Below, piece after piece: positions 1 through 39,389 of a stretch of 39,389 bases of DNA. The stretch is from the NCBI GenBank assembly GCA_947474995.1, contig CANJNJ010000035.1, positions 1 through 39,389 on the forward strand, written 5' to 3'. Position 1 is the stretch's first letter. The number at the start of each line of letters is the position of its first letter. The position numbers and the translations under genes were made by a program. A model generated the notes under the pieces. It was not told where the DNA came from. It searched no databases and saw only the letters and a list, made by a program, of their open reading frames with translations. This DNA is from Opitutaceae bacterium (GTDB lineage Bacteria > Verrucomicrobiota > Verrucomicrobiia > Opitutales > Opitutaceae).

Positions 1-62
1 CCTTGCTGGAGACCGGGCTCGAGACCCAGACCGGCGGGCGAAGCCAGCTCCGCGGCGGTTAA
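1..62 (+). CDS. Possible 3' end of madL (malonate transporter small subunit), cut by window edge
   Basis: An open frame enters from the left edge and ends with TAA at 60-62, 16 bases before madM. It reads about 19 residues (starting LLETGLET). MadL and MadM are normally encoded together, MadL first, so position and strand suit a madL tail. The piece is too short to recognise by sequence; another frame is also open until TAG at 70-72. The call rests on gene context only. Confidence 0.35.
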   Translation, partial: LLETGLETQTGGRSQLRGG

Positions 63-78
63 ATCGGAGTAGCGCACC

Positions 79-846
79 ATGTGGCCCATCATCGAAAAAG
101 CCGCCAAGGATAACGGTCTGGTCACCGCGTTTGCCGTCGTCGGCTTCATGGTCCTGCTTTCGGGCTTCATCTCGCGGAAGCTCACATTCGGGCGCGTGCA
201 GGGCTCGGCCATCGCCATCCTCCTGGGTCTGGCGCTCGCGTATGTGGGCGGAAAATTTTCGGGCGGGACCAAGGGTTTGGCCGACATCGCCCTCTTCAGC
301 GGGATTGGCTTGATGGGCGGAAACATGCTCCGAGATTTCGCGATCGTAGCCACGGCATTTGAAGTCCAGCCGGCCGAGGCAAGCCGCGCTGGTCGGATCG
401 GTGTCATTGCCCTGCTCCTCGGGACGGTGCTGCCGTTTATCGTCGGCGTAGCCGTGGCGCGCGCCTTCGGGTATACGGATGCGGTCAGCCTCACCACGAT
501 TGGCGCGGGCGCGGTCACCTACATCGTCGGGCCGGTGACGGGAACGGCCATCGGCGCGAGTTCCGAGGTGATGGCGCTGAGCATCGCAACGGGAGTCATC
601 AAGGCCATTCTCGTGATGGTATTTACTCCGGTCGCGGCAAAATTTCTCCGGCTCAATACGCCGCGGTCCGCGATGGTCTTCGGCGGCCTGGCGGGCACCG
701 TGAGCGGCGTCACCGCCGGGCTTGCCGCCACGGATCGGCGCCTCGTGCCTTATGGCGCGCTGGTCGCCACATTTCACACAGGCCTCGGATGCCTGATGGG
801 ACCATCGGTGCTCTTCCTGGCGGTGAAGGCCCTGACCGCTCATTGA
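79..846 (+). CDS. madM: Malonate transporter subunit MadM
   Basis: This 255-residue, very hydrophobic protein matches the MadM subunit of the MadLM sodium/malonate symporter of the inner membrane. Recognisable family stretches are GLVTAFAVVGFMVLLSG near the N-terminus, GIGLMGGNMLRDFAIVATAF near residues 75-95, the conserved GAGAVTYIVGPVTG segment near 140, and the C-terminal GTVSGVTAGLAATDRRLVPY. Six or so membrane segments alternate with short loops, and the length is that of the family. The ATG is preceded by GGAG at 66-69, a reasonable ribosome binding site. In known systems MadLM imports malonate for a malonate decarboxylase; the decarboxylase genes would lie to the left, outside the window. 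Recognition is by remembered family sequence, not a search. Confidence 0.9.
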   Translation: MWPIIEKAAKDNGLVTAFAVVGFMVLLSGFISRKLTFGRVQGSAIAILLGLALAYVGGKFSGGTKGLADIALFSGIGLMGGNMLRDFAIVATAFEVQPAEASRAGRIGVIALLLGTVLPFIVGVAVARAFGYTDAVSLTTIGAGAVTYIVGPVTGTAIGASSEVMALSIATGVIKAILVMVFTPVAAKFLRLNTPRSAMVFGGLAGTVSGVTAGLAATDRRLVPYGALVATFHTGLGCLMGPSVLFLAVKALTAH

Positions 847-850
847 GCGC

Positions 851-1606
851 TCACTCGCCTTTCGGCGCGAAGCGAATCGTGTAGGGCACCTCGCGGTCCA
901 GCGTCACCCAGGCGTCGTGACGCGGAATCATTTCGTTGCCCCTCATCGCGCGCCAAGGTTCCAGGTTTTCATCCGCGACGATATGCACGGCGGTCTGAAC
1001 CGACTCCGGCGTGCCGGAACCGAGCGTGTGACCGTCGTTGCTCGGCGTATAACTCAATTCGGCGTCGGAGCTGACGCCCACCGGCGAGGACATCTGCACC
1101 GTGACCGTGAACTGCTCGGGCAGCATGTGGCCGAATTCCAGCGTCAGGACGTAGCGACAATCCGGGGTAATCTCATCGACCGTCCGCACGCTCTCCCCGT
1201 CCGGCCGAAGCAGAACAAAACGCTTCAGCCGGCCGCTCGTCAGGGTGAGCTGTGGTCGCAACACCGGAAACGCCGGCCCCCGGTAGTTTCCGTCCTTGAG
1301 CCAGAACGGGGCGATCAAAAAGTGGACCAGACTCGTGGCGCCCGGCTGGGTCCGGTCACTTTTCACCGCGGCCGGGGTCACCACGAAAGTTTCGTTGAAA
1401 GTCAGATAGGCGCTGCGGACGTGGAGCGTGACTTGATCCTTCGCGCGGACCGTGAGGAGCGGTTCGGCGGTCGCATGGTTGTCCGCCGGCGCCGCCAGCA
1501 GAATGATACCACCGAGGATGCCGAGCAAAGCGCCGATGATTATCTGGTGGGAAAAAAGCCGCACGAAGGATGAAGGGGAAGGCTGCTTTTGGCTCACTTT
1601 TGTCAA
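851..1606 (-). CDS. Membrane-anchored hypothetical protein
   Basis: I do not recognise this 251-residue protein. It has a short polar N-terminus, one hydrophobic segment at about residues 22-42 (QIIIGALLGILGGIILLAAP) and a long soluble remainder without cysteines. The second half is rich in beta-type alternation (VTVQMSSPVGVSSDAELSY), so an anchored, beta-rich periplasmic domain is likely. There is no in-frame ATG near the start: TTG at 1606 or GTG at 1597 must be used, so the start is uncertain. It converges on madM, with only 4 bases between the stops. A large inverted repeat (1619-1697) lies just upstream. Confidence 0.6.
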   Translation of the reverse strand: MTKVSQKQPSPSSFVRLFSHQIIIGALLGILGGIILLAAPADNHATAEPLLTVRAKDQVTLHVRSAYLTFNETFVVTPAAVKSDRTQPGATSLVHFLIAPFWLKDGNYRGPAFPVLRPQLTLTSGRLKRFVLLRPDGESVRTVDEITPDCRYVLTLEFGHMLPEQFTVTVQMSSPVGVSSDAELSYTPSNDGHTLGSGTPESVQTAVHIVADENLEPWRAMRGNEMIPRHDAWVTLDREVPYTIRFAPKGE

Positions 1607-1618
1607 GATCCTTGACGG

Positions 1619-1697
1619 TCACAGGAGGACAATCCGAGGCCGGGCAGAGATAACAGAAATCCTCAACCTCGGCCTGGCCTCGGTTTGGCTCCTGTGA
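1619..1697. repeat. 79-bp nested inverted repeat
   Basis: Two nested perfect palindromic arms are visible: TCACAGGAG (1619-1627) pairs with CTCCTGTGA (1689-1697), and CCGAGGCC (1634-1641) pairs with GGCCTCGG (1676-1683). The loop is about 34 bases. It fills the gap between two minus-strand genes. There is no U-run, so it is not a standard rho-independent terminator; it may be a mobile palindromic element or a structured RNA. Confidence 0.75.
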
Positions 1698-1712
1698 TAA
1701 TCCGCCGCCGCG

Positions 1713-2258
1713 CTAACCCACCGGCGCCTGAGCAAAAACTTCGTCGTACGCCTTTTCCGCCTTCGGGCCCAGGCGCCGGGCCAGCTCGCGATAGGCCTCG
1801 CGCCGGTACGTCCAGTTACCCCAGCGCGCCACCTGCTCGAGCCAGTCGACAAGGTGAACCGTGCAAAGGTCGTTGAAATCCTCTTCCGTGATCGGCGTCT
1901 CGGCTTTTTGGAAACGATCGAAGATGACATAGGGCCCACTTCGTTTCTCTGCCTGGCCGTCGAAATGGGTGCGATCAATCGCGCAATTGTAATAGGAAAG
2001 CCGCTCCGCGCGTTCGCCGATGAGGGCCCGCACCTCGCCGCGCCGCGACAACGGCAGCGTGAAACCCTGAAACAACTCGGTGCCGTAGATCGAATGAAAC
2101 ACGCCGACGCGCGCGAGATCTTCATCGCAGCCCCACTTCTTCAGGTCGCTGTAAACGCCGACCGCATGGGCCAGGTATTTCTTATCGCCCGTGTGGGCGA
2201 CGTTCTCGGCTCCGATTTGAATCAGGAAATCGGTCAGTTGCTTGAAGGGCGTAGGCAT
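1713..2258 (-). CDS. DUF6817-type (HD-like) conserved protein
   Basis: This 181-residue soluble protein has the conserved pattern of the DUF6817 family: H at residue 21, HAVGVYSDLKKWG near 31-43, then the signature GVFHSIYGTELFQGF near 52-66. The spaced histidines (HTGDKKYLAHAVG then FHSIYGT) are arranged like the H...HD-type metal site of HD-domain phosphohydrolases, but the canonical HD dyad is not obvious and no substrate can be named. Further conserved-looking stretches are YNCAIDRTHFDG and DLCTVHLVDWLEQ. The ATG at 2258 starts a compact family-like N-terminus. The gene is divergent from the cytochrome c gene to its right. Confidence 0.7.
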   Translation of the reverse strand: MPTPFKQLTDFLIQIGAENVAHTGDKKYLAHAVGVYSDLKKWGCDEDLARVGVFHSIYGTELFQGFTLPLSRRGEVRALIGERAERLSYYNCAIDRTHFDGQAEKRSGPYVIFDRFQKAETPITEEDFNDLCTVHLVDWLEQVARWGNWTYRREAYRELARRLGPKAEKAYDEVFAQAPVG

Positions 2259-2399
2259 GGTGGAACTTGGGGTTGGTAAATTTGGGAAAGAGAAATTTTC
2301 CCGCGCTCGTCTGGAACCACGCCCGCGACGTTTGGCGGCGGCGGAAATTCCCGCAACATCTTAAACGCCGGATACCGGTTCTCCGTTTTTTGCGTTACT

Positions 2400-2445
2400 C
2401 GTAGCGCGAATTCCCCGACGCCGGGCGGAGACCGACGCTACTTGA
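2400..2445. repeat. Degenerate GTAGCG...CGCTAC palindrome (family B)
   Basis: GTAGCG at 2401-2406 pairs with CGCTAC at 2436-2441 around a GC-rich core containing GACGCCGGGC. It resembles a decayed copy of the AGCGCCGGTC...GACCGGCGCT palindromes found at 22828, 32351 and 34222. It lies in the 275-base divergent gap between the DUF6817 gene and the cytochrome gene, which otherwise shows no gene. Confidence 0.45.
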
Positions 2446-2533
2446 TCTCGTCATTACGAGCGACCACGCGAGCCCGCCGATGGAATCAAATCTCGTTGAC
2501 GGCCCGAACCCGCCGCACTGCGCTCGCCCTTCG

Positions 2534-3355
2534 ATGCGTGCCGAGTCCACCCCACTCCGCACCGGCAGACTGGTCGCCGGTGTCTTTCTTCTGGTCGCGA
2601 TGTTCTTCGTCAACCCGATGACCGGCGCCGAGAATGCCGCGGACGTCGCCGAGGGGCGCAAGCTTTTTCAGGCTCTCTGCGTCAACTGCCACGGCCACGA
2701 GGCGGCCGGCGGCAGCGCACCCAGCCTGAACCGTCCGGTCCTGGAAGGGGCGCCCGACGACGATGCCCTGCGCTCGGTCATTGCCAACGGCATCCCCGGC
2801 CGTGGCATGCCCCGCGTGCGCCGGATGGCGGACAACGAACTCCGCCAGTTCGTCAGCTATCTGCACTCACTGCGCAGCCTGCCACCGCCGCCGTCGACCG
2901 CGAACGCGGACCAGGGGCGGCTGCTCTACAACCAACTCGGCTGCGCCACCTGTCACATGGTCAAGGGTGAGGGCGGTAATCTCGGACCCGATCTCACCGC
3001 CATCGGCCGGATGCGGGGCCCCGCCTACCTCAAGGAAGCCGTACTCACTCCCGCCGCAGTCCTGCCGAACGGCACGCTGCGGGTGAGCGCGCAGGGCTAC
3101 GACGAATACCTCCCCGTGCTGGTCGTCACCAGCGATGACCGCGAGGTGAAGGGCGTGCGCCTCAATGAGGACTCCTTCACGATCCAACTGCGCGATCCAA
3201 ACGGCCAGATTCACTCGTTTCGCAAGAGCACCCTCACACGCCTGGAAAAACTTCGCGGCACCAGCCTGATGCCGCCTGACCTCGCCAAGAACCTCAGCCC
3301 GGCCGAGGTCGATGATCTGATCGGATTCCTGGCGAACCTGCGCGGCACGCCATGA
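2534..3355 (+). CDS. Exported diheme cytochrome c
   Basis: The protein (273 residues from the ATG at 2534) has a signal peptide (RTGRLVAGVFLLVAMFFVN) and two class I cytochrome c domains, each with a CxxCH heme site: CVNCH at residues 49-53 and CATCH at 137-141. GRGMP near residue 92 supplies the likely Met ligand of the first heme. The C-terminal part (LTAIGRMRGPAYLKEAVLTP, then a beta-rich insert) is typical of large heme-binding proteins of Planctomycetes and Verrucomicrobia. The frame is open from 2480 with an earlier ATG, but the start at 2534 puts the signal peptide at the N-terminus. Its TGA overlaps the ATG of the quinoprotein gene (ATGA at 3352), so it most likely takes electrons from that dehydrogenase in the periplasm. 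Confidence 0.85.
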   Translation: MRAESTPLRTGRLVAGVFLLVAMFFVNPMTGAENAADVAEGRKLFQALCVNCHGHEAAGGSAPSLNRPVLEGAPDDDALRSVIANGIPGRGMPRVRRMADNELRQFVSYLHSLRSLPPPPSTANADQGRLLYNQLGCATCHMVKGEGGNLGPDLTAIGRMRGPAYLKEAVLTPAAVLPNGTLRVSAQGYDEYLPVLVVTSDDREVKGVRLNEDSFTIQLRDPNGQIHSFRKSTLTRLEKLRGTSLMPPDLAKNLSPAEVDDLIGFLANLRGTP

Positions 3356-3870
3356 AAACAGTTATCGTCCCTGTCCACGCCTCGACGGCAATCCCGAGCT
3401 CGGTCTCCCAAGTGGGCCGGGCGCTCCGCCGCGCGGCCGGCTTCGTTTCGCTGGCGGTCAGTGCCGCCGCTCCCGCCTTCGGCGCGGTTCCGTATGAGCG
3501 CATTCTTCACGCCGACCGCGAGCCGCAGAACTGGCTCACCTACGCCGGAACCTACCAGTCGCATCGCTACTCCCCTCTCGCTCAGATCAACCGCCAGAAC
3601 GTCGCGCAGCTCAAGACGGCCTGGATTTACCAAATCCGCCAGCCCGGCATCATCGAGACCTCCCCGCTCGTCGCCGACGGCGTGATGTACCTCACCGAAC
3701 CGCCGAGCACCGTCACGGCGCTCGATACCCGCAGCGGCCGCGCGCTCTGGACCTGGTCGCCGAACATTCCCCGCGATGTCGTGATCATCGGCTCTCCGCC
3801 GATCAATCGCGGCGTCGCACTGCTCGGCGATATGGTTTTCGTCGGCACCGTCCACGGGCACTTGGTGTAA
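3352..3870 (+). pseudogene. PQQ-dependent (quinoprotein) dehydrogenase, 3'-truncated
   Basis: After a signal-like N-terminus (residues 1-45, ending AAAPAFGA) comes the first blade of a PQQ beta-propeller: NWLTYAGTYQSHRYSPLAQI, then LKTAWIYQI, SPLVADGVMYLTEP and VTALDTRSGRALWTWSP. Family members run to some 550-700 residues, but this one ends after 172 with MVFVGTVHGHLV and then a stop, exactly where an intact gene would continue with the next W-motif. Homology seems to break near 3868, where different sequence (the hip island) begins. No downstream remainder is found on the far side of the island at 10.4 kb, so the rest has been lost. It is translationally coupled to the cytochrome c gene by an ATGA overlap. 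It is unlikely to be functional. Confidence 0.85.
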
Positions 3871-4095
3871 GATCGGATTCAGGAATACTTGTGGCCGTGT
3901 CTTCTCCGCAAGCGGGAGGTATCAGTGGGTCGCTCGCACCGTGAATCACCAAAGTGGGAGCAGAGATAGCGGAGAGACGTGCTCGGTCGAGGCTAGCTTC
4001 GGGGGGAAGTCATCGATGTGTCGTTACCGGTGAAGGTTTTGGCGTTGTATTGATGGCCCACACTGATTGTCGATTCGCTAAAAATAACTTTACAA
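3871..4095. other. Left-edge stretch of the island without a recognisable gene
   Basis: Between the truncated dehydrogenase and the hip operator region I see no convincing coding sequence on either strand; short frames exist but have no family resemblance. Composition falls from GC-rich on the left to AT-rich towards 4080. It may contain the recombination junction of the island. Confidence 0.4.
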
Positions 4096-4223
4096 TAACT
4101 AGCATTATTACGCTATTTATGCCTTCAATAGGTCTTAACAAGCATCTTTACGCTAGTTGCCTTATTTCTTGCAACTAGCACCATTATACCTACTAACTCT
4201 TAATTCGTTCTTAACTAGCGTTA
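4096..4223 (+). promoter_or_regulatory. AT-rich hipBA operator array with ACTAGC boxes
   Basis: A perfect palindrome, GCTAGTTGC (4152-4160), 10-base spacer, GCAACTAGC (4171-4179), lies 56 bases upstream of the hipB ATG. Further ACTAGC-type boxes occur at 4097-4103 (AACTAGC), inverted at 4111-4117 (CGCTATT) and at 4213-4219 (AACTAGC, 16 bases before the ATG). The segment is strongly AT-rich in a GC-rich window, as expected of a promoter. In known hipBA systems HipB dimers bind several palindromic operators and repress their own operon. That these boxes are HipB sites is inferred from position and symmetry. Confidence 0.6.
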
Positions 4224-4234
4224 TTCTTCTTGTT

Positions 4235-4543
4235 ATGGACCTTTCATTAAAAACTCCCGAAGAACTCCAAAAGCACTTGGGGTTAGGGGTACGGGCCATC
4301 CGCCTCGGGAAAAATCTAAGCCAGAATGAGTTATCAAGCAAGGGTGGGATCTCGAATCGGGCCCTTACGAACTTGGAGAATGGGAAGGGATCATCGCTCG
4401 AAACGCTCGTCCGCGCACTGAAGGCTCTGAACGCGACGGACGTCATCGAACACTTCGCGCCGCAATCTACGGTCAGCCCTATGGCGCTGCTCAACAACCC
4501 GACTCCACCCCGGCGCGCGCGGAAGCCGAGACGGGTGCGGTAA
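4235..4543 (+). CDS. hipB: HipB-like antitoxin, XRE-family HTH regulator
   Basis: This 102-residue protein has an XRE/Cro-type helix-turn-helix at about residues 15-65: GVRAIRLGKNLSQNELSSKG, ISNRALTNLENGKGSS and LETLVRALKALN. The tail is basic and proline-rich (PTPPRRARKPRRVR). The ATG at 4235 is chosen because the in-frame ATG at 4157 would run the coding sequence through the palindromic operator and add a hydrophobic, non-HTH leader. It stops 3 bases before hipA. HipB proteins neutralise HipA and repress the operon. No clear Shine-Dalgarno sequence precedes the start. Confidence 0.85.
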   Translation: MDLSLKTPEELQKHLGLGVRAIRLGKNLSQNELSSKGGISNRALTNLENGKGSSLETLVRALKALNATDVIEHFAPQSTVSPMALLNNPTPPRRARKPRRVR

Positions 4544-4546
4544 CAC

Positions 4547-5824
4547 GTGAGCACCCTCGTAATTCAAGTTCGGGCCTGGAACTCGCTGGTGGGCGCGGTC
4601 GCACTGGACCCAACGCTAGGATACTACGCCTTCGAGTACGACCCGGCGTGGCGCCGCAGGGGGATTGAACTCGCGCCACGGATGATGCCGACGTCGGCAC
4701 CAAGCCCGATCTTCGTCTTTCCAGATCTCGGGGAATCGTACAAGCGGCTTCCGGGGCTACTGTCGGATGCTCTCCCGGACGATTTCGGCAATGCTTTGAT
4801 CGATGCGTGGATGGCCAGAAAAGGCGTGAGGAAGGAAGAGATCACTTCGCTCGATCGCCTGGCTTACATGGGCAAACGCGGGCTTGGGGCGTTGGAATTC
4901 AAGCCCGCCAAACCGTCGCTTCGCGCCAGCGCCAAACCGCTCGAAATGAAATCTCTCGTTGAGGCGGCCAGAAAGGTTTTGCTCGGCGACTTCGATGGCG
5001 ACGATCACGCCAAGGCTGCTCTAGCGAACATGATCGAAGTCGGTACCTCCGCGGGCGGCGCGCGCGCCAAGGCGGTCATAGCGTGGCATCCAAAAACCGA
5101 AGAAATCAGAAGCGGCCAGTTCGAGACGGAAGATGGCTTCGAACATTGGCTGCTGAAGTTCGATGGGGTTGGCCGCGACTGGGAGCTAGGCACGGCGGCC
5201 GATTACGGCCGCATCGAGTATGCTTATTATCTGATGGCGACGCGGCATGCCGGGATCGAAATGGCCCCATGCCGGCTGCTCCTCGAAAACGGACGGGCGC
5301 ACTTCATGACGAAGCGTTTCGACCGAGACGGAAACAAGAAGCATCACATCCAGTCGCTCTGCTCCATCTCCCATCTGGATTACAAGCAGCGCGGGACCCA
5401 CGCGTACGAGCAGTATTTCATCGCGATCAAGGACCTGGATCTGGGCGACCAGGCCTTGGAGCAGGGATTTCGCCGGATGGCGTTCAACGTAATGGCGAGA
5501 AACTGTGACGACCACACCAAGAACTTTGGTTTCAAGCTGAAATCCGGCGGCCGATGGGGGCTCGCTCCGGCTTTTGACGTGACGCATGCCCACAATCCCA
5601 AGGGCGAATGGACGAGCCAGCACTTGATGAGCGTGAACGGCAAGTTCGACACGATCACGCGAGACGACCTGCTCGTGGTCGCCGATCGGTTCAGTATCCC
5701 GCGGGCGAACGCGGCGCTGCTCGCGGTGAAGTCGGCGATCTCGGAGTGGGCGGACATCGCGAAAGAAGCGGGCGTGCCCGATCCGAAGGCTCAGCAGGTG
5801 CAAAGTGATTTCCGACCGGTGTAG
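4547..5824 (+). CDS. hipA: HipA-family serine/threonine kinase toxin
   Basis: A 425-residue HipA homologue with GTG start 3 bases after hipB. The N-terminal subdomain (residues 1-110) carries GYYAFEYDPAW and the FPDLGESYKRLPGLLSDALP stretch usual in HipA. A glycine-rich loop follows (VGTSAGGARAKAVI, about 165-178), then HWLLKFDG with the ATP-binding lysine, FMTKRFDRDG, and the catalytic segment ARNCDDHTKNFGF near 316-328, with the DDHxKN motif. GLAPAFDVTHAH provides the metal-binding Asp. All kinase motifs look intact, so an active toxin is predicted. E. coli HipA phosphorylates glutamyl-tRNA synthetase; the target here is unknown. It is the only island module that looks complete apart from int/xis and the small secreted-protein operon. 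Confidence 0.92.
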   Translation: MSTLVIQVRAWNSLVGAVALDPTLGYYAFEYDPAWRRRGIELAPRMMPTSAPSPIFVFPDLGESYKRLPGLLSDALPDDFGNALIDAWMARKGVRKEEITSLDRLAYMGKRGLGALEFKPAKPSLRASAKPLEMKSLVEAARKVLLGDFDGDDHAKAALANMIEVGTSAGGARAKAVIAWHPKTEEIRSGQFETEDGFEHWLLKFDGVGRDWELGTAADYGRIEYAYYLMATRHAGIEMAPCRLLLENGRAHFMTKRFDRDGNKKHHIQSLCSISHLDYKQRGTHAYEQYFIAIKDLDLGDQALEQGFRRMAFNVMARNCDDHTKNFGFKLKSGGRWGLAPAFDVTHAHNPKGEWTSQHLMSVNGKFDTITRDDLLVVADRFSIPRANAALLAVKSAISEWADIAKEAGVPDPKAQQVQSDFRPV

Positions 5825-5959
5825 TTGGGAACGCGACGTGACACGCGGAACAAATGCAACCTCCGCTGGACGTCACGACGGCACCTGCCCTGCCGTTTCT
5901 CGAGGGCCCGGAGCTCAATATTGGGCAGCAACCTACTTGGCTCAGTAACGGACTGAAAC

Positions 5960-5988
5960 AAAAAGGCCCGCGCCTTGCGACGCGAGCC
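5960..5988 (-). terminator. Rho-independent terminator of the small Cys-protein operon
   Basis: Read on the minus strand, AGGCTCGCGTC, a 4-7 base loop and GGCGCGGGCCT form an 11-bp stem with two G-U pairs, followed directly by five Ts. It lies 26 bases beyond the stop of the 49-residue peptide gene. The 5825-5960 stretch beyond it holds nothing I can identify. Confidence 0.8.
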
Positions 5989-6013
5989 TCGTGAATCTAA
6001 CAACGACTGCGGG

Positions 6014-6163
6014 TTACATGTTGCAGCCGCCCGAGCCACCTGACGTGCAGGTGCTGCAATCTTCTTTCGCTGGCGCCTTGGCCTTCGACCCAGCGGCAGA
6101 GAAGCCGACCGCGGTCAGTGCAGCGATAGCGAAGAGAACAAGGGCAATACGTGAGTTTTTCAT
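6014..6163 (-). CDS. Small exported Cys-containing peptide (49 aa)
   Basis: A 49-residue reading frame starts MKNSRIALVLFAIAALTAVG, a signal-peptide-like N-terminus with two basic-polar residues and a hydrophobic core to about residue 24. A short Lys/Ala linker (GSKAKAPAKE) leads to a C-terminal motif DCSTCTSGGSGGCNM with three cysteines (C36, C39, C47). The mature peptide would be about 25 residues. No lipobox precedes a cysteine, so it is not an obvious lipoprotein. The CxxC plus third Cys could bind metal or form a disulfide. It lies 36 bases after the 106-residue Cys/His protein on the same strand and is followed by a strong terminator, which supports real expression. Function unknown; no family is recognised. 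Confidence 0.7.
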   Translation of the reverse strand: MKNSRIALVLFAIAALTAVGFSAAGSKAKAPAKEDCSTCTSGGSGGCNM

Positions 6164-6199
6164 TTTGAATGAGTTAATGTTTCATAGCAGGAACTGACC

Positions 6200-6520
6200 T
6201 CATCCAACGCGCGGTGGCGGCACGGGTGGCTGCTCAGTTCGCGATGTCGCGTCTGTCGCATCCACCTGCCATTTTACAATGCGCGCCGCCGGCGCCGCAA
6301 TTTCAGTGGCCGGTTGAACAGGGATCGCACTAAACATCAGATAGCATTGTGAGCACGCTGGCGGCATGGGCGCGGGCGTTGGCGCGTGTTCCGCAGAATG
6401 GTGACAGCAGGCGTCCGCAGCCTGTGCACAATCCGTTTGCTCAACCAAGCGTAAAGCCAAACCGCCGGCAGTCATCGCCAGCCAAGCAAAGGACAGCACT
6501 GTGGCCACGAGGCGTTTCAT
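6200..6520 (-). CDS. Small exported Cys/His-rich protein
   Basis: A 106-residue protein with a signal-like N-terminus (MKRLVATVLSFAWLAMTAGG) and a compact Cys/His cluster: TDCAQAADACCHHSAEHA then PPACSQCYLMFS, i.e. C-x6-CCHH ... C-x2-C. The tail is Pro/Ala-rich with no further cysteine. The cluster suggests metal (copper-like) binding; small proteins of this general type accompany heavy-metal efflux genes in related bacteria, but no efflux gene is present here, so that is inference. It is first in a two-gene operon with the 49-residue peptide. Not assigned to a named family. Confidence 0.65.
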   Translation of the reverse strand: MKRLVATVLSFAWLAMTAGGLALRLVEQTDCAQAADACCHHSAEHAPTPAPMPPACSQCYLMFSAIPVQPATEIAAPAARIVKWQVDATDATSRTEQPPVPPPRVG

Positions 6521-6670
6521 GAGCTTACCCGTGAATAGTCGAAGCCCAGGCGAAAGTGCAAGGCTGGTGCGACGAATATCTTGTCCGGCACCACCAAAAT
6601 TAGGTCCTGCACGCCGGGTAGTCTTATCACAACATCCCCGGCGGAACGATCGCCCACGATCTGGTTCCCG

Positions 6671-6880
6671 TTAAATCATGCCCGCATCCCGAAAGGAAAA
6701 ATATCCGCGCCCGATCGGATCCGACTCCGTCCGTCCGATAATGACGTGGTCGATGAGTTCGATATCGACCGTTCTTGCTGCCTCCCGGAGGAGCCGCGTG
6801 ACGTGAGTGTCCGGCGAACTTGGGGCGGGGTCGCCACTCGGATGATTGTGTACACACACGACGGCGGACGCCCGCAACGA
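6671..6880 (-). pseudogene. RadC-like JAB/MPN domain protein, 5'-truncated
   Basis: The C-terminal half of a RadC family protein is plain: ASAVVCVHNHPSGDPAPSSP carries the JAMM metal-binding motif (HxHPxG...SxxD), followed by LLREAARTVDIELIDHVIIG and the family ending GYFSFRDAGMI with TAA at 6671-6673. RadC proteins are about 220 residues with an N-terminal helix-hairpin-helix; here only about 67 residues of homology remain. The homology ends at about 6877, where the opposite strand begins matching a relaxase helicase. RadC-like JAB proteins are common cargo of plasmids and integrative elements. An in-frame ATG at 6910 would give a 79-residue protein, but its first residues are antisense to the helicase remnant. 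Confidence 0.8.
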
Positions 6881-7982
6881 AAACCGGCTCCTGCTGGTGG
6901 GCGACATCAAGCAGCACGCATCGATCGAAGCCGGTGACGCCGTCCGGTGCCTGCAGGAATTCGCACGCGTGCCGGTCTTTCACCTGACCGAAATCCGGCG
7001 CCAGGTGGACCCGGGCTACCGACAGGCGGTGGCGTGGCTCGCACGCGGCGACGCCTTCGGCGCGTTCAATCAGTTCAACCGGCTCGGTGCCGTTCGCGAA
7101 GTGTCCGAAGGCGCCGGTCTCTGGCAGGAAGCAGCCGCGGATTATGTGCGGACGGTCCAGGCCGGAAAATCCTGTCTGGCGATTTCGCCGGTGCGGGCGG
7201 AGATCCGCGAGTTCACTTCGGCCGTCCGCGCACAGTTGCGACTCGCGGGGGTACTCACGGGCAACGAGCACGCAGTCGCGACGGTCGAATCCCTCAAGTG
7301 GACGCAGGAGGAGCGCCGCCGGATACAAAATTACAGGCCGGGCGATGTGCTCACGTTTCACCACGCGTGGGGCAGCCTCCGCAAGTTCGATGCGGTTGCC
7401 GTCGTGCGCTCAGAAGAACTTCAGTTGGTCGTGCGGGAGGCGGACGGACGCGAACGGCGACTCGACCCCCGGCGGATCAGTGGATTCGAAGTCGGCACCT
7501 CGAACGAAATCTCCCTCGCAGTTGGCGACCGACTGTTGATCCGGGCTAATGTGAAGCCGGCGAATCTGCGCAACGGCGACCTGGTTGAGGTCGCGAGCAT
7601 CGGTCGCGACGGTGAGATTGGGCTCAAGGATGGGCGTGTCCTCCCGGCATGGTTTCGCGAGTTCACCCACGGCTATGCGGCCACCTCGCACGCTTCGCAG
7701 GGAAAGACGGTGGATCGCGGTATCTTGCTGATGGCTGAAGCCGGTATCGCGGCCGGCAACCTGAAGCAGGCCTACGTCTCAAATTCCCGCTTCCGCGAAA
7801 GCCAGATGATCTACACCTCGGACCGCGAAGCCGCGCGCGACGCGTTGATGCGCCTCGCCGACCGGAAGCTCGCCCTCGAAATGGTTGGCCCGGACCAATC
7901 CGGAACCCCGTCGCCCCGAAAGTCGTGGCGTGCGCGTTGGGCTCCGCGCCTCGTCCCCTCAGTCCGCGCCAAAGCCGCATGA
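6879..7982 (+). pseudogene. MobF/TraA-type conjugative relaxase, C-terminal helicase remnant
   Basis: The reading frame matches the C-terminal part of a MobF relaxase-helicase (TraI/TrwC/TraA type, superfamily 1). Homology starts near NRLLLVGDIKQHASIEAGDA (helicase motif III, GDxxQ), continues with FHLTEIRRQ (motif IV region), HGYAATSHASQGKTVDRGIL (motif V) and AYVSNSRFRESQMIYTSD (motif VI). The relaxase domain with its catalytic tyrosine and the Walker A/B half of the helicase are missing; full-length proteins are about 900-1,500 residues. The stop overlaps the next ATG (ATGA at 7979), so the original operon order is preserved. Not functional as a relaxase. Confidence 0.82.
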
Positions 7983-8332
7983 GCATCGAAATCTACCCCG
8001 GAGGAATGCCGCTGGCGCGTCCCGTGCCCCCGAACTGGGGAGAAATCTCGCCCGAGGGCAAGACGGCGACCGTCGTGCGTTTCGTCCTCGTGAACCGTTG
8101 GGTGTCTTTTCCGATTGATCAGTTCGAGCGGTGGGAGCACGCCGTGGGCGAACCGGAGTTGCTCACCATCAAAACGGGCAAGGAGGAAATCGTCATCGAG
8201 GGCCGCGAGTTGTCCGAGATCCGCGCCGCGCTCGATATGGGCCGGCTGTGCGAACTGCGGGTGAACTTTCCGCGCCCCACAGGCGCGCGGCCCGGCCCGC
8301 AGGTGCGCCGAATCACGATTGAAACGGCATGA
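7979..8332 (+). CDS. Conserved-looking hypothetical protein of the conjugative element
   Basis: I do not recognise this 117-residue protein. It is soluble, begins MSIEIYPGGMPLARPVPPNW, has a probable beta-sheet centre (TVVRFVLVNRWVSFPIDQFE, PELLTIKTGKEEIVIEGREL) and no cysteine except one near residue 93. The ATG overlaps the relaxase-remnant stop (ATGA), which supports translational coupling and this start over the in-frame ATG at 7925. Codon use matches the surrounding genes. Its neighbours suggest a conjugative-element accessory gene. Confidence 0.6.
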   Translation: MSIEIYPGGMPLARPVPPNWGEISPEGKTATVVRFVLVNRWVSFPIDQFERWEHAVGEPELLTIKTGKEEIVIEGRELSEIRAALDMGRLCELRVNFPRPTGARPGPQVRRITIETA

Positions 8333-8335
8333 GGC

Positions 8336-8776
8336 ATGGCGCTAAAATCCCGCAACGACAACCAGCTCGATCTCTTCGCGCACTTTCAAAATGAGCGGAC
8401 TCCTGGCGTACAGACTAATGGCGGAACGGCACTGGCGGGAACACCGTCCGAAGATGGTGCTCGAACTGGAAGCGGAGAACCGGCTGCTGCCGGCTCTGCT
8501 GGAGGCCCAGGAGCGGACCGCGACAGAAATGGATCCGTTGATCCGGGAGTTCCGCCAGCAGGGCCTGACGCCACAGCTGGCCCACGATCAGGCGTGGGAG
8601 CTGGTGCGGGAGAAATAAATCCTGCATTCACCGGAGACACCGGAGTAGAGCCTCCACGCAACCCCAACTACTACCAGATCACCAGCGCCGACCGGCTCGG
8701 CGAAGGTTCGCTCCGGCAGAAGCAGCACTATCCCATCGCGCGCCTGGCGGAAGGAGTCGGGGACAAGAAACAATGA
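8336..8776 (+). pseudogene. Conjugative-element DNA helicase/methylase, N-terminal remnant
   Basis: A 146-residue frame starting MALKSRNDNQLDLFAHFQ, then about 85 residues of Gly/Pro/Ala/Thr/Asp-rich linker, then NPNYYQITSADRLGEGSLRQ. The last stretch resembles the N-terminus of the very large (1,500+ residue) SNF2/methylase-type helicases of plasmids and integrative elements (pattern YxITxxDRxGxGSLxQK). After RQK homology ceases and the frame ends within 17 residues; the ending may be the original C-terminus joined by an in-frame deletion. The linker section fully overlaps another plausible gene (8391-8618) in a different frame. Confidence 0.6.
8391..8618 (+). CDS. Small conserved-type protein nested in another frame
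   Basis: A 75-residue protein starting MSGLLAYRLMAERHWREHRP and ending GLTPQLAHDQAWELVREK. It is charged, helical and has normal amino-acid balance, unlike the low-complexity product of the overlapping frame. The layout (Y/AERHWREHRPKM near the start, LLEAQERT in the middle, QGLTPQxAxxxAWELVREK at the end) resembles small conserved proteins I associate with conjugative elements of Gram-negative bacteria; no function is known. It lies wholly within 8336-8776 in a +1-shifted frame. Either both are genes, or the flanking homology of the larger frame is what remains around this one. Confidence 0.6.
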   Translation: MSGLLAYRLMAERHWREHRPKMVLELEAENRLLPALLEAQERTATEMDPLIREFRQQGLTPQLAHDQAWELVREK

Positions 8777-9102
8777 AGACGTTCGTAGCCATCTACGTGA
8801 AGGAGGGCCTCAGCCATAAAGTGTGGTTCGAGGCTGACTCCCTTGATGTTGCGCGTGGTCTTTCGGCCGGGTGGGGCGTTGGGCTTCTCGGCGAATCGGA
8901 GCAGCCAGATTACAAGCCTGAACCGCTACCGGAGGCCTATAACGAAAAATCCGCCCGGCAGATGTTGGGCGGAATTTCGTTGGCGACACTGTATCGGTGG
9001 GTCGCGACCGGAAAGCTCTACCGGGTGCCCGACACCCGGCGGCTGCTCGTCACACGACTTTCGATTGAGCGGCAGACTCGATCGGCGGGCCGCCGGGATT
9101 GA
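8773..9102 (+). CDS. Excisionase-like HTH protein
   Basis: The 109-residue product has a C-terminal MerR/excisionase-type winged HTH (HTH_17 style) at about residues 56-100: NEKSARQMLGGISLATLYRW, VATGKLYRVPDTRRLLV, in which the LYRWVATGKLYRV helix is typical. The N-terminal half (MKTFVAIYVKEGLSHKVWFE) looks like a separate small alpha/beta unit. The ATG overlaps the preceding stop (ATGA at 8773). The gene converges on the integrase and overlaps its 3' end by 53 bases. Position beside int suggests a recombination directionality factor (Xis) or regulator; that role is inferred. Confidence 0.7.
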   Translation: MKTFVAIYVKEGLSHKVWFEADSLDVARGLSAGWGVGLLGESEQPDYKPEPLPEAYNEKSARQMLGGISLATLYRWVATGKLYRVPDTRRLLVTRLSIERQTRSAGRRD

Positions 9103-10348
9103 AGGAGACCACGTTCGTCGTGTTGTCGGCAAAGTCGACCAGCGCGGCCTGTGCGAACGAATGATCTTGGCGCAAGTGACCGTAGGTCTTCAGCGCGAGA
9201 CGCCCGCCGTCACCATGGCCAAGCCAGCGCGACACCGTCGGGATGTCCACGCCCTTCTCAATACAGATGGTCGCGAAGTAGTGTCGCATGTGGTGCTGCG
9301 TGAGCCGCTTCACCTTGAGCTGCGCACAAGCCCGCCACAGTGCCTTCAAACACGACTGCGCCTTCAGCAATTTCTCTTCCGGATTACGGCCCGCGACAAG
9401 CGGGTCGATCAGCCGCCGCAGGGGCGGGATGACCGGGATAGTACGCTCCGACGACACCGATTTGTACCCGGGAATGTAAAGCGTACCGCACTTCCCGCCG
9501 ATACCCGGCTTGTAGAACTTCACCTTGACGAGGTTCGCTTCCTCGTGACGCGCGCCCGAAAACGCGAGGAACTCCGCGAAATCGGCGTTCGCATTCGCGA
9601 AGTCCTGCTGCTTCTTCAGCCAGCCTGGAGCGTCCAGAGTCGCTTTGATTGTGCGCAACTGGACGAAGATGCGGTCCATGACGGCGCGGTCCGGCAGTTC
9701 CGGAATTTTCGTCTGGGTGGGAAGGTTCAGTTTTTGCCGAAGCACGCCGCCGGCCGAGAACGGATTTTCAATCATCACCCGCTTCTCAATCGCGATGTCG
9801 ACGAGTCGGCGCAGGCAGAAAAGCGTGTCGTTCACGACCGAGTTGCAGTAGCCCTTGGTGGCCCTATTAGCGATGCTGGGTTTCCCGTGCATGACCTTCG
9901 CGCTTTTCGCTAGCTGCTCACGCAGTTCGAAGATGACGTCGAGGCTCACGGCCTTGACGTTGAAACTTTCGAAAGTCCCGCGCTGCCAGTTTTCACGAAG
10001 GCGCTTGAGGTGCCCCCGGTAGCCAACCCTCGAAGAGTCCGCGAGGTCGGAGGTTTCCATACGCGCTTCGAATTCCTTCGCCAATGCGCCCAACGTCCGG
10101 AATTCGGAGGTAAGTTTGCCACCCTTCGCTCGAGTTTCCTCGTTGTCGCTCTGTTCCTTCCGGTGCCGCAGTTTTGCAACTGTCAGGACTTCGGTTTCGA
10201 GGCTCTTCCAAGTCCTCGTGCCGTTCAGGGAAACGCGAGTCACGTAGACGCCGCGCGAATGGCGGAAGTAGAGGTTCTCAACTCCGTGAACCTTCTCGAA
10301 GTCGCCTTTCTTATCAGCCTTTTCCGATAGAGATGCGTTTTTGCTCAT
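9050..10348 (-). CDS. Tyrosine recombinase (phage/element integrase)
   Basis: A full-length 432-residue tyrosine recombinase. The N-terminal part includes an arm-binding-like region (NLYFRHSRGVYVTRVSLNG) and a SAM-like core-binding domain around residues 85-190 (LGALAKEFEARME onward). The catalytic domain shows SGARHEEA (first Arg, about residue 262), HHMRHYFATICIEKGVDIPT (H-x-x-R, about 350), WLGHGDG, and KTYGHLRQ with the nucleophilic Tyr near 388. All catalytic residues are present, so it should be active. It lies at the right edge of the island with its promoter facing the junction, the usual arrangement for integrases; paired 9-bp direct repeats lie just upstream. Confidence 0.93.
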   Translation of the reverse strand: MSKNASLSEKADKKGDFEKVHGVENLYFRHSRGVYVTRVSLNGTRTWKSLETEVLTVAKLRHRKEQSDNEETRAKGGKLTSEFRTLGALAKEFEARMETSDLADSSRVGYRGHLKRLRENWQRGTFESFNVKAVSLDVIFELREQLAKSAKVMHGKPSIANRATKGYCNSVVNDTLFCLRRLVDIAIEKRVMIENPFSAGGVLRQKLNLPTQTKIPELPDRAVMDRIFVQLRTIKATLDAPGWLKKQQDFANANADFAEFLAFSGARHEEANLVKVKFYKPGIGGKCGTLYIPGYKSVSSERTIPVIPPLRRLIDPLVAGRNPEEKLLKAQSCLKALWRACAQLKVKRLTQHHMRHYFATICIEKGVDIPTVSRWLGHGDGGRLALKTYGHLRQDHSFAQAALVDFADNTTNVVSFNPGGPPIESAAQSKVV

Positions 10349-10357
10349 GGGGTGCGG

Positions 10358-10379
10358 TGGTATCCATACATGGTATCCA
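10358..10379. repeat. 9-bp direct repeats upstream of the integrase
   Basis: TGGTATCCA occurs at 10358-10366 and again at 10371-10379 (13-base period), between the integrase start and the island edge. Short direct repeats here could be integrase arm-type sites, a regulator site or the attachment core. No matching copy was found at the left junction. Confidence 0.45.
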
Positions 10380-10411
10380 CGCTAGACCTCCCCTTGCAAG
10401 TGGAAATCTAC

Positions 10412-10876
10412 TTACGGATTTTTGTCCTCCGGCGCCTTGGTGCATTGAGGTGAAGCTCCAGAGGGCAAATTAGGAATTTCGTCCGTTCCTGCGCGCGGAA
10501 GTGTTCCCGTAAGTTCTTGCCTCCAGTGAGCCACATCGCCCCCAGGGCAATAAACATAGATCATGTGCATGGGCACATCACCCGTGTTGGTGAGTTGATG
10601 AAAAAGGGTCGGGGGCATGAAAACCGCCTGACCGGCCTTGATCGGGCTACGCTCGGTGCCCACGCAAATCTCCCCTTCACCCTGAACGATGAAGTAAACC
10701 TCTTCCTGCTCCTGGTTGTGCCACGGCACCTGGCCGCCGCGCGGCTCGAGGATCGAATAGCCCATGGAAAAGCCCTTGGCGGGAATCGGCTGCCCGAGTT
10801 GCCCGACGAGGCCGCGGCCCCAACGACGGGCGGGAAAAGTGCCACCAGGAATGTTGGCGAGATCGGCGATGATCAT
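10412..10876 (-). CDS. Cupin-domain protein
   Basis: A 154-residue single-domain cupin. Motif 1 is seen in VPWHNQEQEEVYFIVQGEGE (H, the two spaced Glu residues and G) and motif 2 in PPTLFHQLTNTGD (P and H), giving the usual His/Glu metal site of a small beta-barrel. The N-terminus MIIADLANIPGG and the long polar C-terminus (from HWRQELTGTLPRAG on) suggest a sugar- or small-molecule-binding cupin; no substrate can be assigned. The gene is the first backbone gene right of the island, and its stop codon lies 63 bases from the integrase start. The C-terminal tail seems complete, so the island did not clearly cut it. Confidence 0.8.
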   Translation of the reverse strand: MIIADLANIPGGTFPARRWGRGLVGQLGQPIPAKGFSMGYSILEPRGGQVPWHNQEQEEVYFIVQGEGEICVGTERSPIKAGQAVFMPPTLFHQLTNTGDVPMHMIYVYCPGGDVAHWRQELTGTLPRAGTDEIPNLPSGASPQCTKAPEDKNP

Positions 10877-10941
10877 ATTTTTATTTAGTTAACCGTTATT
10901 CGGAATTTCTGTTTGTCCGTGGTCCGTAGCCCTCAAGAAGC

Positions 10942-12993
10942 TTACCCCGCAAGCCCCGCCCGAACCAGCAGCGCATTCGGATCCGGATCGCGCCCCATGA
11001 AGGCGCGGAACAGCTCCGCCGGCTCGGCCGAGTTCCCCCGACTCAGGATCTTGTCCACGAATTCCGCTCCCACCGTGGCATTGAAAATTCCCTCGCGCTT
11101 GAAGCGCGTGAACGCGTCGGCCTCGAGCACCTCCGCCCATTTGTAGGAATAGTAGCCAGCCGCGTAGCCAACCGGGTCGGCGAAGATATGCGTGAAGCGC
11201 TTCACGATGGCCGGCGCCGGCGGTTCCGTCGGGATCAGGCAATCGGCGATGGCCGCCCGCACCTTGGGTTCGAGATCCGTCTCGCCGGAAAATTCGGCGG
11301 AGCGCATGTGCAGCAGCAGATCCATCTTGCCGAAGGCCACCTGCCGCATCGTCGCACACGCGGAGCGGAAATTTTTCGCCGCGATCATCTTGGCAAAAAT
11401 GTCGTCGGGAATCCGCGCTCCCGTTTCGTGATGCCGCGCAAACAAATCGAGGCTCTCGCGCTCCCAGCACCAGTTTTCCATGATTTGCGACGGCAGTTCG
11501 ACGAAGTCCCACGCGACGTTGGTGCCGTTGAGCGGCTTGATTTCGACCTCGCCCAGCAGGTGATGGAGCAAATGGCCGAATTCGTGGAAGATGGTCTCCA
11601 CCTCGCGATGAGTCAGCAGCGCGGGCCTCCCGTCGGCCGGCGGCGTCATGTTGCCGCAAATCAACCCGAGATGCGGCGCGCGGCGGCCATCCGCGGTCGG
11701 CCCGCCCGTGATCAGAAAATTCATCCACGCGCCGCCGCGCTTCGACTCGCGCGGATGCCAGTCCGAATAAAACGAACCGACCTTAGTCTGACGGCGATCG
11801 AAGAGATCGTAAAATTTCACCTCGGGGTGCCAGGTTTCCACTTCGCCGGCCGGATGCTCCACAACCCGCAACCCGAACACGCGGCCCACCAGCTCGAACA
11901 GGCCGGCGATCACGCGCGTCATCGGGAAATACGGTCGCAGGATTTCCGCATCGAACGCATAGCGTTCCTGTCGCAGTTTCTCCGCCCAAAAAGCCACTTC
12001 CCATGGGGCCAGCGGTCCGACCGCTCCACCGGTTTTTCGGGCTTTGCATTCCTCGAGCTCGCGGCACTCGCGGGCGAAGGCCCCCGCCGCCCGGCGCTGG
12101 AAATCCTCGACGAACGCGAGGGCGTTTTTCCCGCTCTTGGCCATCCGCCGCTCGAGCACGAGATCGGCAAAATGCGGCCGGCCGAGCAACGCAGCCTTCT
12201 CCTCGCGCAACCGCAGAATCTGCCCCATCAGCGCGGTATTGTCGTGGGGCGCCTTGCCCCCCAGCGCCGCGCCGGCAGTCCACATCTCACGCCGTAATTC
12301 CCCCTCATTCAGATACGTCATGAACGGTTCTTGCGACGGCATGTGCAGCGTGAAATGCCATCCCGCGACACCTTTCGCCTCGGCGCTGCGCCGCGCGGCC
12401 GCGACCGCATGGGGAGGCAGACCGGCCAGCCGGCGCTCGTCGGCGACAACCAGTTCCCACGCATTGGTCGCATCGAGCACGTTTTCCGAATATTTTTGCG
12501 TCAGCTGGGCGAGCTCGGTCTGCAACGCCTCCAGCCGGGCGCGCTTGTCCGCGGGGAGATCGGCGCCGGCCTCCCGAAAATCCTTGAGGGTTTCGTCCAG
12601 CAACCGGCGATGAATGCCCGTGACCTTCGCCGCGGCCGGCGACGCCGAGACCGCCTTGACCTGCTGCCAAAGCGCCGGATTGAGGTGAATACCCGCGAAG
12701 AAGGCCGAAACTTTCGGCAACATGGCATTGTGCGCCTCCCGCAAGGCCGGCGAGTCGGCGACCGACTGCAGGTGCGTGACTTTTCCCCAAGTGACCGTCA
12801 GTTCCTCGGTGGCCTGAACCAGGCCCAGGATGGTATTCTCGTAGTTGGCCGCCTGGGGATTGCGCGACGCGATGGCGTCGATCGCGCCCTGCGCCCGGCC
12901 CAAAGCCTCGGTAATCGCCGGGCCGACGAACTCGGGCGTGAGCCGGGACCAACGAATCTGAAATTCCGAATCGAGAAACGGATTGGCAGGCAT
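10942..12993 (-). CDS. prlC: M3-family oligopeptidase (oligopeptidase A type)
   Basis: A 683-residue cytoplasmic zinc metallopeptidase of family M3. The HExxH zinc motif is in ETIFHEFGHLLHHLLGEVE near residue 470, with the downstream Glu ligand in WDFVELPSQIMENW. Flanking family signatures include FYSDWHPRESKRGGAWMNF and the C-terminal GYAAGYYSYKWAEVLEADAF. Length is normal for oligopeptidase A, which degrades short peptides, including cleaved signal peptides. The frame is open to a TTG at 13035, but the ATG at 12993 gives the family-like start MPANPFLDSEFQIRW, so that is used. It lies about 45 bases after the TonB receptor gene on the same strand. Confidence 0.92.
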   Translation of the reverse strand: MPANPFLDSEFQIRWSRLTPEFVGPAITEALGRAQGAIDAIASRNPQAANYENTILGLVQATEELTVTWGKVTHLQSVADSPALREAHNAMLPKVSAFFAGIHLNPALWQQVKAVSASPAAAKVTGIHRRLLDETLKDFREAGADLPADKRARLEALQTELAQLTQKYSENVLDATNAWELVVADERRLAGLPPHAVAAARRSAEAKGVAGWHFTLHMPSQEPFMTYLNEGELRREMWTAGAALGGKAPHDNTALMGQILRLREEKAALLGRPHFADLVLERRMAKSGKNALAFVEDFQRRAAGAFARECRELEECKARKTGGAVGPLAPWEVAFWAEKLRQERYAFDAEILRPYFPMTRVIAGLFELVGRVFGLRVVEHPAGEVETWHPEVKFYDLFDRRQTKVGSFYSDWHPRESKRGGAWMNFLITGGPTADGRRAPHLGLICGNMTPPADGRPALLTHREVETIFHEFGHLLHHLLGEVEIKPLNGTNVAWDFVELPSQIMENWCWERESLDLFARHHETGARIPDDIFAKMIAAKNFRSACATMRQVAFGKMDLLLHMRSAEFSGETDLEPKVRAAIADCLIPTEPPAPAIVKRFTHIFADPVGYAAGYYSYKWAEVLEADAFTRFKREGIFNATVGAEFVDKILSRGNSAEPAELFRAFMGRDPDPNALLVRAGLAG

Positions 12994-13038
12994 CCGCGCA
13001 AAAACCGCCCTCGGCCCGCCAATGTCAAACCGCAAACC

Positions 13039-14868
13039 TCACCACGTCCGGGCCACACCCAGCGAAATTTGTCGCGGCGTGGCCGGAACCGCCGGAATTT
13101 CCTGAAAACCGCTGTTCCAAAGATTGTCGGCCTGCAGCGTGATCACACTGCCGCGCCAAGCGATGGGCCGATAGGCGAGCCCGAGTGAACTGATCATCGC
13201 CTGATCACCGCCGGCCACGCGCAGCAAATTTCCGGCTTGGATGCGCGCCACGTTATCCAGGCGCAGTTCGAAACCGCCCCCCAGGCGCACGGTGGCCGCG
13301 GCCGTCAGCCGTTGCCGGGCATAGTTGAGAGCGTAGAAACTGGCGTCGACGACGGCGCCGCGATAATCGGCGCTTTTCGACAACGCCGTGTAACCCAAGA
13401 CCACCTCACAGGCGCTCCAAGAATGTCGGACGACCGCCTCGAGGCCGACGACGTCGATGTCGACCGGATTGGCGGTTCGCGCCGTCACCCCACGCCGAAA
13501 GGTCCAATCCACGAGCCCATCATCGCGTCGCCAAAACGCCGCCGCCTGGGTTGTCCAGCCCGCAATCGCACCGCTGGCGCCAAACTCCAGATTATGGCTG
13601 GCCTCACGCCCCAAGCCCGGGTTCCCACGAAAGAGACCGGCGACCGGGTTGGAATTGAGGGCGGTGTACGTGGGAACCTGCGTGGTCCGCGTAAAACTGG
13701 CATATAGTCGGCGCCAGGGTGAGTTCGGGAATTCCCGGGCGATTTCCACCACGGGTGAAAGCGATCCTCCATCATGGTTCGTGCGATCGTAGCCCACGCC
13801 GGCCTTCACGCTCACCTGACTTCCGTCACTGGCCTTCCATGATTTCTCTGGAATGAGCGCCACCCTTACGAGCGAGCGCGTGCGGTAGCGTCCGAACGTC
13901 AACGAAGTCGACTCGAGTTCGTCCGCGAGAATTTCGGCGCGAAAATTAAGGAGCATGTCGCCCGCAGCCGTCCTCCCGCTCACCGCACCACCGTCCACCC
14001 ATGTCGTATGCTGAAAGGGATGCACGGGCCCCACCGGGGCAAAGCGATTGAAGGCGTAGTCATCCTTGTTGCGCCGATGATAAACCCCCGCTTCCAAGAA
14101 ATCCCCGCCGCCGAAATCCGCGCGGTGATTGAGCGCGAACAGCACCGTTTGCAGATCCTCCGTCTCATTGGAATTGAACGGGGTGTACATGTTCGGCCAG
14201 CCAAAGAATTTCGCCTGATAACCCGCAAACGCGTCGGTCTGCGACGAAGGGCCCTTGAGTTGCAGCCGGAAATTCGCGCGATTGAAGCGATGCTCTCCAA
14301 ACGCAATCGGCCCGTTCGACTGGGAGTGCGCCACCGCAACGTCCGCCGCCAGGCGACTGCTCCCGAGACGCGCGTCGCTCACATGCCCTTGGTAAATCTC
14401 TTCGGCACTAAAATGGTTCTGCCCCATCGCGACTGACGCCGCCCCAGCAGTCTGGACGGGACGCCAGCCGAACGCGACCGCACCGGAGGTGGCATTGGTT
14501 GCCCCAACGAACAAGTCGGCGCCCGTGACCACCGCCGGCGCCCCCAGCATGGCAGGCGCAACCGGAATTTCGGCTAGATAGTGCCCGGTCTGGGGATCCA
14601 GCAGCGTAATCGCACCGAGTTGGAAGCCGCTGTTCTCAAAAATTCCGCCGCGCAGGGTTAGGTCCGCCTGACCCTCGGCCAGATTACGCGACTGCAAGTC
14701 CACCAATGGTTCGAACCGCAAAGCCGATACCGGCATGACGAACGAAGCCGCCGGCTCCTGATTAGCCACGCGGGAAGAATAGACGGTGACCTCGGGCAGG
14801 TTAACGGCGTTTTGCGCGCGCAACCACCAGGGGCTTGTCAGGCCAAGAATCCAAAGTGCGACCTTCAT
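13039..14868 (-). CDS. TonB-dependent outer-membrane receptor
   Basis: A 609-residue TonB-dependent receptor of the BtuB-like size class. It has a signal peptide (MKVALWILGLTSPWWLRAQN), a short plug (LPEVTVYSSRV, then LRGGIFENSGFQLGAITLLD, about 25-135) and a beta-barrel of alternating aromatic strands ending in an aromatic residue (LGVARTW), as the barrel-assembly machinery requires. The plug is shorter and its TonB box (EVTVYSS) simple. The transported ligand cannot be deduced; the preceding 500 bases hold repeats rather than a recognisable riboswitch. Downstream lies the M3 peptidase, possibly co-transcribed. Confidence 0.88.
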   Translation of the reverse strand: MKVALWILGLTSPWWLRAQNAVNLPEVTVYSSRVANQEPAASFVMPVSALRFEPLVDLQSRNLAEGQADLTLRGGIFENSGFQLGAITLLDPQTGHYLAEIPVAPAMLGAPAVVTGADLFVGATNATSGAVAFGWRPVQTAGAASVAMGQNHFSAEEIYQGHVSDARLGSSRLAADVAVAHSQSNGPIAFGEHRFNRANFRLQLKGPSSQTDAFAGYQAKFFGWPNMYTPFNSNETEDLQTVLFALNHRADFGGGDFLEAGVYHRRNKDDYAFNRFAPVGPVHPFQHTTWVDGGAVSGRTAAGDMLLNFRAEILADELESTSLTFGRYRTRSLVRVALIPEKSWKASDGSQVSVKAGVGYDRTNHDGGSLSPVVEIAREFPNSPWRRLYASFTRTTQVPTYTALNSNPVAGLFRGNPGLGREASHNLEFGASGAIAGWTTQAAAFWRRDDGLVDWTFRRGVTARTANPVDIDVVGLEAVVRHSWSACEVVLGYTALSKSADYRGAVVDASFYALNYARQRLTAAATVRLGGGFELRLDNVARIQAGNLLRVAGGDQAMISSLGLAYRPIAWRGSVITLQADNLWNSGFQEIPAVPATPRQISLGVARTW

Positions 14869-15064
14869 CGAGGTGAACCGCTACCACGCACCAAGCCAAA
14901 AACAAGCTCCTGTTATAAAAATCGCAGACGGCACTTAACAAGGCTGCGACCGTGAGACGGTCGCTGAGCGCTTCCGCCGCAAACCCAAATCCAAGACTGC
15001 CCCGCCAGCGCGGTTCCAGCGGCCCGCATGAACTTCAACTGCTCTAAAAACGTCAGTCCGGCTA
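14869..15064. other. Leader region of the TonB receptor gene
   Basis: No gene is seen in this gap. A perfect 7-bp hairpin, GCGACCG-TGAGA-CGGTCGC, lies at 14946-14964. A stretch at 14988-15012 superficially resembles part of a cobalamin riboswitch, but on the wrong strand for the receptor (see rejected items). Confidence 0.4.
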
Positions 15065-15131
15065 GGAGACTCGGCGCCCTCACCACGTAGAATGGGATAA
15101 AAAATCGCGACGAGGACGTCGCGGCTCCAGT
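15065..15131 (-). repeat. Long palindromic repeat, family A, copy 1 (with terminator-like hairpin)
   Basis: On the minus strand this reads GGAGCCGCGACGTCCTCGTC, then GCGATTTTTT, and then a right arm ending CGCCGAGTCTCC. CGCGACG-TCCT-CGTCGCG is a perfect 7-bp hairpin followed by six Ts, so it can terminate transcription from the ferredoxin gene (minus strand). Copies of the same element lie at 19404-19466 and 33216-33279 on the plus strand. Confidence 0.75.
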
Positions 15132-15166
15132 GAGCGCCGGCGAAAGCCCCTGACCGCCTCTCGCCC

Positions 15167-15272
15167 GGACTTTTTACACGCCTCTCTCATGCGCAGCCAC
15201 GCGCGTTCCAAAATCTTAGCCGTGGTCTCAGCCGCCTTGAGCATCCGGGCTATTGCAAAATCGCGGCGGTTT
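15167..15272 (-). repeat. Conserved extragenic repeat E, copy 1
   Basis: About 95 bases on the minus strand are roughly three-quarters identical to 24838-24935. Shared blocks include CAATAGCC, AGGCGGCTGAGA, ATTTTGG, ACGCGCG, GGCTG and a closing TRTAAAA tract. Each copy lies on the minus strand beyond the stop of a minus-strand gene and is followed by a T-run hairpin. Its nature is unknown. Confidence 0.7.
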
Positions 15273-15369
15273 TGCTTTCAGGCCGCATCTCCTCATCGCT
15301 CCCGTAAAAAACACCGCTGCATCCGTCGTCGGCTATCCGCAAAACCAATCAGAGTGCGAGATATGCGGG

Positions 15370-15606
15370 CTAGTCTTCTCCGTCGATACCAATGGCTTCC
15401 ACCGGGCAGCCTTCCAGCGCCTCCATGCACTGGGAGATTTCTTCCTCCGTCGTCGGCTGCTTTTGCACGTAGGAATAGCCACCTTCGTCGCTGCGCGTGA
15501 AGAACGAGGGCGCCGTCTCGCGACAAAGATCGCAGTCAATGCACTGCTGATCGACGTAAAATTTTCCCGCGACGTTGGGGGCCCATTTGTCTGCCTTGTT
15601 CGCCAT
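15370..15606 (-). CDS. Small [4Fe-4S] ferredoxin
   Basis: A 78-residue single-cluster ferredoxin of the Thermotoga/Pyrococcus type. Cluster ligands are C22, C25 and C28 in QQCIDCDLCRETAP plus C67 in GCPVEAIG; C60 could form the structural disulfide or be spare. The aspartate at 24 and the acidic, aromatic-containing middle (SDEGGYSYVQK) suit an electron carrier. It lies alone, divergent from the rhomboid gene, with family A and E repeats downstream providing a terminator. Its redox partner cannot be told from the window. Confidence 0.93.
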   Translation of the reverse strand: MANKADKWAPNVAGKFYVDQQCIDCDLCRETAPSFFTRSDEGGYSYVQKQPTTEEEISQCMEALEGCPVEAIGIDGED

Positions 15607-15752
15607 GAATTGGGCGAAGAAAGAGATTGAACCGGGGACCTGTCAAGCGACGTCCCCGTCCTTCACGAACGCCCCGGCTCCAAGAAATAATTCACCCGAA
15701 CATTTACGGGAGCCGGCTTGTATTTGCAGACTCCGCCGCTACCGTGGACGCG

Positions 15753-16649
15753 ATGCTTTCCGGTCGGCCTCATTTGCGCGACAACCACCAGCGGGAAACG
15801 ACCGCCGTGCTCGTGCGGCTTCTTTCAGCGCTCATCGCCGGCTTCGTCCTGCAACTGGTGCTGGAATGGAACGCGGGGACCACCGGATTTTACCAACTGG
15901 CGGGCCTCACGACGTCTGGTCTGCAGGAAGGTCGCTACTGGACGCTGCTGACCCATTCCTTCCTCCATAGCCCGCACTTCATTTTCCACGTCGTTGGCAA
16001 TGTCGTCGCGCTTTATTTTATCGGACGCGAATTGCTGCCCATCCTCGGCGCGCGTGTTTTCCTGGGAACCTACGCGGTCGCCACCGTCGTCGGCGGTTTG
16101 ACGTGGTCAGCGATCCACTGGCGGCTCGGCGGCGACATGCTGGTCGGAGCAACCCCGGCGGTCGCCGCATTCCTCATCGTGTTTGCCTGTTTCTTTCCCG
16201 ACCGGGAGTTCAATTTTCTTTTGTTCTTCGTCGTTCCGGTATCGGTCAGGCTCAAGCATGTGGCCTACGCCCTCGTCACGTTCGATTTGATCGGCCTCTT
16301 CTGCTACGAAATCCCTGGTACCGTACTTCCGCTCGGGCTCACCTTCGCCAGTTCGGCGCATCTCGGCGGCATGGCGGTCGGTTATTTTTATTTCCGTTTT
16401 AGCCGCGAGGCGAAGGGCGAATCACGCGCCCTTCGGTCGAATCGGGGAGAACCCCCAGTCAAGGTGGCACAGGCGCCAACCACATCGGCCACGGTCGCCT
16501 TTCCAACCCAGGTTCGCAGCTCGCGCGATGAGATTCGGGCGGAGGTCGACCGGATTCTCGACAAGATCAACAGTGAGGGTTTTGCCGCGCTCACCCCGGC
16601 GGAAAAACGCATCCTCGGCGAAGCCAAAGACGCCATTAGCCGCCGGTGA
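15753..16649 (+). CDS. Rhomboid-family membrane protein with C-terminal DUF6576-like tail; altered active site
   Basis: A 298-residue protein (ATG at 15753; the frame is open further upstream but without family features) with six membrane segments and the rhomboid fold signature: a WR-type loop region (GRYWTLLTHSFLHSPHFIFH), GRELLPILGARVFLGTY, and SSAHLGGMAVGYFYF with the catalytic-position His203. The usual GxSG serine motif before TM4 is replaced by GATP (VGATPAVAAF, residues 132-135), so Ser is Thr and the following Gly is Pro. The cytoplasmic tail ends in RAEVDRILDKINSEGFAALT and PAEKRILGEA, a short domain common on rhomboids of Bacteroidota and Verrucomicrobiota. It is probably a non-catalytic pseudo-rhomboid unless Thr can substitute. 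Confidence 0.85.
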   Translation: MLSGRPHLRDNHQRETTAVLVRLLSALIAGFVLQLVLEWNAGTTGFYQLAGLTTSGLQEGRYWTLLTHSFLHSPHFIFHVVGNVVALYFIGRELLPILGARVFLGTYAVATVVGGLTWSAIHWRLGGDMLVGATPAVAAFLIVFACFFPDREFNFLLFFVVPVSVRLKHVAYALVTFDLIGLFCYEIPGTVLPLGLTFASSAHLGGMAVGYFYFRFSREAKGESRALRSNRGEPPVKVAQAPTTSATVAFPTQVRSSRDEIRAEVDRILDKINSEGFAALTPAEKRILGEAKDAISRR

Positions 16650-16765
16650 ACAACTTTCTTGCTGTCAGGTGTCTCGCCCCACCTCGTTGCGACGTCCAAC
16701 TCTCGCGCCCGCGCGCAAACTGAGTCTTTTTGAACAATTATCGCCCCTCACCCTCTAAGCACCCC

Positions 16766-18973
16766 ATGATCCGCATTCCAAACATCCTCCGGCAGATCGG
16801 CGTTGGCATTTTGCTCGTCGCCACTTTGGGCACAGGTTTTGCCGCCGCCGACCGGAAGGCGTTCTCGACCTCAACCACCCTGGCCAACGAGGCCAGCACC
16901 CTGGTCAAGCTGCTGGAACAGGCCCACTACAACCATGATGCGGTCCGCAGCGCTGATTATGCCCAGGTCGTTCCCGATTTCATGGAAGATCTCGATGGCC
17001 AGCGGCTGTTCTTCCTCGGGACGGACAAAGCCAAGTTCGAGGAGGAGCACGGCAAGAACGTGTATTACAACACCGCGTTTCTCGGCAACATCAACGCGGC
17101 CTACGAAATCTTCTATGTCTACCAGACGCGCGTGGAAAATCGCGTCACGTGGATTCAGGAAGAGTTGACGAAGGAAATTGATCTGACGGCCAACGAAACG
17201 TACCGCGCAGATCGCTCCAAGTCGGCCTGGCCGACCAACCTCGAGGAAGCCAACGACCTCTGGCGCCGGCGGCTCAAATATGAGCTCGTCAGCGAAATCC
17301 TGAATAAAAAGACGCCCGAGGAGGCCAGGACCAACGTGCGCAAGCGCTATGAGCGTTTACTCAAGAATACCGGCGAAATGGAGGGCAACGACCTGGCCGA
17401 ACTCTATCTTTCAACCATCGCCCGCCTCTACGACCCCCACTCCACCTATTTTTCCGCCACGACCTACGAGGACTTCGGGATTCAGATGAAGTTGCAGCTC
17501 GTGGGAATTGGCGCGCTGCTCGGGGTCGACGACGACGTTTGTATCGTAAAGGAAATCGTCCCCGGTGGTCCCGCTGATATTGGACGCGAACTGAAGCCGA
17601 ATGACAAAATCATCTCGGTCGGCCAGGCCGGAGCCGAGCCGGTGGAAATCATCGGCATGAAGCTGCGGAAGATCGTCGATATGATCCGCGGCCAAAAAGG
17701 CTCGCCCGTCCATCTGCTGGTGCAGCCCGCCGATTCCGCCAATACGTCGGTCCGCCGCGAGGTGATCATCACGCGCGATGTTGTTAAGCTGAACTCCGCC
17801 CGCGCCCGGGCCGCCGTGTTTCAGCTTCCCGGGCCGGACGACAAACTCCAACCCATCGGGGTGATTACCCTGCCGGCCTTCTACGGTCCCGCGGACGACG
17901 GCGATACGGACACAGAAAAAACGACGGCGTCAAAAGACGTGGCCCGGCTCATCGAGGAACTTAAGCAGGAAAACGTCCAAGGGATGGTCCTCGACCTGCG
18001 GCGCAACGGCGGCGGCTACCTCACCGAGGCCATTGAACTGGCCGGGTTGTTCATCCGACAGGGACCGGTGGTGCAGGTGAAAAATTACAACGGGGAAATC
18101 CAGGTCGACAGCGACACGAATTCCAAGATCGCCTACGCGGGGCCCCTCGCCGTGCTGGTGGATCGCTTCAGCGCCTCGGCTTCGGAAATTGTCGCAGGGG
18201 CCCTGCAAAATTATGGCCGCGGGATTATCATCGGTGACAGCTCGACGCACGGCAAGGGCTCGGTGCAGCAAGTCGTCGAGATGAAACAGCTCTCCCGCGC
18301 GCTGGCGTTGTCGCCGCAGAAAACCGGCGCAGCCAAGTTCACGATCCAAAAATATTACTTACCCAGTGGCGCGTCCACGCAACTCAAGGGCGTGATACCG
18401 GATATCATCCTCCCGTCGATCGACGATTATATCCCGAACATCGGCGAGGCCGATCTTCCGCACGCTTTGGTTTGGGATCAAATCAAGACCAGCTTTTTCG
18501 ACGGCGCCCCGCTCGAGCCCAAAGTCCTCGCGCCGTTGCGCCAGGCCAGCCTCGAGCGGCAGGGCAAGTTCGAGGAGTTCACTTACCTCAAGAAGAACGT
18601 CGACTGGTTCAAAACCCGCCAGGAACAAAAACTCATCTCCGTCAATCTGGAGCAGCGCCAAAAACAGAAGGCGGAGGACGACGCGTTTCGGAAAGAAATG
18701 AAAGCCGAGAAGGAACTCATCGCCAAATCCGACTTTGCCTTCAAGCCGTACTACCTTGGCCCGCCGCCGGCACCCAAGATCAAGGCCCCGAAGAAAGATG
18801 CCGACGACGATGATCTTGGATTTGATCCCGACGAGAACGAGACCTACGTCAAAGCCGACGTTCACCTGCGCGAAACACTTCGCGTGGTGAGTGACGCCAT
18901 TGGCTTGGGCCGCCATCGCGAGCAATGGGCCAGCAATCGGCCGCCGCTCACGGCCACGGCCGCTGGCGGATAA
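16766..18973 (+). CDS. prc: Tail-specific (C-terminal processing) protease, S41 family
   Basis: A 735-residue periplasmic Prc/Tsp protease. It has a signal peptide (IGVGILLVATLGTGFAAA), the N-terminal Tsp domain (residues 40-220, including the YAQVVPDFMEDLDGQRLFFL stretch), a PDZ domain (about 230-330; VDDDVCIVKEIVPGGPADIG, LKPNDKIISVGQ), the S41 core with the Ser-Lys dyad in DRFSASASEIVAGALQNYG (Ser about 470) and STHGKGSVQ (Lys about 495), and a C-terminal DUF3340-like region rich in charged residues. It trims C-termini of periplasmic and outer-membrane proteins. The frame is open from a TTG at 16730, but the ATG at 16766 starts the signal peptide directly. An inverted repeat at 18999-19163 with trailing Ts could act as a terminator. 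Confidence 0.94.
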   Translation: MIRIPNILRQIGVGILLVATLGTGFAAADRKAFSTSTTLANEASTLVKLLEQAHYNHDAVRSADYAQVVPDFMEDLDGQRLFFLGTDKAKFEEEHGKNVYYNTAFLGNINAAYEIFYVYQTRVENRVTWIQEELTKEIDLTANETYRADRSKSAWPTNLEEANDLWRRRLKYELVSEILNKKTPEEARTNVRKRYERLLKNTGEMEGNDLAELYLSTIARLYDPHSTYFSATTYEDFGIQMKLQLVGIGALLGVDDDVCIVKEIVPGGPADIGRELKPNDKIISVGQAGAEPVEIIGMKLRKIVDMIRGQKGSPVHLLVQPADSANTSVRREVIITRDVVKLNSARARAAVFQLPGPDDKLQPIGVITLPAFYGPADDGDTDTEKTTASKDVARLIEELKQENVQGMVLDLRRNGGGYLTEAIELAGLFIRQGPVVQVKNYNGEIQVDSDTNSKIAYAGPLAVLVDRFSASASEIVAGALQNYGRGIIIGDSSTHGKGSVQQVVEMKQLSRALALSPQKTGAAKFTIQKYYLPSGASTQLKGVIPDIILPSIDDYIPNIGEADLPHALVWDQIKTSFFDGAPLEPKVLAPLRQASLERQGKFEEFTYLKKNVDWFKTRQEQKLISVNLEQRQKQKAEDDAFRKEMKAEKELIAKSDFAFKPYYLGPPPAPKIKAPKKDADDDDLGFDPDENETYVKADVHLRETLRVVSDAIGLGRHREQWASNRPPLTATAAGG

Positions 18974-18998
18974 GCGACCGACTAAGCCGGACGCGTGC

Positions 18999-19163
18999 AG
19001 TTAAAAGTGGAGAGGTGAAAGTTGAAAGCGATGAACGCCGGTGCGAAATCGCTCTTTGGGGCTGGGTTCGAGGCAACTGATCCGTAACTCCCTATCGCGG
19101 CCTACACCGCAGTTAACTTTTTGCCCGCTCTGGCTTTCAACTATCAACCTTCAACTCTCAACT
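18999..19163. repeat. Imperfect inverted repeat, 31-base arms (family C style)
   Basis: Left arm 18999-19029 (AGTTAAAAGTGGAGAGGTGA and on) is complementary, with some 7-8 mismatches, to 19133-19163 (GCTTTCAACTATCAACCTTC and on), which is followed by GGTTTTT. The arms are built from degenerate TTGAAAG/TCAACTT words. The 560-base gap 18974-19535 has no gene and consists of three stacked repeat elements. Confidence 0.65.
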
Positions 19164-19197
19164 GGTTTTTCCGGCTAAGAGGGCGTCCAATAAGACT

Positions 19198-19326
19198 CAC
19201 TTTGCCATCCTGAGCGCCAGCGAAGATACGGAGCGAAGCGACAGTTCGAGCATCCAGTTGGAGCCTCGCTCCCCTCGACGCCCGCGCATATCCTGCTGGA
19301 TTCTTCGCTCCGCTCAAAATGCCAAA
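19198..19326. repeat. MITE-like element with GCCATCCTGAGCG termini
   Basis: TTTGCCATCCTGAGCG at 19200-19215 is matched in inverted orientation by CGCTCAAAATGCCAAA at about 19311-19326. The inner bases add GCCAGCGAAG and GGATTCTTCGCTC. This is the pattern of a widespread class of short non-coding palindromic repeats (xxCATCCTGAGCGxAGCGAAG). It carries no protein. Confidence 0.6.
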
Positions 19327-19403
19327 CCAAAGAAGCTCACGGGCAGCTTCGTGAAGCGTCCGGTTGGCTAGAGTCTGCCAGGCACTTTCGCCCAAGTTTT
19401 ACT

Positions 19404-19466
19404 GGGGCCACGACGCCCTCGCCGCGGTTTTTTATCCCCTTCACGCGGCGGGGGCGCCGCGTCCCC
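19404..19466 (+). repeat. Long palindromic repeat, family A, copy 2
   Basis: GGGGCCACGACGCCCTCGCC, then GCGGTTTTTT, then ATCCCCTTCACGCGGCGGGG and GCGCCGCGTCCCC. Left and right halves are inverted repeats of about 24 bases around the T-run. It aligns along its whole length with 33216-33279 and, inverted, with 15065-15131. Confidence 0.75.
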
Positions 19467-19535
19467 AGCCAAACAACTGTTGCCGCAGGGGTTAAAGTTC
19501 ATGACAGCCGCTAACCCTGACTTCGGCGAAACGGC

Positions 19536-20387
19536 CTATAACCGCCCGAATACAAATCGATCGCGGCCGGCCAAGTCGGTCCGCGATTCGACGTCCGCGA
19601 AGCCCGCGGCTCGCAGGGCTTCCAGCAGCCGTGGATGCTGGGAAATTCCGGTTTCCAGGGCCAGGAGACCGCCGGGAGCGAGATAGCGTGGCGCGTCGGC
19701 AATGATCGCGAGCAAGTCGGCCAAGCCCTCATTCGCCGAGGTGAGGGCGCGCGTAGGTTCAAAGCCCCGCACTTCGGGCGATGTCTGCTCCGTCTCGACC
19801 GCCGACAAATAGGGCGGGTTGGAAACAATCAGGTCAAAGGGTTCGACCGGGAGCGTGCCAAACCAATCCGACTGCACCAACCTGACCCGGTCCGCCAATG
19901 CGGTCGCAGTGGCGTTTTCCAGCGCCAGCGCGAGGGCGCCCGGGTCAACATCCGTCGCGGTCACGGACGCCTGGGGAAAGGCCTGAGCCAGCGCCAGCGC
20001 GATGACCCCGCTGCCCGTGCCGAGATCCAACGCCCGCGCCGGCAGGCGTTCACATTTCGCCACCACCAACTCGATAAGATACTCCGTCTCCGGTCGCGGA
20101 ATGAGCGCCCTCCGATCGACCTTTAGCTTCAGCCCGTGAAACTCCGCCTCACCGACGATATACTGCACCGGTTCGTGCTGCCCGCGCCGAATCACCAGCG
20201 GCCGAATCCGATCGAGCTCCGCTGCCGTCAACGGCCGTTCGAACTGCAGATAGAGCTGCATGCGCTTCAGCCCAAGAACATGGCCGATTAGCAGCTCGGC
20301 GTTCAGCCGGGGTGAATCGATTCCTTTGCGCGCCAGGAAGTCCGCCGACTTCTTGATGAGCTCGAGCACCGAGAGAATTTCAATCAT
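19536..20387 (-). CDS. prmC: Peptide chain release factor N5-glutamine methyltransferase
   Basis: A 283-residue PrmC (HemK). The N-terminal helical domain (LELIKKSADFLARKGIDSPR, then LNAELLIGHVLGLKRMQLYL) precedes a class I SAM methyltransferase domain with RALDLGTGSGVIALALAQAF (SAM-binding motif I) and the catalytic SNPPYLS near residues 187-193. It methylates the GGQ glutamine of release factors. The ATG at 20387 overlaps the end of prfA by 8 bases, so the enzyme and its substrate are co-translated, an arrangement common in bacteria. The frame remains open upstream inside prfA, but only this start gives the family N-terminus. Confidence 0.95.
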   Translation of the reverse strand: MIEILSVLELIKKSADFLARKGIDSPRLNAELLIGHVLGLKRMQLYLQFERPLTAAELDRIRPLVIRRGQHEPVQYIVGEAEFHGLKLKVDRRALIPRPETEYLIELVVAKCERLPARALDLGTGSGVIALALAQAFPQASVTATDVDPGALALALENATATALADRVRLVQSDWFGTLPVEPFDLIVSNPPYLSAVETEQTSPEVRGFEPTRALTSANEGLADLLAIIADAPRYLAPGGLLALETGISQHPRLLEALRAAGFADVESRTDLAGRDRFVFGRL

Positions 20388-21501
20388 CGGCGGTCGAATC
20401 GCGGCGAACGGGCGTGAAGTCGTGCCCCGTGAGGGCCGCGAGCTTTTCCTCGCGGTGCGCCTTCTGCAGCGCGCCAATGAACGGATCGAGTTCCCCTTCC
20501 AACACCTGCGGCAAGTTATAGAGCGTGAGTCCGATCCGATGCTCGGTCACCCGATTTTGGAGAAAATGATACGTGCGGATGCGCTCGCTGCGATCGCCCG
20601 TGCCGATCTGGCTACGACGCTCCGCTGCGTATTTGGCCCGCTCCTCCTCCTCGCGCCGCTGCAGCAGGCGGGAGCGCAGCACGGTCATGGCCCGCGCCTT
20701 GTTCTTAATCTGCGAACGCTCGTCCGCACACGAAACGATCAGGCCGGTCGGCTTGTGCAGGATTTGGACCGCGGAATCCGTCGTATTAACACCCTGCCCG
20801 CCCGGCCCGCTGGCGCGGGCCACGGTGATGTCCAAATCCTGCGGGTCGATTTGGACATCAACTTCCTCGGCCTCGGGCAGGACGGCCACGGTTGCCGTCG
20901 ACGTGTGAATGCGACCGCTCGCCTCGGTGACGGGTACGCGTTTGACGCGATGCACCCCGCTTTCGAACTTGAGCTGCTTGTAGACATCGGTGCCGGTGAT
21001 GAGAAAAATCACTTCCTTGAACCCACCGCGCTCGGACATGCTGCTGCTCATCGCTTGAATCTTCCACCCGTGCGCGTCGGCGTACCTGCCATACATCCGA
21101 TATAGATCTCCGGCAAACAGGCTCGCCTCGTCGCCGCCCGTTCCCGCGCGGATTTCCATGACCGTGTTGCGGGAGTCCGTCGGTTCGGGCGGAAGCATGG
21201 CGAGCAGAATGGCCTGGTTGAGCGCCTCCCGCTGCCGCTCGAGGGTCGGCAACTCGGCCAGCGCCAACTCGCGCATTTCCACGTCCGAAGCCGGATCGCG
21301 CCCCAACGCGGCAGCCTCGGCGATTTCCCGGGCCACGCGCTCGTGGGCGTGATAATCGGCGATGAGCTGGGCGAGTTTTTGGTGCTCGCGCGTCAGGTCG
21401 GCGGCCCGCCGCGAGTTCGAGTAGAACGACGGCTCCGCCAGCTGCGATCCGAGTTCGTCGTAGCGGCGCTGGAAAGGGGTGAGAACGGGAAGTTCGTCCA
21501 T
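20380..21501 (-). CDS. prfA: Peptide chain release factor 1
   Basis: A 373-residue RF1. The GGQ peptidyl-hydrolysis motif is in ASGPGGQGVNTTDSAVQI near residues 229-246; the stop-codon recognition PxT tripeptide appears as PVT in RVPVTEASGRIHTSTATVAV, placing it with RF1 (UAG/UAA) rather than RF2 (SPF). The N-terminal domain (FQRRYDELGSQLAEPSFYSN) is complete. The start is the ATG at 21501 (MDELPVLTPF); upstream extension is not conserved-looking. It forms an operon with prmC. Confidence 0.95.
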   Translation of the reverse strand: MDELPVLTPFQRRYDELGSQLAEPSFYSNSRRAADLTREHQKLAQLIADYHAHERVAREIAEAAALGRDPASDVEMRELALAELPTLERQREALNQAILLAMLPPEPTDSRNTVMEIRAGTGGDEASLFAGDLYRMYGRYADAHGWKIQAMSSSMSERGGFKEVIFLITGTDVYKQLKFESGVHRVKRVPVTEASGRIHTSTATVAVLPEAEEVDVQIDPQDLDITVARASGPGGQGVNTTDSAVQILHKPTGLIVSCADERSQIKNKARAMTVLRSRLLQRREEEERAKYAAERRSQIGTGDRSERIRTYHFLQNRVTEHRIGLTLYNLPQVLEGELDPFIGALQKAHREEKLAALTGHDFTPVRRDSTADD

Positions 21502-21613
21502 GAATCGGCGGGAGGCGGCGGGGCGATTTGCGAATTGCGCGGGCCGCTGGCGGCGCCAAGCTACCGCGGCAATCATTGCGCGGGTCTAATGGACCCGGCG
21601 GTATTGATCAGCA

Positions 21614-22639
21614 ATGGCTACAACACTCTTCACTCAAAACACCATCGCCCTCATCTGGGATTTCGACAAGACCTTAATCCCCGATTACATGCAGTCGCCG
21701 CTTTTTCGGCGCTATGGGGTCGACGAGGCGGGCTTTTGGGAGGAAACTAACAAGCTGGCCGAGCATTATCGGAAGCGCGGCTACCATCTTTCGGCCGAAA
21801 TCGCCTACCTGAATCATCTGTTGACCTACGTCCTCGCCGGGCCGATGGGCGGCCTGAACAACAAGATTCTTTTCGAGTGCGGCGCGGACATCAAATTTTA
21901 CCCCGGACTGCCGGCGTTTTTCGATCTCGCCAAGGGTTTCGCCCGCGAAAAGCCGAAGTACCTGGAGCATGATATTTCGATTGAGCATTACGTCGTGAGC
22001 ACGGGCATCGCGCCAATGGTGCGCGGCAGTGCGATTGCCCCACACGTGGACGGAATTTGGGCCTGTGAGTTCATCGAGAACCCCCTGCAGCCGGGATTTT
22101 TGAAGCAGAAGGAACTGGCCATCGACGCGGCTTCGGAGATCGCGCAGATCGGCATGGTCATCGACAACACGACCAAGACACGGGCGATTTTCGAAATCAA
22201 CAAGGGCACGAACAAGAACGCGGCGATCGAGGTAAATTCCAAGATGGCCGCGGAAGACCGGCGGATTCCAATTCCCAACATGATTTACATCGCCGACGGA
22301 CCGAGCGATGTGCCGAGTTTTTCCGTCGTGAAAAACGGGGGCGGCCGGGCTTACGCCGTCTACAATCCCGACAAGCAGGCCGAGTTTGAACAAAACGATC
22401 GGCTGCTTCAGTCCGGGCGGATCCATGGCTACGGTCCGGCGGATTATCGGGCCAGTTCGAGCACGGCGCAGTGGCTGCGGCTGCACATCCATCAAATCTG
22501 CGATCGAATCGTAACGGATCGCGAGGCGGCGGTGGCGACGAAAGCGTCGAAGCCGCCGCGGCATCTCAACGCCACGCCCGAGGAAGAAGCGGCCAAGCTC
22601 GCGGCCAACACACCGAAGCAGGCAAATTTTCTCGAGTAG
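21614..22639 (+). CDS. HAD-superfamily phosphatase-like protein
   Basis: A 341-residue cytosolic protein of the HAD superfamily. Motif I is IWDFDKTLIPDYM (residues 14-26, nucleophile and acid/base Asp), motif II is HYVVSTGIAP near 123-132, and motif IV is IYIADGPSDVPSFSVV near 227-242, with a Lys/Asn-rich NKGTNKNAAI segment between. The large cap is between motifs I and II. The tail (KASKPPRHLNATPEEEAAKL) is polar. It is longer than phosphoserine-phosphatase-like members; the substrate is unknown. It is transcribed away from prfA with its own promoter region. Confidence 0.82.
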   Translation: MATTLFTQNTIALIWDFDKTLIPDYMQSPLFRRYGVDEAGFWEETNKLAEHYRKRGYHLSAEIAYLNHLLTYVLAGPMGGLNNKILFECGADIKFYPGLPAFFDLAKGFAREKPKYLEHDISIEHYVVSTGIAPMVRGSAIAPHVDGIWACEFIENPLQPGFLKQKELAIDAASEIAQIGMVIDNTTKTRAIFEINKGTNKNAAIEVNSKMAAEDRRIPIPNMIYIADGPSDVPSFSVVKNGGGRAYAVYNPDKQAEFEQNDRLLQSGRIHGYGPADYRASSSTAQWLRLHIHQICDRIVTDREAAVATKASKPPRHLNATPEEEAAKLAANTPKQANFLE

Positions 22640-22675
22640 CGAGTGGCAGCAAAGTCCGACTGTGCTCCGAGGTGC

Positions 22676-22781
22676 GCCGTGCGCTCCGCGCACGGCCAAT
22701 TCGACTGAACACGGCACCTTTTCCAGTCACGAAGCACGGGAAGGCAAACAGATCGTTCAAGCCGCGCGCGGAGCGCACGGC
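22676..22781. repeat. Inverted repeat with perfect 16-base arms
   Basis: GCCGTGCGCTCCGCGC (22676-22691) is the exact reverse complement of GCGCGGAGCGCACGGC (22766-22781), separated by 74 bases. There is no T-run. It sits between two converging genes. Confidence 0.75.
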
Positions 22782-22822
22782 CCATCTTGGATGCACGACC
22801 CAATCCATTTTCGACCCACCAA

Positions 22823-22852
22823 CAAAAAGCGCCGGCCTGTCGGGCCGGCGCT
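22823..22852 (-). terminator. Terminator of the FecR gene, formed by a family B palindrome
   Basis: AGCGCCGGCC (22828-22837), loop TGTCG, GGCCGGCGCT (22843-22852): a perfect 10-bp stem. On the minus strand it is followed by TTTTTG, and it lies 24 bases past the stop of the FecR-like gene, so it works as that gene's terminator. Confidence 0.8.
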
Positions 22853-22875
22853 AGTGTTTCAATACTTCGAACTAA

Positions 22876-24633
22876 TCAGCGAGGACCGCCGCCCGCCGGG
22901 CTCTGGTTGAGCGTGGGATCGATGGAGACGATAGGGGTAATGATCGTTGGTGCGGTGGACGTTGAAGCTGCAGCCAAGTTGCCCTGGATTGTGCCGGATT
23001 GGGCACTGCTGCTAACTGCAGTGGAACTTACGCCCGCACCTCCCGCATCCTTCGCACCAGACGCCGCACCTTGAGTAACCGCTGCACTGACGTTGCCTGT
23101 GGCCCCACCAGCTTTCGCCGCCGACACAGCACCTTCCGCAGAACCCTTCGCGGACGCCACGGCCGCTTCCTGCGCGGTCGCACCCTTGCTCACGGCTGCG
23201 GTCGTCGCCGCGCCAGAAGAGGCCTTCGCGACCTCACCGGCCAGAGCACCCAACTCTGACTTGGCCAAGCCTGCAGCAGAGGCAGCGGAGGTCGCACCGC
23301 TTGACGCACCACTGGAGGCTGCCGTGGCAGCCGCCGTCACCCCCAAGGTCGTAGTGCCTGCATTCGTCGCTCCTGAGGAGGCGCCGGAAGCAGAATTCGA
23401 AGCGGCGGTCGAAGCAGCGACACCGCCCTTGACGGCCGCGCTGGTTGCGCCTTGCGCCGCACCTGACGCTGCACCAGCCACCAAGCCGGTGTTGGCCGAG
23501 GCCTGGGCGCTCGCCGTGGTTACCTTTGAGGCCGCGACCGTCGTCGAAGCGGCTTGAACCGCCGCCGCGGCAATTTGATCAGTCAAACTCTTGGTCGAGG
23601 CTACCGCCGTTGTCGCGGCATCCGACGCGGCCTTCGTCGTCGCTGCAGCCTTGGCATCGGCACTCCCGGCGTTCTGCACTGCCGTCGTATTCGCGGCCGA
23701 GGACGCTGCCGTCTTCGCGGCTCCTTCCGTAACACCTGCGGCGGCGGCCTTCGTGATCGATTCAACTGTAGCAGCAAGTCCATTCGCGGTGCTGTTCGTT
23801 CCGGTTGTCGCGGCCGCCGCGGCCGCCACCGCGGTCTTGACCGTCTGAACCGCCTGATCAGGCGCCGCGGCAGCAGCCGAAGCGACAGCGGTGGCGGTTG
23901 CTTGGGGCACTTGCTGGACGACCGTCGTCAGAGTCGTGGCCAACTCGGAAGTCGCTGTAGCTTTCGCCTCGGCGCTGAAACTGGTACCCGTGCTTCCGAC
24001 GACCGTCGCCACCGCGGCGACCGCGATTGCGGCGGCTTCATTGACCGCCGCTCGGTCGGCCGCAGGGACCTGATTTGCAGGTACGGCCGTCCTGCCCTCA
24101 ACGGAAACACCGCCCGCGCCGATCGAAACGCTCGCCCCGCCCGCAGTAGGTGTAACCGTGACCGTTCCGGACAAGGTCGTGGTAATGGTATATCCGACAT
24201 TATTGACGGTGACCGTATAAACCGTGCCGCGCGCGGCGGCGACGCCCTTGGGTGTGCGCACGCCATAGTTGTGGGTGTTGCGCTTCGCGGGATCGAGCTG
24301 GGAGACAATGTTGCCAGATTTCAGATCCAACAGCGCCTGGGTGGCAGCGAGTGTTTCCACCACGACATGGGAGTTTTCCTTAATCGTAGCGATTGCGCCG
24401 GGATAAGGCTGCAAGAACACTTCGACACCTGGACCTGTGGTGATGTCATCATTCAACGCAATTGCCATACCCTCGGTCGCGGGGATAGGAGCCCCGCCCT
24501 GATGGGTGACCATCACTGTGCCATCGCCGACAATCTTGGCGATCTTGGCCTCCTGCGCGTTAGCATTCCCCGCGAGAAGTGACGCGCCAAGAACGAATAA
24601 AAAGGCGACCGATAAGCGATTAATGTAAGTCAT
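22876..24633 (-). CDS. Exported FecR-domain protein with long Ala/Thr/Ser-rich region
   Basis: A 585-residue secreted protein. A signal peptide (INRLSVAFLFVLGASLLAGN, cleavage after ANA) precedes a FecR-type domain (residues about 25-175: GDGTVMVTHQGGAPIPATEG, ITTGPGVEVFLQPYPGAIAT, LDLKSGNIVSQLDP, GVRTPKGVAAARGTVYTVTV). The remaining roughly 390 residues are about half Ala with Thr, Ser and Gly, with recurring ASSGATSAA/AAAAG words, and no Cys. The start is the ATG at 24633; the extension to a TTG at 24663 would bury the signal peptide. FecR domains in this setting bind cell-surface or polysaccharide-type material rather than act as sigma regulators. The CHASE2 cyclase gene precedes it on the same strand. 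Confidence 0.8.
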   Translation of the reverse strand: MTYINRLSVAFLFVLGASLLAGNANAQEAKIAKIVGDGTVMVTHQGGAPIPATEGMAIALNDDITTGPGVEVFLQPYPGAIATIKENSHVVVETLAATQALLDLKSGNIVSQLDPAKRNTHNYGVRTPKGVAAARGTVYTVTVNNVGYTITTTLSGTVTVTPTAGGASVSIGAGGVSVEGRTAVPANQVPAADRAAVNEAAAIAVAAVATVVGSTGTSFSAEAKATATSELATTLTTVVQQVPQATATAVASAAAAAPDQAVQTVKTAVAAAAAATTGTNSTANGLAATVESITKAAAAGVTEGAAKTAASSAANTTAVQNAGSADAKAAATTKAASDAATTAVASTKSLTDQIAAAAVQAASTTVAASKVTTASAQASANTGLVAGAASGAAQGATSAAVKGGVAASTAASNSASGASSGATNAGTTTLGVTAAATAASSGASSGATSAASAAGLAKSELGALAGEVAKASSGAATTAAVSKGATAQEAAVASAKGSAEGAVSAAKAGGATGNVSAAVTQGAASGAKDAGGAGVSSTAVSSSAQSGTIQGNLAAASTSTAPTIITPIVSIDPTLNQSPAGGGPR

Positions 24634-24803
24634 GGTAAGTAGGTGCTTAAGCCAAACATCCAAATACGTTTATTTTGGAAAAAATAAGCATAAAAACTAC
24701 GATAATTACTGGGCAAATGACCTCATATTGCAACAATAATTTTACCCATCACGGAGGCGCTGCCCAAAAAATAAGCCACCGCGGCGTTAGCGAGTCTACG
24801 ACT

Positions 24804-24823
24804 AAAAATCGGGTAATGACCCG
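24804..24823 (-). terminator. Terminator downstream of the CHASE2 cyclase
   Basis: On the minus strand CGGGT-CATT-ACCCG is followed by ATTTTTAG. The hairpin is short (5 bp) but has a good T-run. It separates the cyclase from the FecR-like gene, whose own AT-rich promoter region lies at 24634-24780. Confidence 0.6.
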
Positions 24824-24837
24824 CCCGGATCCAGCTC

Positions 24838-24935
24838 GTACTTTTATACTCTGCCCTCAGGCTCAGCCAACGCGCGTCCCAAAATATTGGCGGCGATCTC
24901 AGCCGCCTGGAGGCCCCGGCTATTGGCAAATCCGC
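24838..24935 (-). repeat. Conserved extragenic repeat E, copy 2
   Basis: Homologous to 15167-15272 on the same strand (about three-quarters identical). It begins directly at the cyclase stop codon and ends with a TATAAAA tract, followed by the terminator at 24804-24823. Confidence 0.7.
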
Positions 24936-27134
24936 TCACTTTTCCTTCATCACATACGTTCCGTCCCAATTTTCCGGCGGGGGCTCGTGCTGATAGTGCG
25001 CGGTAATGTCCAAATAAACCGTGGAAGGATTCGAGCTAACGCCCGGCGTCTTGCCCGGCACATTGGGCTCCAGTTCTGCGCTCTGCCGGAACTTCGCCAG
25101 CGCCCCATCCCAGTCCCGTGCATAATAGCGCACCAGCCCCTCCGCAAAAATTCCGAGGCATTCATGGGCGGAAGGCGCGACATTTTCCTTCAGCCCCGTG
25201 ATTTCAAAAATGGGAACCGGCTGCGATCGGCCCTTGACGACAATCCGACCCAGCGGCCGAAAGACCAGCCGGTCTCCGCCGTGTTTCTCGCAGGCGAGTT
25301 TGGTCGCCTCGGCGCACATCGAATAAACGCCCCAGCTCTTGGCGCCGGATTCCATCCGGGCCGCCAGATTCACATTGTCGCCCATCATCGTGTAGTTGAA
25401 ACGGGTGCGACTGCCCATGTTGCCGATGATGCAGGGGCCGCTGTTCAAGCCGATGCGCGACTGCATCCGCCAGACGATCTCTGGCCACTTTTCACCCTCG
25501 CTCTGCCACTTGACGCGCAGCTCACCCAGTTGAACCTGCACGCGCTGCGACGCCACGCAGGCTCGAAAAGCGTGGTCAGGCAGTGCGATCGGCGCGCCAA
25601 ACATCGCCACCACCGCGTCGCCGATGTACTTGTCGAGCGTGCCGCCCTCCTCCTGCACGATGTCAGTACACACCGTCAGGTATTCATTCATCAGTTCGAC
25701 CAGCCGATCGGCCGGAAGCTTCTCGGAAAACGTGGAGAAACCCTGGATGTCGCTGAAATAGGCGGTGATTTCATCCTCGTGTCCACCGAGCTGCGGCGCC
25801 TGCCCAGATTCGACCATCCGGTTGACGAGCGCCGGCGAAATATAGGTACCGAACATTCCCTTGATTTGTTCCTTCGCGCGCTGCTCGGCGAGGAGCCTTC
25901 GGGCGATCTCGAATACCTCGAGCCCGGCGAAGCCCAGCACCGGCCAGACGACGGGCAGGGCGTGACTCGCGTGCACCCACGCCCAAGTGGCGCCGGCGAC
26001 GTAAATCAGGGGAATCCCCAACGCATAAATGATGCGGTAGAAACTCAATTTTCGCCGCGCCGATACGACCAGACCAACCACCGCAATCACCACGCCGCCC
26101 GCCGCAATTGGCCAACTGGGCACCTGGTGGGCATAGTCTTCGCGCAGGATGTTCTCGATGACGTTCGCGTGGACGAGCACCAGCGGACTCTCCGGCGAAA
26201 AGGGCGTCGGACCGTTATCCGAGAGACCGGTGGAGAACTGGCCCACGAGCAGGATTTTTCCCGAAACATCCGGCACATCATCGTGTTTTTTTCCCTGTAA
26301 GTAGTGTTCCGTGAACGCGGTCACGACCGTCGCGTAGCTCAACACCTGAAGCCCGGCAATCGAGTGCCGATAGTTCACGAGGTAACCGCCGGTTTCGTCG
26401 ATGGGGATCCGCCGCGGACTCTTGGGATCAACGATATAAATGGCATCGCCAAGCCTGACGCGAACGTTCACCGCGCTCAGGCCCCAATAAACGAGGAGCG
26501 ACTGGAGCGAAAGGCTCGGATAAACCTTGTCGCCGATGCGGACGAGCATCGGTACGTTCCGGCGCACGCCATCCGGACCGGCCGGCGTGTCGACGAAGGC
26601 CGTCGTGGCGACGTCGCGAAACCGCGGGACGGGCAGATCGGCCGAAAGACCGGAATAAAGTTTGGAGGAATCGCCCTCGATCTGCGTGATGGGTCGGAGA
26701 CTGGCTTCCGCCTTGGGCGGCGGCGCCGCCGGATCCGGTGGCGCGTCGGAGGCATACGCGGCAAAGATAACTTTACCCGGCAACTGCCGCGCGCCTACGA
26801 CGACCGCCATATCGGAGTCCGACACCTCAGGAAAAAGAATATCCCAAGCCACCACCGCCGGTTTTGCGGGCGCCAAGGCCATCAGCATTTGCCCGTGCAC
26901 CCGTCGCGTCCACGGCCAGCGGTCGTAGACCTTCAAACTGTCGTCGTCGATGCCCAGGATCGCCACGCGGGGATCACCCTTTTCCTGAAAGTGAGTGCGC
27001 CAACGCGTGCGCTGATCAAGGGTCAAATTTTCGACCCGTTTCACCCAGTCGATTTGCCCGAAAAAACAGGCGCCGGTGAAAAACAGGAGCGCGGGCAGCA
27101 ACTGCCACCGAAGGAAAGTCGGGCTAATTTTCAT
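24936..27134 (-). CDS. CHASE2-domain adenylate cyclase
   Basis: A 732-residue membrane sensor cyclase. One N-terminal membrane segment (residues 9-27) leads to a periplasmic CHASE2 domain (about 35-335: RVAILGIDDDSLKVYDRWPW, FPEVSDSDMAVVVGA), three further membrane segments (about 345-425) and a class III cyclase domain. Catalytic features are complete: metal Asp residues in AYFSDIQGFSTFSEKL (about 458) and LDKYIGDAVVAMFGAP (about 502), the adenine-specifying Lys in DKYIGD and Asp in MMGDNVNLAARMES, and the transition-state Asn and Arg in the same segment. It should make cAMP. The C-terminal tail has one TPR-like stretch (GLVRYYARDWDGALAKF). It is followed by a FecR-like gene on the same strand. 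Confidence 0.92.
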   Translation of the reverse strand: MKISPTFLRWQLLPALLFFTGACFFGQIDWVKRVENLTLDQRTRWRTHFQEKGDPRVAILGIDDDSLKVYDRWPWTRRVHGQMLMALAPAKPAVVAWDILFPEVSDSDMAVVVGARQLPGKVIFAAYASDAPPDPAAPPPKAEASLRPITQIEGDSSKLYSGLSADLPVPRFRDVATTAFVDTPAGPDGVRRNVPMLVRIGDKVYPSLSLQSLLVYWGLSAVNVRVRLGDAIYIVDPKSPRRIPIDETGGYLVNYRHSIAGLQVLSYATVVTAFTEHYLQGKKHDDVPDVSGKILLVGQFSTGLSDNGPTPFSPESPLVLVHANVIENILREDYAHQVPSWPIAAGGVVIAVVGLVVSARRKLSFYRIIYALGIPLIYVAGATWAWVHASHALPVVWPVLGFAGLEVFEIARRLLAEQRAKEQIKGMFGTYISPALVNRMVESGQAPQLGGHEDEITAYFSDIQGFSTFSEKLPADRLVELMNEYLTVCTDIVQEEGGTLDKYIGDAVVAMFGAPIALPDHAFRACVASQRVQVQLGELRVKWQSEGEKWPEIVWRMQSRIGLNSGPCIIGNMGSRTRFNYTMMGDNVNLAARMESGAKSWGVYSMCAEATKLACEKHGGDRLVFRPLGRIVVKGRSQPVPIFEITGLKENVAPSAHECLGIFAEGLVRYYARDWDGALAKFRQSAELEPNVPGKTPGVSSNPSTVYLDITAHYQHEPPPENWDGTYVMKEK

Positions 27135-27145
27135 CCACCGCAGGG

Positions 27146-27595
27146 TCAGGGCAGTTTTTCCTGCACGAGTTTGCTAACGGCGCCGAAGTCCATGAGTTCC
27201 GCTTCGGGCATTTTCTTCAACGCCCCGATGACGCGCCCCATGTCCTTTTTCGACAGCGCCCCGGTTTCCTGAATCGCCTGGGCGACGAGCGCCTGGACGC
27301 GGGCCGGTTCCAGACCCTTCGGCAGGTACTTTTCGAGCGTACGGATTTCAGCTTCGTTCGCCGCGACGAGATCGGCCCGGCCGCCCTTGGCAAATTCCGT
27401 CTTCGCATCGGCGAGATTTTTCACGGCCTTACGCAGCGTCGTGATCACGAGGGCGTCGTCGATTTCCTTATTGGTGTCCATCGCGGTGCGCTTGATCCCG
27501 GCATCAGCTGTGCGCAGGGCCATGGTGGTGACCGGGTCACGCGCCTTCATGGCGGTGACAATATCGGCACGGAGGTTTTCGTAGAGTGTCGGCAT
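27146..27595 (-). CDS. GatB/YqeY-domain protein
   Basis: A 149-residue YqeY-type protein. The family pattern is complete: N-terminal helical bundle (LYENLRADIVTAMKARDPVT, then ALRTADAGIKRTAMD), the central AEIRTLEKYLPKGLEP, and the C-terminal MGRVIGALKKMPEAELMDFG with SKLVQEKL. YqeY resembles the tRNA-binding tail domain of GatB and is thought to assist tRNA-dependent amidation or related tRNA functions. The ATG at 27595 (MPTLYENLR) fits the family start; upstream extension does not. It ends 11 bases before the cyclase gene starts and is probably transcribed with it. Confidence 0.92.
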   Translation of the reverse strand: MPTLYENLRADIVTAMKARDPVTTMALRTADAGIKRTAMDTNKEIDDALVITTLRKAVKNLADAKTEFAKGGRADLVAANEAEIRTLEKYLPKGLEPARVQALVAQAIQETGALSKKDMGRVIGALKKMPEAELMDFGAVSKLVQEKLP

Positions 27596-27739
27596 AAAGG
27601 GAAAGGGCTGGCCGCAAGGCCTACCTGACAATCGGCCAAGCCGGAAGCCGAGAATTAGACGAGTCAGAGTATCGCGAATTCGGAAATTTGCCTTGTATCG
27701 GACAAGGCCACCAAACCTCGGGCCATGGCCCATTCAAAA

Positions 27740-27782
27740 GCCAAAAATTGACTCATGGCTTCCTGGCTTCTGAATTTTTGGC
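27740..27782. repeat. Inverted repeat, 10-base perfect arms
   Basis: GCCAAAAATT (27740-27749) and AATTTTTGGC (27773-27782) pair perfectly; partial GGCTTCCTGGCTTC repeats fill the loop. It lies in the divergent gap between the YqeY and DUF2237 genes. Confidence 0.65.
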
Positions 27783-27834
27783 CTGCCGCAAATTTCGTTC
27801 GTCCCGCGCCCAATCCGTCCCTCTACTCCGCGGG

Positions 27835-28206
27835 ATGACTCCCCTGCCCTCGCGCAACGTTCTCGGTGGTCCCCTGAAACCCTGTTCAGTCGCTCCGGTC
27901 ACGGGGTTTTTCCGGAATGGCCAGTGCGATACCTGCGCCGAGGACCAGGGGTGCCACACCGTGTGCGTGGAAGTTTCCACCGAGTTTCTGGCCTATAGCC
28001 TCGCCGCAGGCAACGACTTGTCGACGCCGCGGCCCGAATACGGGTTTCCCGGGCTCAAGCCCGGCGATCGCTGGTGCGTGTGTGCCGCGCGCTGGCTGGA
28101 ATGCGTCGAGGCGGGCGCCGCCGCGCCCGTGGCCCTCCTCGCCACCCACGAGCGCACCTTGGAGATCGTGCCTTTGGAAATCCTGCAAAATCACGCAACC
28201 GCGTAG
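27835..28206 (+). CDS. DUF2237 family protein
   Basis: A 123-residue protein matching DUF2237: RNVLGGPLKPCSVAPVTGFF near the N-terminus, then DTCAEDQGCHTVCVEVSTEF, LAYSLAAGNDLSTPRPEYGF and GLKPGDRWCVCAARWLECVE. The conserved cysteines (CDTC..DxGxHTVC, WCVCA) are all present. The function of the family is not established. The ATG at 27835 puts the conserved RNVLG close to the start, as in the family. Confidence 0.93.
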   Translation: MTPLPSRNVLGGPLKPCSVAPVTGFFRNGQCDTCAEDQGCHTVCVEVSTEFLAYSLAAGNDLSTPRPEYGFPGLKPGDRWCVCAARWLECVEAGAAAPVALLATHERTLEIVPLEILQNHATA

Positions 28207-28296
28207 GGCCTGTCGGTGCTCGGCATCGGTTGCGATGAAACCGAATCGGGAAATTTAGCCGTCGCCCAGCTTCAATGCCGTCCCGCCAAACCGGGC

Positions 28297-28382
28297 TCAC
28301 GCAGAGGCGCGGCGGATGCCGCGTGGGGCGAAAATCAATCAGCGGGAATGGGGTTTCTCCGCGCCTCCGCTGCTCCGCGTGA
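28297..28382. repeat. Imperfect inverted repeat with TCACGCAGAGGCGCGG-type arms
   Basis: TCACGCAGAGGCGCGGCGGA at 28297-28316 is imperfectly complementary to GCCTCCGCTGCTCCGCGTGA at 28363-28382. It resembles a common non-coding repeat (TCACGC-GAG-GCGGAGG). It is the main content of the 262-base gap between the DUF2237 and Ada-AlkA genes. Confidence 0.6.
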
Positions 28383-28468
28383 AACGATCGCACTCCTCCA
28401 CCAAAAAATTGCACCGAAAAATTCCGGACGACACCCCTCGAAACGTGTGATAGAGTCACGGCGTGCGA

Positions 28469-29941
28469 ATGACCAATGCCACCATGTACACCCGCGTGCT
28501 GGAAAGCGACGCGAGTTGCAACGGCCGCTTCTTCACCGGCGTCCTGACGACCGGCATCTACTGCCTGCCCGCGTGCAAGGCGCGGAAACCCAAGCCCGGG
28601 AACGTCCGCTTTTTTCCGAGTTGCGAGGCGGCCCGGGCCGCCGGGTTGCGTCCTTGCAAGAAATGCCACCCCGACGACTTCGCGCGCGGAGCAGATCCGA
28701 TCCTCGAGGATGTCGAAACGCTGGTCACGGAAATCCGCGCGAACCCCGCCGCGTTTGCCGACGTCCGGGCGGTCGTTCGTCGGTCTGGCTTCGGGACCAC
28801 CCGGTTCTTCGAACTCGTCCGCCAGCATTTTCACACCACCCCCGCCGATATTCTCCTCCGGGCGCGGCTCGAATTCGCCAAACAGCAACTGCTGGGCAGC
28901 CGCGCACCGCTCGCCACCATCGCCGGGGACGCCGGCTTCGAGTCCCTTTCGGTTTTCCACCAGCAGTTCAAGACCTGCAACGGCCTCACTCCCGCGGCTT
29001 ATCGCGGGCTTGCGACCACGCGGAAATTCCTCCTCGAGCTGCCTGGCGGATTCCTTCTCGGCTATCTGCGCCGCGCGCTCAGTCGCGATATCCACAGCGT
29101 CACTGAGCGCTTCGTGGGCAATCACTACACGGGCGCCGTCCAATTGCGCAGCGGGCCGGCACTGCTCAAACTCACGCTTTCACCGCAATCCGTTCACGCA
29201 GAAATTCTGGGAGCGCGACCGCCCTCGGCCGCAACGCCGGCAACGCGACCAGGGAGGCCCGCGCTCCCGGCGGCCGCCGAAGCCCACGCCATTGTTGTCG
29301 GCCTGCTGGGGCTCGACGAAGATGCGGCCGCATTCTCGCGGCTGGCGAAACGCCTCGGACTCGCGCGGCTGGTGGCGGGACGCGAAGAGCTTCGGATTAG
29401 CCGGACGCCGTCGATCTTCGACGGCATCCTCTGGTCGATCATCGGCCAGCAGATAAATTTCCCCTTCGCCTGCCTGCTCAAACGCCGCCTGACGGAACGG
29501 ACCGGCGCCCCGTTGCCCGGCGGGCTTTTTGCCCCGCCGACGCCCGCCGCCGTCAGTGCCCTCGAACCGGCAGACCTGCTGCCGCTGCAATTTTCCCGGC
29601 AAAAGGCCGATTATGTCGTTCAAACCGCCCGCCTGATCGTCGAGGGCAAACTCGATTTGGAAAAACTGCGAACGATGTCCGCGACCCGCGCCGAACGAAC
29701 GCTGCTCGCCGTTCGCGGACTCGGGCCCTGGTCGGTCAACTACCTCATGATGCGGTCGCTCGGGTTTCCCGACTGCGTGCCGCTGGGTGACACCGGCGTG
29801 ACCAGCGGACTGCACGCGCTCCTCAAACTCGAGGAACGACCGGGCCTCGACGGCACGCGCCGGCTCATGAGCATATTTTCTCCTCATCGCAGTCTCGCGA
29901 CCGCGCAACTCTGGCAGTTTAACCAACCCATTCCCACATGA
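28469..29941 (+). CDS. Ada-AlkA fusion: methylphosphotriester-sensing activator and 3-methyladenine glycosylase
   Basis: A 490-residue fusion with three parts. Residues 10-75 are the Ada metal-binding domain, with Zn cysteines C32, C36, C63 and C66 (IYCLPACKARKPKPG, RPCKKCHPDD), which takes a methyl group from DNA phosphotriesters. Residues 85-180 are an AraC-type HTH (RSGFGTTRFFELVRQHF; GDAGFESLSVFHQQFKTCNG). Residues about 190-490 are AlkA: an N-terminal domain and the HhH-GPD fold (VRGLGPWSVNYLMMRSLGFP, with catalytic Asp in PLGDTGV). The protein can both sense and repair alkylation damage. A GTG at 28463 is an alternative start. It overlaps ogt by ATGA, so the adaptive response is encoded as one operon. 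Confidence 0.93.
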   Translation: MTNATMYTRVLESDASCNGRFFTGVLTTGIYCLPACKARKPKPGNVRFFPSCEAARAAGLRPCKKCHPDDFARGADPILEDVETLVTEIRANPAAFADVRAVVRRSGFGTTRFFELVRQHFHTTPADILLRARLEFAKQQLLGSRAPLATIAGDAGFESLSVFHQQFKTCNGLTPAAYRGLATTRKFLLELPGGFLLGYLRRALSRDIHSVTERFVGNHYTGAVQLRSGPALLKLTLSPQSVHAEILGARPPSAATPATRPGRPALPAAAEAHAIVVGLLGLDEDAAAFSRLAKRLGLARLVAGREELRISRTPSIFDGILWSIIGQQINFPFACLLKRRLTERTGAPLPGGLFAPPTPAAVSALEPADLLPLQFSRQKADYVVQTARLIVEGKLDLEKLRTMSATRAERTLLAVRGLGPWSVNYLMMRSLGFPDCVPLGDTGVTSGLHALLKLEERPGLDGTRRLMSIFSPHRSLATAQLWQFNQPIPT

Positions 29942-30438
29942 GACAATTCTACGACACTTTTTCCACGCCCACCGGCGATTTTTCGGTCGCACTCAACGCG
30001 GACGGCGGCGTCATCGCGACCGCTTTCGGCGGCCTGGCGGAACTGCGCGAACGGTTTCACGCTGACGAAATTGTTCAGGATGCGAACCGCGCGGCCGCGG
30101 TACGCCAGGAAATCGCGGAGTACTTTGCCGGGCGGCGGCAGCGTTTCACTCTACCACTGGCGGCCAGCGGCACCCCGTTTCAATGCGACGTCTGGGCGGC
30201 GCTCCAGCGCATCCCCTACGGCGAAACGCGCACGTATGCTCAACTCGCCGCCGAGGTGGGAAAGCCCGATGCCGCCCGGGCGATCGGCCGCGCCAATGCC
30301 ACCAATCCCATCTGCCTCATCGTGCCGTGCCATCGCGTCATCGGAGCCGACGGCTCGCTCACGGGCTTTGCGTTTGGCGAGGATATCAAACGCCAGCTAC
30401 TTGAACACGAGAGCGCCCCGGTGGGGCGGGCAGCATAA
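29938..30438 (+). CDS. ogt: O6-methylguanine-DNA methyltransferase
   Basis: A 166-residue one-step DNA repair protein. The acceptor Cys is in CLIVPCHRVIGADGSLTGFA near residue 130; the HTH recognition segment GTPFQCDVWAALQRIPYGET and RTYAQLAAEVGKPDAARAIG is complete, and the C-terminal GGxxRKxxLL is read here as GEDIKRQLLEHE. It removes O6-alkyl groups from guanine and is used up. The start ATG is inside the preceding stop (ATGA at 29938), coupling it to the Ada-AlkA fusion that probably induces both. Confidence 0.95.
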   Translation: MRQFYDTFSTPTGDFSVALNADGGVIATAFGGLAELRERFHADEIVQDANRAAAVRQEIAEYFAGRRQRFTLPLAASGTPFQCDVWAALQRIPYGETRTYAQLAAEVGKPDAARAIGRANATNPICLIVPCHRVIGADGSLTGFAFGEDIKRQLLEHESAPVGRAA

Positions 30439-30462
30439 CCGCCCAACGCCGGTCGGGACGCG

Positions 30463-30508
30463 GCGCTACGTCAGGGCGCGATGCAGCGCTACGTCAGGGC
30501 GCGATGCA
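30463..30508. repeat. Tandem 23-base duplication over the trpF stop
   Basis: GCGCTACGTCAGGGCGCGAT plus GCA occurs twice head to tail, at 30463-30485 and 30486-30508. The second copy encodes the last residues of trpF and its stop, so the duplication adds an out-of-use copy of the gene's 3' end. A degenerate family B palindrome (ACGCCGGTC...GCGGCGCT) lies directly to the left at 30449-30467. Confidence 0.8.
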
Positions 30509-31139
30509 GCGCGACGACGAAGCGCTTCAGTTTTTCCTGATCCTTCACGCCGGGGGCGGATTCCACCCCGCTGTTAACGTCGATAAAGCGCGTGCCGCTC
30601 TGGCGAAGCGCCTCGCCGATATTTTCCGGGTTCAAGCCCCCGGCGAGAATCCAGAAATTTTCCGGATGAGCGGCCTGCTGCCGCGCAAATTTTCCCCAGT
30701 CGCCCGTCTGGCCGGAACCGCCGAAGCCCGCGGCGTGAAAGGTGTCCAGCATCACGAACTTCGCCGCAGCCAAAACCTCGCTCGGCACTTCGAGCGCCGG
30801 TGGCAATTTCGGTGCGAGCCAGAGCTGGTTGCGCCCGACCAGCTTTGACCAAGCTTGGATTAGCGCCGCCGGCGTCTCCACACGAAAATGAATCTGGAAG
30901 TAATCGAAGCCCGCCTCGCGCATCGCGGCGAGCACCTCGAGCGTGGGCTCGACCGACACGGCAACCTTTCGCCGGGCCGGCAAGCGCGGCGCCATCGCCC
31001 GATACTGCGTCAACGAAATCCCGCGGGGCGACTCCGGGTGAAAAATAAACCCCAGGTAGTCCGCGCCACAGCCATCGGCGAACTCGGCGTCGACGAGCGA
31101 CGTCAGCCCGCAGACTTTCAGCCGAACGCCATCGATCAT
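30489..31139 (-). CDS. trpF: Phosphoribosylanthranilate isomerase
   Basis: A 216-residue (beta/alpha)8 TrpF. The catalytic Cys is in RLKVCGLTSLVDAEF (C10) and the catalytic Asp in FVMLDTFHAAGFGGSGQTGD; phosphate-binding loops are seen in GQTGDW and LAGGLNPENIGEAL, and GADYLGFIFHPESPRGI is a family signature. It isomerises phosphoribosylanthranilate in tryptophan synthesis. The ATG at 31139 overlaps the stop of the upstream DegT aminotransferase gene by 4 bases. No other trp gene is in the window, so the trp pathway is dispersed. The 3' end is duplicated as a 23-base tandem repeat. Confidence 0.94.
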   Translation of the reverse strand: MIDGVRLKVCGLTSLVDAEFADGCGADYLGFIFHPESPRGISLTQYRAMAPRLPARRKVAVSVEPTLEVLAAMREAGFDYFQIHFRVETPAALIQAWSKLVGRNQLWLAPKLPPALEVPSEVLAAAKFVMLDTFHAAGFGGSGQTGDWGKFARQQAAHPENFWILAGGLNPENIGEALRQSGTRFIDVNSGVESAPGVKDQEKLKRFVVALHRALT

Positions 31140-32239
31140 GGCGACAGGAACGCGTTGACGCTCGCGATGACATGTTCGACCTGCGCGTCCGCGAGTTCGG
31201 GAAAAATCGGCAGGCTCACGCAGGTCGCCGCGGCCTGTTCCGCCACCGGGAATGAACCGTGGCTCCGGCCGAGCGGCGCGTAGCATTTTTGCAGATGGAG
31301 CGGCACGGGATAAATGAGGTCCGTGCCAATCTCACACTTGGTGAGATGCTCGCGCAACGCATCGCGCTTGGGGTGGCGAAGGGTAAACTGATGAAAAACC
31401 GACTGCCCGAACGCCGGTTGCTCAGGCAGTCGGACACCGCCGAGTTTGATTCCGGCCAGATAGCGCGCGGCAATCGCCTGACGCCGTGCCGTCCAGGCGG
31501 CGAGGTACGGCAGTTTCACGTTGAGCAGCGCGCCTTGGAAACCGTCCATCCGAAAATTTCCGCCGACGATATCGTGATAATAGCGCCGGTCCGAGCCATG
31601 AACGCGGATGTGCCGCGCTTTCGTGAGGATCGCTTCGTCCTTCGCCGTGAACGCCCCGCCCTCGCCACAGCCCCCGAGATTCTTGGTCGGATAAAAGCTA
31701 AACGTCCCCACGTCGCCGAAGAGTCCGACCGGCGCACCCCGATATTTCGCCCCGACGGCCTGCGCGCAGTCCTCGATGACGAAGAGTTTGTGCTTCCGCG
31801 CGATGGCCATGATTTCGTCCATCCGCGCGGGCTGGCCAAAAAGGTGAACGACGATCACCCCCTTGGTGCGCGGGGTGATGGCTGCCTCGAGCTTCTGCGG
31901 ATCCAGATTAAAAGTCCCTTCCTCGATGTCAGCGAACACGGGCGTGGCCCCGACGTAATTTATCCCCCAGGCTGACGAGATAAACGTGAACGGAGCCGTG
32001 ACCACTTCATCGCCCGGGCCGAAGCCCGCGAGCATGCACGCCACGTGGAGCGGCGCCGTGCCGCTGTTCATCCCGAGCACGCGTGGGTAGCCGAGCGTCA
32101 CGGCAAAGTTTTGCTCGAAATCCTCGACGTCCTTGCCGAGACAAAAACGCGTGGCGTCGTAGGTCGCCGTAAGCGCCGCGAGGGCCTCCGTGCGCAAGGC
32201 CCGGTGCTGCAGCGACAAATCGAGGAACGGGACTTTCAT
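31136..32239 (-). CDS. DegT/DnrJ/EryC1/StrS-family sugar aminotransferase
   Basis: A 367-residue PLP enzyme of the DegT family. The N-terminus VPFLDLSLQHRALRTEALAA and the stretch CLGKDVEDFEQNFA are typical, as are LGMNSGTAPLHVACMLAGFG, VIEDCAQAVGAKYRG (PLP Asp) and the Schiff-base Lys in FSFYPTKNLGGCGEGGAF near residue 184. These enzymes transfer an amino group to keto sugars for surface polysaccharide or secondary metabolite synthesis. No other sugar-modification gene is adjacent; coupling to trpF by ATGA looks incidental or regulatory. The substrate is not deducible. Confidence 0.92.
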   Translation of the reverse strand: MKVPFLDLSLQHRALRTEALAALTATYDATRFCLGKDVEDFEQNFAVTLGYPRVLGMNSGTAPLHVACMLAGFGPGDEVVTAPFTFISSAWGINYVGATPVFADIEEGTFNLDPQKLEAAITPRTKGVIVVHLFGQPARMDEIMAIARKHKLFVIEDCAQAVGAKYRGAPVGLFGDVGTFSFYPTKNLGGCGEGGAFTAKDEAILTKARHIRVHGSDRRYYHDIVGGNFRMDGFQGALLNVKLPYLAAWTARRQAIAARYLAGIKLGGVRLPEQPAFGQSVFHQFTLRHPKRDALREHLTKCEIGTDLIYPVPLHLQKCYAPLGRSHGSFPVAEQAAATCVSLPIFPELADAQVEHVIASVNAFLSP

Positions 32240-32350
32240 CTGGGCGCGAGGTAGGTTGAGGATCGCCGGGAGCTCAAAATAAATCTGCGTCGTGGCGTGC
32301 GGATGCGGGCCGGCGTTCTTGCTTTGGCATTGGTCGAACGATGAGGCAAA

Positions 32351-32369
32351 CGCCGGTCAGAGACCGGCG
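32351..32369. repeat. Family B palindrome, copy at the hemD stop
   Basis: CGCCGGTC-AGA-GACCGGCG, a perfect 8-bp hairpin, touches the hemD stop codon (CTA at 32370 on the plus strand). It matches 34222-34244 in sequence and resembles 22828-22852. Confidence 0.75.
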
Positions 32370-33167
32370 CTACCTCGGAGAAAGTTTTTTCGCCAGCGCC
32401 TCGACGAGCGCATCGAGACCCGGGGTCTTCGCCTCGAAATCGATCGGCATGCCCACCTTCTTCATCGTCTCGCTGGTTTGCTGGCCGATGCTTCCGGCAA
32501 GTGGTCGTTTCGCGTTTTTCGCCAGCTTGAGCGCGGCCGCCTGATCGACGAACGACTGCACGGCCGAGGAACTCGCAAACAGGATGGCGTCGGCGCCTTG
32601 CGCGCGGAAATCGGCGGCCACCGGGTCGGCGGTGAGATCGGTTTTCTCGGTCTTGTAGACCTGGAGTCGGTCGACAATCGCGCGGGCCTCCTCGAGTTTC
32701 TTGACCAGCGTGTCGCGATTGAGATTGCCGGTGATGACCAGCACTTTGGCGTGTTCCAGACTGCCGGTCGCCACCAATTCGTCCGCGAGCCCTTCGGCGG
32801 TCGCGTCCTTGGGCTGGCATTCCACGTGAAGATGCTGCGCGGTGATCGCCCGCGTCGTGGCCTCGCCGACCGCGGCAAAGCGCAACAGGCCGAGCGCGCG
32901 AATGTCATCAAACACCCGGTGAAATTCCTCGAAGAAAAAGCGCACGCCGTTGGCACTCGTGAACACAATCCAGTCGTAGGTTCCGAGCTCGAGCAGCACG
33001 TCGGCGAGCAGTTGCTTGTCGACCTCTTTGGAAACCACGAGCAACGGAAGTTCGAGCACGTGCGCGCTTAGGGAGATCAGTTTTCCCGCCAGCTCCGAGG
33101 TTTGCTCGCGCGTGCGAGTCACCGCGATGCGGCGACCGGAGAGTGACAGGGGGATTGAAGCGATCAT
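32370..33167 (-). CDS. hemD: Uroporphyrinogen-III synthase
   Basis: A 265-residue two-lobed HemD. The family is weakly conserved, but the usual features are there: GRRIAVTRTREQTSELAGKL at the start, TYDWIVFTSANGVRFFFEEF, LRFAAVGEATTRAI, HAKVLVITGNLNRDTLVKKL, VDRLQVYKTEKT and the second-lobe ADAILFASSSAVQSFVDQ. It closes and inverts ring D of hydroxymethylbilane to make uroporphyrinogen III. It follows hemC (its substrate supplier) on the same strand after a 153-base gap that contains the family A repeat copy 3. Two in-frame residues precede the ISIPLSL start; the ATG at 33167 is the only reasonable start. Confidence 0.9.
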   Translation of the reverse strand: MIASIPLSLSGRRIAVTRTREQTSELAGKLISLSAHVLELPLLVVSKEVDKQLLADVLLELGTYDWIVFTSANGVRFFFEEFHRVFDDIRALGLLRFAAVGEATTRAITAQHLHVECQPKDATAEGLADELVATGSLEHAKVLVITGNLNRDTLVKKLEEARAIVDRLQVYKTEKTDLTADPVAADFRAQGADAILFASSSAVQSFVDQAAALKLAKNAKRPLAGSIGQQTSETMKKVGMPIDFEAKTPGLDALVEALAKKLSPR

Positions 33168-33215
33168 GACTTTGACGCCCGAGCGGCGGGCAGGGAATTT
33201 CGGCCAACGTTCATT

Positions 33216-33279
33216 GGAGCCGCGACGCCCTCGTCGCGGTTTTTTCCGTCACGACGCGGCGAGGGTGCCGCGGCCCCAC
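33216..33279 (+). repeat. Long palindromic repeat, family A, copy 3
   Basis: GGAGCCGCGACGCCCTCGTC, then GCGGTTTTTT, then CCGTCACGACGCGGCGAGGG and TGCCGCGGCCCC. The two halves are imperfect 24-base inverted repeats around the T-run. It lies between hemC and hemD, upstream of hemD, in the orientation opposite to the genes. Confidence 0.8.
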
Positions 33280-33320
33280 TCGGCCACCGTTTTGGGAAAG
33301 ACTAAAGTTCATGCGCGCGT

Positions 33321-34175
33321 TTAGAGCAGGCGCAATTCCCGTAACACGCGGGCGGCCGTATCGGAGGGCGAGGCGAAATCCGCCGGAGCAAGTGAAATTC
33401 GGCGCAGCCCGATCACTTCGTGAAAGAGGTAGAGCACAGCCAGCGTCACATGCGCCCCAAAGGCCGTGTGACAGCCGCCGCCGAGGGCGGTTTGAAAAGC
33501 ACGCTCGAGGGTAACGCTCCGCGCGGTGGCGGCATCGAAGATCGCGGCAAACTTCGCCGCGTCCGCTTCACGGCATTGGATGGCAATCGCACCCTGGCCG
33601 ACGGCCGGCACCATCTGGTCGAATTCCAGCGGCATGAATTCCACGCCCGGCCAGGTGTCGATCCCGAGCCGCTTCAGGCCGGCAGCGGCGAGAATCGTTC
33701 CGTCGGCCACGTGCTGCGCGCCGATTTTATTCAGCCGCGTGTCGACGTTCCCTCGAATTTCCGTAAAGACGACCGCGGGAAAAAGCCGCTGCACCTGCAA
33801 ACGCCGCCGCGGGCTGCCGGTGGCAATCGTGGCCGGCATTTCGACGCCCTCACGCAGCACCAGCACGTCGCGCACGTCCGCCCGTGGCATGTAGCCACCG
33901 ACCGCAAGGCCTTCGACCATTTCACCCGGTAGATCCTTCGTGCTGTGAACGGCCACGTCGGCCGCGCCGGACCGTACCGCCGCTTCGAGTTCGCTCGTGA
34001 AGAGTCCCTTGCCGCCGCGCTGTTCGAGCGACCACTCGGTCTGCTTGTCGCCGGTCGTGACGATTTTCAGCAGTTCGGTTTCAACCCCGAGTTGCCCGCG
34101 CAAATGCGCCGCGACCATCTCCGTTTGGGCCAAGGCGAGCGGGCTCTTGCGCGTGGCGAGGACGAGTTTGGTCAT
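33321..34175 (-). CDS. hemC: Porphobilinogen deaminase (hydroxymethylbilane synthase)
   Basis: A 284-residue HemC. Domains 1 and 2 are well conserved: LVLATRKSPLALAQTEMVAA, GGKGLFTSELEAAVRSGAAD, VHSTKDLPGEMVEGL (catalytic Asp), TGSPRRRLQVQRLFP and EIRGNVDTRLNKI. The dipyrromethane-cofactor Cys is in LGGGCHTAFGAHV near residue 234. After it the third domain is short and departs from the usual pattern (LAVLYLFHEVIGLRRISLAP), making the protein some 25 residues shorter than E. coli HemC. It polymerises four porphobilinogens and feeds hemD. Confidence 0.93.
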   Translation of the reverse strand: MTKLVLATRKSPLALAQTEMVAAHLRGQLGVETELLKIVTTGDKQTEWSLEQRGGKGLFTSELEAAVRSGAADVAVHSTKDLPGEMVEGLAVGGYMPRADVRDVLVLREGVEMPATIATGSPRRRLQVQRLFPAVVFTEIRGNVDTRLNKIGAQHVADGTILAAAGLKRLGIDTWPGVEFMPLEFDQMVPAVGQGAIAIQCREADAAKFAAIFDAATARSVTLERAFQTALGGGCHTAFGAHVTLAVLYLFHEVIGLRRISLAPADFASPSDTAARVLRELRLL

Positions 34176-34221
34176 GCGACGATGGAAGAGAAATTAGTGA
34201 CGGCCTTCGGGCTCGCCAAGT

Positions 34222-34286
34222 AGCGCCGGTCTCCGACCGGCGCTGGCCGTCAAGTCACCGCTGGTCCCGCAAACGCAGGACCAGCG
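34222..34286. repeat. Family B palindrome plus a second perfect hairpin
   Basis: AGCGCCGGTC-TCC-GACCGGCGCT (34222-34244) is a perfect 10-bp hairpin. A second hairpin, CGCTGGTCC (34259-34267) and GGACCAGCG (34278-34286), follows. Both lie between hemC and ilvC. Neither has a T-run on the coding strand. Confidence 0.75.
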
Positions 34287-34297
34287 TAGCCTTCAAA

Positions 34298-35323
34298 TCA
34301 GTAAGCAGCCTGGACACCCTTGATGTGCTTCTTGGTCATCCAAGGCATCATCGAGCGGAGGTAGGCCCCGGTCTTCTCAATCTTGTGCTTCTCGCCGGTC
34401 TTCAGCAGCTTGTTGTACTTCTTCAAGCCGCCCTTGTACTCGCGCACCCACTCACGGGTGAACTGGCCGGTCTGAATTTCCTTCAGGATCTTCTTCATCA
34501 CGGCCTTGGTCTGCTTGTTCACGACGCGCGGGCCGCGGGTGATGTCGCCGAACTTCGCCGTCTCGGAAATCGAGAAACGCATGCCGGCGATGCCGCTTTC
34601 GTACATCAAATCACAGATGAGCTTGAGCTCATGGAGACACTCGAAATACGCCATCTCGGGCTGATAGCCCGCCTCGACCAGCGTTTCGAAACCGGCCTGC
34701 ACGAGGGCGCTGGCGCCACCGCAAAGGACCGCCTGCTCGCCGAAGAGATCCGTCTCGGTCTCTTCCTTGAACGAAGTCTTGAGGACGCCGGCGCGGGTGG
34801 AACCGATCCCCTTGGCCCACGCGAGCGCGATCTTGAGCGCCTGCTTCGACTTGTCCTGCGCGACGGCGACAAGCGCCGGCATGCCTTTGCCTTCCGCGTA
34901 AAGACGGCGGACCATGTGGCCGGGGCCCTTCGGCGCCACCATGATGCAGTCGATGTCTTTGTGCAGCTTGATCAGCCCAAAGTGCACGGAAAGACCGTGC
35001 GAGAAGAGGAGCGCCTTACCCTTCGCCAGATTCGGCAGGATGTCGCTCGCGTAGACATCGGCCTGCTTCATGTCGGGCAGTCCCACCATGATGACATCGG
35101 CGCGTCGGACCGCCTCGGCGGTGCTCACCACCTCGAAGCCGTGCTGCTGGGCAACGGCCGTCGATTTCGAGCCGGGATAAAGGCCGATGATGACCTTGCA
35201 GCCGCTGTCCCGGAGGTTGAGCGCATGGGCGTGGCCCTGCGAACCGTAGCCAAGGACGGCGAGCGTTTTGTTTTTAAACACGCCGAGATCGGCGTCTTTG
35301 TCGGTGTAGACTTTTGCGGGCAT
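34298..35323 (-). CDS. ilvC: Ketol-acid reductoisomerase
   Basis: A 341-residue class I KARI. The Rossmann NADPH motif is [20 protein letters not shown]; family landmarks include [34 protein letters not shown], the metal-binding [18 protein letters not shown] and [18 protein letters not shown], and [17 protein letters not shown]. The length is that of the short (class I) enzyme. It performs the isomeroreduction step of valine and isoleucine synthesis. It follows ilvH on the same strand; the 158-base gap holds an AT-rich inverted repeat. Confidence 0.96.
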
Positions 35324-35386
35324 AGGGAAGGGATCGGAAGCGGATTAGTTAGGTACGAAACGGAATCGGTGGCGGAAGGATGGTGG

Positions 35387-35460
35387 AAGGTTTAAGGTGT
35401 TAGGTGTAAGGGGAGAAACTCCTCTAGGATTGATTTAAACCTTAAACTTTAAACCTAAAA
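35387..35460. repeat. AT-rich inverted repeat in the ilvH-ilvC gap (family C style)
   Basis: AGGTTTAAGGTGTTAGGTGT (35388-35407) pairs imperfectly with ACCTTAAACTTTAAACCT (35439-35456); the arms are degenerate repeats of TTTAAGG/CCTTAAA. It stands out by composition. It is similar in build, though not in sequence, to 18999-19163. Confidence 0.65.
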
Positions 35461-35481
35461 CTCGGCCAGGGTCGAAACGGC

Positions 35482-35952
35482 TCAGCGCTTCAAGGCGAGC
35501 CGGCCCGTCCTCGCCAATTCGAGGATGCCGAAAGGTTCGAGCAGGCCGAGCAGCGCGCTGACCTTGGTATCGTCGCCGGTCGCTTCAATGATCAGCGAGT
35601 CGGCAGCGAGGTGAACGATTTTGGCGCGGAAGATCTCGTTGATTTGAAAAATCTCAGGGCGCGTCTTGGCGTCGGCCTTAACCTTCACCAGCACGAGCTC
35701 GCGCGCCACGGCCTGGCCCTCCTTGAAGTCCACGACCTCGACGACGTTGACCAGCTTCCGGAGCTGTTTGATGCAAAGGTCGAGCGCGGCCTCGTCGCCC
35801 TTGAGGACGGCGGTGATCCGCGAAAGCGACGCATCATGGGTCGGGGCGACGTTAAGGGAGTCGATATTGAAGCCGCGACCGGAAAACATGCCGGAAACGC
35901 GGGCTAGAACGCCGAACTTGTTCTCAACGAGGACTGAGATCGTGTGCCGCAT
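35482..35952 (-). CDS. ilvH: Acetolactate synthase small (regulatory) subunit
   Basis: A 156-residue IlvH/IlvN. The N-terminal ACT domain (HTISVLVENKFGVLARVSGM, FSGRGFNIDSLNVAPT) has the valine-binding N-x-x-G-V region, and the C-terminal ACT-like domain (ELVLVKVKADAKTRPEIFQI, FRAKIVHLAADSLIIEATGD) is complete. It confers valine feedback on the large subunit, which is not within the window on this strand. It is the first gene of the ilvH-ilvC pair. Confidence 0.95.
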   Translation of the reverse strand: MRHTISVLVENKFGVLARVSGMFSGRGFNIDSLNVAPTHDASLSRITAVLKGDEAALDLCIKQLRKLVNVVEVVDFKEGQAVARELVLVKVKADAKTRPEIFQINEIFRAKIVHLAADSLIIEATGDDTKVSALLGLLEPFGILELARTGRLALKR

Positions 35953-36141
35953 AGTGAATGGAGTGGGAAGTTGAAGAGGAAAATTGGATGGCTTGCCAGC
36001 AGAAGTGTGGGGCGGAACGGGAGTTTTTTAGCGACTGGCTTGCCGGGCGTAGCTCGCGCTCACGAGTGTCGGCCCGCCGCCGCCCGCGGAACGCGGGCGA
36101 TGGCAGGGCAGTCTTCGTGCCGCTGACACGGCGAGCGAGCC

Positions 36142-36215
36142 TGGACGCTGAGGGACTCGAACCCCCGACCCTCTCGGTGTAAACGAGATGCTCTAACCAA
36201 CTGAGCTAAGCGTCC
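36142..36215 (-). tRNA. tRNA-Val (anticodon UAC)
   Basis: On the minus strand a complete cloverleaf is seen: acceptor GGACGCU/AGCGUCC, D arm AGCUCAGUUGGUUAGAGC, anticodon stem UCUCG/CGAGA with loop UUUACAC (anticodon UAC), and T arm GGGGGUUCGAGUCCCUC. The discriminator base is A. CCA is not encoded. It lies between asd and ilvH; no element is integrated at its 3' end. Confidence 0.96.
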
Positions 36216-36260
36216 GAGCCAAAGGTTCATGAAAGCGGCCCCGCCGCGGCGATGACAATA

Positions 36261-37307
36261 TCAAACTCCCGCGAGCGTGGACTTCGACTTGAGGAGACCT
36301 TCGCGGACCATGAGTTCGGCGTTCTGCAGCGCGTTCAGCGCAGCTCCCTTCCAGAGATTGTCGCCGCTGACCCATAGCGCCAGGCCGTTGTCGAGCGCGG
36401 TGTCGAGGCGGATGCGACCAACGCCGCACTTCACCTTGCGGGTGAAATCCAACGGCGTGGGATAAGCCGACTTCGAGGGATCATCGACGAGCTCGGCGCC
36501 GGGGAACGCGGCGATGGCCGCCCGGGCCGCTTCGACGCTGACCGGCCGCTCAAACTCCGCGTTGATCGCGACCGAATGTGCCCGCACGACGGGGACGCGC
36601 ACCGTGGTGGCGGAGACCTTGAGATTCGGCAGATCCATGATTTTCCGGCTCTCCAGCATCATCTTGGTCTCTTCGCCCGTGTAGCCATTGGTCCCAAAGG
36701 TATCGACCTGCGGGATGAGGTTGAACGCGATCTGGTAGGGATAAACCTTCTTCACCAGCGGCTGGCCCTTCACATGAGCCTGAACCTGGTCTTCGAGTTC
36801 GCGGATTGCCTCGGCGCCCGTGCCCGAAACCGACTGGTACGTGGCGGCGAAATAGCGCTTCAGGCCGAAAGCCTTGTGCAAGGGCCAAAGCGCCATGAGC
36901 GTCACGGCCGTCGAGCAGTTGGGATTCGCAATGATGCCCTTATGGTGGCGCAACTGTTCCGGATTAATCTCCGGAATCACGAGTGGCACGTTCGGGTCCA
37001 TCCGCAGCGCCGAGCTCTTGTCGATCACGAGGCATCCGGCCTTGACGGCGTCCTGGGCCAACGCGCGCGTGACGCTTCCGCCCGCGGCGAAAAACGCCAC
37101 GTCGACCTCGGCAAACACGCTCGGCTTGGCCTCCTCGACGGTGTATTTCTTGCTCCCATGGGTGATGACCTTGCCCGCCGACCGCGCCGAAGCGAACAGT
37201 CGCAGCGAGTTCATGGGAAAATTCCGGTCGTGCAAAAGCTTCAGCAGCTCTTGACCGACAGCGCCGGTGGCGCCGACGATACCGACATTGATGGATGCGT
37301 TATTCAC
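36261..37307 (-). CDS. asd: Aspartate-semialdehyde dehydrogenase
   Basis: A 348-residue Asd. The NADP-binding start is INVGIVGATGAVGQELLKLL; the active-site Cys is in IIANPNCSTAVTLMALWP near residue 129; the substrate Arg and His are in VPVVRAHSVAINAEF, and TYQSVSGTGAEAIRELEDQV is typical. It makes aspartate semialdehyde for lysine/diaminopimelate, threonine and methionine. It uses a GTG start at 37307; no upstream ATG fits. The 5' end lies against a divergent L,D-transpeptidase gene. Confidence 0.95.
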   Translation of the reverse strand: MNNASINVGIVGATGAVGQELLKLLHDRNFPMNSLRLFASARSAGKVITHGSKKYTVEEAKPSVFAEVDVAFFAAGGSVTRALAQDAVKAGCLVIDKSSALRMDPNVPLVIPEINPEQLRHHKGIIANPNCSTAVTLMALWPLHKAFGLKRYFAATYQSVSGTGAEAIRELEDQVQAHVKGQPLVKKVYPYQIAFNLIPQVDTFGTNGYTGEETKMMLESRKIMDLPNLKVSATTVRVPVVRAHSVAINAEFERPVSVEAARAAIAAFPGAELVDDPSKSAYPTPLDFTRKVKCGVGRIRLDTALDNGLALWVSGDNLWKGAALNALQNAELMVREGLLKSKSTLAGV

Positions 37308-37845
37308 GAGTGGTTCTCCGTTGGATCAGGTCAACAAAACCTGCGCCCGGCTTGGCATCAAGCCCGGAGAGCGGATTCTGGTGGTGCGGATCGGCACAGC
37401 GACCCTGCAATTCTTCCGTCGGTCTGACCTGGTAAAGAGTTACGTCATTTCCACGTCCAAGCGTCCTCCCTCCAACGTGAAGAACTCACTCGGCACTCCG
37501 CGGGGACTTCACGAGGTCGCCGAGCGGATCGGTGCGGGCCAGCCGCCGGGCATCGTGTTCAAATCGCGGGTCTCGACCGGCCACCACTTTTCCGAACTGC
37601 CCGAGGAGAAGGCCGAGGATAACTTGATCACGAGTCGCATCCTCTGGCTCCGCGGGCTCGAACCGGGGGTGAACCGAGGCGGCGAGGTCGATACCTACGA
37701 ACGCTACATCTACATCCATGGGACCAATCACGAGTCGCGACTGGGCGAGCCCATGAGTGCCGGGTGCGTGCTGATGGGGAATCTCGACATCGTCGAACTC
37801 TACGAAGAGGTGCGGGCGGGGGATTTGGTGTGGGTCGAAGACTAG
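37291..37845 (+). CDS. L,D-transpeptidase (YkuD domain)
   Basis: A 184-residue YkuD-fold protein. The catalytic signature is complete: YIHGTNHESRLGEPMSAGCV, i.e. HGxxx...SxGC with the nucleophile near residue 159. The earlier part (GERILVVRIGTATLQFF, YVISTSKRPPSNVKN, LGTPRGLHEVAERIG) matches the beta-rich YkuD core. No signal peptide is clear. The ATG at 37291 overlaps the first 17 bases of divergent asd; a TTG at 37321 would avoid overlap and still keep the domain. It would crosslink peptidoglycan or attach protein to it; its partner asd feeds diaminopimelate, a loose functional link. Confidence 0.85.
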   Translation: MDALFTSGSPLDQVNKTCARLGIKPGERILVVRIGTATLQFFRRSDLVKSYVISTSKRPPSNVKNSLGTPRGLHEVAERIGAGQPPGIVFKSRVSTGHHFSELPEEKAEDNLITSRILWLRGLEPGVNRGGEVDTYERYIYIHGTNHESRLGEPMSAGCVLMGNLDIVELYEEVRAGDLVWVED

Positions 37846-37920
37846 CCTGCGGCGGTTCCGAGCGGTGGCGCCCCCCAAGCGCGCCAGAGGCAGATCCCGG
37901 GGTTTGGGGCTGGGATTGCA

Positions 37921-39183
37921 ATGCCGCCAAAGCGCTCCACAAACGTGGCGATGCTGCGTGTCGTCCCCGCGATTCTTAACCGCATCGCCCGTGCACCCGC
38001 GGCAATCTTTTTCGGCTGGTTTCTCGCGATCTTCGCGCTCGAACGGACCCTGGCGTGCTTTGTTCCGACCACGTATGAGTGGGACGTGCTCACGCGAGCG
38101 CTGATCGCCTGGGAAATGGCGACGAAAGGTCTCGTCGACTACGTCCTGATCCGTCGCGAAACCGTTTGGCTGCCCGGCTACATGCTCGTCGAAGCGGGAC
38201 TGTTTCGACTGACGAAAGCAAACCCCGTCGTGCTGGGGGAATTTGTGAGTGCGGTCTCAGCCGGGTTGATCGCGGGCTATGTTTACCTCCTGGGTCGCCT
38301 CGTGGGAGTCACGGAACGGCAAGCGCGCCAAGCCCCTGCCCTGCTTCTCGTTTCCGGCTATGCTTTGGCCTATTTTTCCCAAGGAATGACGGAAGCGTTT
38401 GCCACCTGGCTCTTCACCGGCGCATTGTATCATTTACTGCAGGCGCGGGCGAGCGGAAGCCGATGGCACACGTTCGCGGCGGCGGCCTATTTGCTGGTCC
38501 ATGCGATGACTCGCTGGGAAGGCATCCTCTATCTGGCCCTAATTCCGGCGGCGTTGGTGGTCATGAACTGGCGATTCTTCGGTAAAAATTGGGGAGCCTT
38601 GTTTTCGCTGATCTACAAACTCTGCCTGCCGGCCGGTCTGTTTGCCGGTGGATGGTTGCTCTACGCTCGATGGGCGCGCGGGAACGGACTGGACGGCGTG
38701 AACCGCGTTCGCGACATCGTGCAGCAGGCCCCACTCTCTTTTGTCGGCAACCCGTTTTTTTCGCTTGGTCTCGGCGCGATGGGATTGGTCGCCACCAGCG
38801 GCGGATTGTGGCTGGCCATCGCGCCGCACCTGCAGCCACTGCTCCGCCCTCGCGGCAAGGAAGGGCCGGTGACTGCCGAGCAACATAACCTGATCTTTCT
38901 CGCGCTGCTCGGATGGCTGCACGTCGCGTGGGTTTGCACCTTCTCGTACGCCGGTCTGCTGGCAGGTTGGCCGAGGCATCTGCTCTATGTCCTGCCGCTG
39001 ACGGCCGTGTTGTTCAGCGCGGTCAAATGGGAAAATGCCACCAAGCGCCGGTTGTTGGGGCTCTCGATTTTCTGCGGAATTGTCGCATTTGCGGTCAATG
39101 TCGGACTCCACCAAGTCTACCTCGGAGGACCCGAAGATATTCTGCGGGTACGGTGGGCCCCAATCATCGCGGTGCCACGCTGA
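37921..39183 (+). CDS. Polytopic membrane protein, possible GT-C type glycosyltransferase
   Basis: A 420-residue integral membrane protein with about ten hydrophobic segments. The first long loop after TM1 contains TYEWDVLTRALIAWEMATKG followed by RRETVWLPGYMLV; an acidic residue in a loop near TM1 and a following WLPGY-type segment resemble the GT-C fold of lipid-linked sugar transferases (ArnT/Pmt type). FSQGMTEAFATWLFTGALYH and MTRWEGILYLALI continue that pattern (conserved E after a TM). The sugar donor or acceptor is unknown. Two starts are possible (37921, or ATG at 37951, MLRVVP). The assignment to GT-C is by overall look, not a firm match. Confidence 0.6.
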   Translation: MPPKRSTNVAMLRVVPAILNRIARAPAAIFFGWFLAIFALERTLACFVPTTYEWDVLTRALIAWEMATKGLVDYVLIRRETVWLPGYMLVEAGLFRLTKANPVVLGEFVSAVSAGLIAGYVYLLGRLVGVTERQARQAPALLLVSGYALAYFSQGMTEAFATWLFTGALYHLLQARASGSRWHTFAAAAYLLVHAMTRWEGILYLALIPAALVVMNWRFFGKNWGALFSLIYKLCLPAGLFAGGWLLYARWARGNGLDGVNRVRDIVQQAPLSFVGNPFFSLGLGAMGLVATSGGLWLAIAPHLQPLLRPRGKEGPVTAEQHNLIFLALLGWLHVAWVCTFSYAGLLAGWPRHLLYVLPLTAVLFSAVKWENATKRRLLGLSIFCGIVAFAVNVGLHQVYLGGPEDILRVRWAPIIAVPR

Positions 39184-39328
39184 ATCCGGGCCCACCCGCA
39201 GTTCGCTCAAGCAACTCAGCACGGATCCGCGGCGGCGGTGCTCGCCGCTGGCGTCGCGGCATTTTCGGGCCGCGAACCCTGGCCGCTAGGTCTTAGCAAA
39301 AGCCGCAAAATCGGGCGCTCGCGGCCGG

Positions 39329-39389
39329 TTATTTTGTGGTGGCGAGATGAGGTGCCTCCCAAACCCGATTCTGTTCCACGAGGTAGGAC
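39329..39389 (-). CDS. Possible 3' end of a gene entering from the right edge
   Basis: On the minus strand an open frame enters at the edge and ends in TAA at 39329-39331, reading SYLVEQNRVWEAPHLATTK. The YLVEQNRV stretch is like the start of a coiled segment in integrase/transposase-type proteins, but 19 residues are too few to assign. The gap 39184-39328 shows no gene. Confidence 0.25.
   Translation of the reverse strand, partial: SYLVEQNRVWEAPHLATTK

Follow-up and report, generated by a model that had tools for sequence, protein, structure and literature searches.

DarB-like polyvalent methylase-helicases were described by Iyer et al. (2017, PMC5512222); the main text of that article, as far as it was accessible, mentions neither TnpV, nor an overlap, nor a linker, and uses the words "nested" and "frame" for other matters. 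TnpV (PF14198), a protein of Tn4451-type elements, is described as the product of an ordinary separate gene, and a role as Xis has been postulated for the TnpV of Tn4451 (PMC3158075, accessible in part). Genes lying completely inside another one in an alternative frame are known from the internal overlaps of phiX174 (PMC8227390) and from Rz1, embedded in Rz (PMC9144972), and overprinting is presented as the usual route to viral overlaps (PMC8227390; both articles accessible in part).

Here, we analysed a stretch of 39,389 nucleotides (hereafter the window) from an Opitutaceae bacterium (assembly GCA_947474995.1, contig CANJNJ010000035.1), in which a small frame is nested in a larger one. The full-length large protein of a relative, locus L033, shares with the DarB-like proteins a phrog_10089 match and SNF2/helicase domains; P1 darB, unlike the family of the window, has no nested gene. 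The nested protein resembles TnpV by distant homology and by its mobile-element context, and some TnpV genes are themselves nested, in frame +1, in methylase-helicase frames; it differs from TnpV, described as a separate gene, and remains under the Pfam cut-off. As in phiX174 and Rz/Rz1, the overlap is internal, complete and in an alternative frame. Unlike in these cases, the outer reading is a linker, predicted to be disordered, homologues of the inner gene also stand alone, and the linkers of related outer genes house inner genes that are dissimilar. To our knowledge, there are few documented cases, small viruses apart, of a complete same-strand overlap that is conserved across such distances. 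No nested gene in a DarB-like gene is described in the literature searched, which was accessible in part and excluded most subscription papers and the Bcep22 genome paper. We propose that the DNA encodes two overlapping proteins, one of them nested within a linker of the other, a DarB-like methylase-helicase; expression data being absent, we consider this very probable rather than established.

Results

Gene content of the window

Both frames were confirmed, and, as the initial annotation had it, one lies within the other: the large one at 8336-8776 (+ strand, 146 aa), the small one at 8391-8618 (+ strand, 75 aa). The offset of 55 nt places the nested frame in +1 relative to the large one, the wobble position of the large frame falling on nested codon position 2. 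The third sense frame of the overlap is interrupted by stops.

Comparison with relatives showed that the large frame is the N-terminal part of a DarB-like methylase-helicase gene, cut short by truncation. Near the N-terminus of its product lies QLDLF (8363..8377, +), a motif of the beta-clamp-binding type, for which the consensus is QL(S/D)LF (PMC11139829, accessible in part). The nested gene (8391..8618, +) encodes a TnpV-like helical protein, and the same DNA (8390..8617, +) is read in the large frame as a low-complexity Gly/Pro/Ala linker, predicted to be disordered in homologue L033. The start of the methylase region follows (YYQITSADRLGEGSLRQK, 8669..8722, +), and is the last part homologous to relatives, the tblastn alignment with L033 ending at residue 129. 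The tail (8723..8776, +) is absent from the relatives compared, and represents a truncation or deletion junction. About 129 residues are common with relatives and the final 17 are not. The recognisable ends initially ascribed to the large frame are the clamp-binding-type motif and the edge of the DarB-like methylase region. Cut where the methylase region begins, the window copy does not qualify as a complete methylase plus helicase. Its nested frame ends just upstream of the Y(I/L)LLPPE tail found in most relatives.

Upstream lies the C-terminal remnant of a relaxase-helicase (6846..7982, +; AAA_30 52.8 bits; TraI_2B 18.7 bits, below cut-off), which has 61% identity to that of L033 across 317 residues, the gene order being the same. 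The interval between relaxase and methylase holds a conserved ORF of unknown function (7925..8332, +), 39% identical to L033 over 87 residues and without a match in Pfam or PHROG. Downstream are a small HTH_17-like protein (8773..9102, +; E 0.0023, a weak match under the Pfam cut-off) and a tyrosine recombinase, or integrase (9050..10348, −; Phage_integrase E 5.2e-8). The interval 6846-10348 is a decayed mobile element, made up of a truncated relaxase, a truncated methylase, the HTH protein and a tyrosine recombinase that looks intact. No methylase match was found at E 1e-20 in the window's own genome. With relaxase and methylase truncated, the nested tail lost and no methylase match in the genome, we concluded that the window carries a relic of the element. 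Its truncated copy may be functionless, and the biology has to be sought in intact relatives.

The large protein and its linker

In intact relatives, the large gene mostly counts 1700-2000 codons. The full-length product of L033 (1717 residues) matched phrog_10089, "DarB-like antirestriction", with 1726 bits over residues 64-1685. ResIII and Helicase_C were above the Pfam cut-off and SNF2-rel_dom at the cut-off; no Pfam methylase model was found in L033 at E 0.001. A homologue from Virgibacillus (L124) matched Eco57I and Methyltransf_11.

In 79 of the 80 named relatives retained (see below), a QLxLF-type motif lay within 40 residues upstream of the nested start; downstream, 103,320 residues of large protein contained it only once. 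Three distant methylases in which no nested gene is visible (L212-L214) begin nearly at a similar motif, followed by a short linker. The position of the motif in a segment that is disordered in the L033 model is that expected of a clamp-binding protein. Binding itself is inferred, as there are no binding data, and the sequences suggest that the DarB-like methylase-helicases of these elements are tethered to the host replication clamp by their near-perfect N-terminal QLxLF.

AlphaFold predicted four helices and no strand for the nested protein of L033 (mean pLDDT 87, pTM 0.68). In the L033 large protein, residues 1-107, which correspond to the overlap and the stretch directly 5' of it, had pLDDT below 50, and folding was predicted from about residue 110, just past the end of the nested gene. 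Foldseek found no match to the nested protein in PDB at E <1, and VIA-align, PADLOC and NCBIfam yielded no informative relative. A PDB sequence search was uninformative, its best match being a designed helical repeat (E 0.00094). The DUF6074 profile matched 13 of 22 nested-family members (best E 3.7e-5); a literature search on DUF6074 returned nothing.

Relatives of the nested gene

Among 150 genomes of the same family, a match to the nested protein at E ≤0.01 was obtained in 21, and in 19 once the spurious matches in G030 and G071 were removed. Of the 27 places examined at this level, 25 were real, and both frames were intact over the overlap in 21 of them, window included. In the other four (L017-L020), one or both frames were damaged: the nested start is gone and the large frame has 202 codons in L017 and L019, a stop lies inside the nested frame of L018, and L020 has an indel. 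The matches L002, L021 and L022 were rejected as spurious.

A scan of named genomes gave 114 relatives, of which 80 were kept, mostly labelled Verrucomicrobiota or just "bacterium". The labels Planctomycetota, Anaerolinea, Dechloromonas and Methanoregulaceae each rest on a single MAG contig, possibly mis-binned. In 79 of the 80, all but L084, the large frame was open over the whole length of the nested match; the nested start was ATG or GTG in 77, and one nested frame had an internal stop. Large frames reached at least 1000 codons in 61 loci, ran off the contig in 9, and were shorter and closed in 10. These sequences share ancestry, so that locus counts are not independent. The large frame is maintained open through the nested gene in nearly all relatives examined. 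Plasmid searches with the nested proteins of the window and of phage POI1126 gave no match. In the annotated records that were opened, gene tables list one of the two frames, and none lists both.

The reverse search, starting from the methylase, found the nested gene at 22 of 24 family-level loci, counting the damaged copies of G053 and G146; the two loci without it are L195, a partial match, and L196, a relative with 37% identity. At the phylum level, 17 methylase loci were obtained, 5 of them shared with the family-level set. Among the other 12, a TnpV-like gene was clear in 3, scored 30.7 bits in one and was weak in one; seven had none. P1 darB, scanned as a control, contained no nested homologue. 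Identities between nested proteins correlated with those between methylases (Mantel r 0.47, 0 of 999 permutations), a correlation that co-inheritance would predict. The initial annotation had held that homologues carrying the small gene without the flanking ends of the larger frame would refute the pair; this did not apply to the named relatives, with the large frame open in 79 of 80, or to the family-level loci, and stand-alone copies were found only among distant canonical TnpV genes.

Selection inside the overlap

The pair had been suspected of overprinting, one protein being constrained and the other free, which a comparison of synonymous sites could decide. For 75 of the 80 loci, codon phase and pN/pS were analysed in 37 independent pairs (74 sequences paired), with nested nucleotide identities of 0.61-0.98. 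L074, L093, L084 and L102, whose large frame is decayed or very short, were dropped by our choice, and L089 because of an internal stop.

Differences per codon amounted to 0.119, 0.081 and 0.263 at nested positions 1, 2 and 3, position 3 being more variable than position 2 in every one of the 37 pairs, and to 0.181, 0.129 and 0.414 at large-frame positions 1, 2 and 3 downstream of the overlap. The wobble position of the large frame is therefore the most variable one downstream and the least variable one inside. At fourfold sites of the large frame, divergence was 0.031 in the overlap vs 0.407 downstream, a 13 fold suppression. The bootstrap median of pN/pS was 0.246 (0.20-0.29) for the nested gene; for the large gene, it was 0.297 downstream and 2.16 (about 2.1) within the overlap. 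Yet over the overlap the 74 sequences contained no stop in the large frame, vs 312 in the third frame. Between the window and its nearest relative, L033, 43 nt differences were counted over 75 codons, 8, 5 and 30 of them at nested positions 1, 2 and 3 (nested pS 0.60, pN 0.064). Nested fourfold sites diverged at 0.71 (0.62-0.80) of the downstream rate, which means that the large frame constrains the DNA too.

When codons were resampled with the large protein kept fixed, the nested frame was open with a median probability of 0.76 (73 of 80 loci), so that an open nested frame by itself is weak evidence. With the nested protein fixed, the large frame was open with a median probability of 0.128 per locus. 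The first of these values is what could be said for the large gene alone being real and the nested frame a by-product of the Gly/Pro/Ala linker. Such a by-product fits neither the suppression at large-frame fourfold sites, nor the low nested pN/pS, nor the agreement of all pairs, nor the conservation of nested proteins over unalignable linkers, as in L209/L210 (see below). A chance open frame was rejected on the substitution pattern, and we regard this explanation as next to impossible.

The small frame is thus under purifying selection (pN/pS about 0.25), while the large one, nearly free in its amino acids, remains stop-free. Inner purifying selection and an open outer frame are what an overprinted pair calls for, and the suspicion was borne out here at the level of sequence evolution, with further support from the natural TnpV control presented below. 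Within the linker of the DarB-like methylase-helicase, the nested frame has been evolving under the constraints of a protein-coding gene.

Phage loci and the start of the nested gene

By tblastn, the nested protein was found under phage genes annotated as DarB-like, DNA methylase, PLxRFG, transglycosylase, Snf2 helicase or hypothetical. Frame analysis established +1 nesting in Itty13, POI1126, Pavtok and LASTA, further in Atu_ph08, VvAW1, Mwe-JY07, PEp14 and SopranoGao, and in 20 of 20 IMG/VR loci, one of which (L155) has an interrupted large frame. The large frame extends kilobases 5' of the nested gene in phages, and the overlap must therefore be read through. Bcep22-like and USP_25-like phages have divergent nested versions, with weak HMM support; within the Bcep22-like group, the codon phase is less clear-cut (98, 120 and 213 at nested positions 1, 2 and 3, all pairs of 7). 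In JC1, a phage of the Bcep22-like kind, the DarB-like protein has been detected among the virion proteins (PMC9144972, accessible in part). PBC5 apart, none of the phage records with a nested gene whose feature table was opened lists this gene as a separate CDS. In the record of Pseudomonas phage Itty13 (L029), antisense ORFs are annotated across the entire DarB-like frame, which is itself unannotated.

A Shine-Dalgarno of at least 4 nt was found at 25 of 27 distinct TnpV-like phage or viral starts, vs 546 of 2698 control ATGs (20%); many of these phages are mutually related. It was also found at 7 of 7 divergent starts and 4 of 4 starts of the MYQVP family described below, and not at the single Bacteroides phage candidate (L164, 0 of 1). 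The duplicates L145, L146 and L170, L159 (no start found), and L166, L168 and L171 were left out; L176 is outside these counts, with a separate score of 3. Verrucomicrobiota-type loci showed no clear enrichment (0.29 of 65 nested starts vs 0.20 of 1717 controls), and their large starts were likewise unenriched (0.20 of 64).

In Sinorhizobium phage PBC5 (L136/L178), the polyvalent gene is split, its upstream half being in frame with the nested protein (gp22 fusion). The frame junction is either a sequencing indel or a real fusion. The gp22 fusion can be invoked in favour of ribosomal frameshifting out of the large frame, giving a chimeric product. PBC5 (2 of 40 records) is, however, the sole phage aligning in one piece across the boundary; in L004, L005, L008, L023, L031 and L138, an in-frame stop lies only 1-2 codons ahead of the nested start, leaving hardly any sequence in which a frameshift could lead into it; and nested starts and phage Shine-Dalgarnos are conserved. 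Frameshifting was rejected as the main route on the basis of these stops, starts and Shine-Dalgarnos, and seems very unlikely to us. We prefer internal initiation: the nested protein would be made from its own start on the same mRNA, a strong inference, still without expression data, which rests on the conserved start, the Shine-Dalgarno in phages and the upstream in-frame stops in several loci.

The nested family also gave a strong match to phrog_938, "endolysin", at profile positions 2092-2156 of 2185 (39 of 39 members). The match is probably due to the fused gp22 of PBC5 and does not speak for a role in lysis. The best BFVD match, Q8W6J4_2 (E 5.2e-3, prob 1.00), is inferred to be this same fusion.

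TnpV as a natural control

PF14198 matched 20 of 22 nested-family members at E ≤1 (best 1.5e-5), and one hhalign comparison of the nested family with TnpV gave 90.3%, E 1.5e-6. The window protein, at 15.1 bits, does not reach the PF14198 gathering score of 27; a Verrucomicrobiota nested homologue (L116, 28.2 bits) and the nested canonical TnpV of L113 (126.5 bits) do, meaning that the wider nested family crosses the Pfam cut-off.

Canonical TnpV genes were found in +1 within large methylase-helicase-type frames (L113, L123, L124, L126, L127, L128, L130 and L133, the large frames of L113 and L128 running off their contigs), and also standing alone (L114, L125, L129, L131 and L132). Out of 36 plasmid and 45 phage records, 10 were picked by eye and opened; TnpV was nested in 6 and alone in 4. 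Two of the stand-alone genes opened follow recombinase genes. For the plasmids of Cohnella (L127) and Monoglobus (L133), the PLSDB tables list TnpV and omit the surrounding frame of about 1700 codons; for the former, an antisense hypothetical is listed 5' of TnpV. These tables are incomplete and leave out pseudogenes.

At 18 IMG/VR loci with canonical TnpV, the partner frame had no stop in 5 (502-1406 codons in the fetched stretch) and 2-7 stops in 13. Within this set, L215 and L123 are one and the same contig, L219 and L231 seem to be near-copies, and L228 has a stop inside TnpV. The 13 closed partner frames mean that the TnpV protein alone does not hold the partner frame open.

This control bears on the possibility that the nested gene alone is real, the large gene beginning after it and the N-terminal extension remaining untranslated. 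The near absence of amino-acid constraint on the large frame inside the overlap would agree with it, as would the two plasmid tables, with the reservations made, in which TnpV appears without the large frame. It leaves unexplained, however, a large frame open in nearly all named relatives where most canonical TnpV genes have several stops, the clamp-type motif 5' of the nested gene, the slowed nested fourfold sites, and the read-through required in phages. We give it hardly any credit.

The kinship with TnpV could also mean that the nested protein acts alone in excision or recombination, in the manner of Xis, its location being mere packing; the recombinase genes ahead of two stand-alone TnpV genes would suit such a role. 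Lambda Xis has a winged-helix fold. The nested model, with four helices and no strand, appears unlike it and had no Foldseek match in PDB at E <1, and the nested gene directly adjoins the methylase region on its 5' side. We find a role of this kind unlikely, without being able to dismiss it.

A tree of nested and stand-alone TnpV needs three state changes, whose direction it does not fix. For a de novo birth of the nested gene by overprinting of a pre-existing linker there is the precedent of viral overlaps (PMC8227390, accessible in part); against it stand the stand-alone homologues and the confident fold of the nested protein, the linker being the low-complexity, fast partner. We take it to be quite unlikely. 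Since stand-alone homologues exist, we rather infer, less firmly than internal initiation, that the nested gene started as a small neighbour and was engulfed as the enzyme became fused to upstream sequence.

Other genes in similar linkers

A second nested family in +1, named here MYQVP, was found in a linker of DarB-like genes in phages Skulduggery, Parlo, ZX1, Ruegeria 45A6 and Vibrio 1.232.O (L162, L163, L175, L176 and L177), that is in 5 of 5 phages opened, from 6 phages in 8 matching records. Its members are 28-65% identical to each other, without detectable similarity to the TnpV-like family. By our reading, the MYQVP gene precedes a different region, seemingly where the helicase part begins. 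The MYQVP protein had no relative in an IMG/VR scan, whereas the phage collection yielded some. L209 and L210, from Verrucomicrobiota, carry a third +1 nested family (42% identity, E 2e-27) in linkers that cannot be aligned. A TnpV-like nested protein was seen in L211 (about 29-31 bits) and a weak one in L207; further candidates are L208, with a strong Shine-Dalgarno, and L164, without one. Whether these four, known from one sequence each, are genes is uncertain. An 87-codon +1 ORF in L206 was unconvincing on inspection by eye.

Discussion

The large-frame reading of the overlap would be a disordered tether of about 100 residues, joining the beta-clamp-binding-type motif, or upstream domains in phages, to the methylase. 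As a disordered tether is inferred to tolerate nearly any stop-free sequence, a folded gene could persist in the other frame.

What the nested protein does is a matter of hypothesis. It could be an accessory partner or regulator of the surrounding enzyme, both being produced together while DNA enters the cell or is transferred. This is possible but on balance doubtful, and is weakened by the occurrence of TnpV without the enzyme. A broader reading is that nesting recurs at a conserved site, the linker of polyvalent DNA-protection enzymes, which houses at least three dissimilar +1 families, ahead of the methylase region or, for MYQVP, of the presumed start of the helicase part. What looks like junk in the linker would then be a swallowed accessory gene read out of frame, the nested proteins unannotated co-expressed partners, and TnpV an escapee living alone. 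We hold this to be a serious possibility, which we do not quite go so far as to call probable.

The initial annotation did not foresee which gene the large frame belongs to, that this gene carries a clamp-type motif, that the window copy is a relic, or that the arrangement recurs in phages and in elements of Bacillota type. The clean asymmetry of selection, the nested and stand-alone TnpV genes as control and the dissimilar inner genes make the origin and persistence of nested genes directly testable. The nested arrangement has been overlooked in the annotation of related phages and mobile elements. For the biology of these elements, the results suggest, short of binding data, an antirestriction machine tethered to the replication clamp, and they add a missing protein to this widespread and poorly understood machine of phages and mobile elements.
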